The notes below the pieces were generated by a model. The model was not told where the DNA came from. It did no database searches and saw nothing but the letters and a program-made list of their open reading frames with translations. DNA of 64,000 bases from Brachyhypopomus gauderio (Eukaryota; Chordata; Actinopteri; Gymnotiformes; Hypopomidae): positions 27,153,915 to 27,217,914 of the forward strand of contig NC_135212.1 of NCBI RefSeq assembly GCF_052324685.1. The letters run 5' to 3'. The translations under genes were made by a program, and so were the position numbers. Shown piece after piece: positions 1 to 64,000 of this stretch. Numbering within the stretch: position 1 is the stretch's first letter; each line of letters begins with the position of its first letter.

Positions 1-391
1 ACCTTCCAGACCATTTGCAGGTAGTATTGCTAACATGTTTACTGTGTTTTGGACTATTAATATTTTTGCTGGTGCCATCCATGTTATCATACAACTTAAG
101 GATGTTATTTCATATTTCTGTCAGCAAAAGCAACCAGCTAAGAGAAGGAGCCATAACAGTGCATGTGCCCAGATACCCCTTCAATGCAGTGAGCCAAGTA
201 CTTCATACATATGTGTGGTAAGGGTTGTGTTTTATTGTCAGCAACTAGATGATGCAATGGTTAGCCCATCACTAACCTTTGCTCCATCCATGACAGTGCT
301 CAGATCTGCATCAGATTGGCAGACACCAGAATTAGCTTGGCATTTACAACTAATGATCAAGTATTCTTGATCATACTGTCATTTTTTGCAG

Positions 392-602
392 GAACATACC
401 TATCAAAATGATGACCAAGATTCCGTTCGCAGCAATCAGGTATCCAAGCTACGAGAAGACTTGGAAAGGCTCAGGAAGAAGGCAAAAAATGCCAAAGACA
501 GAGAAAAAAGAGCAAAGTCTCTCTGCAAGACTTTGCTGCAACAGCTTTCAGAGAAAGACCTGATAAACTCTGAACTGGAGCATCAGCTTCAGTCATATAG
601 AG
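392..602 (+). CDS. THAP-protein-like coiled-coil exon (partial or relic)
   Basis: An open frame follows a good 3' splice site (T-rich tract, AG at 390-391) and runs to a possible donor at 603, with a stop at 608-610 if it is not spliced. It encodes about 70 residues that are strongly charged and heptad-like, rich in Lys, Arg, Glu and Leu (for example LREDLERLRKKAKNAK). From family knowledge this resembles the coiled coil after the THAP zinc finger in THAP proteins and in THAP-derived transposon genes. No THAP C2CH finger is visible in the 390 bases to the left, so the rest of the gene lies outside the window or is lost. It may be the last exon of a host gene or a transposon relic. Confidence 0.4.
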
Positions 603-1174
603 GTACATAGACTGCACAGTAAGCATTAAAGGACAGCACAATATATGGTGTAATCATGTTTTATACAGAAAAACACAAATTGTTTAATTTCATAAATTAT
701 GGATACTTCGATACATTATGGATAATTATGGGTACATTCTTCCTTGCTGCTGAAGCAGAAGCTGCGTCAGAAGTGCACAAAACTTTTTATTTTTAAAGGC
801 CAGTAAAGTTCTGAGAAGAATGATTTTGTTTTTTAGTTGGATTTCAAAGTTGTGTTGTTATTGTCAGGAAATTGAACTGCAAAGTAAATATTTTATTAAA
901 GTTGATGAAATTCCGTAGCCAATGAGAAGTGGCTGCAATAAATGATTTTGAAAGTTGTATATTTTGTGTCATGTCAATTTATCTAATTGTGTATTTGTGG
1001 GAAACTGAATTGTGTAAGCTCTTTTCTGCTACTTGAAGGTAAAAAAAAATCTGACAAATTTTGTCATAAATTTCAGATTCAAACTCATTATTTTCTCTAT
1101 CATAATTTCATAATTATTAATTTCACCCACATTTAGCCATGTAGTGCTCAAAGATGCTCCTCCACACTGATACC
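603..1174. other. AT-rich non-coding stretch
   Basis: No supported exon. The sequence is AT-rich, with a possible polyadenylation-like ATTAAA near 895. It may be 3' UTR of the preceding exon. Confidence 0.3.
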
Positions 1175-1182
1175 ATCTCATA

Positions 1183-1349
1183 CAGGGCTCTCAAGTTTAG
1201 AATTCTTTTCAGAGTGTGAGAGTCGGTGGCGAACGTAAGTTGCAGAGCGGGGGGGGGGGGGGGGGGGGGACGGGGACGTAAGTGCAGAACGTGTGCAGAC
1301 GGTCAAATGCGTGTGTCACACGCTCAGTGCGTGAGACTTGAGAACACTA
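1183..1349. mobile_element. 167-bp hAT-type MITE with perfect 8-bp target duplication
   Basis: The element starts CAGGGCTCTCAAGTTT and ends with the imperfect inverse GAGACTTGAGAACACTA. The flanks 1175-1182 and 1350-1357 are both ATCTCATA, an exact 8-bp target duplication as made by hAT transposases. A run of about 21 G lies inside at 1249-1269. Part of the interior (GGTCAAATGCGTGTGTC) recurs near 16020 inside the MIOX intron, so it belongs to a dispersed family. Confidence 0.75.
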
Positions 1350-1639
1350 ATCTCATATTATACTTGAACATATATAAGAGGTATTGCACTTAAAGAATTT
1401 ATGAAAACTACAGTTGTAATGGGGAAAGTTGACAAATAAAGAGATAAACTCATAAATTTGACTTTCAATATCAGAATTGTGACTGTTATCATAATTAAAA
1501 ATGGACATCCCACATAGGAACTACACTGCTTTGCTGTCATCACTCAATGCATAGTAATGGCTCCGAGGCCGGCGCATCGCTAGCTATAGCGGCAACAGGC
1601 GATGTACAATCCAGTAATATAGATCAATGAAACCAACTT

Positions 1640-3330
1640 TACCGCAGTTTTTCAGCCGTACGTAATGTGTCGATATCACACTGTCACCTGTACGTAAGAT
1701 GTCAATATCAGTGCCATATGCAGAGCCGGCCCTGACCAATGTGGTGCCCTAGGCGAGATTTTGGTTGGTGCCCCCTGCATCATCAGTAATCTGCTTTTAC
1801 ACTCACACATACACTGCAAAGCTTTATGTTTTTGATAATTATTTTTTATTTTAGAACGAAAACAACCGTAAAATCAGTATTAAAGAAACAAATAAAAACC
1901 AAATGAATTATAAATATTACAGTATAACAAGTATATTTGTATATTTTTTATTTATAGTATATAGTATTATATATAGTATTATAAATATAGTATTATATTA
2001 TATATATAGTATTATATTATAGTATTATAGTATATTTTTTATTTATAACAAGAAATATATTGCTCAAAAAATATTTTAAAACTATTTTAGATAAAGAGAA
2101 CAACTTTTAAATATTAATAATAAATGAATATCGGTGTACTGAGGTGGAGGGATATGATGGTGTAAATATTAATAATAAATAAATATTGGTGTAGTGAGGT
2201 GGAGGGGATATGATGGTGTAAATATGAATAATAAATAAATATTGGTGTAGTGAGGTGGAGGGGATATGATGGTGTAATGCTGCTTCACTGGAAGGTGATA
2301 AGGTTGAGAATGTGTCTTCTGGTGGCCCAGGATGTGTAGAAACAGGATTTTAAAATATTTCAAAAGTGCATCTGAAAGGAACAGAGGAGTATATGTGTGT
2401 TTTAATATATATTTATTTTAAAAACTTGCTCAGCTAAGCTAATAATAGCACCTACTAGGATTGGGCAGTATGATGACAGTATTGTAAAATTGTGGCAATA
2501 TATTAACCATGTGACGTGACGCTACGTGCCAAATCTGTACTTCTGTAAATTTGGCGCATTCATTAAAAAGATCTGTGGGCGGGGTCAGCAGTTGGAGCTC
2601 ACTGATTGGTTATGGACTGGCGGTTTTCACTAGGATCATACAGAGGGGAAAAAGCCATAATGATGATGAGTGTTAGTTATGAAGCGAACTGGTTTCAAAG
2701 AAAAACACCACTGCTACAGATTGGCAGCATTTTGGATTTGTTTCAAATTAAAAGGGAGAGCCAGCAAACCTATATGAGTCAGTGTGTAAGATCTGCTTAC
2801 AAAATTCTCCGCCAAAGATGGAAACACATCAACATGCATTCTCATATAAAACGAAGCTCCCTTCAACAACATACAGTATAGTGTAATTCACCACATTATA
2901 TTACCTTTGGTTTCTTCCTCCTGTTTTCTCCCCACCACAGAACTTCGGTCTTTTTGGCATCTTTCCGGAGAGATGTCACTCACTCTGTGGCGTTGTTTTT
3001 TCCCCCACAGAGAAACAGTAACGAGGTGCGCAGAGCGAGCGGGGGGAGGGGGCTGCGCGGGTGATGGGTATCGTGTGCTATTATAATTATTAATTTGACT
3101 AATATTATTAAACAATGAAGTTTGCTTGTTTTCATATTTATGAATTGTTCATTTGTAAAAAATAAAAATAAATAAATTACGCATTCGCGCGAGCGCCCCC
3201 CTGGACAGCCAGCGCCCCTAGCATTTGCCTATATCGCCTAAGGAAGGGCCGGCCCTGGCTATATGCCACTGTCACCTGTACGTAAGATGTCAATGGCATA
3301 TATGCCAGCGTAACCTTTACGTAAGATGCC
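1640..3330. repeat. Short tandem repeat split by a transposon
   Basis: Variants of a unit containing ACGTAAGATGTCAAT or ACGTAATGTGTCGAT occur at about 1660, 1690, 3281 and 3318. The two halves are separated by the hAT element at 1721-3257, which inserted into the array. Confidence 0.5.
1721..3257. mobile_element. Non-autonomous hAT-like element (1537 bp)
   Basis: The left end CAGAGCCGGCCCTGACC and the inverted right end CAGGGCCGGCCC form hAT-style terminal inverted repeats (CAGRG). The flanks GCCATATG (1713-1720) and GCTATATG (3258-3265) are an 8-bp target duplication with one mismatch. The sub-terminal TAGGCGA also recurs in inverse near the right end. Inside, a unit of about 56 bp ending in GGATATGATGGTGTA is repeated three times between 2110 and 2278. 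A 91-codon frame at 2606-2881 is too short and degenerate to be a transposase, so the copy looks non-autonomous. Confidence 0.75.
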
Positions 3331-3362
3331 GATGCCTTTCCGTGTTATTACTACCGCTACTG

Positions 3363-3363
<1 letters not shown>

Positions 3364-3441
<78 letters not shown>
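3364..3441. repeat. (CA)n microsatellite
   Basis: About 39 uninterrupted CA units about 230 bp upstream of the LMF2 start codon. Confidence 0.95.
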
Positions 3442-3445
<4 letters not shown>

Positions 3446-3493
3446 TCGCTTCACCGCTGTTCTTGGTTGACTACGCACAGACTTTCTCAGTGG

Positions 3494-3508
3494 CCGCTAG
3501 ATGGCGCC
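3494..3508 (+). promoter_or_regulatory. CTCF-like core motif in LMF2 upstream region
   Basis: CCGCTAGATGGCGCC fits the known CTCF core (CCASYAGRKGGCRS) at all but one position. It lies 159 bp upstream of the LMF2 start codon. An NRF1-like GCGCAGGCGCAG follows at about 3514-3525. This is motif reading only; no occupancy is known. Confidence 0.45.
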
Positions 3509-3666
3509 ACGTCGCGCAGGCGCAGTACTGTCCTCGATTGACGTTTCCATAAAAATATTGTTGGGCTACGTGTCTCCTGTAGCCTGTGCTATAGGACGGA
3601 GATAGAGGTTTCTGTTGAAGCTAGGACCAGCTAAAATACTAATTGTCTGACGGTGTATATGCAAAA

Positions 3667-4745
3667 ATGGGCGAAACAAGATTGGCGAGGCACATATTTT
3701 TGTGGTGTTTGTCTGCAATCTACATGTTCGCTTTTGCATCTCTTTATGTGCAAATTCCAGGTGAGATTTAATGTTCTGTCGCCATTGTGCTGGACAACTA
3801 TTAAACTCGCTGTGCGTCAGGAAGGAAGACTAAACTACTAATGATCTAGGAAAGTCAGCAAGCTAGTTAGGCACGCTAGTTGCATTCCCTGTTAAATAAG
3901 CCATGTATAAGTACTGTGGTAGCTAGATGGTTGCATATCAGATTCTCAGGTTTTATAGTTATGTGGTTGGGTGTAGTTGGTTTGAGCTGTTGCAGAAAAG
4001 TAGGTGTAATATCTAGTTGCAGTAGTTTAAAACCCATTTGGTAAGTTAAGGTGTAACTTAACTTAGTAAATTAGTAAAGCAAGCAGACGGTTTAGTTGCT
4101 TGCGAGGACTGGATTTTCTCACAGACCAGGTTATGAATTGATATCACAATTTTACAACTTGACCTGCAAACGGGTGTAATCGTAACTTCGTTAAAGTTGT
4201 CTCTTTTTTGCATTGCTCTGGTCTTAAATATGGCCTCAGATGGGATTGCATGTGAAATTTGTCTCAGCACGGCTCCGGTTAACGGTTTGTTACTGGTGAA
4301 CAGATTTATAATATACACATAATCCCCTCTAACCCCTGTTTTACTCCCGAGGCCTTTACGGTAACGAGGGCGTGTTGCCAGCTCGATGGACGCTCCGGCC
4401 GTCCGGTAAGAGTGTTTGGGAGCAGATACGGAACACCCCCACGCTGCTGTGGTTCGGGCCCAGACTCGGCTTGGACACTCAGCAGGGCATGGAGCTGCTC
4501 AGTCTGGCTGGAGCCGTGCTGAGCCTCGCGGCTACAGCATTGCCCGGGCTCAGGGACTGCAGAGTGTACCTGGTGCTGTGGATGCTGTACATGTCGCTCT
4601 ACCAGGTACCGCCTTATGCATCATGTTGCCAGCTGTGGTGCGAATAACTTTTGACTGCAAGCGCTCCCAGAGTACAGTCTCTCTTTCACAGTGTTGTTTC
4701 TGCAGGTGGGCCAGGTGTTCTTGTATTTCCAGTGGTGAGTAGAGA

Positions 4746-4834
<89 letters not shown>

Positions 4835-5708
4835 CTGTCTCTCTGTGTCTGTCTCTCTGTGTCTGTCTGTCTGTCTGTGTGTGTATGTTTGTGTTTGTTT
4901 TTAAGTTAGGAGGGTGGTTTGAGGTCATGGAGCATTTGCATGTCTTCCCTTCTTTAGCACTGTTGGGCTGCTATGCAACAGGCATAACAAAGCAAGCAAT
5001 CACGACATAGTAAAGCCGAGGCTAGTCACACACCACTGTGTCAAAATCATTGCCACATCGACACCCCTATGGGAAATTTGTGACGCCTCATTTAGCGAAG
5101 CACAGTTAATTGTAAGGGCAATCTTCTCCCCATCCCCCTCCCTCAGGGATAGTCTGCTGTTGGAGGTGGGCTTCCTGGCCATCCTTGTTGCCCCCATGAA
5201 CATGCCCCGGGGCTGGAGGGCGGGCCTCCACGATGACGTGACCTTCTGGCTGCTGCGATGGCTTCTCTTCCGACTCATGTTTGCCTCCGGTGTGGTCAAG
5301 CTGACCAGTCGCTGCCCGACCTGGTGGGGCCTCACAGGTCAGAGTGGACATGGAGAAAACGCAGCCTCGCTCCTAAGGCCGTTGCGTCTCCTCCGGGCCT
5401 CTCTGATGTGTTCTTTGTGTCTGCAGCAATGACCTATCACTACGAGACTCAGTGCATCCCCACACCACTGGCCTGGTTTGCCCACCAGTTGCCAGTGTGG
5501 TTCCAGAAGCTGAGTGTGGTGGGCACCTTCATCATCGAGCTCGTCGGCCCCTTCCTCTTCTTCAGCCCCATTCGACGACACAGGCTTGCTGCCTTCTATA
5601 TGCAGGTGGGTGGGGCTTTTTTCTCTCAGGCAACCAGTTCACTGGGTATGTTTATAGGCCTTGTTGCTCAGGTTGATGTAATTATCTGTCCTCCAATGTA
5701 TCATATGC

Positions 5709-5745
<37 letters not shown>

Positions 5746-6776
5746 TGTGTGCGTGTGTGTGCGCGCTTGCGTGTTTGGGCAGGTCCTGCTCCAGGTGTTA
5801 ATTATCCTGTCTGGGAATTATAACTTCTTTAATTTGTTGACCATCACGCTATGTTTCTCATTGCTGGATGACCAGCATGTGAACTTTTGGCTGTGCCGAC
5901 ACGTCCCACATCCAGAAAGAAGTAGTACGTGCTGGTCTTACTTTTTGGTCTCTCCTTCCTACCCATTTACAGTCATGCTGCACACAAAAATGTTATTTTT
6001 TGATACGAACAAATAAAACAATAGCGTGCACCCTGTGCAGGCTTCATCACCCCATGCCCCCTGATCATGCTTGTGCAGGTTTGTGTTTCCAGAACTGTTA
6101 CTCGCCCTTTGCAGGCCTCCTGCAGACGGTCGTAGTGTGGGGGTGTGTGTTGCTGGAACTAGCCGTGTACGGAGTGCTGGGCTACTGGTCCGCCCACTAC
6201 TTCGATCTTAAAGTGGAATGGGACCAGAAAAGTATTTCCTCTAAAACAGGTTGACTTTTTGTCTTTTCTATCTCTCGTATATCATTCATCATAATAAGGT
6301 AATACATATTAATACTGTGTGCATGTTTTTCTTCCTTTCTTAGCATTCACACATTATGAGTTTAACAGATTTCTGAAGGCAGTGGTTGTGCCCAGTGTTT
6401 GGATGGGGGTTTTCTCCCTCACCTGGGAGATCGTCACTGCCATGTTCAAGTGAGTCCCGTTTTATTCATTACAAGTTCTACAGCAGTGAATAGAGATGCT
6501 ATTGCATTCATTCTCCTTTACTCACTTAAATGTGTAGGATGTGCAGTATCATCAAATACTGATGTGCAAAAGCCTAAGGCTCAGTTTTGCTTAGCCTCCA
6601 GTTACCAAAGTGTGTAGTGTTACAGACAGAAACAGTTCTATAAGCCGTGTGTGTGTGAAGCATGTGCTGTTCGTTCTTTCAGAAGTGTGTGTGAAGGGTG
6701 TGTGTGTGCGCGTGTGTTTCAGGAGTGTGTGTGAAGGGTGTGTTTTCTGTGTGTGTTTCAGGAGTGCGTGAAGGGG

Positions 6777-6829
<53 letters not shown>

Positions 6830-9578
6830 TGTGTTTCAGGAGTGTGTGTGAAGGGTGTGTTTCAGGAGTGCGCGTCTGAAGGGTGTGTTCTGTGTGTGTG
6901 TGTGTGTGTTTCAGGAGTGCGCGTGTGAAGGGTGTGTTCTGTGTGTGTGTTTCAGGAGTGCGTGTGAAGGGTGTGTTCTGTGTGTGTGTGTGTTTCAGGA
7001 GTGCGTGTGTGAAGGGTGTGTTCTCTGTGTGTGTGTTTCAGGAGTGCGTGTGTGAAGGGTGTGTTCTCTGTGTGTGTGTTTCAGGAGTGCGTGTGTGAAG
7101 GGTGTGTTCTCTGTGTGTGTGTTTCAGGAGTGCGCGTCTGAAGGGTGTGTTCTGTGTGTGTGTGTGTTTCAGGAGTGCGCGTCTGAAGGGTGTGTTCTGT
7201 GTGTGTGTGTGTTTCAGGAGTGCGCGTCTGAAGGGTGTGTTCTGTGTGTGTGTTTCAGGAGTGCGCGTGTGAAGGGTGTGTTCTCTGTGTGTGTGTGTTT
7301 CAGGAGTGCGTGTGTGAAGGGTGTGTTCTGTGTGTGTGTGTTTCAGGAGTGCGTGTGTGAAGGGTGTGTTCTCTGTGTGTGTGTTTCAGGAGTGCGTGTG
7401 TGAAGGGTGTGTTCTCTGTGTGTGTGTTTCAGGAGTGCGTGTGTGAAGGGTGTGTTCTCTGTGTGTGTGTGTGTTTCAGGAGTGCGTGTGTGAAGGGTGT
7501 GCTCTGGCGTCTGTGGGTCACGGTGCAGTGGGCCATCTTCGCTACAGCTGCAGTCGCCATGTTTGCCATTAGTTTGGTCAGTAGCCATGGTAACATTCTG
7601 GCAGCATCATACTCTTTATCTTTTACAGAACACATTTTTCACACTTTCGTTGTGTTTCTTTGATGTGTGTGCAGGTTCCTTACACCTACATAGAGTATGA
7701 GGCAAACAGCAACCTCTGGCCAGGGGTGCGGAAAGCGTTTGAACTGACTGACCGCTACCAACTGGTCAACTCGTATGGTCTCTTCAGGCGGATGACTGGG
7801 GTCGGGGGTCGTCCCGAGGTCATCGTCGAGGGCAGCATGGATGGCAGCACATGGACGGTCTGCACGTGATTCCAGACGCCCATACTCACGCAGTCTGTGC
7901 TGGTTTAGACTGGTTCTAGCTCACGCAGCCCGTGCTGGTTTAGACTGGTTCTAGCTCACGCAGGCTGTAGCAGCTTGGTTAGGCTTCATCAGCGCAGGTG
8001 TGAGGTGCCGTTGTCTCTGAGCACGAGTCTGAATCAGGATCAGAATGAATGACGATGTATACGCTGGTTTTGATATTATGTTTTTGAAATATTCTGAGGT
8101 TAATTAGTATAAAACGGCTGTCCAAAGTGCGGCCCTCTGTTGACCACAGCGTTTTATATTTCACCAGAAGATGGCAGTAGACTACAAAAAAGCTATTTTA
8201 TACTTCACCAGAAGATGGAAGTGTATACTATACCCCCCCACATGTTCACCTCACCAAATCTTTTCCTCACTGCAAGTTTGGACGCCCCTGTTATAAAACA
8301 TACAATCTGTATAGCAGAGAGTAAATTGTGAGGACAGGCTTTCTGTTCCACCCGTCCCCAACGCACATTCACTCGCACTGTTCAACAGGAGATCGAGTTC
8401 ATGTACAAGCCGGGGAATAGGAGCGCAGCGCCCCCGGTGGTGACTCCGCACCAGCCTAGACTGGACTGGCAGATGTGGTTTGCGGCACTGGGACCCCACA
8501 CACAGAGCCCCTGGTTCAGCAGCCTCGTCCACCGCCTCCTGCAGGGGAAGAGAGACGGTGAGCGCCCCCAGGTGGCGAGCGGCCACAGTGCATGCTAGTG
8601 CTTTTGGACACTGGAATTAATAATGCGTTTAATGTATTTCCCCATTTGTGTGTATGTACATGTTTTACAGTGATAAAGCTCATTCAGAGGGACGAGTCTC
8701 ACTATCCATTCAGTCAGCAGCCACCAGTGTACATCCGCGCTCACCGCTACAAGTACTGGTTCACCAAGCCCAAGGAGGACGGGTGAGTGTTGGGCCTGGT
8801 GTCATCACACGGCGCTGTGAGGACGATGTGCAGGAGTGATCTGTCTTTGAAATTTTAATCATTGCATGCAAAGTCTTGCGTACGTGTAAGATGAGATTTA
8901 GCCTGGTGTCACAACTACAGATCAGCATGTGTATCAAGGTGTGTAACTGCTTTGGTAGGTTGTTGCCTCACAGGTGGTGGAGAAGGGTGTATGTGGAGGA
9001 GTTTTACCCCGTAGTCCACCTCGGAGATGCTTTCCTCGACCACATTCTCACTCATCATGGTCTGAAGGTACAAGTGACGAGAGAGAGTGACGGGAGATGC
9101 TGCAGCACAGTATCATCACATTTGTACTTCTTATTTTGGAAAACGTGTGTGTGTGTGTGTGTGTGCATGGCAGGATAAGGGTCCTGTGCGGCGCGGCTCG
9201 GACGCTTGGATCCCACGGATGTTGAGGTGTGTTGGGGAACATGTGCGAGACGTTCCTGCTCCGCTCTTATTGTGGACGCTCTTCAGTTCGGCAGCTACGA
9301 TATGTCTCGTCAACTGTCTCTGTTCACGCTCGCCACCCCACGACCACCCACGGGCTACCAGCCCTCCTCCACGACACACACCCGAGGAGGAGGAGGAGGA
9401 GGCAAAGAGCGGAGGAGAAGTGGACAAAGAGGCGAAGGGAGAACATAATGATGAGGGTGGAGAGCAGGAAGAGGATCTAGTGAATGAAGAGGAGGATGAG
9501 GATGGTGAAGATGATGACTACAGTGGAGAAGGAGAGGAACCCTCCCAAGAGACAGGACACCTAAGAGAACGCAAATGA
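3667..9578 (+). CDS. LMF2: Lipase maturation factor 2, complete, 14 coding exons
   Basis: Exons: 3667-3760, 4352-4605, 4706-4734, 5147-5337, 5427-5605, 5783-5924, 6115-6249, 6344-6449, 7480-7576, 7675-7857, 8389-8557, 8671-8782, 8974-9067, 9174-9578. They join in phase to 729 codons (human protein about 707). LMF proteins are multi-pass ER membrane proteins; LMF1 is needed to fold lipoprotein lipase, and LMF2 is its paralogue with a less certain role. Visible here: an N-terminal hydrophobic helix, many Trp-rich membrane segments in exons 2-9, and the conserved lumenal block in exons 10-13 ([24 protein letters not shown]). Exon 3 is a 29-nt microexon. The C-terminus has one more hydrophobic segment and then a very acidic tail. 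Intron 8 is swollen by a repeat built from its own acceptor. Confidence 0.93.
4748..4830. repeat. (CT)n microsatellite in LMF2 intron 3
   Basis: About 41 CT units begin 14 bp after the exon 3 donor, followed by (GTCT)-type repeats to about 4880. Confidence 0.95.
6676..7500 (+). repeat. Minisatellite made of the LMF2 exon 9 splice acceptor
   Basis: A unit of about 43-45 bp, (GT)n-TTTCAG-GAGTGCGTGTGTGAAGGG-TGTGTTCT, is repeated about 18 times in intron 8. The last copy is the real acceptor (AG at 7478-7479) and the first 20 or so bases of exon 9. Each copy therefore carries a TTTCAG/GAGTG junction. Units vary (GCGCGTCTG and GCGTGTGTG types). Confidence 0.9.
7890..7975. repeat. Short tandem repeat in LMF2 intron 10
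   Basis: About 2.3 copies of a 36-bp unit containing GCTGGTTTAGACTGGTTC. A second small duplication (TTCACCAGAAGATGG) occurs at about 8160 and 8204. Confidence 0.7.
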
Positions 9579-10960
9579 ACCCTTGGGGCTCGGTTTTCCT
9601 TGCACTACTCACCCACCTCCACATGAGGAGAAACGGAGGATGATGAAAACGGTTATCACCGCTGCACAATCACCTCGTCTGTAACTCCTCACCGCTAGCA
9701 TTGGTCCTCCATAGTGTGTGTGTTTGCGCTTCTTCAAACAGTCCCGCTCCATCTCCAGGAACGCTGCAGCAGGAGGTTGGAGACTCCAGCCTGTCCCTTT
9801 GTCAGTAGCAGTGTCACTAATTACTAATTATTAATGCACTTATAATGCTCATCTGGCCAGAGGAATTAGTATTTGCTCATGCTGATTTTTCAGAAATGTT
9901 ATTTATAAAAGGCCAGATCCAAGCATCAAAGGATCTTCATGAAACCATTTTGTTATCTATCAAAAGCAAATAGATGGATGTTTCATTTCTTAACTGCTGT
10001 ATACACTAATTTCATAACTTCCTACCTGCTGTTTTTATATATGATAAGGCACCATCAATACTGTAAGCTGTTTCCAAAGACGTTGAACCCATTGAACCCT
10101 GACTTTTCCGTCCTGTTGGTCATGGACCCTATGCACCCTGTCGCTTCCCTGGGAGGAAGAAACTTAACTTAGCTTAAGTATGCACTTAACCGTGGTTTAG
10201 TACGCACTGTATTCAAGGCTCAGTGTTGTGACCGCACCAGAAAAGCATGACTGAATTTCATTAGTGCAGCGTGTTGGCCTGAGTCCAGACTGCTGGTACA
10301 GCCAGCCCTCCTGCCCCCTGCTGGCTGATGAGGGTGTTTTTCCCCTGCTTTCTTGAGGACTCTTGAGTGGCCATGAGGCCTTGAAGTTCAGTGGCCACTA
10401 GTTTGCTGTAGCAAAATGTGATTGGCTCATCATGACTCATCATAGTCAGGAGCCCTTTTTTGCCTCTGGGGTTGTTTATTTTGGGGCATTAGGCAGCTTG
10501 AGAGGGGGTGATTTCACGTCTTGCACCACAGCCTGGCCATGAGCAACACCTGAACAAGTGGCCGTTTACTGGTGTGTTGGTCCAGCTGAGGTGTTGGTGT
10601 TGGCTGTCTAGACCATTGTATTTTCTAGGAGTAATGGAAATGTGGTAATGTGTGTGTTTTATTCTATTTATCACTCAATTTTTTTCACAGCTCTCTTCTG
10701 TCTTGTTTTTCCAGAAGCTGTTCACTTCTTTCTTGAGTGGCCTTTTTCTTTCCTCGAGCCTGAGTATATCACGATGTATTTTAAACATATTTTGTATCGT
10801 TTGTAATTCACAGCCAGCCCTGTTTCATCTGTGGTTCTGCAGTGTGAGACTGATTGAGCAGGAAATGAGACATGAGAGAGCAGGAATGGATCATTCAGGA
10901 GAAAACGTTTTACACTTTTATTCGTTTTTCTAAAAAAAAAAATATATCAATAAAAGATTG
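9579..10960 (+). other. LMF2: LMF2 3' UTR
   Basis: From the TGA at 9576-9578 there is no further exon. An AATAAA at 10949-10954 is a plausible end, giving a 3' UTR of about 1.4 kb. Confidence 0.5.
10917..10954. terminator. Facing polyadenylation signals of LMF2 and MIOX
   Basis: AATAAA on the plus strand (10949-10954) serves LMF2. TTTATT at 10917-10922 is AATAAA on the minus strand for MIOX. The two signals are within 38 bp and point past each other, so mature 3' ends would overlap by some tens of bases. Confidence 0.55.
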
Positions 10961-11129
10961 GATGAATATATTCATTTGACTTGATTCATTTACACACTCT
11001 CATTGTAAAGCTCTTTGGCTAGTCTTTTCTGTATAGCAAAAACTTGAGCACACTGCAAGAACTCTAATAAGCCCGTGAGTGCGTGTGCACTGCTGCGTGT
11101 AGGGTCACCAGGCCCACGCCGGGCTGTGC

Positions 11130-14100
11130 TCACCAGTGCAGGATGCCAGGACAGTACTTGTCAATGAGGGACTGGTAATATGGCTTCAGCTGCTGCACGT
11201 CAGGCATGTCGCTGCTTTTGGTGTACAAGTCAAATTTGCTGTGGACAGACACACACATCAGCTCTTCATCCAGATCCAGATGAGTAGTCCAGTGTTAATG
11301 CTTCACTCGTGCACTTAAATATCACCAGTTCATTAAAAATAGCAAGTTGAAAATGCCTATAATTTCAATTCATACATTTGCATTCATTTGTGTGTTTAAG
11401 ACAGTTCATTTTGAGTGCATACTTGAACTCTTTGACCCAGGGCAGCATGCTGAGATCTTTGTCGTTACACAGGTGCATGTAGTTTGCATGCGTGTGCCAT
11501 GGATAGAAGGAGTGGAAGCGAATTATGTAGAGACCCTGTGAGGGATCACGCAGAGACAACACAGCCAAACATTAGACCTTACAGGCGCGTAACAGCAAAT
11601 TCTGGGCCCTGTACACTCTCAATGTCAGTGGGCCACTATAAATGCTAGTAAACGAGATACATGAGCAAAATGGGCCCCTCTCCCTACTCGGGCCCTAGGT
11701 AGTCAGGCCCACTTTTTCCCCCTCTACCACGCTCATGCTCACAGGGAAGGAAAGGGAGGGAAGTGTGCGGAGAAAGCAGCCATCTTTCACATCACAGTAA
11801 CACTATATGTGAACTCATTCTGACCTCTTCAGGGATGGGACACTTGTTAAACTTCATCACCTGGTACAGATATTCTGCAACAGACAGTTCACCCGTTAGT
11901 TAGTTCTTGGTTCTGATTAATGGCTCCACATGTCAACAGTATAGTGGAGTGTTTGGTTTGTAAGTGTGTAGTTTGTGTTTCAGAGGCTTCACGAGTTCTC
12001 GATGAGCCTGTATGAGTCCAAACACAAAAGTCCATCAAACGATGGATGAACCCTTGAAGTAACTGAAATGAGTAGAAACTCCCACTGATGAATTTCTGAT
12101 GATTGATTCCAGACAGTCCTCAGTTAACCAACTATACTCACCATCATGTCCCCACGACATCAGAACATTGTCTAACCCACACTGGCGTTCATAGATCCCA
12201 CACTCTGTGCTGAAGAACGAAAATAGGTTGGGAAGGACACGTGGTTTACCATTAAAATTGTGTGATTTTTTTATACATGAAGGGAACCAAAGTAAAGCAT
12301 TTTGATAGAGATCCAATTATAATTCCTATTATAAATCTAAGTAATTTTACAGTAATAAATGTGTATGATTGATTTTGAATAACATTAATTTTTAACAAAC
12401 TTCAGGGTGGCGTTTTTCTCATCTGGATTGTCCACAAATGTAGAATCTCTGAAAACTATCGAGTTCTGGAACCGGCAGCCCACAGGGTACGTGTCTCCCA
12501 CCACAGCCCACTTAGACACACACAAACGAGATCATGAAGCCGCTTACACTGCTGGTTAACATCAGTGTTAAAATCAGCGGTATCGGGTACCTGTGGTTCT
12601 CCCCAAAGGGCCATGATTTTGCCAATGTCATGGATCAAACCAACCAGCTGGAACCAGTCTGGAGAGAGAGAGTGTAAGAAATCGACATGAATGTTATTTG
12701 TGTACAGTGCTTTTGTTGTAGTTTTACAGAAGACGGTAGAAGATTAAATTCTAAACCAGTAGCCTACTGTTCATATAACTTTAGTCACCTCGCCTTCATG
12801 GACTATTATCAGTTTTCATGGATTATGTGTGGATTTAAAACGCTGTCTGTACATATTTTTTGTAAAGTTGTCTTGCTGTGGTATTGTATCGTTTGTAAAT
12901 ACACTGAACTATCGATTTTCTGAAATTCATGCAGGCAAGCGAGATCATGCCTCAGTCCTCACCCTTGTCAGGATGTTCTCTGCGTATACCCTCCGCAGTT
13001 TGGTAGGCGTGAAAGGAATTCGGGAAGTCGACGTCCGGATCCGATTCATCGACCAACAGGTCCAGACGCTCGAGCGCGTCCATCACAGTCATGCGAGAGT
13101 GAGTACAGCCGGACCATTCCTTATGCTGTGGTGAAATATCGTCATGTAACCACGCGAGAAATAGCACACGTTTATACTGTACTTTATTTATATCAATGTA
13201 TTACTATTTAAAACTAAAGAGGAAGCAGTGCGCGGCCTAATGTTCATAACAATAATTATAACGGCACACAAAGGCGCAACCACAGCACAGATAAACGGGA
13301 ATATTCTGATGTACTATTGACACTTGTGAAAACATTATATTCAGCAGATACAGGGCTTGCCTGGTCTTGTTGTATTCAAACATTCAAAATGTTTTTATAC
13401 AAACATTCAAAATTTTTGTTTCATGAATATTAACAGCTTATTTTTAGTAGGCTAATATTTCTTTACACACGTGTGTACAGTGTGTGGCATATACTTCGTG
13501 TAATTCCCTGCAGTTGTATTGTTTGCAGGTTTATTTAGTCTAATAAGCGTTTTATCCGGGGGGCTGATATGTGGGTCCTCGCGTCCACTAGTCCGTCGTG
13601 ACAAACAGGTGTTACACCAGATTCTGTGACCGTCGAGTTTTGTGACCAGTGCGGCGCTATTTCGCAGTTTCAGTTCACAGGCACGAGCGAATGATGCGTA
13701 AACTACGCTGATGTGTTTTCTTTTCTCGTTGTGTTGGTGTCCGCCAGGCAGAAGATGACAGATCATTTACATTTCATCTTCTCTTAATTACATAAACGTA
13801 CTTATGTAAGAATGTTTCGTTACATTATTTTACATGAAAATAGCAAGCTTCATTGTAAGCAAGATTTGTAAGATGCTGTCATTACGAATGGTAATTCTAA
13901 AGGATAAAATGTTTAAACATAGACTAATAAAAGGTATTTTGTCATTGTTTTTGTCATTGTGTGCTTAATAACCCAGGGTCAACAATTCACGTCCAACTGC
14001 CCCCCGTCAACAATTTACGTTTGCCACCCCCCAGGTTCAAATCTCACTCCAAGTGATCTTGAAAAGTTGGCAACTCTGTAAACATCTGTCATCTTTTGGC

Positions 14101-17100
14101 TCGGACAAAACGAGAAAAGAAAGCGCATCAGCGTAGCACAGACTACGAAATAGTGCCTCTGTGGTCACAAAACTCAACGGTCACAAAATCTGGTGTAACA
14201 CCGGCTGAGCTTTTACGAATAACAACTGCTGAACCTGCTCCAGACCACAAGCTGAAGTGGTCCGAGCGCATCTGTGTTAAATGCGTCTTGAGGCGGGTGT
14301 GTTTTTACCAGCATAATCTATCCGAATAGAACGCTGACTGCTAAAAACATGCGCGTTACACGATTGGCAGTGGCACCTGTGCTGTGCACAGTTCGGACCA
14401 GTGTCGCCAACTCCTCAGTAAGGAAAGTTATTGGTTGCTATTGGTTGTCCTAAAAGTCGCTAAATGACGCCATCGCCTAATTTGCATAATACATGTTTTT
14501 TAAAGCTGTAAAGGAATAATGTTGGGAGAGAAAAAAGTGAGTAAAAACACCTTAAATATGTTAGAACTACAAATGAACAATATCTTTTGCCTTTGAAATA
14601 GGCAGACATTCTCAAAAGAAATACATGACTTTAATGCTTTGTATAAATCATTTTTACGTAAATTACATAAATAGTTTTTTTGCTGTGTTGTTAAATGTTA
14701 GTATAAGAGTAGCAGTTAGCAGGAATGAATGAGGTGAAGAATGACTGAGACTGTGTGAGTTAAATGCAGTGATTTCTTTTCGTGTCTCACTGAAGACTAA
14801 AGCATTTATATTTACATCCCGCTCTGTAAATACGGGGCGGGGCGTCCGCGGCAGCTTTAGGCATGCGCAGTTCATTTGCAGTGTGGACGTGGAGCGGTGA
14901 GGGTCTGTTCTGAGCAAGTATGGCTGCATCTCAATTCAGGGGCTGCAGCCTACGTAGACCGCGTAGACCACAGCCCACGGTGGCCACACACTTCGAAGGC
15001 CGGGTAGGCTGCATCTCATGGCTGTTAAATGAGACAGTCTAGTCTTCGCAAGACGTATGTTTGCGTGACCACACTCTACCCCGTTACATACGTGTTAGCG
15101 AGCTGTCCGACAAATATCACATCACCCACAAATGCCTAAAAGAAAATGCGTTGAACATGTATTCATATGTTTGGCGGGAAGTATAACTTCATAACAAAAT
15201 TCAATGTATTTTTATAAACGTTACTCTTTAGTAAATACTCAAAGCACATGTTTACCTGCAATATCATTAATAACTGGCATGTTATTTAGCATCTCACTGC
15301 AGTATAAATGTCCATATTTAAAAAATACCGACATTTAAAAACGAATTCTTCGGCCCGTACACTACTCCGCCTGTTTATTGTTCATAGAGCAATGAATCCT
15401 GGGATATGGTGGGACGCGAAGGATACTCAGATGCATCCTTTGTTTTCGGGGTTTTTAAGGCTACATTCGTCGGCCGCATAAGAAGGAGCCCACGAATTGG
15501 GACAGCCTCGTCGCGGCGCAGTGATGTAACCGGCCTACAAATGCGCACTTCGTGGGCTGCAGCCCCTGAATTGAGATACACCTAGTGTCTCGCTGCAGGA
15601 AGGCGGAGTTGGACATCCAACCCCACCCACATCCAACTACACCCTCTAATGCGCTGTCGTGTGCCAACCCACTACTTCTTCATTCGAGAATAACTGTGTG
15701 GTACTTGAAAATACGCATAATAACTCACAAGTGTTCAAGAGACACGTCGTTGCGCTTAATTTACACATACCTCGTTTACTTTGTGTATCGTTCCACGTAT
15801 GTTATTCATTATTTTTATCTATTGGGTGGCGAACGTAAAATGTTGACGGGGGGATGTAAAATGGACACAAATGAAGTATTATATCGCGATAGATCGATCG
15901 CCGGTGGTTGGCGCCAGAGCGAACTAGTAACTCATTGAATCATAGATGTAGATCAGAGATAAATAAACTAGATTTTTTCGGCGTGAGAAATCGGATGTGT
16001 GGCGTGAGAGCGTGTGAAGATGGTCAAATGCGTGTGTCTCATGCTCAATGCGTGAGAGTTGGCAACTCTGCTACTATAAGTACACAATTAAAATGGTAAT
16101 GTTTACTGTTTACTGATAATGTTGGTGATAGAGAAGGGGTATGTTGGTAATGTTGGTAATGGAGAAGGGGTGTAATCAGGGCTTAATTTGAGCCGGATCC
16201 TGCCGGAACAGGATCCGGGAACTCTTTCATTTTGAAGGGTGCGTTCCGGAAACTGTCTGCCTCGATCCGGTAACTTTCAAGCCTACTAATTATAAGTTAT
16301 GAAGAAATCTGTCTGCGTTGAACCAATTAATTGAACAAATAATTCTATAAAAGACATTTTTAAACACAAGATCCACATTCCTAAATCACATAAGAGCTCT
16401 CCTTTTTAGCGATGCCTTTCCGTGTCTCCCCTATAAAGCTAGTTATACTTTCGTGAGTGACCGTAGCGCGCGACTCCGCACACCTCGCGCGCGTCACATT
16501 CTTTGCAGTGTCCTCCTGAAACGATATGTGGTAGTATAAAGAAACACCCCTCAAACACAGGGGAAGGTGGAGTTGGATGTGGGCGGGGTTGGATGTCCAA
16601 CTCCGCCTTCCTGCAGGCTGCAGCGAGAGGCTTCTCGTTCTGAGTGTGAGACTGCACTGAGTGTTGTGGGGCGGGGCTCACGGCAGCACCCGCCCCAGAG
16701 GAAAGCAACTGAAGAGCGTGTGTGTTCAGTCTCCAAAAGTCCCTAATAACACCACAAAAAGTCGCTAGATTTGGCGCTAGTCGCTTTTTACTACAAAAAG
16801 TCTCTAGAGGGTCTGAAAAGTCGCTAAATATAGCGACAAAGTCGCTAAGTTGGCAATACTGGTTCGGACCCGCTTCTCGTGCACGTGCGCGTCACGTGGG
16901 CATGACGCCGCAGACGGGTTTGATTGTTTCGTGTAACGGTTAATCGGTTAATCCGTAACAATCCATCACAGCAAACAGCGCCGCAGGACCTAATGTCAAG
17001 CCGAAAATCACAGTAATGTAAGTGTATTAAATGTTATTAATTAAATGTAAAGAACCTGTAAATGAACAAAGTCGTTGGTTGTTACCGTAGCATTACCGTA

Positions 17101-18172
17101 CATACATTTTTTATTTTTTAATTTGGAGCAGTAAAATACTTCATGTTCATCTCTGATCACGTCTGACATTTCAGTATTACTTTTTTTTTCCTCGTCATGA
17201 GATATTGGCGATATCATATTGATAAATATACCCGAATTATCTCTAAGTACCATAATGATATCTAATTGTTTAATTGCAGTACTGCTTGAACAGAAGTAGC
17301 ATTTAGGCTGACATGTCAGCAGACCTTACAGGGAGGAGGTGTTTATAAAACCTGCCACAAGCCTTTTTGGGGTGTAAGTTATACCATATAAAGCATGTCT
17401 CAAAGTTTAACAGGAAGTCTTTTATTAGCCAAAAATCTCATTCTCAAGTTATTCAATAAGTATGCAAAGATATGACCTGGTTGTCTGCTAAATTATTTTG
17501 AAGATACACTGTTTAAAAATAAACAAAAGCATAAAAAATGTATGCATGGTGCATTAAGATTTATAGCTGCAAGTGGCTGTGCTGACCATGTGTAAACAGT
17601 TTCTAAGTGACTACAGAGATAGAGATATGCAGACTAACCTTCCGTTTGACAAAATCCAGAGTCTGGTGTTTGTGCATCAGTTTATATGTGTTGAACACAC
17701 GTTCAAAAAGATCTCCACCCTGTCTCGCAGGCATATAAAAAGGTCAGAAAGATATGAATATGTGCTTTTAAATGCTGATATGATGATGTTTTAATAGCTT
17801 TTTCTATTCTTGGATACATTTATTTTACCTCATAGTTCCTAAATTCAGACTTAGCTTTGCCCTCTTGTGTTGGGAGGTCTGGGCGATATGCTAGTGAGGG
17901 GTCTGGACCCTGGACACAGCAGAAAAAATATTGACTTGCATTTGTGAAACAAAATGTGCCTGTTTCTTTGCAGTTTGGATGGTATTCAAATAATTGCTTA
18001 CGTTTAAGTAGCCAAATAGACTCAAATTCATAGAGTCAAAAAAATGTATTTAACAGAAATGTAGAAATAACATATTGGCTATTAATTTCTTTGGAATAAA
18101 AGTGGGATCCTAAATATAGAAAACTAAGTGTGTAATATGTCAAGAGGTACTCACCAGGTTTAACACCTTCAT
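11130..18172 (-). CDS. MIOX: Myo-inositol oxygenase, complete, 10 coding exons
   Basis: Exons in transcript order: 18172-18155, 17909-17829, 17719-17639, 13125-12963, 12658-12591, 12510-12401, 12209-12142, 11874-11825, 11535-11423, 11238-11130; 286 codons (human 285). The enzyme is cytosolic and uses a di-iron centre to cleave myo-inositol to D-glucuronate, the first step of inositol breakdown. All six iron ligands known from mammalian MIOX are present at the expected +1 offset: H99, H124, D125, H195, H221 and D254. Other conserved blocks are [36 protein letters not shown] and [10 protein letters not shown]. Coding exon 1 holds only six codons. Intron 3 is 4.5 kb and carries transposons, while most other introns are short. 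Same strand order as ADM2, as in human. Confidence 0.95.
13612..14215. repeat. Inverted repeat with about 140-160-bp arms in MIOX intron 3
   Basis: The left arm (about 13612-13772) and right arm (about 14078-14215) are imperfect reverse complements. Shared parts include AACGAGAAAAGAAA, CATCAGCGTAG, GGTCACAAAACTC and ATCTGGTGTAACACC. The loop of about 300 bp ends with AAGTTGGCAACTCTG, which resembles the terminus of a TE family also seen near 16057-16071. Confidence 0.65.
14399..16861. mobile_element. hAT-type element (2463 bp) with perfect 8-bp target duplication
   Basis: The left end CAGTGTCGCCAACTC and inverted right end CAGTATTGCCAACTT form terminal repeats. The flanks 14391-14398 and 16862-16869 are both GTTCGGAC, an exact 8-bp target duplication. 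Near the right end, short repeats of the type GTCGCTA/TAGCGAC occur. No intact transposase frame is visible. Other repeats are nested inside: a 660-bp TIR element at about 14922-15583 and an inverted pair at about 15590-15660 and 16555-16640. It sits in MIOX intron 3. Confidence 0.8.
14922..15583. mobile_element. TIR element (about 660 bp) nested in the hAT copy
   Basis: CTCAATTCAGGGGCTGCAGCC near the left end is mirrored by GGCTGCAGCCCCTGAATTGAG at the right end. A target duplication could not be fixed, so the superfamily is open. Confidence 0.6.
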
Positions 18173-18515
18173 ATTGAAGCTGAGATTCTGGAGGTTCTTG
18201 GATGTGTGATGGGAAATTCTGTGTTTCTGTATCTGACACCCAGACGACCCTATTTATGAACTCACAAACCCATGTCACACAGGAAGAGTGCACATCTTTG
18301 GGGGAAGAACAGTGACACTTTAACGCCCTCTCTCACTAAGAAAATATTTTCCCTGCAAGTGTACGTGCGTGTTCTCCTGGCTTCCATATAGTGTGCATCT
18401 TTGCTGTATTCACCAGGAATTGGGGATAAGATTTTAACCCATACAGAGCCAGCTTGGTCTGGATTACTGAACAGTTAGACTGGCTAAAGTACACTTTGCT
18501 AGGTTGTGTATGTAT

Positions 18516-18590
<75 letters not shown>

Positions 18591-20319
18591 TTGCAGAGTG
18601 TGTTTGTATCTGCGCAACACCCCCACTGGTATTGGCTGGTGCCGTGGGGTGTAATTGTTATCACTGTGTCAGAGGTGCTGAGTAAACGACCAGAGGTTAA
18701 AACATGAAGTCAGACTCCACCTTGGAGAAGCCCAGCATGAATTTGCACTCTAGAAACACGAGGCCATGTTCACCGTGGACAAATTTTAATGTATTTTACA
18801 CATATTCTGCAATCAGACAGATGAAGAGCAAATTGTGTTTGTTTCTTGTTTCGTCTGTATCTTTTTAAACCTTTTTTAATACATGCAGAATTTTTTGCAC
18901 TGTTTATCAATTATTATTAGAAATACTACATTTTGAATGACATTTGTACCCCCTTTGTCTGATCTATGACAAAGCACAACTGTTTAAATTTTCATTTTAT
19001 TTATGTATTTTTATTTTTGCTAAAGTAGTTTTTGCTTCAGGGTAACATAAGGTAGCATACATTGGAGTAACACATGCAGACCACAGGGGGCGGTCTAACA
19101 ACGTGTAAAGTTCTGAGTGGCATTTTGAGTGGAGCTGTGGTTAGGTCAGTGTTGTCTGCAGGGGTGGTATGTCTTTGCCTCGCCCCATAACAGCAGACTT
19201 GAGGCTACAGAGTTCTGAGGACTGGCTGGACTCATCACGTGCTGTCAGGTGTGCATTTTAATTCACACATAATTGACACCACACTCTTTGGTTCACTCTT
19301 TGGTTCGTGTGAGCTTTATCAGGCACACCTCCCCTCCCCACACCCTTTCAGCTCTCCAGTGAATATACTTACTGAGCAACCACACTTGTGCCAAACCGCT
19401 GTGTTAAGGACATCATGAGAAAGTATGTTTATTCATTTGACAGGGGCACACGTCAGAGGCATCGCATCATGTGCTTTGTGTTTACAATGTTTACCCACGT
19501 GCATATAGGTTTTTATATACTTACACAAAATACCTCCCAAAACTCTAATGCTTACAAGGCCAACAGTGGAGCTGCTCCCTCCTCCTCGACAGCAGTGGTT
19601 AAAACCCCCTCTGCACCCCAAGGTCCTCCAGCTTCTAGTGCAGTCTGGCTTCTCCTCCCCAGCTCTCAAGATTCATGGAAGAAAAGCATCAAGTCTCTTC
19701 TCCATTCCAGCACATGGTTGGTGGAACAGATCTCCACTGTCTCTTGTATCTTCCAGCTGACTGAAGACTTATTTTTTCAACTTGGACTTATACTTTCATT
19801 AAACCTAATTAGGCACTTGTAAGAGGATTCAGTATTTGCACCTGACCTCTTATTTAATAATTGTTCCTTAAATGCACTGCAGTCTAAAGTGTTGGTATTG
19901 CATCTCTTTCTTTGTTTCCGTACTGACGCTTGGCTCTGCCAGTGTAGAGTATTTTTGGACTCTAACCTGTTTATGCTAGCTAAGGATAGAGTAGAAAATC
20001 AAGCATGTTTACAAACCACTCTGTTTAAGATCACTGTGAATGTGAGTGTAGTATCCTGCAGTCGCATTTGAAGACTATCGTCAGGCTTCTTTCAGCTTCT
20101 CAGATGCTCCGAAAGCGTTTCTGTTTCATCTTGTCCTCCGCACTTACTCCTTACAACTCATCACACGTACTGAGTGTGTTTGTGGCTGTGAACTTGGTAC
20201 TCAAGTATAAGCTTAGCACTCAAAATTTTGTGAGAATCCGTAACATTAATAATGTTATGAAAAACTATATTGTAGGATTCATGCTGGTTGTGGTATTCTG
20301 AACTCTCCCCTATACTATA

Positions 20320-21370
20320 GTACAAGTGTATAAGTATTTAAGTGCTATTGAAGTGTGGCAAATTCTCCTCAAAAGTATTCACATTCATTACTCAGGTGGA
20401 AGTATAAATACTAGGGTTTAAATACTTCTGCAGAAGTTGAAGTATCAACTCAAGCTTTTTACTCAAATCTTGATTTAAAAACTCCTTAAAGTTTAAAAGT
20501 AAAAGTAATGCAATAGAAAAAAATGCCACTAAGGACCATGCACCCCCCCCCCCAAAAAAAAATAATAAATAATAAAAAGTTTCTAAAAGCCATAATGACT
20601 GTGATATATTAAAACATTAATGTACTGTTACACACACATATACTACTGATCATTAATATCATTAATATTATTAATAATATAATAATCATTAATATGTGTT
20701 TCAATACTTTAAGTACTGTAATGGTGCAATAATACTGTACTGCAGTGGTTCCCAAACTTTTTCTGCCGTACGCCTCCAACTGCTGGGTTGTTTCAAATGG
20801 GCCGGTCTTCTCCAAGGAGGAGAAGTCCTCTTCTTCAGATGATTAGGAGCCCTCACTATGATTCTCAGCTTGATGGTCCAAGTGGCTTCTGATGTACAGT
20901 ACAAGGGTTTTCTGGTCTAGCTACCAACCTCACTGGTGCTCAGTTGAGACATGCTGCTTGAGTTCTCGAGTCTGTGCTGTGGACATCTTCATACTAAACT
21001 ACATACGTCTGCTGTGTCTTTGCTGGAGTGTGACTTGACATGTGTGATGGATCGTGTTCACACCAATAGGGGGTCGGAATAGTATGTTTATACTTCTCCT
21101 CTCACCACAATCCCCTCGATCTATAAACATATCATTATGTTTTTTAAAACTATAACAATCCGGATTGAAAACAAGCTGAAATGAAACAGGAGTAATGAGG
21201 GAACGCTATTTCTAAAATATAAAGAGGAGAAAGTGTGGATAATTGCATGAAAATAAGGAGTAGAAGTAAAAAAAAACTGAAAAGCAATTTCTCCAGTAAA
21301 GTACAAATAACCACAATTTCTACTCAATTAAGGTAACAAAGTATTTGTACTTCATTTCTTGACACCTGTG
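20320..21370. mobile_element. Degenerate 'AGTACTTGTACTT'-type hAT relative
   Basis: The sequence is dense in CAAGTAAAAGTA and GAAGTATCAAC motifs typical of a common teleost hAT family. The right end ...TTGACACCTGTG resembles the inverse of CAGAGGTGTCAAG. The left end is unclear. Another TE end, CAGTGGTTCCCAAAC, lies inside at about 20742. Confidence 0.5.
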
Positions 21371-21579
21371 TGTTGGAGAGACAGCTTACACTTGACATAT
21401 ATAGCATGCACATATTGTAGGATAATGTATAGTATTTTGTAAATAGCCTGTCCTGTTTTAGGGTTCAATACACTGCCACACCATGTACATTTTCAGGTGA
21501 ACCCAAACTGGTATAGTTCTGTACAGCATATATTATTATTATTAGTAGTAGTAGTATTCATTTTGTCCTGTTTTATAAT

Positions 21580-21665
21580 CTGTTTTTATCATCTGCTGTT
21601 ACACTTAAAATTTCCCTCTGTGGGACAATAAAGGTTATGGTTGGGTTTCTATTCTATTCTATATA
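21580..21665 (+). mobile_element. LINE-type 3' tail fragment
   Basis: CTCTGTGGGACAATAAAGG followed by a short TTCTATTCTAT repeat is the style of 3' end seen in fish non-LTR retrotransposons. Only the tail is seen. Confidence 0.35.
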
Positions 21666-21727
21666 GATTAACTAATATAATACCATAACGTGGTCTGTAT
21701 TTAGTATGCATTTCTATGCGTGTGATT

Positions 21728-23340
21728 CAGAGTTGTATAGTAACTTCACTACTGTACTTAAGTACTAAAATTCTGTATCTGTACTTTACTGGAGTATTAT
21801 TTTTTTCTCCTACTTCCACTTTTACTTCACTACATATTTTCCATCAGTTTAATACTTTTACTCCGATACATTTTTTACGTGCTGTATAGTTACTCGTTAC
21901 AATTATAAACATGTTAGCTGGCGCCGTCACCGGAACAAGCGATCAGGCTGTTTTATGAGAAAACTGCGCATGCTCCGGTCGCGTCTCGTTTACTCTGCTG
22001 CTGCCTTCACTGAACACTTGAGCTTCGTAATTTAGGTTCACTTGACACGTCGTGACTGCCGCAAGGGTCCGCGCGGCAAAAATGACGCAATCGCGGTGGC
22101 TCCATGCGCGTTGGCCACGCACGCGGTCGTGCAACTCTCGATTTTTGTGCGTGTGAAGTTACAAGGTGGAATTCATGCACTTGTACGGAACTTTGAAGGT
22201 CCATTTTCAGTATTTTTCAGCACCTTCAGCTTAATTTACATATTTATACAAATGCACATATACTCGAAATTTTTTTATCTCATTAAAGAGATGGTATTGT
22301 GTTTGGTAACAGCAGAATAGCTGCATAAGTGCTGCATAATAAGCTTGATGGCGTTTTAATGTCCATATATTGGCACCTTCCACACCTTCAACATCGAGTG
22401 ATCGTGGCGGTGAGGGTGAGGAAGGAGACCACCCTGGCCCTACCTAGAGACAGTGTTTGCTGGAATGAAAGTAAATTCCTATAGGATGAAGTGCCATCTC
22501 TGCCTCCCTACCTCCCTAAAGAGGGTGAAATATTGGCCTTCAAAAATTCACCTTCGAACTTGAAGAAACACATTAATGTAAGTTATAAATATAATGAATA
22601 TAAATATAAATATAAATATAAGTTATAAATATAATGAACAGGTGACACGCCAGCTTGAGCTAACATAATTAGCAAATAACTAACCTAATTATGTTCATGA
22701 CGTGCTGCAGTGTTCACTTAACATTAGCTGGCAATCATAAAGCCGATGTGTTTTTAGCAACAGTAAGCCGTGTCTCTTTTCATGCTGACTAATCATGTGC
22801 CCATTTTTATAGTGTAGTGTTTTTATAGGGTAAGGGCATTTATTGAGGGTAAACGCAGGGCAGTAGGCTCACCCTTAGAATCCGACAGACAAATTTTACG
22901 TCCAAAATACACCTCGTTTTCTTAGCTAAATTAACGTCAAACCTATGACGTAGCGGGACATAGGTCATGTTTTTTGTGTACGAAGTGTTAAGCCCAGTTT
23001 TTAAAGTTGCTACTTGTTTGTACATACAGACCACTTGTATTTGTGGTCTTTGACATCTTTGATTTGTAAATGATATATAAAACAATTGATAATCAAACTT
23101 TGATGGCTTTCTTTAATTAATTCAAAACACAATACTTGTACTTTTTACTTTCAGTACTTGAGTAATAAATTTTAGAATAAACTACTTGCACTACTTAAGT
23201 ACAAAAAATGCCGAATACTTCTGTACTTCTAGTTAAGTAAAGTTTTTAAAGAACACTTCAACTTCTACTCAAGTCAATTTTTTGATAGAGTACTTGTACT
23301 TTTACTCAAGTATGGGTCTCTAATACTTTATACAACACTG
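21728..23340. mobile_element. hAT element (1613 bp) with perfect 8-bp target duplication
   Basis: The left end CAGAGTTGTATAG and inverted right end CAGTGTTGTATAAAG form terminal repeats. The flanks 21720-21727 and 23341-23348 are both GTGTGATT. Sub-terminal ACTTAAGTACTAAAATTC and TACTTGTACTTTTACTC motifs mark a widespread teleost family. No intact transposase is visible. Confidence 0.85.
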
Positions 23341-23937
23341 GTGTGATTAATGTGTAATTTAGTCCTGAGGAGTGAGCTCTGTCACACACACTCCCCACCA
23401 GCCTGGAAGAACAAAGGCAATATTGGTTATAGGTAATAAAAGTCACACGTCTGTGTGTCATGGTGATTGTGATCTGTTCACACTGACATTCACACACACA
23501 CTACCCACACAAGCATACTTCATAAGGGCAGAGGGTGGTGTGACTTTGGATTCATGCTGCCCTGTGGTAATATTGTGAATATCACGTGTGTGTGTCAGAG
23601 AAATAGGCTCCAACTAAGCAAAAAAGATCTTCCACACTATTATTTAAAGGAACATCTCATGTTTATTTGTTATGGCAGCTAATGAATGCATACATTAATG
23701 TATGTTGGGGGAATAGATAACTATATATGTCTTACAAACATTACATGTTTCAGAAATATTTACATTTCAAATATTTACTTAACTTAGAATTAAATACCAT
23801 GTTTTCCATTCAAGTCATAAAGTGGTTAATGAAAACATTTTTCTCTTAAAGTGCTTTTACTTGTTTGAAAGGTAAATGACCTGTTTCATTAGCGTGCACA
23901 TGGAAACAGCAGGGATTCCACTGTAGCTCTGTTAGAG

Positions 23938-23993
<56 letters not shown>

Positions 23994-24277
23994 CAGAAGA
24001 GTGATTGTGCCATTTCTTATGGACTCTTATGGACATGTCCATGGTCAGGCAGGAGTTATGCACATGTGCATTGGTGAGTGTATATTCAAATTGGCGTTGG
24101 CTAACTCAGACTGTGCAGACTCGAGTGCACAGACAGCATAGGCTTAGAGTGGAGCTAATGTAGTCCCCAAGTAAGGCAGTGGTCAGAGGAAAGTTCCGGC
24201 ACGTGTCAACGCGTCGAGGGGCGCAGGGCAAGCGCAGATGCTTGTGTTCTGGGTAGCGGCAGGCAAGGCGTCGGGTT

Positions 24278-29418
<5,141 letters not shown>

Positions 29419-29491
29419 CACGCGCGGAGACGGTCCTCCTACTTTTCTTTTTAATTCCAAATAAACGGGTCCTTCAATTTGACCTGCACAC

Positions 29492-30049
29492 CTGAAAGAG
29501 AGAAGGTGTGATTACAGTGTAAATTACATTGGATTAAGCTCTTTAACGTTTAATCCCTTATGTTGTGGAGTGTAATTACAAAACTTTAAATTATGTTAAG
29601 AGCAAGGTTATTTGCCGTCGTCATAAGGCACTGGATGGGACCAATATTGGATTGAACAAGCCCACACGCACCTCGCTAAAGAACGGCAGGTTCAGCTCCT
29701 AGGGGAGCGTTCAGTGCGGCAAAGTGGTTCAAATATCTACTCGCGCATCCCCCGTTCGTTAAATACCGAGAGGGCGGAGTCGCACAAGGTCTTTAACATC
29801 GGCACCGTTTAAAACCAACGCAGCAAGAAATATCTGATAGTAGAATGGAACTGATGAGACCATATACTGTAATCTTAAAGCTTAGATCCACCTTCATTAC
29901 CTCAGTGAGAAAGATCGAGATCCTTACAAGGGGAAGTTTTTTAGCTTCTCATTTCTTCATCAAACACACAAAGTGCAAACACACATGACAGGTATCATTT
30001 TTTATCCCCTTTTCAAGTGCTCCCTGCTGGACTTCAAACCTCTAAACTC

Positions 30050-30095
<46 letters not shown>

Positions 30096-32223
30096 CTGTC
30101 TGTCTGTCTGTATATATCCATCAAACTGCAGTGATGAAAACAGTTTTTTCTCATCTAGTGATTTTAAACTCGACATTCAAAATGGAGAGAACGGTCTCTG
30201 TGTTGTGTCTGTTAGGATGTGGAGATCACGCTGCTGTGATAATGGGGCCCTGCTAACTGCTAACTCAATTTTCTGCTTGTATGAGTAAGGAATCGACTAG
30301 CCTGGACTGTGTGTAAGTGTGTTTTCAAAGAAGACAGATAGTCTTGACCTTGATCTTTTGTGCTAGGTGTGTGTCTGTTTGTCTGGGATTAATGGCCAAG
30401 CACTTCATAAGATGATAGGAGATTGTCAGCCATAAGAGTTTAATAAGACTGAACAGGAAATGTCAGCCTTGTGTAAGTGGGACATGGCTTATGCTGTGTG
30501 TTTGTGTGTTACAAATATACAAATACTATATAAGACAATAAAGTACAATACAATAAAAAAAATCAATACACATATAATATTCACATACATTAAGCAAAAG
30601 CAACCAAAAAAAAATCAGCTTTAAATGTAAAAAGTGTATATATGAGGTCTTGTCCCCCTTTGATTTTATATTGTTTGGGGGACAGCTAATCCCTCATGTG
30701 AAGACCATTGAATTCTCACCTTATGAAGAGGACATAAGAGTTCAGTAATTCATGCAGGCCACAAGAGGAGAGAGTTCAGTACTGTTGTAATGTTACTGGT
30801 GTAATGTACCAGTAGAGAGAGTTCAGTACTGGTATAATCTACCAGTGTAGTGAGGCCAGTACTGGTGTAATGTGAACCCTGCACTTTGTCCTAGTCAGGA
30901 CATTTCCCTGGGCTAGTATAGCTTCTAATGAACCACGGCCTTTACAGACTATGCTCCATAGAGAAAGTGAACTTTGCTCTCCCTCTCCATTTCCCTCTCT
31001 CCCTCTAGCCCTTTCTCCCTCCTTCTCCATCTTTCTTTCTCTCTCTCTCCCTCTCGCTTTCCTTCTTTTCCTCTCCCCTCTCTCTCTTTCCCTCTCTTCT
31101 TCCTCTCTTTTGCTCCCACTTCCTTTGCTTACTTCCTCTTTTCTGTCTGCTTGTCATTTTTCAGCCTTTGTTTCTTGTCATGTTCATATTTCTTGCTTTA
31201 TTACTTTCATCTTTTAGTTAAGAATTGTTAATTATTCAGACGTGAATATTCACAAGTTTACATGGTGAAATTAGTTTGATTGTAATGTTTAAACACAGAT
31301 TTGTTTCAATTGACTGTGCCGCAGTTCAATGAGAAAGTTTACTGAGTAAATGCAGCACTATGCTGTCCTCTGCTGGTTAATCGAAAGGATGCACAATCAA
31401 ATCTGATCACATCTTACAAAATAATTCCTCATTATAAATGTCCATTAATAATACCTAAGTAATAATTGGATTGTTTCATATTACAGATTTGACATATCCA
31501 AGAGATTATATCAAAGAATTTAAAATGGACCTTGAGAAACTTTTTAAAGTCTTTATTCATGTAACAGCATTTAAGTGTCTACATGTGTGGTGCTGTTTGT
31601 GGTGTGCACATGTGTGTCTATGAATGAAATATATATACATAATAGGAAACAGGACACATTCAGCAGAATTTGCATAACATCAGCATATGTTATAACACGT
31701 AAATGCTAAGAGAAAAAAACGAGGTCACAAACATAAAAGGTTTCATATATGATTAGGGGCAAATGTGCTCTGAGTTTGTGTGTTTGTGTGTAAATAGACA
31801 TTATTGCTTTTTTAACCAGTCCAACCAGATGTCTGATGCAAACAGTCTATTTGGAAAGGAATGAGTGCTGTGTGTACACTTCAAATGTGACCTTCTTCAT
31901 GTCTACAAAATGGCCCAGAGCGAAGAAAGGAATCTGATCTGCTCTGCACACACACACATACTTCTGCTGCCCCTCACATCCGCTGAAGTGTGAGTGTGAG
32001 CCAAGACCAGTCATAAACGTTCACAGTCGTTAGAAGTGATGTCCACCAGGTGTGTGAGTTGATGCCCAGCAGTAGGCTGTGTAGGCACACTGAACTTTCT
32101 AGCTAATGGCGAAGTTTGAATCCACAGTGAATACTGAACTTCAATTCAGTCAAAAGTACAGAGAGCAAACCGACATGTCTCTGGCTCCAACACGTGGGGT
32201 ATTATGGAGCATGGCTTTGTGTG
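29492..32223. other. ADM2 upstream / MOB2-like downstream region
   Basis: Contains the ADM2 5' side, (CT)n at about 30055-30091, a pyrimidine-rich stretch at about 30975-31130 and a minus-strand AATAAA at 31557-31552 that could end the MOB2-like transcript. No gene seen. Confidence 0.4.
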
Positions 32224-32460
32224 TTACTGTGTCAGAATTGTGATCAGATCCTCGAGTGGGGCTGTCTCCAAGGGCTCCAGAAGTCTGAATGCCTGACTAA
32301 ATGTGATGAAGTGTGTAAACAAGGTGTTGAGGTGAGGGTGTATCTCCATGGCGATGGCATCTTGGTAGTGTGCGCTGTACAGGTGGGCGAGAGTTCGGAA
32401 CAACAGCACGAAGACTTTCTGAACCAGGAATATGAATCCATTTGGGAAATGTGCATCTGT

Positions 32461-32532
<72 letters not shown>

Positions 32533-34652
32533 CACAGATTTGACTCAGCCTCTTTCAATCACTCTTTAAATATTCCTATCCTTCGGTGTGTATGAGTTAG
32601 TACTATAGATGCTCCAGAATATCTGATGTTGAGAGTCACTCAAACCCAGGCCACTCACACACAGTATTATGTACCATCCACCCCTCCTCCGGGCAGCTTA
32701 TACCCCATCCACCCCTCCTCCAGGCAACTTATCTTACCCCATCCACCCCTCCTCCGGGCAGCTTATACCCCATCCACCCCTCCTCCGGGCAGCTTATACC
32801 CCATCCACCCCTCCTCCAGGCAACTTATCTTACCCCATCCACCCCTCCTCTGGGCAGCTTATACCCCATCCACCCCTCCTCCAGGCAACTTATCTTACCC
32901 CATCCACCCCTCCTCCAGGCAACTTGTCTTACCCCATCCATCCTTCCTCCAGGCAACTTATCTTACCCCATCCACCCCTTCTCCGGGCAGCTTATACCCC
33001 ATCCACCCCTCCTCCAGGCAACTTATCTTACCCCATCCACCCCTCCTCCGGGCAACTTATCTTACCCCATCCACCCCTCCTCCAGGCAACTTATCTTACC
33101 CCATCCACCCCTCCTCCAGGCAACTTATCTTACCCCATCCACCCCTCCTCCGGGCAGCTTATACCCCATCCACCCCTCCTCCAGGCAACTTGTCTTACCC
33201 CATCCACCCCTCCTCAAGGCAACTTATCTTACCCCATCCACCCCTCCTCCAGGCAACTTGTCTTACCCCATCCACCCCTCCTCAAGGCAACTTATCTTAC
33301 CCCATCCACCCCTCCTCAAGGCAACTTATCTTACCCCATCCACCCCTCCTCTGGGCAGCTTATACCCCATCCACCCCTCCTCCAGGCAACTTATCTTACC
33401 CCATCCACCCCTCCTCCAGGCAACTTGTCTTACCCCATCCACCCCTCCTCCAGGCAACTTATCTTACCCCATCCACCCCTCCTCAAGGCAACTTATCTTA
33501 CCCCATCCACCCCTCCTCCAGGCAACTTGTCTTACCCCATCCACCCCTCCTCAAGGCAACTTATCTTACCCCATCCACCCCTCCTCAAGGCAACTTATCT
33601 TACCCCATCCACCCCTCCTCTGGGCAGCTTATACCCCATCCACCCCTCCTCCAGGCAACTTATCTTACCCCATCCACCCCTCCTCCAGGCAACTTGTCTT
33701 ACCCCATCCACCCCTCCTCCAGGCAACTTATCTTACCCCATCCACCCCTCCTCCAGGCAACTTATCTTACCCCATCCACCCCTCCTCCGGGCAGCTTATA
33801 CCCCATCCACCCCTCCTCCAGGCAACTTATCTTACCCCATCCACCCCTCCTCCGGGCAGCTTATACCCCATCCACCCCTCCTCCAGGCAACTTATCTTAC
33901 CCCATCCACCCCTCCTCTGGGCAGCTTACCCCTCCTTTTTCCTCACTTGCTCACATACATAATGATAAATTCACTAATTCTAATTGACTAAATTCTAACT
34001 GGCATACACAACATCATGAGTTTGAAACTATAATTTTTTTAAATTACAGTTCAAGTTTACCAGTAAACAGAATCATTTTAGACATTTCTGAGAATCCCAG
34101 GTGCTGTATTTAAATAAATATACATCTTATATTATAAGATTGTTCCTGCATGGTCATTTCAAACATGACAGCAGCACTTGTTCTACCTGTCCTGATGGGG
34201 AAGACGTTGTCGTCTGTGATGAGGTCCTGGATGTAGGACATGGCGTAGTCGGCGTACAGCGGTGCTGAGCACTTCAGCTTCTTACCCTGTTCATCTGTCC
34301 ACTCGTACACCCTGCACAGCACAGCACAGCACACAGACCTTAGGCAATGCATGACGTGCACGTGCACACAGGCCTTAGGCAAGCTGGGTCCAGTTCTGAT
34401 TAAATGGCACTAAAATTCTATCATTTCTATACCAATATTCTAATTTCTATACTAATTCTATACCATGAGCTATATTCATGTTTTGTGATGTGTGTGCGCA
34501 TTCGTACTCCTCACTTGTTTCCTGGGCCTCTGGCTGTCGGGCAGGTTGTTGAGGTGCAGAATTCTGAAAGGGCACTAGACAACAGGGTGATGTTCTGAAA
34601 GAACGAGATGGCTGAAAAGGGAGAGAGATAGAGATGATTAAAACACACACAC

Positions 34653-34718
<66 letters not shown>

Positions 34719-34988
34719 CCAAACAAACACCAGTGCTCCATTTCACTGTCCACAGCGGAGCCAAAAACAGTGTTCCTCACCCACTGGTCTTATATGTGCA
34801 GCGCTGCTGTAGTGTTGTGGAGTGTGTGTGCCTACTCACTGTTAAATGCCATCCACTCATGGCGGTCCACGTCGTGTGGCAGAGCGGAGAGGGCGAGCAG
34901 GTCGATGCCAGGCAGTTGCTCCTTCAGGAAGCTCTCCAGCTCGTAGGGCTTCTCCTCCACACACACACTCGTTTTGACATTGTTTCTC
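32224..34988 (-). CDS. MOB kinase activator 2-like, four exons, 5' end missing
   Basis: Exons in transcript order: 34988-34840, 34611-34515, 34311-34187, 32456-32224, in phase to a stop at 32226-32224 (about 200 residues). MOB proteins are small adaptors that bind and tune NDR/LATS kinases. The zinc site is intact: CTSTTC gives the two Cys and HLYSAH the two His at the family spacing. Other family blocks are DRHEWMAFN, SALSEFC, EQGKKLKCSAPLYADY, DNVFP and HLNTLFTHF. The pattern around GKK-KC is closest to MOB2, but many positions differ, so it may be a diverged fish paralogue. The first exon enters in phase 2 and was not found upstream. The last exon's acceptor follows a (TG)n tract with almost no pyrimidine run. 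Confidence 0.82.
32461..32531. repeat. (CA)n microsatellite abutting a splice acceptor
   Basis: About 35 CA units; on the minus strand this is a (TG)n tract ending 4 nt from the AG of the last MOB2-like exon. Confidence 0.95.
32680..33935. repeat. 31/34-bp minisatellite in the last MOB2-like intron
   Basis: About 38 units that share CCCCATCCACCCCTCCT. Two forms alternate: a 31-bp one with GGGCAGCTTATA and a 34-bp one with AGGCAACTTATCTTA (also CTTGTCTTA). Copies are very similar, suggesting recent expansion. Long frames of up to about 450 codons cross it but are a by-product. Confidence 0.95.
34636..34716. repeat. (CA)n microsatellite in a MOB2-like intron
   Basis: About 40 CA units just upstream (in transcript order) of the second recognised exon. 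Confidence 0.95.
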
Positions 34989-36978
34989 CTGTGATATGTG
35001 CACATGCGCAAAGTCATTAATCCCCATGATCTGCCAACGGCATGTGCATTACGAGAGGCGAACGTGCTTGTGTTCTCAGCGGGTGTGTCTGTGCATCTCA
35101 TGCCCTTTGAAACGCGTTCTGAGCAGTGTTTGCTGTCGGGACGTTAGTTCTGTGTGGCCAGCTGTGTCTGGGTGGTGGAGGAGGCTACTGTAAGCACCTT
35201 TCTGCACATGTCAGAGTTACATGAGGCAGCTTGATGCATACACCCAGGTACCAAGATATGGTTTTTAATCTTTCGATTGGCATCTTCCTATAAAATCTCA
35301 TCGGATAGCAACACTATTACTGTATTGTGTGCTTTAAGAAACCCTTCGTTTTATGTTCAAATGTTCAGATGGTTCGTAGACATCTTAAAGTCCAAGGTCA
35401 TAGCTTGTGTCTACAGTGAGGGCAGATTCATCTCCATTGTGTGTTGCGGTGCTGTAGACAGTCTGCTGAAAGCCTGTGTGAACAGGTGACAAGACTCAGT
35501 TTATCCTGGAAAGAGAGGAGCCCTTCAATGCAAACAAGCCCAATTTTACAGCATGCAAACCAGCAGCGTCCCAAGCCTGTAGCTGTGTTTACGCACACAG
35601 GGAAAGTCCTGATAACATCGGCTCTGACCTTGGTGCGAAACCTCGAAATGACCGATCATTCACGAGAATGAGTGACATGTGTGAATGTGGGTCTGTGTGG
35701 ATGGCCTTGTCCTCACAGCGTAGGTCACCCTGAGTGTGTGTGTCTGTGTGTGTGGGTAGAGTGGCAGACATGTTTCAGCTGCATGCCATTTCCCTATTCC
35801 TTATATGGGCAAGCAGGTACAGAGAGAAAGGCCGTGCTACATTTCAGATAACAGGTTGGCTTCCTGGATGTGTGGCTATAAGGCTGATGTGTGTGAGGTG
35901 GGTGTTGCAAAAGACTAGACATCGATCACTTTCTTGTCAGACAATTATATTTTCATGTGATTCTTATTCAGTAATTATTATATTATTTGTGTTGTCGTTT
36001 TCTGTAAGCTGCACACGAAAGAGTCATTGTAATGCAGGCTGACTCAGAGTAGCAGCTGCCCAAAAATGAATCAGATAAAAATGTTTGAATATTTTGGACA
36101 TGGAAACACAGGATGGTGTCACTTCTATCGCAACCATCTTTCATCTGAGATAACCAGCAGTACACATACACCAAATAACTCCTTAGAGTCTTAGTATGCG
36201 TGTATATATAGACAGAGAGAGAGAGAGAGAGAGAAATAAAAATTGTAGTAAAGCATACAAAGTTTCCAGAGAAACAGGACGTTTCAGACAGAGATCCTTC
36301 ATCAGCTGTGCAAGCAAAGTGCTTCTCAATGAAATGAATGAATTATTAATACATAAAAATGTTTTATATATTATATATTATTTTTTTATTTTATTATTTT
36401 TTTAAATAATTATATTTTATTAATTTATTATTTTATTAATAATCTGCTGTGTAAAAAATGTATTATTGCACACAAATGATTCAGAACGTATCTAGGAATG
36501 AGGTGAACTGCTAAACACAATGTTCCTCCTGGACTGAACAGAACATTTCTATGCAAATATCAAAACTCTGATGCACTGGATTTGCCTTTGAGTTCACACT
36601 GTGGTTGCCAGGGCTCCCCACCCAAGGTCCACCTCCACAATGGAAGTTGATCAACATGGCGGTTAACGCGGCGTTCACACTAGTGTCATGTCCAGTGATG
36701 GAAGCACTACATTTTGGATGCTCCAAGATCAAAACACTTTTCCCTCTTCAAGTTCCACACCCTAAAAATAGTCACTGATGCTTTTATAATGGTGTGCTGC
36801 TTTTAAGAGGCATTGAGAAAGATTTACAGATTCACAGTTTTTTCCTAATAACACAAATGTAGGTTGATGACAATGCAGCACCATGATGCAGTACATAAAC
36901 CCATATAAGGGATAAACAAGTGGCCCTAGTGTGAAACTCTAAAAGACCTGAACTAGATGCAAGCTGATACTGAGAGAG

Positions 36979-37105
36979 CACTGGTCTGTGGACTGAGCCC
37001 ACACACTCCGTATGCACTGGTCTGTGGACTGAGCCCACACACTCCGTATGCACTGGTCTGTGGACTGAGCCCACACACTCCGTATGCACTGGTCTGTGGA
37101 CTCCA
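36979..37105. repeat. 36-bp tandem repeat, about 4 copies
   Basis: Near-identical copies of a unit containing GTCTGTGGACTGAGCCCACA. Confidence 0.9.
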
Positions 37106-40100
37106 CACACTCTGGTCTATCAGCTTCTCATACCACAGATGTTTTTTTTTTGGTATGTTTTTGATTAATTGCACCAAACTACTTTATTTCAAATGTCCAT
37201 TCCATAGTTTTCTTGTTCTCATCTGTTTGCTTGTTCTCTAAGCCTCCTGTCATGCATACAAAATGTAAATACAGAGATGTTTATATGTAAACAGGTGTTG
37301 CTTACATTAGCATATGAAGTGATTTTTTTCCTTTAAAATGTGCACATGTACACACACCTGTTAAAAAAACACACACCTGTTTTTACTGATCTAACTTACT
37401 CATTCGCAGTGTATAGATTTGCCAACAAGACCATGTTAAACGTGTCCACTTCCCTTCCACCACACAGCATTTTTTCATTAAAGGTATGTTGCTTTTCTCC
37501 CTAGTAGATGTCTGGCATGTGCATTCTTTCACACTATCCACACCGTCTATCTGCCGCCAACGATTACAGGAGAGTTCATACTTACAGTGTAAGAATGCTG
37601 ATGTCACTGTTTGCAGTCAGAGTGTTGGACGCCTCCTCTGCAGAACCACTATAACTCTGACATCCCCCCATATCCAGTTGACCTTATCCATGAAAGGACC
37701 TCTCCCTCTCAAACACACCAGCACATAAACTTAAGTCATTCAAGCTCAAACTCTACTGCAGACTATGCTACGAGTGCCTGGCATACACACAGAACCATGT
37801 TTCTAGAGATCCACACGCTCAGGTTTAGTTTCACATGAAGTCCAGTCCAAACCAGCCCTAACGCCCTGACTCTCGCCTGCGCTGCCTGGACTGCATTGCT
37901 GCTGATCTATTTCAGCTCACAGCTTTTTCCCCGAGACCTCAGGCTGTCTCTTCTCCCTCTCCCTTTCACAAAGCAGACGGACAGGTTCCACCAGCACTGA
38001 ATAAACACAGAGACGCAGGCGGACGCCCACCCCCAAACAGCACGTGCCTCTTCTGACGACTCTCCCAGCTGACACGTGGTATTCTCTCAAGAGGCGTTAA
38101 CGTCTTCTCAGTATTGAGAACTGTAGCCGTGTAAAGTTCAGGTTATATTTTTAGGGTTTTTTTAAAACATCTATTTTGAATAGTTTAGAAACAAATGAAG
38201 CTCAATCGTATACAAGAGGACTTAAAATAATTATTGTATCAGCAACACTAAAACATGTTTCACTAGGCCTAATCTTCCTTCTGTTGTGTACTGTAGAAAC
38301 CTTCCAAATGATGTAGTTCAGTGCTGGTGCTCATATTGTCTGTGACCTTAAATCAGCTGTTGATAAAGAAGGCAGTGTAATCTAGGCTAGGAAGTAGTCA
38401 GCAATTTACAAATGTTTCTTCACCTCCCATTAAAAGCAGACATTAAGACACCAGTTAGACACATCTGAAATATTTATTTTGATATTTGAATGTAAACCTA
38501 AATTCAAAATAAGATACAGTATAGCCTTAAAAAAAACTACCAGCATCAGTTTACAATTCAAAAAGCATCCGATTATATGACGGCATGTCTGTATTCCAGA
38601 TTCACACAGTGCACAGATGCTGAATGCAACAGATACCATACCATAATGACCTATGCATTAGTATTTTGTATACATGTTTACATAGATTAAATCCCAACTT
38701 TAAATGAAATCTTACTTATGGCAAATTACTGACTGTGTAAATAAAGGACTGTTTTCACACAGTATTTTTACTCCAATAATTACAAGGTCAAAGAAAATCT
38801 AATGAAACAGAACATGACGGTTACAAAACGCAAGAGTGACACAGCAACAGTGTACTGTGGTGACACACACAGACATTAAGGCCACCTGAAATCAAGCAGG
38901 ATGTGAACATAAAGAGGGATGTGGTTGACACGGCAACGCCCCAGAGTGGCAGGACCCTGGGGGGCAGCTCAACAGGACCAAATGCTAAAGTAGTGACAGG
39001 AATACGATCACAACAATTAATCTCGTTTTGAGGATAATTAGGTCGTTTTAAATATGTTTATAAATACACAAGGGCTAATATTTTTGTTACTTAACACCAG
39101 GCAGTCTGAAAATCTGAGAATCTGACTGCAGGTAGAATGTCAGTCATTTATCACTAATGAATTATATTCATCAAATGGTGATTGTTTGCTAAGCGTCATC
39201 ACAATTTTGAAAAAACCTGGAAGGCCAACACTGAGCCATATGCAACCGTATATGTGCTCCTGGACATCACTCACATGGACACGAGACAAGCAGCAAACAG
39301 GAACAGGCCTAACCCTACAGCTTCTGAAGAACACAGCATGAGAGCTTTACTAGTGTGTACATACTTGGAAGACGAGATAAAGAGAGAATACAGATCACAT
39401 CACCTTAGACACTGGTCAGCAGAAGGCTGTGGGGATTTACAGTGAAAACATACAGGACACGCTTGACTAATGACGGGGGTTTGGAGTAGAGAGCAGTTGG
39501 GTTAGGAAGGGAACATCTGTAACCCTGTTTCCCAGATAGAAGGGAAGATGAAAGGAGATAAAGGAGATACAAACCTTTTCAGTGTAGCTTTGGCAAAAAT
39601 ACAACGATGATCAAATTCACTAAGGGGGAGAACTTTGATATACACATGACCTGGGTCTAATGGACATCATATTACTCCTGAATAGACTTGAAAATAAGCC
39701 CACACCTTACACACATACCTGCATATTAATTAGAAAGTAGAAATTCTCACATGTCCACAGTAGCGTAAAACAGTGACAGAGCAAAAGTGTACTGTGGTGA
39801 CTACCATCACTGACTTGTAGCTTTTGGTATAAAACAATCTAGTTTTCAAAAGTAAAACTAAGAAACATCAAAGAATGTGTAAGTGAAATAAGCACATTCA
39901 AATAAAACAGGCAGAGGCAGGATGTGAGTTGCCAAAGCAAAGCTAGTTAAAAACATTAAAATCACTCAAACTTCATTATTGCCTCTAAATTCATTTACAC
40001 ACTGAAGCGTTGCAATTCACTTACACACTAGTAACTCCTCGTAAAAATATATATATATTGTGTTACGTTACATATTGTGCAAAATTAAAGAAACAATTTC

Positions 40101-41367
40101 ATACAGCAATGACTAAACACCCATGTTGGACAAGGTATGTCAATCTAGTCTCTGATCATGATCAGGTACATGTGTTCATATTTTATCTTCAAGTCTTTAT
40201 CAGACCATTTTAAAAACCAGTTTGCATCATTCTGAATGATTACTAGCAGGCTGAATTAAAAGCAATTTGCAAATGCTCCAAATACCCATTTGTACTATGT
40301 GGAGATGTGTTTTATTTTATTATCTTTCAATCCATGTTTTGGAAATAAAACATATAAACTCAGTAAAAATCAGAGTTAAAGGTCAACTATAAAACAGTCT
40401 GTTCTCAGTGAGATCTGAACCTATATATATGCTTTATAAAGGGGCATTGTTTCCTACAGGTTTCTGCCTCAGGGGCATGTGGACAATGTGTGTTTTAAAG
40501 CACAAATCAAAATCATGTACTTAAATGCATTAAACAAAGTTTAAAGTAAATTACAAATTCTAAGTAATTGTTGAAAATGATACAATGTGCAATATTTAAA
40601 ATGCCAAGCTGAAAAAGTACTTGAAGTAATTGGAAAACAAAGACGATATGCACTGCATATGGCCCAGTGGTTTGAAGGGTTAACCACATGGACCTACACA
40701 TCATAATGAACATTATCTCACCTGAGAAAACAAGTCTTCACACCCCCAAAATAAATGTTTAACTTAGAAACAAAACGTCTGCTAGCCTCAAATTACACAC
40801 ATACTGCAACACATACTTTTTTATCCACCTGCTTGTGTGTGTGTGTCTCATTAGAGGGACCCAAAGTATGAAAAAATAAGTTGGTTGGTGCATTGGTTGG
40901 AGAATAAAGATGGACAAAGATGCTGTGCAAGTTGAAATCTCTGAGAGATTGAGTGCAAAAGAAGAAGTTAACATGGAACACTTAAACCACCCCCCCCCCC
41001 ACCTGTTTTTACTTATGGGGTAAACAATGATCCTGTCGTGTACTATTAAAAAAAATATATGATACAATCTGTAAAGTCTAATACTAGCTACGGAAAATAA
41101 GCCTATTGCATAAGGTCCTACAAACGACACAAGCGTCATACACTTCCCAAAACGTATGCGTAAAATCTCTCTCTCTCTCGTTCTGTAACTGTCGTTTGTA
41201 AGTGAGAGACCTCACGTCACTCGTTATGCTCCTGTGAATGTCCAGCAAGATGACCTGCAGCTTATAACCAAAAACAAACACAAACGAACTGTACTGAAGG
41301 GGTAATCCCCTCCACGGGACAGCCGGCAACAGTGCAAGCAAATGAAGGTGCATAAGGAGAGTACCTG

Positions 41368-41504
<137 letters not shown>

Positions 41505-41989
41505 CATTTCCAGTGCCGTTCAGGTTGCGAGACGCACTAATCAGCACGGAAAAAGGAACGATGAAAAACAGTGTCCCCCTGGAGGGACGCCAGCTGAGTA
41601 TTCCTGCCTGTTCCTGCCCCATCACAGCTGTACCCCCTCAGCAACGCTGCTGGCAGCAGACACAGAATGGCATTTGACTGGCATGAGTGCCTTCAGGCCG
41701 GCAGCAGCTGCTGTGGCGCGGGGCAGGACGGCGTGGACCGCAGGAATGTGGTCAGCTGCCGAGCGGCCAATGAAAATGGGGCAGGAGACATTTTCATAGG
41801 AGGAAGAGTGGTAGTTGCAGAGACAGAGTAGGACATCTGGGTGGCTCTGAAATAGAGAGAGCTTTTACAAAAGGACCATTACTTCTTAGAAGTCCCCTAG
41901 ATAGTGAGACAGAGAGAGGAGGAGACACATTTGTATGAGAAGAGATGTGTATGTAATCAGTCTACCCTCCTGTTTGTTTAAAATCACCT

Positions 41990-42323
41990 TTAGTCTGCTT
42001 TCTGTTCCTTAGGGGGAGGAGTATCTGTGTTGGACATCACCATGGTGCTTGTTGCCATGCCACCTGATGCTCTGGCATCGGCCTCACTGAATGTGACACA
42101 GCAGATCAGGAATATCACTTATACATGCATCAGTAAACTCGCCTAAACCTACTAGTGCAATCATGTTCCGAAAATAAACACAAAACAACTGTCCAACTAA
42201 CAATCCACTGTGAGGCTAATACATCACTATATTAGTGTGACAGAACACTTAACACAAATCATTTGGAGTGATTATGCATGCATACTAATGAGTAACCTGT
42301 CAGGGGAAGGAAAAGACAACCAC

Positions 42324-42365
<42 letters not shown>

Positions 42366-44154
42366 CTACCTGGTAAACAGTGTATTCATGCTATTGGTAT
42401 CCATAGTATTGAGCTTGACGGTCTCCTGGTCACTGCCGGTGGTGATCGTCTCCATGATGATCTCACTCCTCTCCTCCTCCTCCTCGCTGTCCGAGCAGCT
42501 GGAGCTGGTGTCCGAGGCCACCAGAGGGGCCTTCCTGCCACCGCACACGCTCCACACGCACGCAGCCGAGCCCCGCCCTGAAACGCCACACGCCCCACGC
42601 CGCTCACACCCAACACAAAGACGGCAGGACCTCACGGTGAACATGTAAAGAGGAAAACACACTCACCATCTCCGTCTGCTTTCACTTCACCCTCAGAGTC
42701 CACCGGGGAGCTGCATCTAGGCCCAGAGTCTGAACTAGGAGACAGGGCAGGGGTTAGAGCCTTTCATTCATCACCAGTGAGGTATGTCTGGGTCTCTGCC
42801 AGCCGCGTCCTCACCAGCAGAAGGGCTGGAAGTCGGTGAACGTGGCCCAGCCTTTCTCATCGCTGTCACTCAGCTGAGCCGTCGGGCTGCCCCACACACC
42901 GGAACCCGTGTCCAAAGAGACGCTCGCAAAATCAGCCTTAAAGTTAAAGTCGTCCTCAAAACTTGCCACCCAGCCTTGGCCTACTGAAGACCAGCCGCGG
43001 GAACACATGACGAAGAAGGGGGAGAGGAGTGGAGGAAGATGACCCACACCATGTCATATAATAAGGAGAAAGATGCCCATTTTTACATGAAATGTTTTTT
43101 TGAGCTGTTGCGTGGGAGACTCACTCTGGGTTGGGCTAGCTGGCAGGCCTGCCTCCTGGCCCTGCTTGGTGTCGGGACCCTGCCTGGGCTCTGGAAACAG
43201 CTCCAGGTCAGGTGAGGCCAAATCCCTTTCAGCTCCACTCAAAAACTCATTCTTCAGGACACTCGATATCACACCAAATCTGCCCAGGAGTTCAAGCAGC
43301 AGGCAGCCTTCACCATCTATTACTGTGTGTGCATGTGTAAGCCAGTAAGTAGACTAAATCAAGAATGTATATTATTTACCGGGTTCTGGACTTTACTTGT
43401 GTTGCATAGTTGATTTCCTTGTCCTCCCAAATGTCCTCTTCCTCGTCAGCGTCATCCAACTGCCGAACCTTCTCTTTACTGCAGACACTAAACGCTGAGG
43501 CGCTAGACTGGTGCAGGACACAGAATGATGAGTTTAACACCACGCATGCAGCAGCAAAAGACCCACAACAAGACCGACAAAGGGACGAGGAGACAATGAC
43601 GGAGTAGATTAGTCTCACAGTCGTTATGGTGCATTTCTCCAATCATAATTGGCACAATTGTAAGTGTATTTTTCAAAACAATTTATACAATTGCGCAGTA
43701 CAAAATCATTTGCTTTTTTTGGTATTTGATATTTGGTATTTGTTCAAAATGAGTGAGAAATTGCTTTCATTATGTCCACCTGGTAGTAAAAACTAGTAAG
43801 TAGTAAAATACAAAAAAAGCAAGACTCACACTCTCATCCACCCTCAAACCTTCATCCAGCACATTACATTTGAGTCCTGCAATTCGCTTAAATGTTGCGC
43901 TGAAACGGATACAGAAGGTTCAATCACAACCAAACCAAAGTCTGGTGGTCCCATGTTCACACACAGAATTATAACCATGGAACTTCATCCAGTTTAGACA
44001 ACCACCAAAATCTCAATAGTATGAATTAGAATAAATTGGCTGTAAAATTACTTGATACTGTCGTCACGTTCTCCAAACTCATCATCATTAAATCCAAACT
44101 GGTCAACAAAGTTTGCAGTCATTTGCTGTATCTGGTAGTCTGAAAAAACCTATG

Positions 44155-44185
<31 letters not shown>

Positions 44186-47100
44186 AATGAGACAGGGAAG
44201 GGTGGGGCAGGTTTAAACAGGCCTTTCTGCTGTTATATCTGCTGTAATATCAGTGATATCCAGTACATCAGTGTGTGAGGGAACTGGTGTGCAGATTTCT
44301 TGGGTCTCACCAAGTCCACAGCATTCCTCTTGTTGGTCTCCATGAGGGTTTCATCAACAAACTTCTGCCAGCGTCCTTTATAGTCAATAGGTAACTCTTA
44401 ACAGAGTGAGAGAGAGTGAGAGAGAGAGTGAGAGAGAGAGTGTGAGTGAGTGAGTGAGTGAGTGAGAGAGAAACATAATACCATTGCCAAGAGCAATATT
44501 TTTTACAAGCAACAATAAGAATTACAAGTCATGCGGGTACCATTTATGAGCTGTGTGATTATCTGGGCTTGGACTGGCTCTTTCTCCACACACTGCACTA
44601 CTGCATTGGCTATTCTGGTAAGATGCCCCATGTAACCTCTCCTCATGCCCCCCTCAGCCCTGAAAAGCACATATTAATTCATACACTCAAACATTAGCAG
44701 CAAACGGTCAGTCAGTGTAATGTTTCCACCGCACTCTTAACCTGCAGCAGAGTTCAGGGCAGTTCTGCTGTTCTTACTGGGTTTTGTCATTCTCCTCCCA
44801 AGCGTCCAGGAGCCTCTGCAGCAGCCTGCACTTCTGAAAGAGCTTCACACGCACACAAGAGTTCACAGGATTACGCAAACATCCCTCGTGCAGAAGACTC
44901 AACTCTCAGAGACCAAAGTCTCCACTGAACAATCAACATCAGGGTTCTCCTTCCAATAAAGCATTAAAATATTTTATTAAAAAACCATGGTAAATATGCC
45001 AATACATGCACACATTTGCAGATAAAGGTATAGTGTTACTATTCTTACTATACTAACTTTAGTCCATCAATGAGATCTGATTAGGGGATGGGACACGTAC
45101 ATGCTTTACCAGGTCTTGGTGTGACAGCATTTCCAAGTTTGCAGTGTCTGCACTGGAAGTGTGTGTGTGATCTGTCCGGGCTGGCTCTGGACTGTCCTGT
45201 GTGGGCCCCTCTGGTGCCGTTTGGTTAAGGATGGCAGATACACACTGTTCCACTTGAACATGAAGAAAATTGTTCCACGTGAATTTAAAAAACAGATCCT
45301 ATGGAGGGCAAGAGAAGGGCAGAAAGGAGGTCCAGAGAGGCCATTAAACAGCAGAGTTGAGTGGGGGGGGGTCATGCGGGTGAGCAGAGCCTCACCAGCA
45401 GCAGGTTGATCATGTCCAGTTGGCAGAGCTCGTGGTGGATTCTGGGTGCGTTGGTGCCAAGCAGAGCCGCCACCAGCCTGCAGGCGTGGAGCCGGGCGTT
45501 CCCGAAGGGCTCCTCCAGAACGCCCAGGGTGGTCAGCATACTGCACCTCTGCATGCATGAGAACGAGAGTCATCTGCACAACAGCCACATACACGATCCC
45601 GTGCCCAGAGACATAGGAGACATGGGAAAATACCTTAGGAGGGTGGAGCAGCAGGTGGTGGAAATGCTTAAGGTGAGGCTGAATGCCCAGCAAGATGGTG
45701 TTGTTTACAGTGTAAGACTTCTCCACGCCCTGAGATCCAGAGTCTATCAGCTCCACTCTGTCATGTAAAAAAATATTACATCAGTTAAATCTGAAAGACA
45801 GATAGACAGGAGAAAAATGGAGACAGACAGGAAGTTTGTGTACACCACTTGTGTTTCTGATGCTAACCCCAATTTTCGTGTCTCTATCAGTGTGAGTAAA
45901 ACTTGAGTTCCATTAACGATGCAAGCTTCACTTTGTTCTCGATCAAACATGTTCCTGAAGAGGGCCTCCACATTCTGCTGGCTAGCAAGCACACACACAC
46001 ACACACATCAAGTCAGACAAAACACCCATGTAGAAAACACCAAAACCTGGATGTTCTCACAGCTGCACACGGACACACACACACACACTCACAGCTCCAC
46101 TGTAGCAAGCAGAGGGTCGGGCTCGGAAGTCTCCTGCATGGCCTGATCACGACTCATGCGAATGATGTCACACAGTGTCTGAGATGCATTTGACTGTCTC
46201 TGAGTACAAATATACACATGCACGTTGTCAGACAGAGTCAAACTCTGTTGATCTAGACTGGACAGAAGAAAAAGCATTTATAAACTAACCTCATTGTCAC
46301 TGCTGGGCTGAATCAGCTCTGTCAGTCTCTCAATAAGATGCTCCTCATTCAGCCACTGAAAATAATTGAAAGGTATGAAAACACCACATGTACATAGACA
46401 CAAAGAACAATGCACACTTTTTCCTGGGACATTTTAATGAGTGAAAGAGCACTCATTATGCATAAATTTCAGTGCCGTGTTGCTTGAAGGAATCCTAAAT
46501 GCAGCAGTAGCTACTCACAGTTAAGACTGTCTGTCTGAGGGAGGCAGGTTCAACACAGCTGATGAGACGCAGCAGCAGATCCATCATGGCCGACGTGTCC
46601 ATGTGCTTCAACACCATCGGAATAAACCCCTCCTTTCTTCTCAGGAAACTGATAGTCTGTCAGAGTCAAAAGGAATGCAGTATTTATTAGACAACACATT
46701 AATCTCAATGGAATAACACCAGCTATCAGCTGGTATCAGTATCAGTATATCAGCTAAATTCAATGAGTATGCAAGAGGTACAGGCATTTATATGTACAGA
46801 AGAGAATGGACAGCATGCATCTCTGTGCATTTGTGCACCTGTTCTGTTTTCCGGCTAATTAAGTTGCCAAAGGTCTTGCTGAAGAAGGATGCAAGCAGGG
46901 GGTTTAGAGGAGGCTCCTGTTCTAGGAAGCTGTACAGTGTGTTCAGGACAGACTCATCTTCGCCTACTTTATCATTAATGATGGATACATCACACGTCAA
47001 CAACTCACAGGCTGTGTTGGCATGTCTAAGAGAGGGAGAGATTTCCGAAAGAGACATTTGTGTAAGCAACTCCAGCAGAGAACCAAGATGGCAACTGCTA

Positions 47101-47413
47101 TTTTACAAACACAAAATGATCGACGTGTTCTACTGAAAAAGACAAGCCCTTGTTTCCTCTGCCTCCTGCAATTTCTCTGTCCTTACTTGTAGCGCATTTT
47201 CTCCTCCCGGTCAGTAGGGGGCTCGTGTGTGATGAGCTGAACAAGCTCCAGCAAGCTGCTCTCCTGGGTAAGGAAGAGTAAGAGGCCCTGGTTCTGAGCC
47301 TTACACTCCTGCAGTACGTCGTCCTCATCTAGGAGCTCCAGAAGAGTCACGTCCTCCTTCTCCAACAGCTTCTGCAGCTGAGACGCTGTGTGTAGATCGA
47401 ACTTCCAGAACAT
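41990..47413 (-). CDS. PPP6R2: PP6 regulatory subunit 2 (SAPS-domain protein), complete, 20 coding exons
   Basis: Exons in transcript order: 47413-47187, 47025-46839, 46656-46519, 46355-46290, 46199-46093, 45981-45868, 45757-45634, 45548-45396, 45298-45101, 44842-44778, 44659-44541, 44396-44311, 44149-44052, 43899-43830, 43507-43380, 43279-43125, 42983-42815, 42734-42667, 42577-42370, 42086-41990; 858 codons. Cytosolic scaffold subunit of protein phosphatase 6, linking it to substrates and ankyrin-repeat subunits. The N-terminus [32 protein letters not shown] and [12 protein letters not shown] mark the helical SAPS domain. The acidic DEEEDIWED, then [13 protein letters not shown] and [10 protein letters not shown] match the PPP6R2 tail. 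Neighbouring ADM2 also supports PPP6R2 over PPP6R1/3. The C-terminus is shorter than human. A 5' UTR exon probably ends at 49401. Confidence 0.95.
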
Positions 47414-47437
47414 GACTGCTGTCCACACAACAGGGTG

Positions 47438-49400
47438 CTTAGAGGAGCAAAAGAAGAGGAGAGGATGTGCAGAGTGAGAAAATGTCATTTAACATGGTTA
47501 ACATAGCATTTTAACCCTTTCATCACCAAACTGGTTGTTTTCAGAACACAGGTGAACAGATTACTGACCTTAAATTAGAGAGTATGTTACTTCAAATAAG
47601 GTACAAAGTCCAGAACACAACCATTGGGCTAGACCATAGTGTCAGATGAACTGACTGGTAGCTTGAGGCTTTTCAAGTTACATCACACTACACACACCTG
47701 AGAAAGTGGAGAGAGCGGGAGGTGGGGAAGGAAACAAAGAGGGGAGTGTCAGAGGAACAGAACTAGTCCATCAAAGAGAAATGATAGTTAGGACACAGTA
47801 TGAAACTGTTAGAGGGGCAGTTTGCATACAAGTTACACTTCAGTAGTCTATAGTGTTTTACATAGTGTTTACATTGTTTCCATTGTTTCATAAAATGAAA
47901 TTACATTTAAGGGGTAAATCATGCAGAGTTTTAACACATCAAATTTATCTAAAGTGATCTAGATGGATTCTGGTGACACAGGTTAACACCAGCCATCGCA
48001 CTGGAGTGCAGAAAGGACTCTTGTTTTCAAAATGAACACCTCAACAATCTGATGTTGGCTAGAAGAAATATGACCACATAAATATGAAATCTAATGGGCT
48101 CCTGACAAGGTTGGGCCATTTTATGAAAGGCTGGCCAACTAATATATTTTGAGAATTTCCGTGTTGCTTCCATTCCATAAAAGCACATGCTGATGGTCTC
48201 TGCTGTTATTAAACCTTGATATATTGAACCCAAAGAGTCAATGCGAATGTTGTACCCTGTAACAATTTGTGTTTGTCATGTCAAAGCCAAGAGGTCATTA
48301 ATGCAAAACAATCTAGGTCATCCACTGATACTTCATCTATCATCTTTATCTATTTATGACTGTTTTTTATAAGTTACTGATTCATGTACAGGATGGCTGT
48401 GCACAGAAAATCAACTGAAACAATACATGTTCCTGAATCCAGTCCGCTCTCTGAAGTGAACATGGATCAACGTCAGACCACCTAGCCTGAATTAATCACA
48501 AATCTCGAACATACCAAATCAGACAGCACCATCTTGACTTATTTTGCACCCATGCATACACAATTAAGCAAATCAACCCGAAACGTTAATTTATACATAC
48601 AACCCTGGACTAAGATGCTAATCTACAAAAACATCTAAAATGTTTACATAGGCAGAAACTCGGCTAGAAGAAGAAATTAGTAACCTGGAGATCACAAGCA
48701 CTATGGTCAGGCACAAGGTGCGGGGGATCAAGGATCATCTTCCCGGGTAGTTGGCTAGTTAGCTGGGTTAGCTAACCTAACGCGATCTTACCATGCGTGC
48801 ACAAACACAGGCATTTATCAGAACCTATTTTACACTACACAAACAACTATTCACAGCACCTAGCTACATGTCTCTGGCAGAAAAGGGAGAGCGGCCTCGC
48901 AAACGCAGATCTTGCTCAATGTCAGGGTGCGATGAGGAAAGACTAGAGTGGTCAGACAACAGTGTGGTCACCATAGTCAGCAACCTTTTAAAATGTCACC
49001 ACTCACAACACGGACATTGGTTAGCTGACCAACTCCATTACACCAGATTAAACTCTGGGATCTAGTGTCTACATCTACACTGTCAACTGCTGGAGTTGGA
49101 CAACGTTAGTTTGGTTTAAATGACCCAAGACCAGCGTGCTACTTACATTGACCTGGGTGGCTTTACCTAAAACTACTGGTGGCAGCAAGCTACCACCCAA
49201 AGAACAGTTAACATAGCGTTAGCCAATGTGCTCAACGGCGAATGCCCAAACGGGGAGCTAGCTGGTTAATCTTTATAGCTCCAGTGTACCTAACACAACT
49301 GACCTGTCTAACCTATCTACCTAACACAACACAACTGACGTGTCTAACCTACCTAACTAGAGTTCACACACGTACAGCCGAGCAGCTACCGAGCACTCAC
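47438..49400 (-). other. PPP6R2: PPP6R2 5' intron
   Basis: The first coding exon begins at an acceptor at 47438-47439. A donor-like GTGAGTG on the minus strand at 49400 could end the 5' UTR exon. No coding exon was seen between. Confidence 0.5.
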
Positions 49401-50166
49401 CTCACACCTCCACGACTGGACTGCGCAACAGCGCTGCACCACAACGAATCCCCCTCCAGTCCCCTAACGCATCCCCAATCCAGCACTACACCACTTCAGC
49501 TTTTTAGCTTGTAAGCAGTTTGTACATTATTGTTATATTTTTGTTGTTGTTAAAATGGCGGATCTGGTAACGGGTGCGCGCAAACCGCGTGAACCGCCCT
49601 GCGCGTTCATTTTTCTAATATATTTATTGGCTGGCGTTTAATGTTATTGATTAACCCCCTTCGCGATGATCCATTAAAATGACCGTGTTAAAATGAATGA
49701 TCTGGCTTGCTGTGTGGAACTATTCGCACGATCCTAATGTGATTGATATGCATGAAAATATTAACCAACATCACTATGACTTTTTTTTTTATTTAGGGTT
49801 AATGTACTTTAGGGTTAAGCTTGTTTTAAGTTTGCTGTTAGACAGCCAGGCAACAGTTAACTGCTCCATACTGCCACAACACAGAAACATTTAGCCACTA
49901 GTGCCTAACTTTAGAATTCCCGGTGTCAAATTACAAATGGAACATATCTGAATGATTAATAAACGTAATATTTCCCCGTCGGAAATAAAAACCAAGACGG
50001 AAAACCCAAGCGCTTCATCCTAGTTTAGGGACCGTTGACGCATTGCGTGTGACGTCTAAACCGGCTCCTCTCCTCTCCTCTCTCTCTCTCTCCTCTCCTC
50101 TCCTCTCCCTCCATCAAACATTAGCCCTCCAGTGTAGTAGTAGTCCTCCTCATCCTCTCTGGTGCT
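49401..50166. promoter_or_regulatory. Head-to-head promoter region of PPP6R2 and DNAJA2
   Basis: PPP6R2 runs left from about 49.4-49.56 kb and DNAJA2 runs right from the ATG at 50167. The space of at most 770 bp has GC-rich patches (about 49557-49605 and 50045-50165), a TCTCC-rich tract just before DNAJA2 and no TATA box that I trust. This fits a shared two-way promoter. Confidence 0.5.
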
Positions 50167-53100
50167 ATGGCGAATGTTGTAGACACCAAACTATATGACA
50201 TCCTTGGGGTGTCTCCGTCGGCCACGGAGAACGAGCTCAAGAAGGTATTTGTCAGATTTGTCAGGCCATTCTCCATTAACACCGGCGCCTCGGTGGGGAT
50301 GCGGCTAGCTGGCTAGCTAGGTGCGCTAGGTGCGCTAGGTAGGTGTGCTAGCCGCGATATCAGCGCCTCACAGCCGCATTAAGCTAACGTAGCTAGCAGC
50401 GCGTGCTAGGCTCGGCACCAACGGTCGGTCGCGTGCGGCCTTTTAAATGTGTCGAGGCGTCCGTTGTGGGACTTGTGTCGCTAACGCAGCAACATCCCCT
50501 CCCTTGTTTTATATGTTATTTTTTTAGATGGCTTCAGAAACATTAACTAACTAGCCACAAGACCCGATAGTGGAACATAATCAAACTGATTATGAGGGAA
50601 CGCATCAGAAAGGAGAGTTGAACCTGTCTGACTAGTACCTAGTACCTGGTAGCAGCTGGCCGACTAGCTGTTACTGTCAGTCGGTACCGAAGTGCATCGT
50701 TCGGCCTACCAACGTAACGGGCCTGCGCCACACTAGCGTAAGAGCTTCAGAAACAATAACAAGCGATTGTTTTCAGTTTGCCTGGTGGTGGTCTTAGTGA
50801 TTAGCCTAAACAAATCTTATATTAAGCCTAAAGGGACTTGCAAGCCCTGTAAACTATCAGGAATATTATGTTGTGTTGAGAATAGAGGTATCGCCGGTTT
50901 AACAGAATGCTTGTTTATGGCAGTGTGGTTTAGAGTCTCCAGGGCCAGGTAATATGGCCTTATGAATCGGTAAATGCACTGGCAGTCTTTTATTTTTTGA
51001 CCCATATTTCATTACTGCGTTAAACACGTCTTAATCTGGTTGCTCATGAAACGAATGGTTTCACAAAACTCCTAACATTCTCAATGCCAGTGAATTTTAT
51101 ATGTACCATAGTGCCATATTAGCCTTGCAATGACCGTGTGACACGATAATTGCTTTAATATACATTTGTTAATTTCAAGGTTTTAATCTTGCATTTTCAT
51201 GAAGTTAGCTTTCTCACGCATTCTCATTATTTATATTATTTGTGGATTATTTTTTTTTAATACACATTTTTAAATTACCCACCATGCAGTTTGTACGTGT
51301 GTGTATTATATGAAAAAGAGACATAACACCTCTCCCTAATGTAAAAGCATATTTAAACCAGTATGGCCTATTTGCATTGCTTAAGGTTAATGAATAGCTG
51401 TGGCAATGTGTAATGATGATAGAAGATTAACCAGATGTAAAATGTATAATTTTAATAGAATTAGCAATAATTGTAAGTGTTTTAATTTTAGGCATATCGC
51501 AAGTTGGCAAAAGAATACCATCCTGATAAGAATCCTAATGCAGGGGACAAGGTAAGAGATGTATCTTTTAATAAGTGGAAATTGCAGATGTTATATAAGC
51601 CTGAAAGTAAGTAAAGTGCATTAGAATTAATTGGCAAAGTGTGTGTGTGTGTGTGTCAGTTTAAGGAAATCAGTTTTGCATATGAGGTGCTAACTAATCC
51701 AGAGAAGAAGGAGCTGTACGATCGGTATGGAGAGCAGGGCTTACGTGAGGGTGGTGGTGGTGGAGCCGGAATGGAGGACATCTTCTCACATATCTTTGGC
51801 GGAGGTCTGTTTGGCTTCATGGGTGGTCAGAGCACCAGAAACCGAAACGGGGGCCGGCGGAGGGGGGAAGACATGGTGCATCCACTGAAGTGAGTCACTG
51901 GGGCAGAAAGTTCGTCCTGGTTTTACCTTAAGAGTAAATGTAAAAGCTTGTGCCATTCCTGGTTTTAAATCGACTCCTTGCCACAATTCTACCTTTTGGG
52001 ATCTTAAACATCTTGGTGTGCTTATGCGGTACACTGGCATTTCTGAAATCAGCTAAAACTCTTCTTTTTTTTTTTTTTGCCTCCCATGCTTGATTTGAAT
52101 TATTTACTTATGTTAATTTGTTTTATAGGGTGTCTTTAGAAGATCTTTATAATGGCAAAACTACTAAACTACAGCTCAGCAAGAATGTCCTCTGCAGTGC
52201 CTGCAATGGGTGAGAGGCGTTTGTATTCTTTATATACCATCTCACTTCACTGTAGCTGGACTGGAAATAACTTACCACGAAACTTTGCTTGGTGGTTGAC
52301 TACATTAATCAAGAAGTAATTACTTGGATTCTTTCTGTGTCATTGTCTCATATGGATTAATTGCCTGATGTAATCCCTCTCAGCCAGGGGGGTAAGACGG
52401 GGGCGGTACAGAAGTGTGGCACGTGCAGAGGGAGGGGCATGCGCATCATGATTAGACAACTGGCTCCTGGCATGGTGCAACAAATGCAGACTGTGTGTAC
52501 TGACTGCAGCGGAGAGGGTGAGTGTCAATGGCAGAATTGTTAGGTTTGTGACGAATCCTTCGCCACAGCATTATTGGAACGGATATGTTCAATTTTAACC
52601 ATTACAGACATTATAGTAAGTGTTTTAGTCACACTAACTGGACTAAGGCGCAGTACTGACGCTTTGGCTCAAGTGATGGCCACAACCATGACATGATTTC
52701 AGAACCGACGTCTTTGTGAAAGTGTACTGTTCAGAATATTCTGCCCTTTTGGAGGCATTTATGCACTTTGGTTTTTGATGGGACCGCAGGAGAGGTCATA
52801 AGCGAGAGGGACCGCTGCAAGCAGTGTGAAGGCCGCAAGGTGTGCAAGGAGGTGAAGGTTCTGGAGGTGCACGTGGATAAGGGCATGAGACATGGCCAGA
52901 AGATCACATTCAGTGGTGAAGCCGACCAGTCACCCAACACTGAGCCTGGAGATATTATACTGGTACTACAGGAGAAAGAACATGAGGTAACTCTCAAAAC
53001 ACACTGGCTACATGTATGTGATCACTCAGTGCAGCTGGTTTGAAAAGAGAAAATTATTATATTATTGAAAAGTGTGTGTGTGTGTGTGTGTGTGTGTCTA

Positions 53101-53720
53101 GGAGTTCCGCAGAGATGGTAACGATCTGCACATGTGCCAGACGATCGGCCTGGTGGAAGCTCTGTGTGGTTTCCAGCTCACACTCGTGCACCTCGATGGC
53201 CGACACCTCCTCATCAAATACCCTGCTGGAAAAGTGATAGAGCCAGGTGCATACATATGGATGTGTGCTCTGTGTGATATGTGCCACCGTACTGCTTGAT
53301 CTGTAAAAGCACTGCATGTTTGAAAGTCTGTGGAACGGATCAGTGTCTTTCACTGCTGGCAGAGCAGGGTTTGAACGATTCAAGAGAGATTGCAGGCTGC
53401 TTTGTTGTGTAGTCACGGAGAAACCTACTATGTAGAAAAGTTGCAGTTCTTCAACTGAGTGGACAAAAACACTGAGAGGAAACCTTGTGACACTGGTGAT
53501 GTGAATATGCTGTTTCAGGGTCTGTTAGAGTGGTCCGTGGTGAGGGGATGCCCCAGTACAGAAACCCTTTTGAGAAAGGAGATCTCTACATCAAGTTTGA
53601 TGTGCGGTTTCCAGATAATGGTTGGATTTCCACCGAGAAACTTACGGTAACTGTAATAATAATTACATAAAGTCATTATTTGAATCCTAATTCACGTAGT
53701 AACCACCACCTCATGCCAGT

Positions 53721-53783
<63 letters not shown>

Positions 53784-54024
53784 TTTTTTTGTAAAGGTTT
53801 TATGGTTTCAGTGTATGCATCTTTTGTTCTTGTAGGAACTGGAAGATCTGTTACCATCGCGTGAAGAGGTTCCTGTGATCTCAGCTGACACAGAAGAGGT
53901 GGAGCTGCAGGAGTTTGACCTCAGTCAGGGGTCATCTGGCAGCCAGCGGCGTGAGGCCTACAACGACAGCTCAGATGAGGAAGGGGGTCCTCATGGTCCA
54001 GGGGTGCAGTGTACCCACCAGTAG
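50167..54024 (+). CDS. DNAJA2: DnaJ (Hsp40) type A co-chaperone A2, complete, nine coding exons
   Basis: Exons: 50167-50244, 51492-51551, 51660-51889, 52129-52209, 52384-52517, 52790-52986, 53102-53246, 53519-53646, 53836-54024; 413 codons (human 412). Cytosolic Hsp40 that stimulates Hsp70 ATPase and delivers substrates. The J domain occupies about residues 8-70 with the catalytic HPD at 36-38. A Gly/Phe-rich linker follows ([12 protein letters not shown]). The zinc-finger region has the four CxxCxG modules CSACNG, CGTCRG, CTDCSG and CKQCEG. The C-terminal substrate domains contain GEADQ and [11 protein letters not shown]. The end CTHQ is a CaaX farnesylation box, as in human (CAHQ). In exon 7 the residues after DLHM differ from the mammalian sequence. 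Poly(A) signal at 54517-54522. Confidence 0.96.
50245..51491 (+). other. DNAJA2: DNAJA2 intron 1
   Basis: Begins in the GC-rich promoter area and includes a short CTAG/GCTAGGT repeat at about 50310-50350. No other feature seen. Confidence 0.5.
53731..53774. repeat. (TA)n microsatellite in DNAJA2 intron 8
   Basis: About 22 TA units, about 60 bp before the exon 9 acceptor region. Confidence 0.95.
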
Positions 54025-54843
54025 ATTCCCACACGTGTTCACCGCAGTGTTTCTCTTTCGGAAAACTTGATTCCATCTCAGCTGGACAAACTCTTAAAGC
54101 CACCCCACTCCGCGACCCCACCCTAACCATTGATTGCATTGTGTCATGGACACAAGACATTTCGCATATGCTAAGACTGAAGTTAAACTAAATACACAAT
54201 CTTGCATTCAGCACACATCCACTAATTTCAAGTTGATGACAGAAAGCATAGAAATAGTGTTTAAAAAAAGATTTTTTATTTCGTTATCACTTGCATTGTC
54301 ATGTTAGACTTTTTGCATATCTGTATACATGGTTACTGAAAATTTAAACTTGAAAGTAAGGGAGAAACCGACTTTGTGTATAGGATTTAAGTTATAATTG
54401 CCATAAACACAGATGTGCACGCACTCATACGCACAAAGTTGTGAAGCAATGACTGCTGTGTGTATGAATGGGGATTGAGACAGTGACGTTACCACTGTGT
54501 AGGTGTTCTGAACTTCAATAAAACAGAATGTGTCGAATTTGTTTCTCAATCATTCTGCTTGTCCTGTAGCAGTCACATATTGTCACCTATGCAGTTTGTC
54601 TAGAAGGCACCAAACAGTCCAGAATCTTTGGATTTATTATGATGTTACATGGTATTAACAATATGGCTGGTATTACATTAGCATATTCTGATTATTTCTT
54701 CATCTATACTTGCGCACAAAAATAAATGCAAGCCTCTCACTGAAACCCCTACAAATATAGCACGACACCACCAGAAGGCAGTCACTTGCACTCAAACGAC
54801 ATTCCAGAGCACAAAGAAAGGGACCTGTATTCGTTCCTGTGTA
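54025..54843. other. Convergent 3' ends of DNAJA2 and the next gene
   Basis: DNAJA2 3' UTR runs to about 54540 (AATAAA at 54517-54522). A minus-strand AATAAA (54638-54633) could end the gene on the right. A CTCF-like CCACCAGAAGGCAG lies at about 54769-54782. Confidence 0.5.
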
Positions 54844-57800
54844 CTAAAGCCCATCTTCTGTATCGGTCATGTGCTGAGCCGTGGGTGCAAGCAGTTCCTT
54901 AAACCCTGCAGTGTTTCTGCGGACACAAAGATTATTTACAGGTATTAATTTAATATATGCGCTACACACACATCTGACACTGCGGGCTTTGTCTGAAGTG
55001 ACGTTACCTCTCTCTCCTGGACTGTAGGACATATGAACGTTCTCTACGCAGCTGTAGCAGTTTCTCTTTAACCAAGGTCTTCTGTTGCTGCTCATCTTGC
55101 TACGGGCCACACACACTTCAGTTCAGTCATGTTACATGGGAATGCATCTGAGTGTCTGCTGCTGTCTGCAGTCTGCTACCTGTTGCAGTGAGCCAGCCAG
55201 CTGCTTGAATGTGTCTTCCTGTGTCAGACCCAGCAGGTCCTCATCTGACTTCTTGTTTTGGATGATTGACAGGCGCTGTTGAACCTGAGGGTGGGGATAA
55301 GAAGGATATAATCACAGCAAAACACTGTTCATCATCTAATGGTGAATTAAGAAGAGTAACTGCTCAAAAACAGCTTTTCTTAACACAAATTGGTTTTTTA
55401 ACTTTGCGACAATACATTCTGTGTATGCTCAAAGAACTGGTGTATCTTTGTGGTCTATGTGACCAGCAAGTAGTGATTTGAACTGGACAAGTGAATGTAC
55501 TTCATATTCACGTAGGCTACTCAAGTATGTGTGTGCATGTTCTCACTCGGTACAGTTGTCTGTCTCTGTCTTGTTGCCATCTGAGCTCCGCTCTCCTCTG
55601 GATGTGTACCAGGCTACGCATGGTGGCCTCCCGTTGTAGCTGCTGCTCCTCACCCACCTCACTACCACACACCAGCTCACTCTTCTGCCCCTCACCCACC
55701 TCACTACCACACACCAGCTCACTCTTCTGCTCCTCACCCACCTCACTCCCACACACCAGCTCACTCTTCTGCTCCTCACCCACCTCACTCCCACACACCA
55801 GCTCACTCTTCTGCTGATCACACACCTCAGTCCCACACACCAGCTCATTCTTCTGCTGTTCACACACCTCACTCCCACACAGCAGCTCACTCTTCTGATG
55901 TTCACACACCTCACTCCCACACACCAGCTCACTCTTCTGCTGTTCACACACCTTACTCTCAATTACCAGCTCACTCTTCTGTTTCTCACACACCTCACTC
56001 CCACACACCAGCTCACTCTTCTCCTCACACACCTCACTCTCACACACCAGCTCACTCTTCTGGTCCTCAAACACTTGACTGCCACACACCACTTTGCTCT
56101 TGTGCTCCTCACACACTGCATTGACCAGTTTAGCCTTGTTTTGGTATATTCGCCCGGCTCCATGTGGGATCTTTGGGCCCGGTTCTGGATTTGCTGGATC
56201 CGTGATATTTCCATTTACTGCACTTTCAGCCTGAGAACACCAGTCAAAAAATAGGAAAAAAATTCCCTGGTTTTTTGTGCATTTCAGACTAATTTGTGAA
56301 AATCAGAATTTAGTTATTCTGAAAATGCTAAATAAATTGTAACACAAACAGGGAAAGGGAGTAGAGTGAGCTGGTGGTGTCTGAGGTGAGTGTAATCCTA
56401 ACCGTGGTGCGTGTGGAGTGATCCTGTACACACTGCATGATTGCATCCTTCTCTGTAGTCCGTGTGTGCTCGGGAGAACTGGAGTCCTCTACTTCATTGT
56501 GCGCTGTATTTAAGTGAACCTGCTGTGTGTTGGTCAGAAGATCTGCAGGTGTCTCCTCTACTGTCTCTTCCTCTGGTAAACCTGTGGTAATTTCCTGCGA
56601 ACAAAAACTTGCTTGTCACAAGACATTCAAGGTAATTCTTCAGACTCTGTGTTCAAATGAGTGTGTATGCCTGGTCTTTACTCACACCATCAGCTGGTTT
56701 GCTCCAGGCCAGTGTGATCAATGAGTCCTGTTTCTCCACACAAACTACCTCCTCTCTGTCTTCCACACTCCTCTCTCCTCTCTCCGCTTCTCTCCTCTCC
56801 TCTTCTCCCCCCATTGTCTCCTCCACTGCTAACTCTCTCCTGCCCTCTGCCTCCTTTATTTTGTCATGTGATACATCTCTTTTTCCCTTCTTTCCTCCCC
56901 CTCTCCCCTCTCCCTCAACTCCATAATTGTCCAGGTCCTCCTCATCTCTGTGGCCTCTACCTCCCAGGATCTCTAGATACGGCGCATCTTCAGGGACTAG
57001 GACACCACCACACCCTGCGAATCCAAGACAGATACAGCATGACTAGCAGGTCATGACTAGTGGGGGATCACTGGAGATCCTTAGCATAAACAAAGCTGAT
57101 CACTAGAGTATTAGTGATCAGAGAATAGCTAATGTCTGTGGAAAGAGTAGAGTATTGCGATATGCAATCTGCTAGCAAGGGGTCTTGTAAATGAGCAGAT
57201 TACCAAAGCAGAGCTCTTGATCTTCATTTAATGATGAAACATCTTGTCCTTCATCTTGCTCAGTCTTCTTCTCATCCTGCCACAGACGCAAGGAACACAG
57301 GAACCTTCCTTTCTCCACCACTGCTAAAACACTTTTTCATGTACAATGTATACATTATGTTCTTGATAAATAAACTTAAGTCCACTTAAGTTTTGGTTGT
57401 AGCCTTATTGGTCACATACCGTAAGTAACTAATTCGTGCCTCAAAGCTGCTTACCATCAAAGTGGGAGTCTTCACCATGGACACGCCTGGAGAGGTGTGT
57501 GTCGGGATGTGTGTAGCGACATGTGACTGTAGTAGCTCATGCAGGCTGTGCAGCTTAGGAACACGGAGCTCATCCTCATATTTCTGAAGCAAGACCATAA
57601 GACCACTGGCATCCTGTGGGTGGTACAACCATCATATTAATCAGTTCAATGCTTACTCACTGGCATGCAACTTCCACTTCATAACCTGTGTGTGTGTGTG
57701 TGGGGGGGTGTTTGTGTGCGTGTGTGTGTGTGTGTGTGTGTGGGGGGGGGGGGGTGTTTGTGTGCGTGTGTGTGGTGTACCGTGCTTGGAAACGTATGCA

Positions 57801-60407
57801 GTAGATTCCAGGTTTCATCTTCATGTGCCATCGAGAGCCGTGTGAGTAAGTGAACAGCACAGTCAGCCCAGGAGACAGAGGCAGACGGGTGTCCTGGTCC
57901 TGGTCCTGGTCCTGGTCCTCCCAGCAGTGAAGCTTTGAGCTGTCTCAGGCTGGACACACAGCCCTGTCTCAGAGCATCAGCATTCTTCTCTGTCACCTCT
58001 GGAAGATACACAGCACTATTTCTAAGGACCAGCAGGATTCTGCTACTATATTTTGAAGGACACTGGCTGGCTATGTGAAGGGTATGCTACTGCCTCACCA
58101 TAATCATGAGTGGTTCCCTGCAGCTCATCCAGGGAAAGGGTGTGCAGGATATTCAGGAGGCTCCGCCTCTCCTGCTCCTGACACAGCACCAGGCAATGCA
58201 GCACAGCCTGTTGGGTCATGGCGCAGAGGAGACCAGATATATAGGCGACTTTGTCCACTGTGAGAGTTTGTTATGGAGCCAGTGTGAGCACCTGTTGTAT
58301 GCTGCCCGCCGTTCTCCGTCCCTGTCCAATGCTCCTGCTGTGATCCTGCTTCTCCTGCAGCCAAAGCTTTCCTAGACCTTCACTCACTGAACCTCTTGTG
58401 TACGGCCTGTAAAAGTGGGACCCCAGTGGAGATACATACGTTAGGTGATCATCAAAAAAAACATATTGGTATCAAGCACATAAGTTGGCCCCTGCTAGCA
58501 TTCAGAACAAGCTTAATGTTTCATGGTAGGATATCAGTCAAAACCTGAACTGTGTTAAACAAGATATTGGGCCATTTGTCAAGAAGAAAAGTCTGAACTC
58601 CTTCTGAGGATGGATGAGGTGAATGTCTGTGTCATACTCCTGCCATACAGGCGATTTCATGTTTAGTGCTGGGCTCGGGGCATTCTCGCTCGGAATTATG
58701 GGAACATCATGAGCATCTTTGAACGCGTGAGTGGAGGAAGAGTGTCTGAGCTTGGCCTTTCTTCATAGCACTTTGAGAACTCACACATCAAAGTGATTGC
58801 TTAGCAGCTAACCTGACTTCACTATCTATCTTTGGAATTATGAATGAACTACTTCAAAGTTAAGGACTTAATTCATTTATTGTTGCTTCACACCTGTGTG
58901 TGTGTGTGTGTGTACATATTTAATTCACTCACCACTTGTCCCACTGTTGCTTGGAGGCCAGCAGTGCTAGGTAAGAGTAAGTTTCTCTCTCTGCCCTTCT
59001 CAAAGCCACACACAGACTGAGGTACATCTCTGGCAGGACTGCTCGGTCCACTCTGAAGGGGCAACACACCACAACACCACAAACATCAGCAGGACAAATA
59101 TCTTGTTAGATAATTATGCAAATCAGGGATCTGTGAACAACCTGTTGAGCAGTGCTGTAAGAGCATCTCTCTCCTCCTGGTAGTGAGACTCCAACTCTGA
59201 AAGGAAGACTACAGCTGACCAGGCCTGATCCCTGGGGTTGGACGACCATGCCTGATCCCTGGGGTTGGACGACCATGCCTGATCCCTGGGTTTTACCCAC
59301 TCAGCACAGGCCTGTAAGACCACCCGATCTTCACTCCTGTCATTGGAGGGATCGCTGTTGAGAGCTTAAGTACTAGTCTTAACGTATCATCAGTATCGGG
59401 TGGCTGTTTCAGCTGACTGAAACATTGATTCATGTGTACCTGTAACAACGGAGCGCACCAGGCAGACTGCACAACTGCAGCAGGTCCATGTGGCTGAAGG
59501 CCTGTTCGGCTGCCTGACCCAAACCCCACAGAACCTCGGCCTGCTCTTGGGACGACAGTGACTCCCACCGTGCAGCACCTTGGAAAACAGCACAGACCAG
59601 TTCCCTGTTCTCTAGACTTCTCATATCGCCTGGTGTGTGTTTAAGCATTATCTAGATGTCATTTAAACAGGGGTATAATCAATTTATGGTGTCAATATCC
59701 AAATGAAAAAGGTCCATAAAACCTTTTAATAATCACATATGCCAAATACAATACAAAAATGTATTATATTTCATTATAATATTATACTAGATCTTTAGAT
59801 ATATTTAATGTTAAATAACATAATTAATATAGCGTTAGATCTGCAGTTTAGTAGATACAGTTTGTGAAATTGAACATATATGTTGTATACATAAACATAA
59901 ATTAGCATAAATATATGTCATAATTATGCATGTCCTTTTTGGGTAGAATGACTGCACTAGTGCTCATATTCTACTTTAGAATTTGGTTGGTTTTTTACTT
60001 GTGAGAAACAGCTGCATGAAGAGAAATTAAATATAAGATTACCTGGTCATATAGACTCTGAAGGTTATTGGTACTGTTATTGGTCTGATGAATATATTTG
60101 TTAAAAGTGGCTGTGCATACATATACTCCCAACCCACCACTGGCAGGGATTAAGACTCATGTTATGAAGTATGTTATCATCATTATCATTTCCCATAATA
60201 TTTACAATTATAAAAATGTATTCCATTCTCACCATGTTCAGTTTGAAGCATCTCTTCATAAAGTCGCTCTTTGATGATGTCATATTTATACTGTAGCAGC
60301 AGATGAATATCTGAGCTGGTGGGATTCATCCACCCCAGTCGCCTAGCAACAACATTGCTGTGTGTGAGAGAGGGCAGGACACCACATACACCATCAAGCT
60401 GGAGCCT

Positions 60408-60442
<35 letters not shown>

Positions 60443-61545
60443 GAGACAGGGACGGAGACAGGGACGGAGACAGGGACGGCCCTGTAAGATGTGTCACTCA
60501 CCAAACGTGAATGTTGAGAATGAGGGTGTGTTTGTCTGGGATACATGTGTGTTTGTCTGGGATACATGTGTGTTTGTCTGGGATACAAGTGTACTTAATG
60601 GACCTTGTGTAAAGTCTCCTGGTCTTGTCCAGAACACTTGTCACATTCAAGTGCTCTAGGCTGCGTTTCTGAAGGAGACATACACACACACAAACAAACA
60701 CACACACACAGTATTCATCTAATCTTTAATCACTGCAGTTTATCTGCAGCTTAATCAGAAGTAGGCTATCTGTATCATATCTGAATTTTAATCCTAATCA
60801 GCGGTCTAAACAGAACTTTTGAATCTCCCTCTTTTTAGTATTCAGTAGCCTACAGAAAAGTGTCATTGTTATATATTCAAATTTACAAAGTGTTTGGAAT
60901 TAAGCTAAAAAGTCTTAATAGCTAATAGTTACTATATCACTTACGTTCTGCTGTTCGGAGTTGGATTTTTGCAGTACAAGTTGTGTGTTCACTCCAGCTG
61001 AAGTACTGACTGTGCCTGATTTCAACATCTGTAGCTCCCAGTACAGCTATAGAAGCATTTCGTTAGAATTTCTTCCAAGCACAAGTACAATGTATTTCAC
61101 TAATAAACCTCTGAAATGGTGGCAAAGATCTCTTCAGAACCACTGGCTTAGGGAATTGAAGTCAGTTACCTGAAGGGGAGCGTATGTAAATTAGCATTAA
61201 CCAGGAGAAAAGACATAAAAGACGTACCTCCTCTCTTCTTTCTCGTTGCTTTTCCATCACCAGCAGCACATGGACAATCTGTTCACCTGGACAGCTTAAT
61301 CCTGCCTCCTGTTCACTAATCTTAACGCAGACACCAGTGAGAGTCAGTGCACCCCCACTGTCCACAGTGCTTCTGCTTAAATGACTCCTGTCCGATCTCA
61401 CCTGTGCGATGGCTCTCCGTGTATCGTCCAGGGTAGTTGGGATGAGGAACACCTTCTGGTAGAGTGCACACACATTCTCCACACTGACCTCATCACGCTT
61501 GTGCACACCTAGAGTTTCACACAGCAAATGTGCACAGGCCTCCAT
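54844..61545 (-). CDS. Unrecognised large protein, 18 coding exons, about 1133 residues, repeat-rich
   Basis: Exons in transcript order: 61545-61228, 61034-60945, 60668-60502, 60405-60233, 59629-59440, 59336-59142, 59052-58933, 58406-58292, 58207-58099, 57998-57781, 57613-57455, 57276-57204, 57014-56686, 56594-56403, 56230-55547, 55284-55180, 55099-55008, 54916-54844. All phases agree. The N-terminal half is helical with no motif I know. The middle is acidic and low-complexity. Exon 15 encodes about 11 copies of a 14-residue unit (KSELVCGSEVCEEQ type). The C-terminus is a charged coiled coil ending in RNTAGFKELLAPTAQHMTDT. Smaller repeats lie in exons 3, 6 and 10. The start at 61545 is chosen because the preceding exon (donor at 61645) has no ATG. 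A link to cilia or centrosomes is possible but unproven. Exon 8-9 boundaries are the least sure. Confidence 0.75.
55643..56101 (-). repeat. 42-bp coding minisatellite in exon 15 of the unrecognised gene
   Basis: About 11 units of 42 bp (one of 39), each giving a 14-residue repeat with two or fewer Cys. The copies nearest the 3' end are almost identical; those at the 5' end have drifted. Every unit keeps the reading frame. Confidence 0.9.
57690..57775. repeat. (GT)n with G runs
   Basis: GT tracts broken by two runs of 7 to about 10 G, in the intron after exon 10 of the unrecognised gene. Confidence 0.85.
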
Positions 61546-61749
61546 CTGCAACCATGGAGAAATTAGGGACACGTATACACACTTAAGTCACTGCTGTCCA
61601 GTATTTTTTTAGGGAAATGCAAAGCAATAGAAAGAAGTGTCTCACCTGTGCAGCAAGTGAAGCCGTTTTGATAAATTATGGATGATCACAGCAAAGCAGC
61701 GTCTGTTGCTTAGGAAACTACAAGTGTCGGGTTGCAGATGTGTGTACAA

Positions 61750-62710
61750 GTGACTGTTCCCAGAGCCCCCCGGGGCTTGGTCCTGCCCACCTCAGACCCT
61801 GTGGTCCTGCGCATCACAAACCCTGTGGTCCTGCTCACCTCAAAACCCTGTGGTCCTGCTCACCTCAAAACCCTGTGGTCTTGCCCACCTTAAACCCTGT
61901 GATCCTGCCCACCTCAGACCCTGTGGTCCTGCCCACCTCAAACCCTGTGATCCTGCCCACCTCAGACCCTGTGGTCCTGCCCACCTCAAACCCTGTGATC
62001 CTGCCCACCTCAGACCCTGTGGTCCTGCCCACCTCAAAACCCTGTGGTCCTGCTCACCTCAAAAGCCTGTGGTGTTGCTCACCTCAAAACCCTGTGATCC
62101 TGCCCACCTCAGACCCTGTGGTCCTGTCCACCTCAAACCCTGTGGTCCTGCCCACTTCAAACCCTGTGATCCTGCCCACCTCAGACCCTGTGGTCCTGCC
62201 CACTTTAAACCCTGTGATCCTGCCCACTTTAAACCCTGTGGTCCTGCCCAACTCAAACCCTGTGATCCTGCCCACCTCAGACCCTGTGGTCCTGCCCACC
62301 TCAGACCCTGTGGTCCTGCCCAACTCAAACCCTGTGGTCCTGCCCATCACAAACCCTGTGGTCCTGCCCACCTCAGACACTGTGGTCCTGCCCACCTCAA
62401 ACCCTGTGGTCCTGCCCACCACAAACCCTGTGGTCCCGCCCACCCACCTCAAACCCTGTGGTCCTGCCCACCTCAGACCCTGTGGTTCCGCCCACCTCAA
62501 ACCCTGTGGTCCCGTCCACTTCAAACCCTGTGGTCCCGCCCACCCACCTCAAACCCTGTGGTCCTGCCCACCCACCTCAAACCCTGTGGTCCTGCCCACC
62601 TCAAACCCTGTGGTCCCGCCCACCTCAAACCCTGTGGTCCCGCCCACCTCAAACCCTGTGGTCCTGCCCACCTCAAACCTTGTGGTCCTGTCCACCTCAA
62701 ACCCCTCATG
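61750..62710. repeat. 24-bp minisatellite upstream of the unrecognised gene
   Basis: Nearly 40 copies of a 24-bp unit, CCTGTGGTCCTGCCCACCTC plus AAAC or AGAC. Variants GATCCTG/GGTCCTG and CTCAAA/CTCAGA alternate in blocks, giving a higher-order pattern. Because 24 is a multiple of three, long open frames (over 300 codons) run through both strands. It begins about 100 bp outside the probable first exon. Confidence 0.93.
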
Positions 62711-63703
62711 CTACGTCTCTATTTCATTTTAAGAAGATACATAGTGACTCTGAGAGAATGCTGTTTAATATTCAAATACACAGTGAATCAGATTGCAGTG
62801 ATAAAAATACAGTGAATATTAGCAAAAAGTATCAGTGCAATAGCAGAGAAATGCCCGTTCAATAACAGTGTTCCATAAAAATACATCATATATATATATA
62901 TAAAAGTAAAATATATAAAAGTATTACAAATGTAATATTTTCCTGTGGTTAGTAAATAAAGGTAAATAAAGCTCTTGATCCTTTTTTCTGGGATCTCTTC
63001 AAGAAATAACACAGTGCTTCTAGATTTTTTCATGAAGATCCACTATATCTCTGCTTTACACATGTAGTCTTATTTCAGATGGGGTGGCAATGACTTACGA
63101 AAACAGAGCTGCACAGCAATGACCAAAATACAATATGGTAAATATATTGCTACATATTGCAACAACCATATGGCGTGTCTGGGCTCCGTGGTGAGAAACC
63201 AACGTTACCCGGTTAAAGAACATCTGGAGTGTGTGAGACTGCCCAGGATACTCATAGCTCACACGTACACATATACACACACGTGCACATATACACAAAC
63301 ACACACACACACACACACACGTACACAACACACACAAAACACACACACACGTGATTTGTTTTAACACTCATTTGCATATTAGTTTTCATTCATTTCAGTA
63401 TTACAAAGGCCAACATTAATATAAAGAACAATAAAATGTGCAGATCTAAATATTGAAATATTGCTAAATTATTTAGAATATTGCCAGATATCACCAGCTA
63501 ATCACCAGAGATGAGCGGCACAGCGTATAACTCTGCTTGATCAAAAATAGCACCATCATCAGTGTAAAACCACTATAATTTTTACTTTTAGACATGCAGT
63601 GCAGGTAGAGCAAAGAAAAAGACAGATGATCCCTGAGATGTTCAGGCGCTGGTGCAGCTAACACTCAGAGTGTGTGGGGGTGATAATGGTGAGCACCAGG
63701 CGC
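62711..63703. other. AT-rich region and probable 3' UTR of the last gene
   Basis: Holds a short (TA)n at about 62888-62902 and (CA)n runs at about 63269-63350. No gene seen. Confidence 0.4.

Positions 63704-64000
<297 letters not shown>

Follow-up and report, generated by a model that had tools for sequence, protein, structure and literature searches.

Several tandem repeats are known to carry splice sites of the gene in which they lie. A VNTR in human ABCA7, for instance, is linked to the risk of Alzheimer's disease, and a minisatellite in a human interferon-induced gene, said to be IFI6/6-16, reportedly supplies several splice donors (Turri, Cuin and Porter, 1995). CFTR exon 9 is reported to have a (UG)m-U(n) tract with a link to TDP-43 (Buratti, 2001), and Zhuo et al. 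(2007) are said to have described introns from tandem arrays, in which the tandem copies hold the splice sites. Two further classes of repeated or composite site are more narrowly delimited: NAGNAG tandem acceptors are by definition a few nucleotides apart, and a recursive splice site is by definition an acceptor AG immediately followed by a GT donor. The ABCA7 repeat, as far as the consulted part of its report describes it, lies in intron 18 and has a 25-bp unit that begins at the donor GT of exon 18; it is strongly length-variable, retention of one unit with a frameshift is seen in cDNA, and skipping of exon 19 increases with the length of the VNTR (PMC5954066).

The array described here forms the last 797 bases of intron 8 of LMF2, where 18 tandem units are followed by a 19th TTTCAG that opens exon 9. 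It resembles the ABCA7 VNTR in that the repeat starts at a splice site and the units carry a spare site; however, ABCA7 represents the donor (GT) side, whereas LMF2 represents the acceptor side, as a mirror image (PMC5954066). Exon sequence is included in the LMF2 unit, whereas none is mentioned for the ABCA7 unit in the part of that report consulted, and the ABCA7 case has RNA and population data, whereas the LMF2 case is known from the sequence of one assembly (PMC5954066). As in the ABCA7/IFI6 kind of repeat, each LMF2 unit duplicates a genuine splice site of the gene that contains it (18 copies and the true site), and the run continues unbroken into the true exon junction, but the multiplied site is a 3' acceptor instead of a donor. 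The IFI6 minisatellite, too, reportedly presents extra copies of a splice site of the gene in which it lies, on the donor side. CFTR exon 9, as reported, shares with LMF2 exon 9 a UG-rich tract just 5' of the 3' splice site and the TDP-43 link, although the former has a single acceptor and the latter has 19. Moreover, the tandem arrays of Zhuo et al. were reportedly proposed to give new introns, whereas LMF2 presents an existing intron with added spare acceptors. These acceptors are 26–78 nt apart, in contrast to the few nucleotides of NAGNAG sites, and the bases directly after the upstream AG are GAGTG in 17 of the 18 units and AAGTG in one, unlike the immediate GT of a recursive site. In the literature searched, whose coverage leaves out most subscription journals, no acceptor-side splice-site minisatellite was recognised, and the parts consulted of two articles contain no such case (PMC3039753, PMC2812944). 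By this comparison, the LMF2 array can be regarded as the acceptor-side counterpart of the known donor-bearing minisatellites.

Anatomy of the LMF2 array

Conceptual splicing of 14 coding exons on the forward strand, between positions 3667 and 9578 of the window (the whole 64-kb stretch of DNA that was analysed), yields a single open frame of 2190 nt and 729 residues, and the spliced protein matches Pfam LMF1 (2.5e-72) and LMF1_C (1.4e-54). The product is lipase maturation factor 2, an ER membrane protein. The minus-strand neighbours of the gene match MIOX and the calcitonin/CGRP family, which fits the vertebrate gene order LMF2-MIOX-ADM2. The genes present and the character of the repeats suggest that the DNA comes from a fish. 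Exon 8 (6344–6449) ends in phase 2 at a GTGAGT donor, intron 8 extends from 6450 to 7479, and exon 9 (7480–7576, 97 nt) follows the acceptor AG at 7478–7479; joining exon 8 to exon 9 at 7480 keeps the LMF2 frame and places the junction at Lys377, between the hydrophobic stretches 354–372 and 384–410. Of the bacterial LMF homologues, at 80 loci, 68 had a usable frame; in the first 45 alignment rows viewed, query included, most of the exon 8 segment is missing from the bacterial sequences, so that the start of exon 9 is not confirmable from them; the viral contigs searched gave no match. Further downstream, the apparent donor of exon 10 (GTCTGC, 7858–7863) is weak, with a score of 1.9 on an approximate matrix, and the protein frame agrees with it.

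The 18 units of the array (6683–7479, forward strand) each consist of an exon-9-like start, most commonly GAGTGCGTGTGTGAAGGGTGTG, followed by (GT)n-TTTCAG, and the exon part of the unit corresponds to bases 1–26 of exon 9. Between 6677 and 7484, there are 18 exact occurrences of TTTCAGGAGTG and another with a single mismatch, which together account for the 18 upstream copies and the true site; with up to one mismatch, the whole window holds 21 matches, compared with a mean of 1.8 and a largest count of 5 in dinucleotide shuffles. Unit lengths range from 26 to 78 bp, with 43 bp in seven units and 43–45 bp in ten. Over its initial 26 bases, each unit shares 20–25 identities with the start of exon 9, and the seven units with 25 identities are units 8–10 and 15–18; the least exon-like are units 1 and 3 (21 and 20 identities), at the intron end of the array. 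TRF places the end of the repeat at 7505/7506, 26–27 bases inside exon 9, and finds the array continuous with the true junction. When the array is cut again at TGAAG, TTTCAG is present in 19 of 19 intervals as well, so its count is not a product of the choice of cutting point. The initial annotation had described a splice acceptor and exon start repeated about 18 times in LMF2 intron 8, a unit composed of (GT)n-TTTCAG and the start of exon 9, and a last acceptor that alone leads into the true exon; gene, intron, unit content, number of extra acceptors and the in-frame position of the last one are all borne out.

Directly upstream of unit 1, a degenerate copy seems to be present (6642–6682), which ends in the first TTTCAG and aligns to unit 9 with 31 identities, 7 mismatches and 8 gaps; the flank that contains it has a local score of 18.5, which is above the 15.5 that the best of 500 base shuffles attains. 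Within the array, a block of six units is duplicated: units 5–10 (6866–7127) and units 13–18 (7218–7479) align with 252 identities, no mismatches and 20 gap positions, the gaps lying in the GT/CT tracts. Because the two blocks differ only by gaps of this kind, their pattern is the one that repeat turnover would leave. The same absence of substitutions, together with the difficulty of assembling repeats of this sort, is what favours another reading, namely that identical blocks were misassembled and the true copy number, taken here from one assembly of one individual, differs from 18. We consider such an artefact improbable, since the 5' units vary in length and sequence, unlike a simple stutter, and it would in any case put in doubt at most the copy number and not the array.

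Origin of the array and choice among its acceptors

On the reading that we consider probable, the minisatellite was seeded by slippage, the last acceptor is mainly used, and some splicing leaks into unproductive mRNA. Replication slippage or unequal exchange across the GT-rich intron-exon junction of LMF2 would have duplicated this junction, the ends of the exchange lying in the (GT)n tract of the intron and in the 26 GT-rich bases with which exon 9 begins, and blocks of units would then have been duplicated in turn. The result would be 18 spare 3' splice-site modules, each with a GT-rich tract, TTTCAG and an exon start, that arose as by-products. Exon 8 would most probably be joined mainly to the last AG at 7478–7479, which gives the shortest exon 9, whereas minor use of upstream AGs would give mRNAs with premature stops that are candidates for nonsense-mediated decay, and possibly one in-frame form with 30 additional residues. 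The last acceptor, which keeps the gene working, would be the sole copy that selection must hold, and the other copies would be tolerated.

The reading frames limit what the upstream acceptors can contribute. Entry at one of them adds 47–797 nt to the mRNA, a length divisible by three in two of the 18 cases, AG 7040–7041 (+438) and AG 7388–7389 (+90). Although the initial annotation held that the array is free of stops in some frames, the three frames contain 8, 4 and 6 stops, so this statement is wrong and no open frame runs through the array as it would through a coding tandem repeat. Its suggestion of a series of variable-length insertions falls with it: entry at 17 of the 18 upstream acceptors brings a premature stop 83–842 nt ahead of the exon 9/10 junction, and only AG 7388–7389 leaves the LMF2 frame open. 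Under the usual decay rule, these 17 forms are candidates for nonsense-mediated decay. As nearly all of the extra acceptors would give broken messages, the array seems to have arisen by chance growth of a repeat and not as a device for protein diversity. The latter explanation, in which upstream acceptors supply LMF2 with insertions of variable length, is very improbable in our estimation; it can draw on the one open form, whose 30 inserted residues include eight Cys, on the position of Lys377 between two hydrophobic stretches, and on 19 of the 168 acceptor-donor pairs using internal donors, which would give an open in-frame pseudo-exon. However, the open form depends on the last two units being 43 and 47 bp long, so that any single GT slip would be expected to close its frame.

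Splice-site strength was scored with rough weight matrices, and on these the true acceptor scores 7.5 and ranks seventh among 13 LMF2 acceptors. At least the same score is reached by 15 of the 18 copies, the first of which is the highest (11.0), and the branch-point candidates upstream of the true acceptor have low scores (2.4 for the A at 34 nt and 3.2 for the A at 49 nt). Since the last AG is no stronger than most of its copies and the branch points are weak, the case for its dominance is made by exon length and by the gene being open. Taken by itself, the sequence thus gives no reason for the last AG to win. The array also carries 17 donor-like AGG/GTGTGT sites, which are not the gene's own donor and score 7.0 against 4.7 for the donor of exon 9 on the approximate matrix, and GT/TG runs of five or more repeats are present in 16 of the 18 units; TDP-43 prefers at least five UG repeats, according to the consulted part of a review (PMC6121432).

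Strong copies, internal donors and UG tracts together provide the material for an alternative in which the array acts as a brake that depends on copy number: the spare acceptors, the donor-like sites and the UG tracts, through binding of the TDP-43 type, would divert a graded share of the transcripts through unproductive splicing or skipping of exon 9, and array length would set the output of LMF2. Skipping of the 97-nt exon would shift the LMF2 frame, and a precedent exists in human ABCA7, where a longer donor-bearing VNTR goes with more skipping of exon 19 (PMC5954066). However, the splice scores come from approximate matrices and all the support is drawn from sequence, and no greater constancy is evident in the acceptor motif than in the remainder of the unit; we therefore regard such a brake as unlikely, if less so than the other alternatives considered. 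When the array is cut at TTTCAG, TGAAGGGTGTG, which lies outside the splice site, is present in 17 of 18 units, compared with TTTCAG in 19 of 19 TGAAG-cut intervals, with no clear difference between the two.

A combined version, to which we give little credence, is that the array works as a splicing rheostat, whose length sets the share of LMF2 pre-mRNA sent to decay and in which GT slippage by 2 bp within one or other of the last two units would toggle the isoform with 30 additional residues. If this were true, the LMF2 array would be a naturally amplified 3' splice site that tunes splicing by its length. The presence of 19 near-identical acceptors in one intron of a natural gene offers a ready test of how the spliceosome chooses among equal 3' splice sites, whether by taking the first AG, the one nearest to the exon, or by exon length.

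Related words and arrays in the genome

The assembly's own genome (796.5 Mb, 840 contigs) was searched for words repeated at the spacing of the array, with three words required per match; the matches are overlapping triples and not arrays, so that one long array may count many times. The acceptor word TGTTTCAGG was compared with a control word that differs in one letter and has the acceptor destroyed, TGTTTCTGG, and reversed words served as a second control. The one-letter control looks fair because, singly, the shorter words GTTTCAG (16) and GTTTCTG (15) are about equally frequent in the window outside the array on both strands. Genome-wide, the acceptor word gave 319 matches (209 + 110) and its reversal 29 (9 + 20), whereas the control word gave 519 (376 + 143) and its reversal 177 (50 + 127), corresponding to forward/reversed ratios of 11 and 2.9. 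For TGTGTTTCAGG, 135 + 48 matches were obtained, compared with 1 + 0 for the reversed pattern. On C1–C5, which both listings cover, the acceptor word forms six distinct arrays and the control word 12, as counted by eye. Selective amplification of acceptors was accordingly not adopted as an explanation: raw and array counts speak against it, the reversed-word ratio speaks for it, and the two controls disagree. Since the acceptor word does not exceed the control word in arrays, preferential amplification of acceptors in this genome is not shown, and the counts suggest that such arrays arise without special selection in a minisatellite-rich genome.

Among the matches of TGTTTCAGG listed, at least 21 off-locus arrays were distinguished by eye, and the 3' flanks of 16 were read. 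In one of these (L165, C5:7931017-7931093), three TTTCAG, spaced 34 bp apart, run directly into an exon with the Nudix box of NUDT5, which matches Pfam NUDIX at 3.2e-8 and NUDT5 in the PDB at about 2e-8 (region G000:C5:7930900-7931800). Two flanks (L169, L171) fell short of the array end, and the remaining 13 showed no recognisable exon directly after the last unit in three-frame translations inspected by eye. One of the 13 (L164) has its array some 80 bp before a possible last exon with an acceptor of its own, the peptide of which gave no match in Pfam. Among the arrays with flanks read, LMF2 is thus the clear large case and NUDT5 a small second one.

A dispersed-repeat origin of the LMF2 array was also considered and set aside. 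The best off-locus likeness (L089, C21:3134728-3135332, unit TTTCAGGTCTGCGTAAGTGAAGGTGTG...) has a local score of 29.5, where 1000 dinucleotide shuffles reach no more than 27, but as it was chosen as the best match in a 796-Mb genome, this score is no proof for or against a common origin with the array. Three or more copies of TGTTTCAGGnnTG are present in two of 39 off-locus places (L089–L127), namely L089 and L114. The L089 array (2729–3332 of that locus; G000:C21:3134728-3135332) contains 23 TTTCAG with a spacing that mostly alternates between 27 and 17–35 bp, and has GTAAGT in the 27-bp part; the opposite strand carries a RING-finger exon at a distance of about 3 kb. At L114/L130 (G000:C258, about 62810-63150), the unit (GT)n-TTTCAGG-[GT]C-[TG]-GGAAGAGAGG is present four times, and no exon was recognised behind the copies.

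Of nine arrays examined within the window, two have a unit AG that scores at least 7.5, namely the LMF2 array and a 34-bp array (10.3). In the latter (32674–33928), which comprises some 38 copies, certain units contain an acceptor-like CCTCCTCCAG/GC and others CCGGG, and no recognisable exon adjoins the array. A 24-bp array (61778–62704), also of about 38 copies, lies within a stop-free frame of 353 codons on the forward strand (61754–62812), which has no Pfam match at 0.01. Elsewhere in the genome, a single (GT)n-TTTCAG stands ahead of a TTC37-like open frame (L117), in which the match starts 15 residues in; this suggests that the (GT)n-TTTCAG context is in use as an acceptor elsewhere in this genome.
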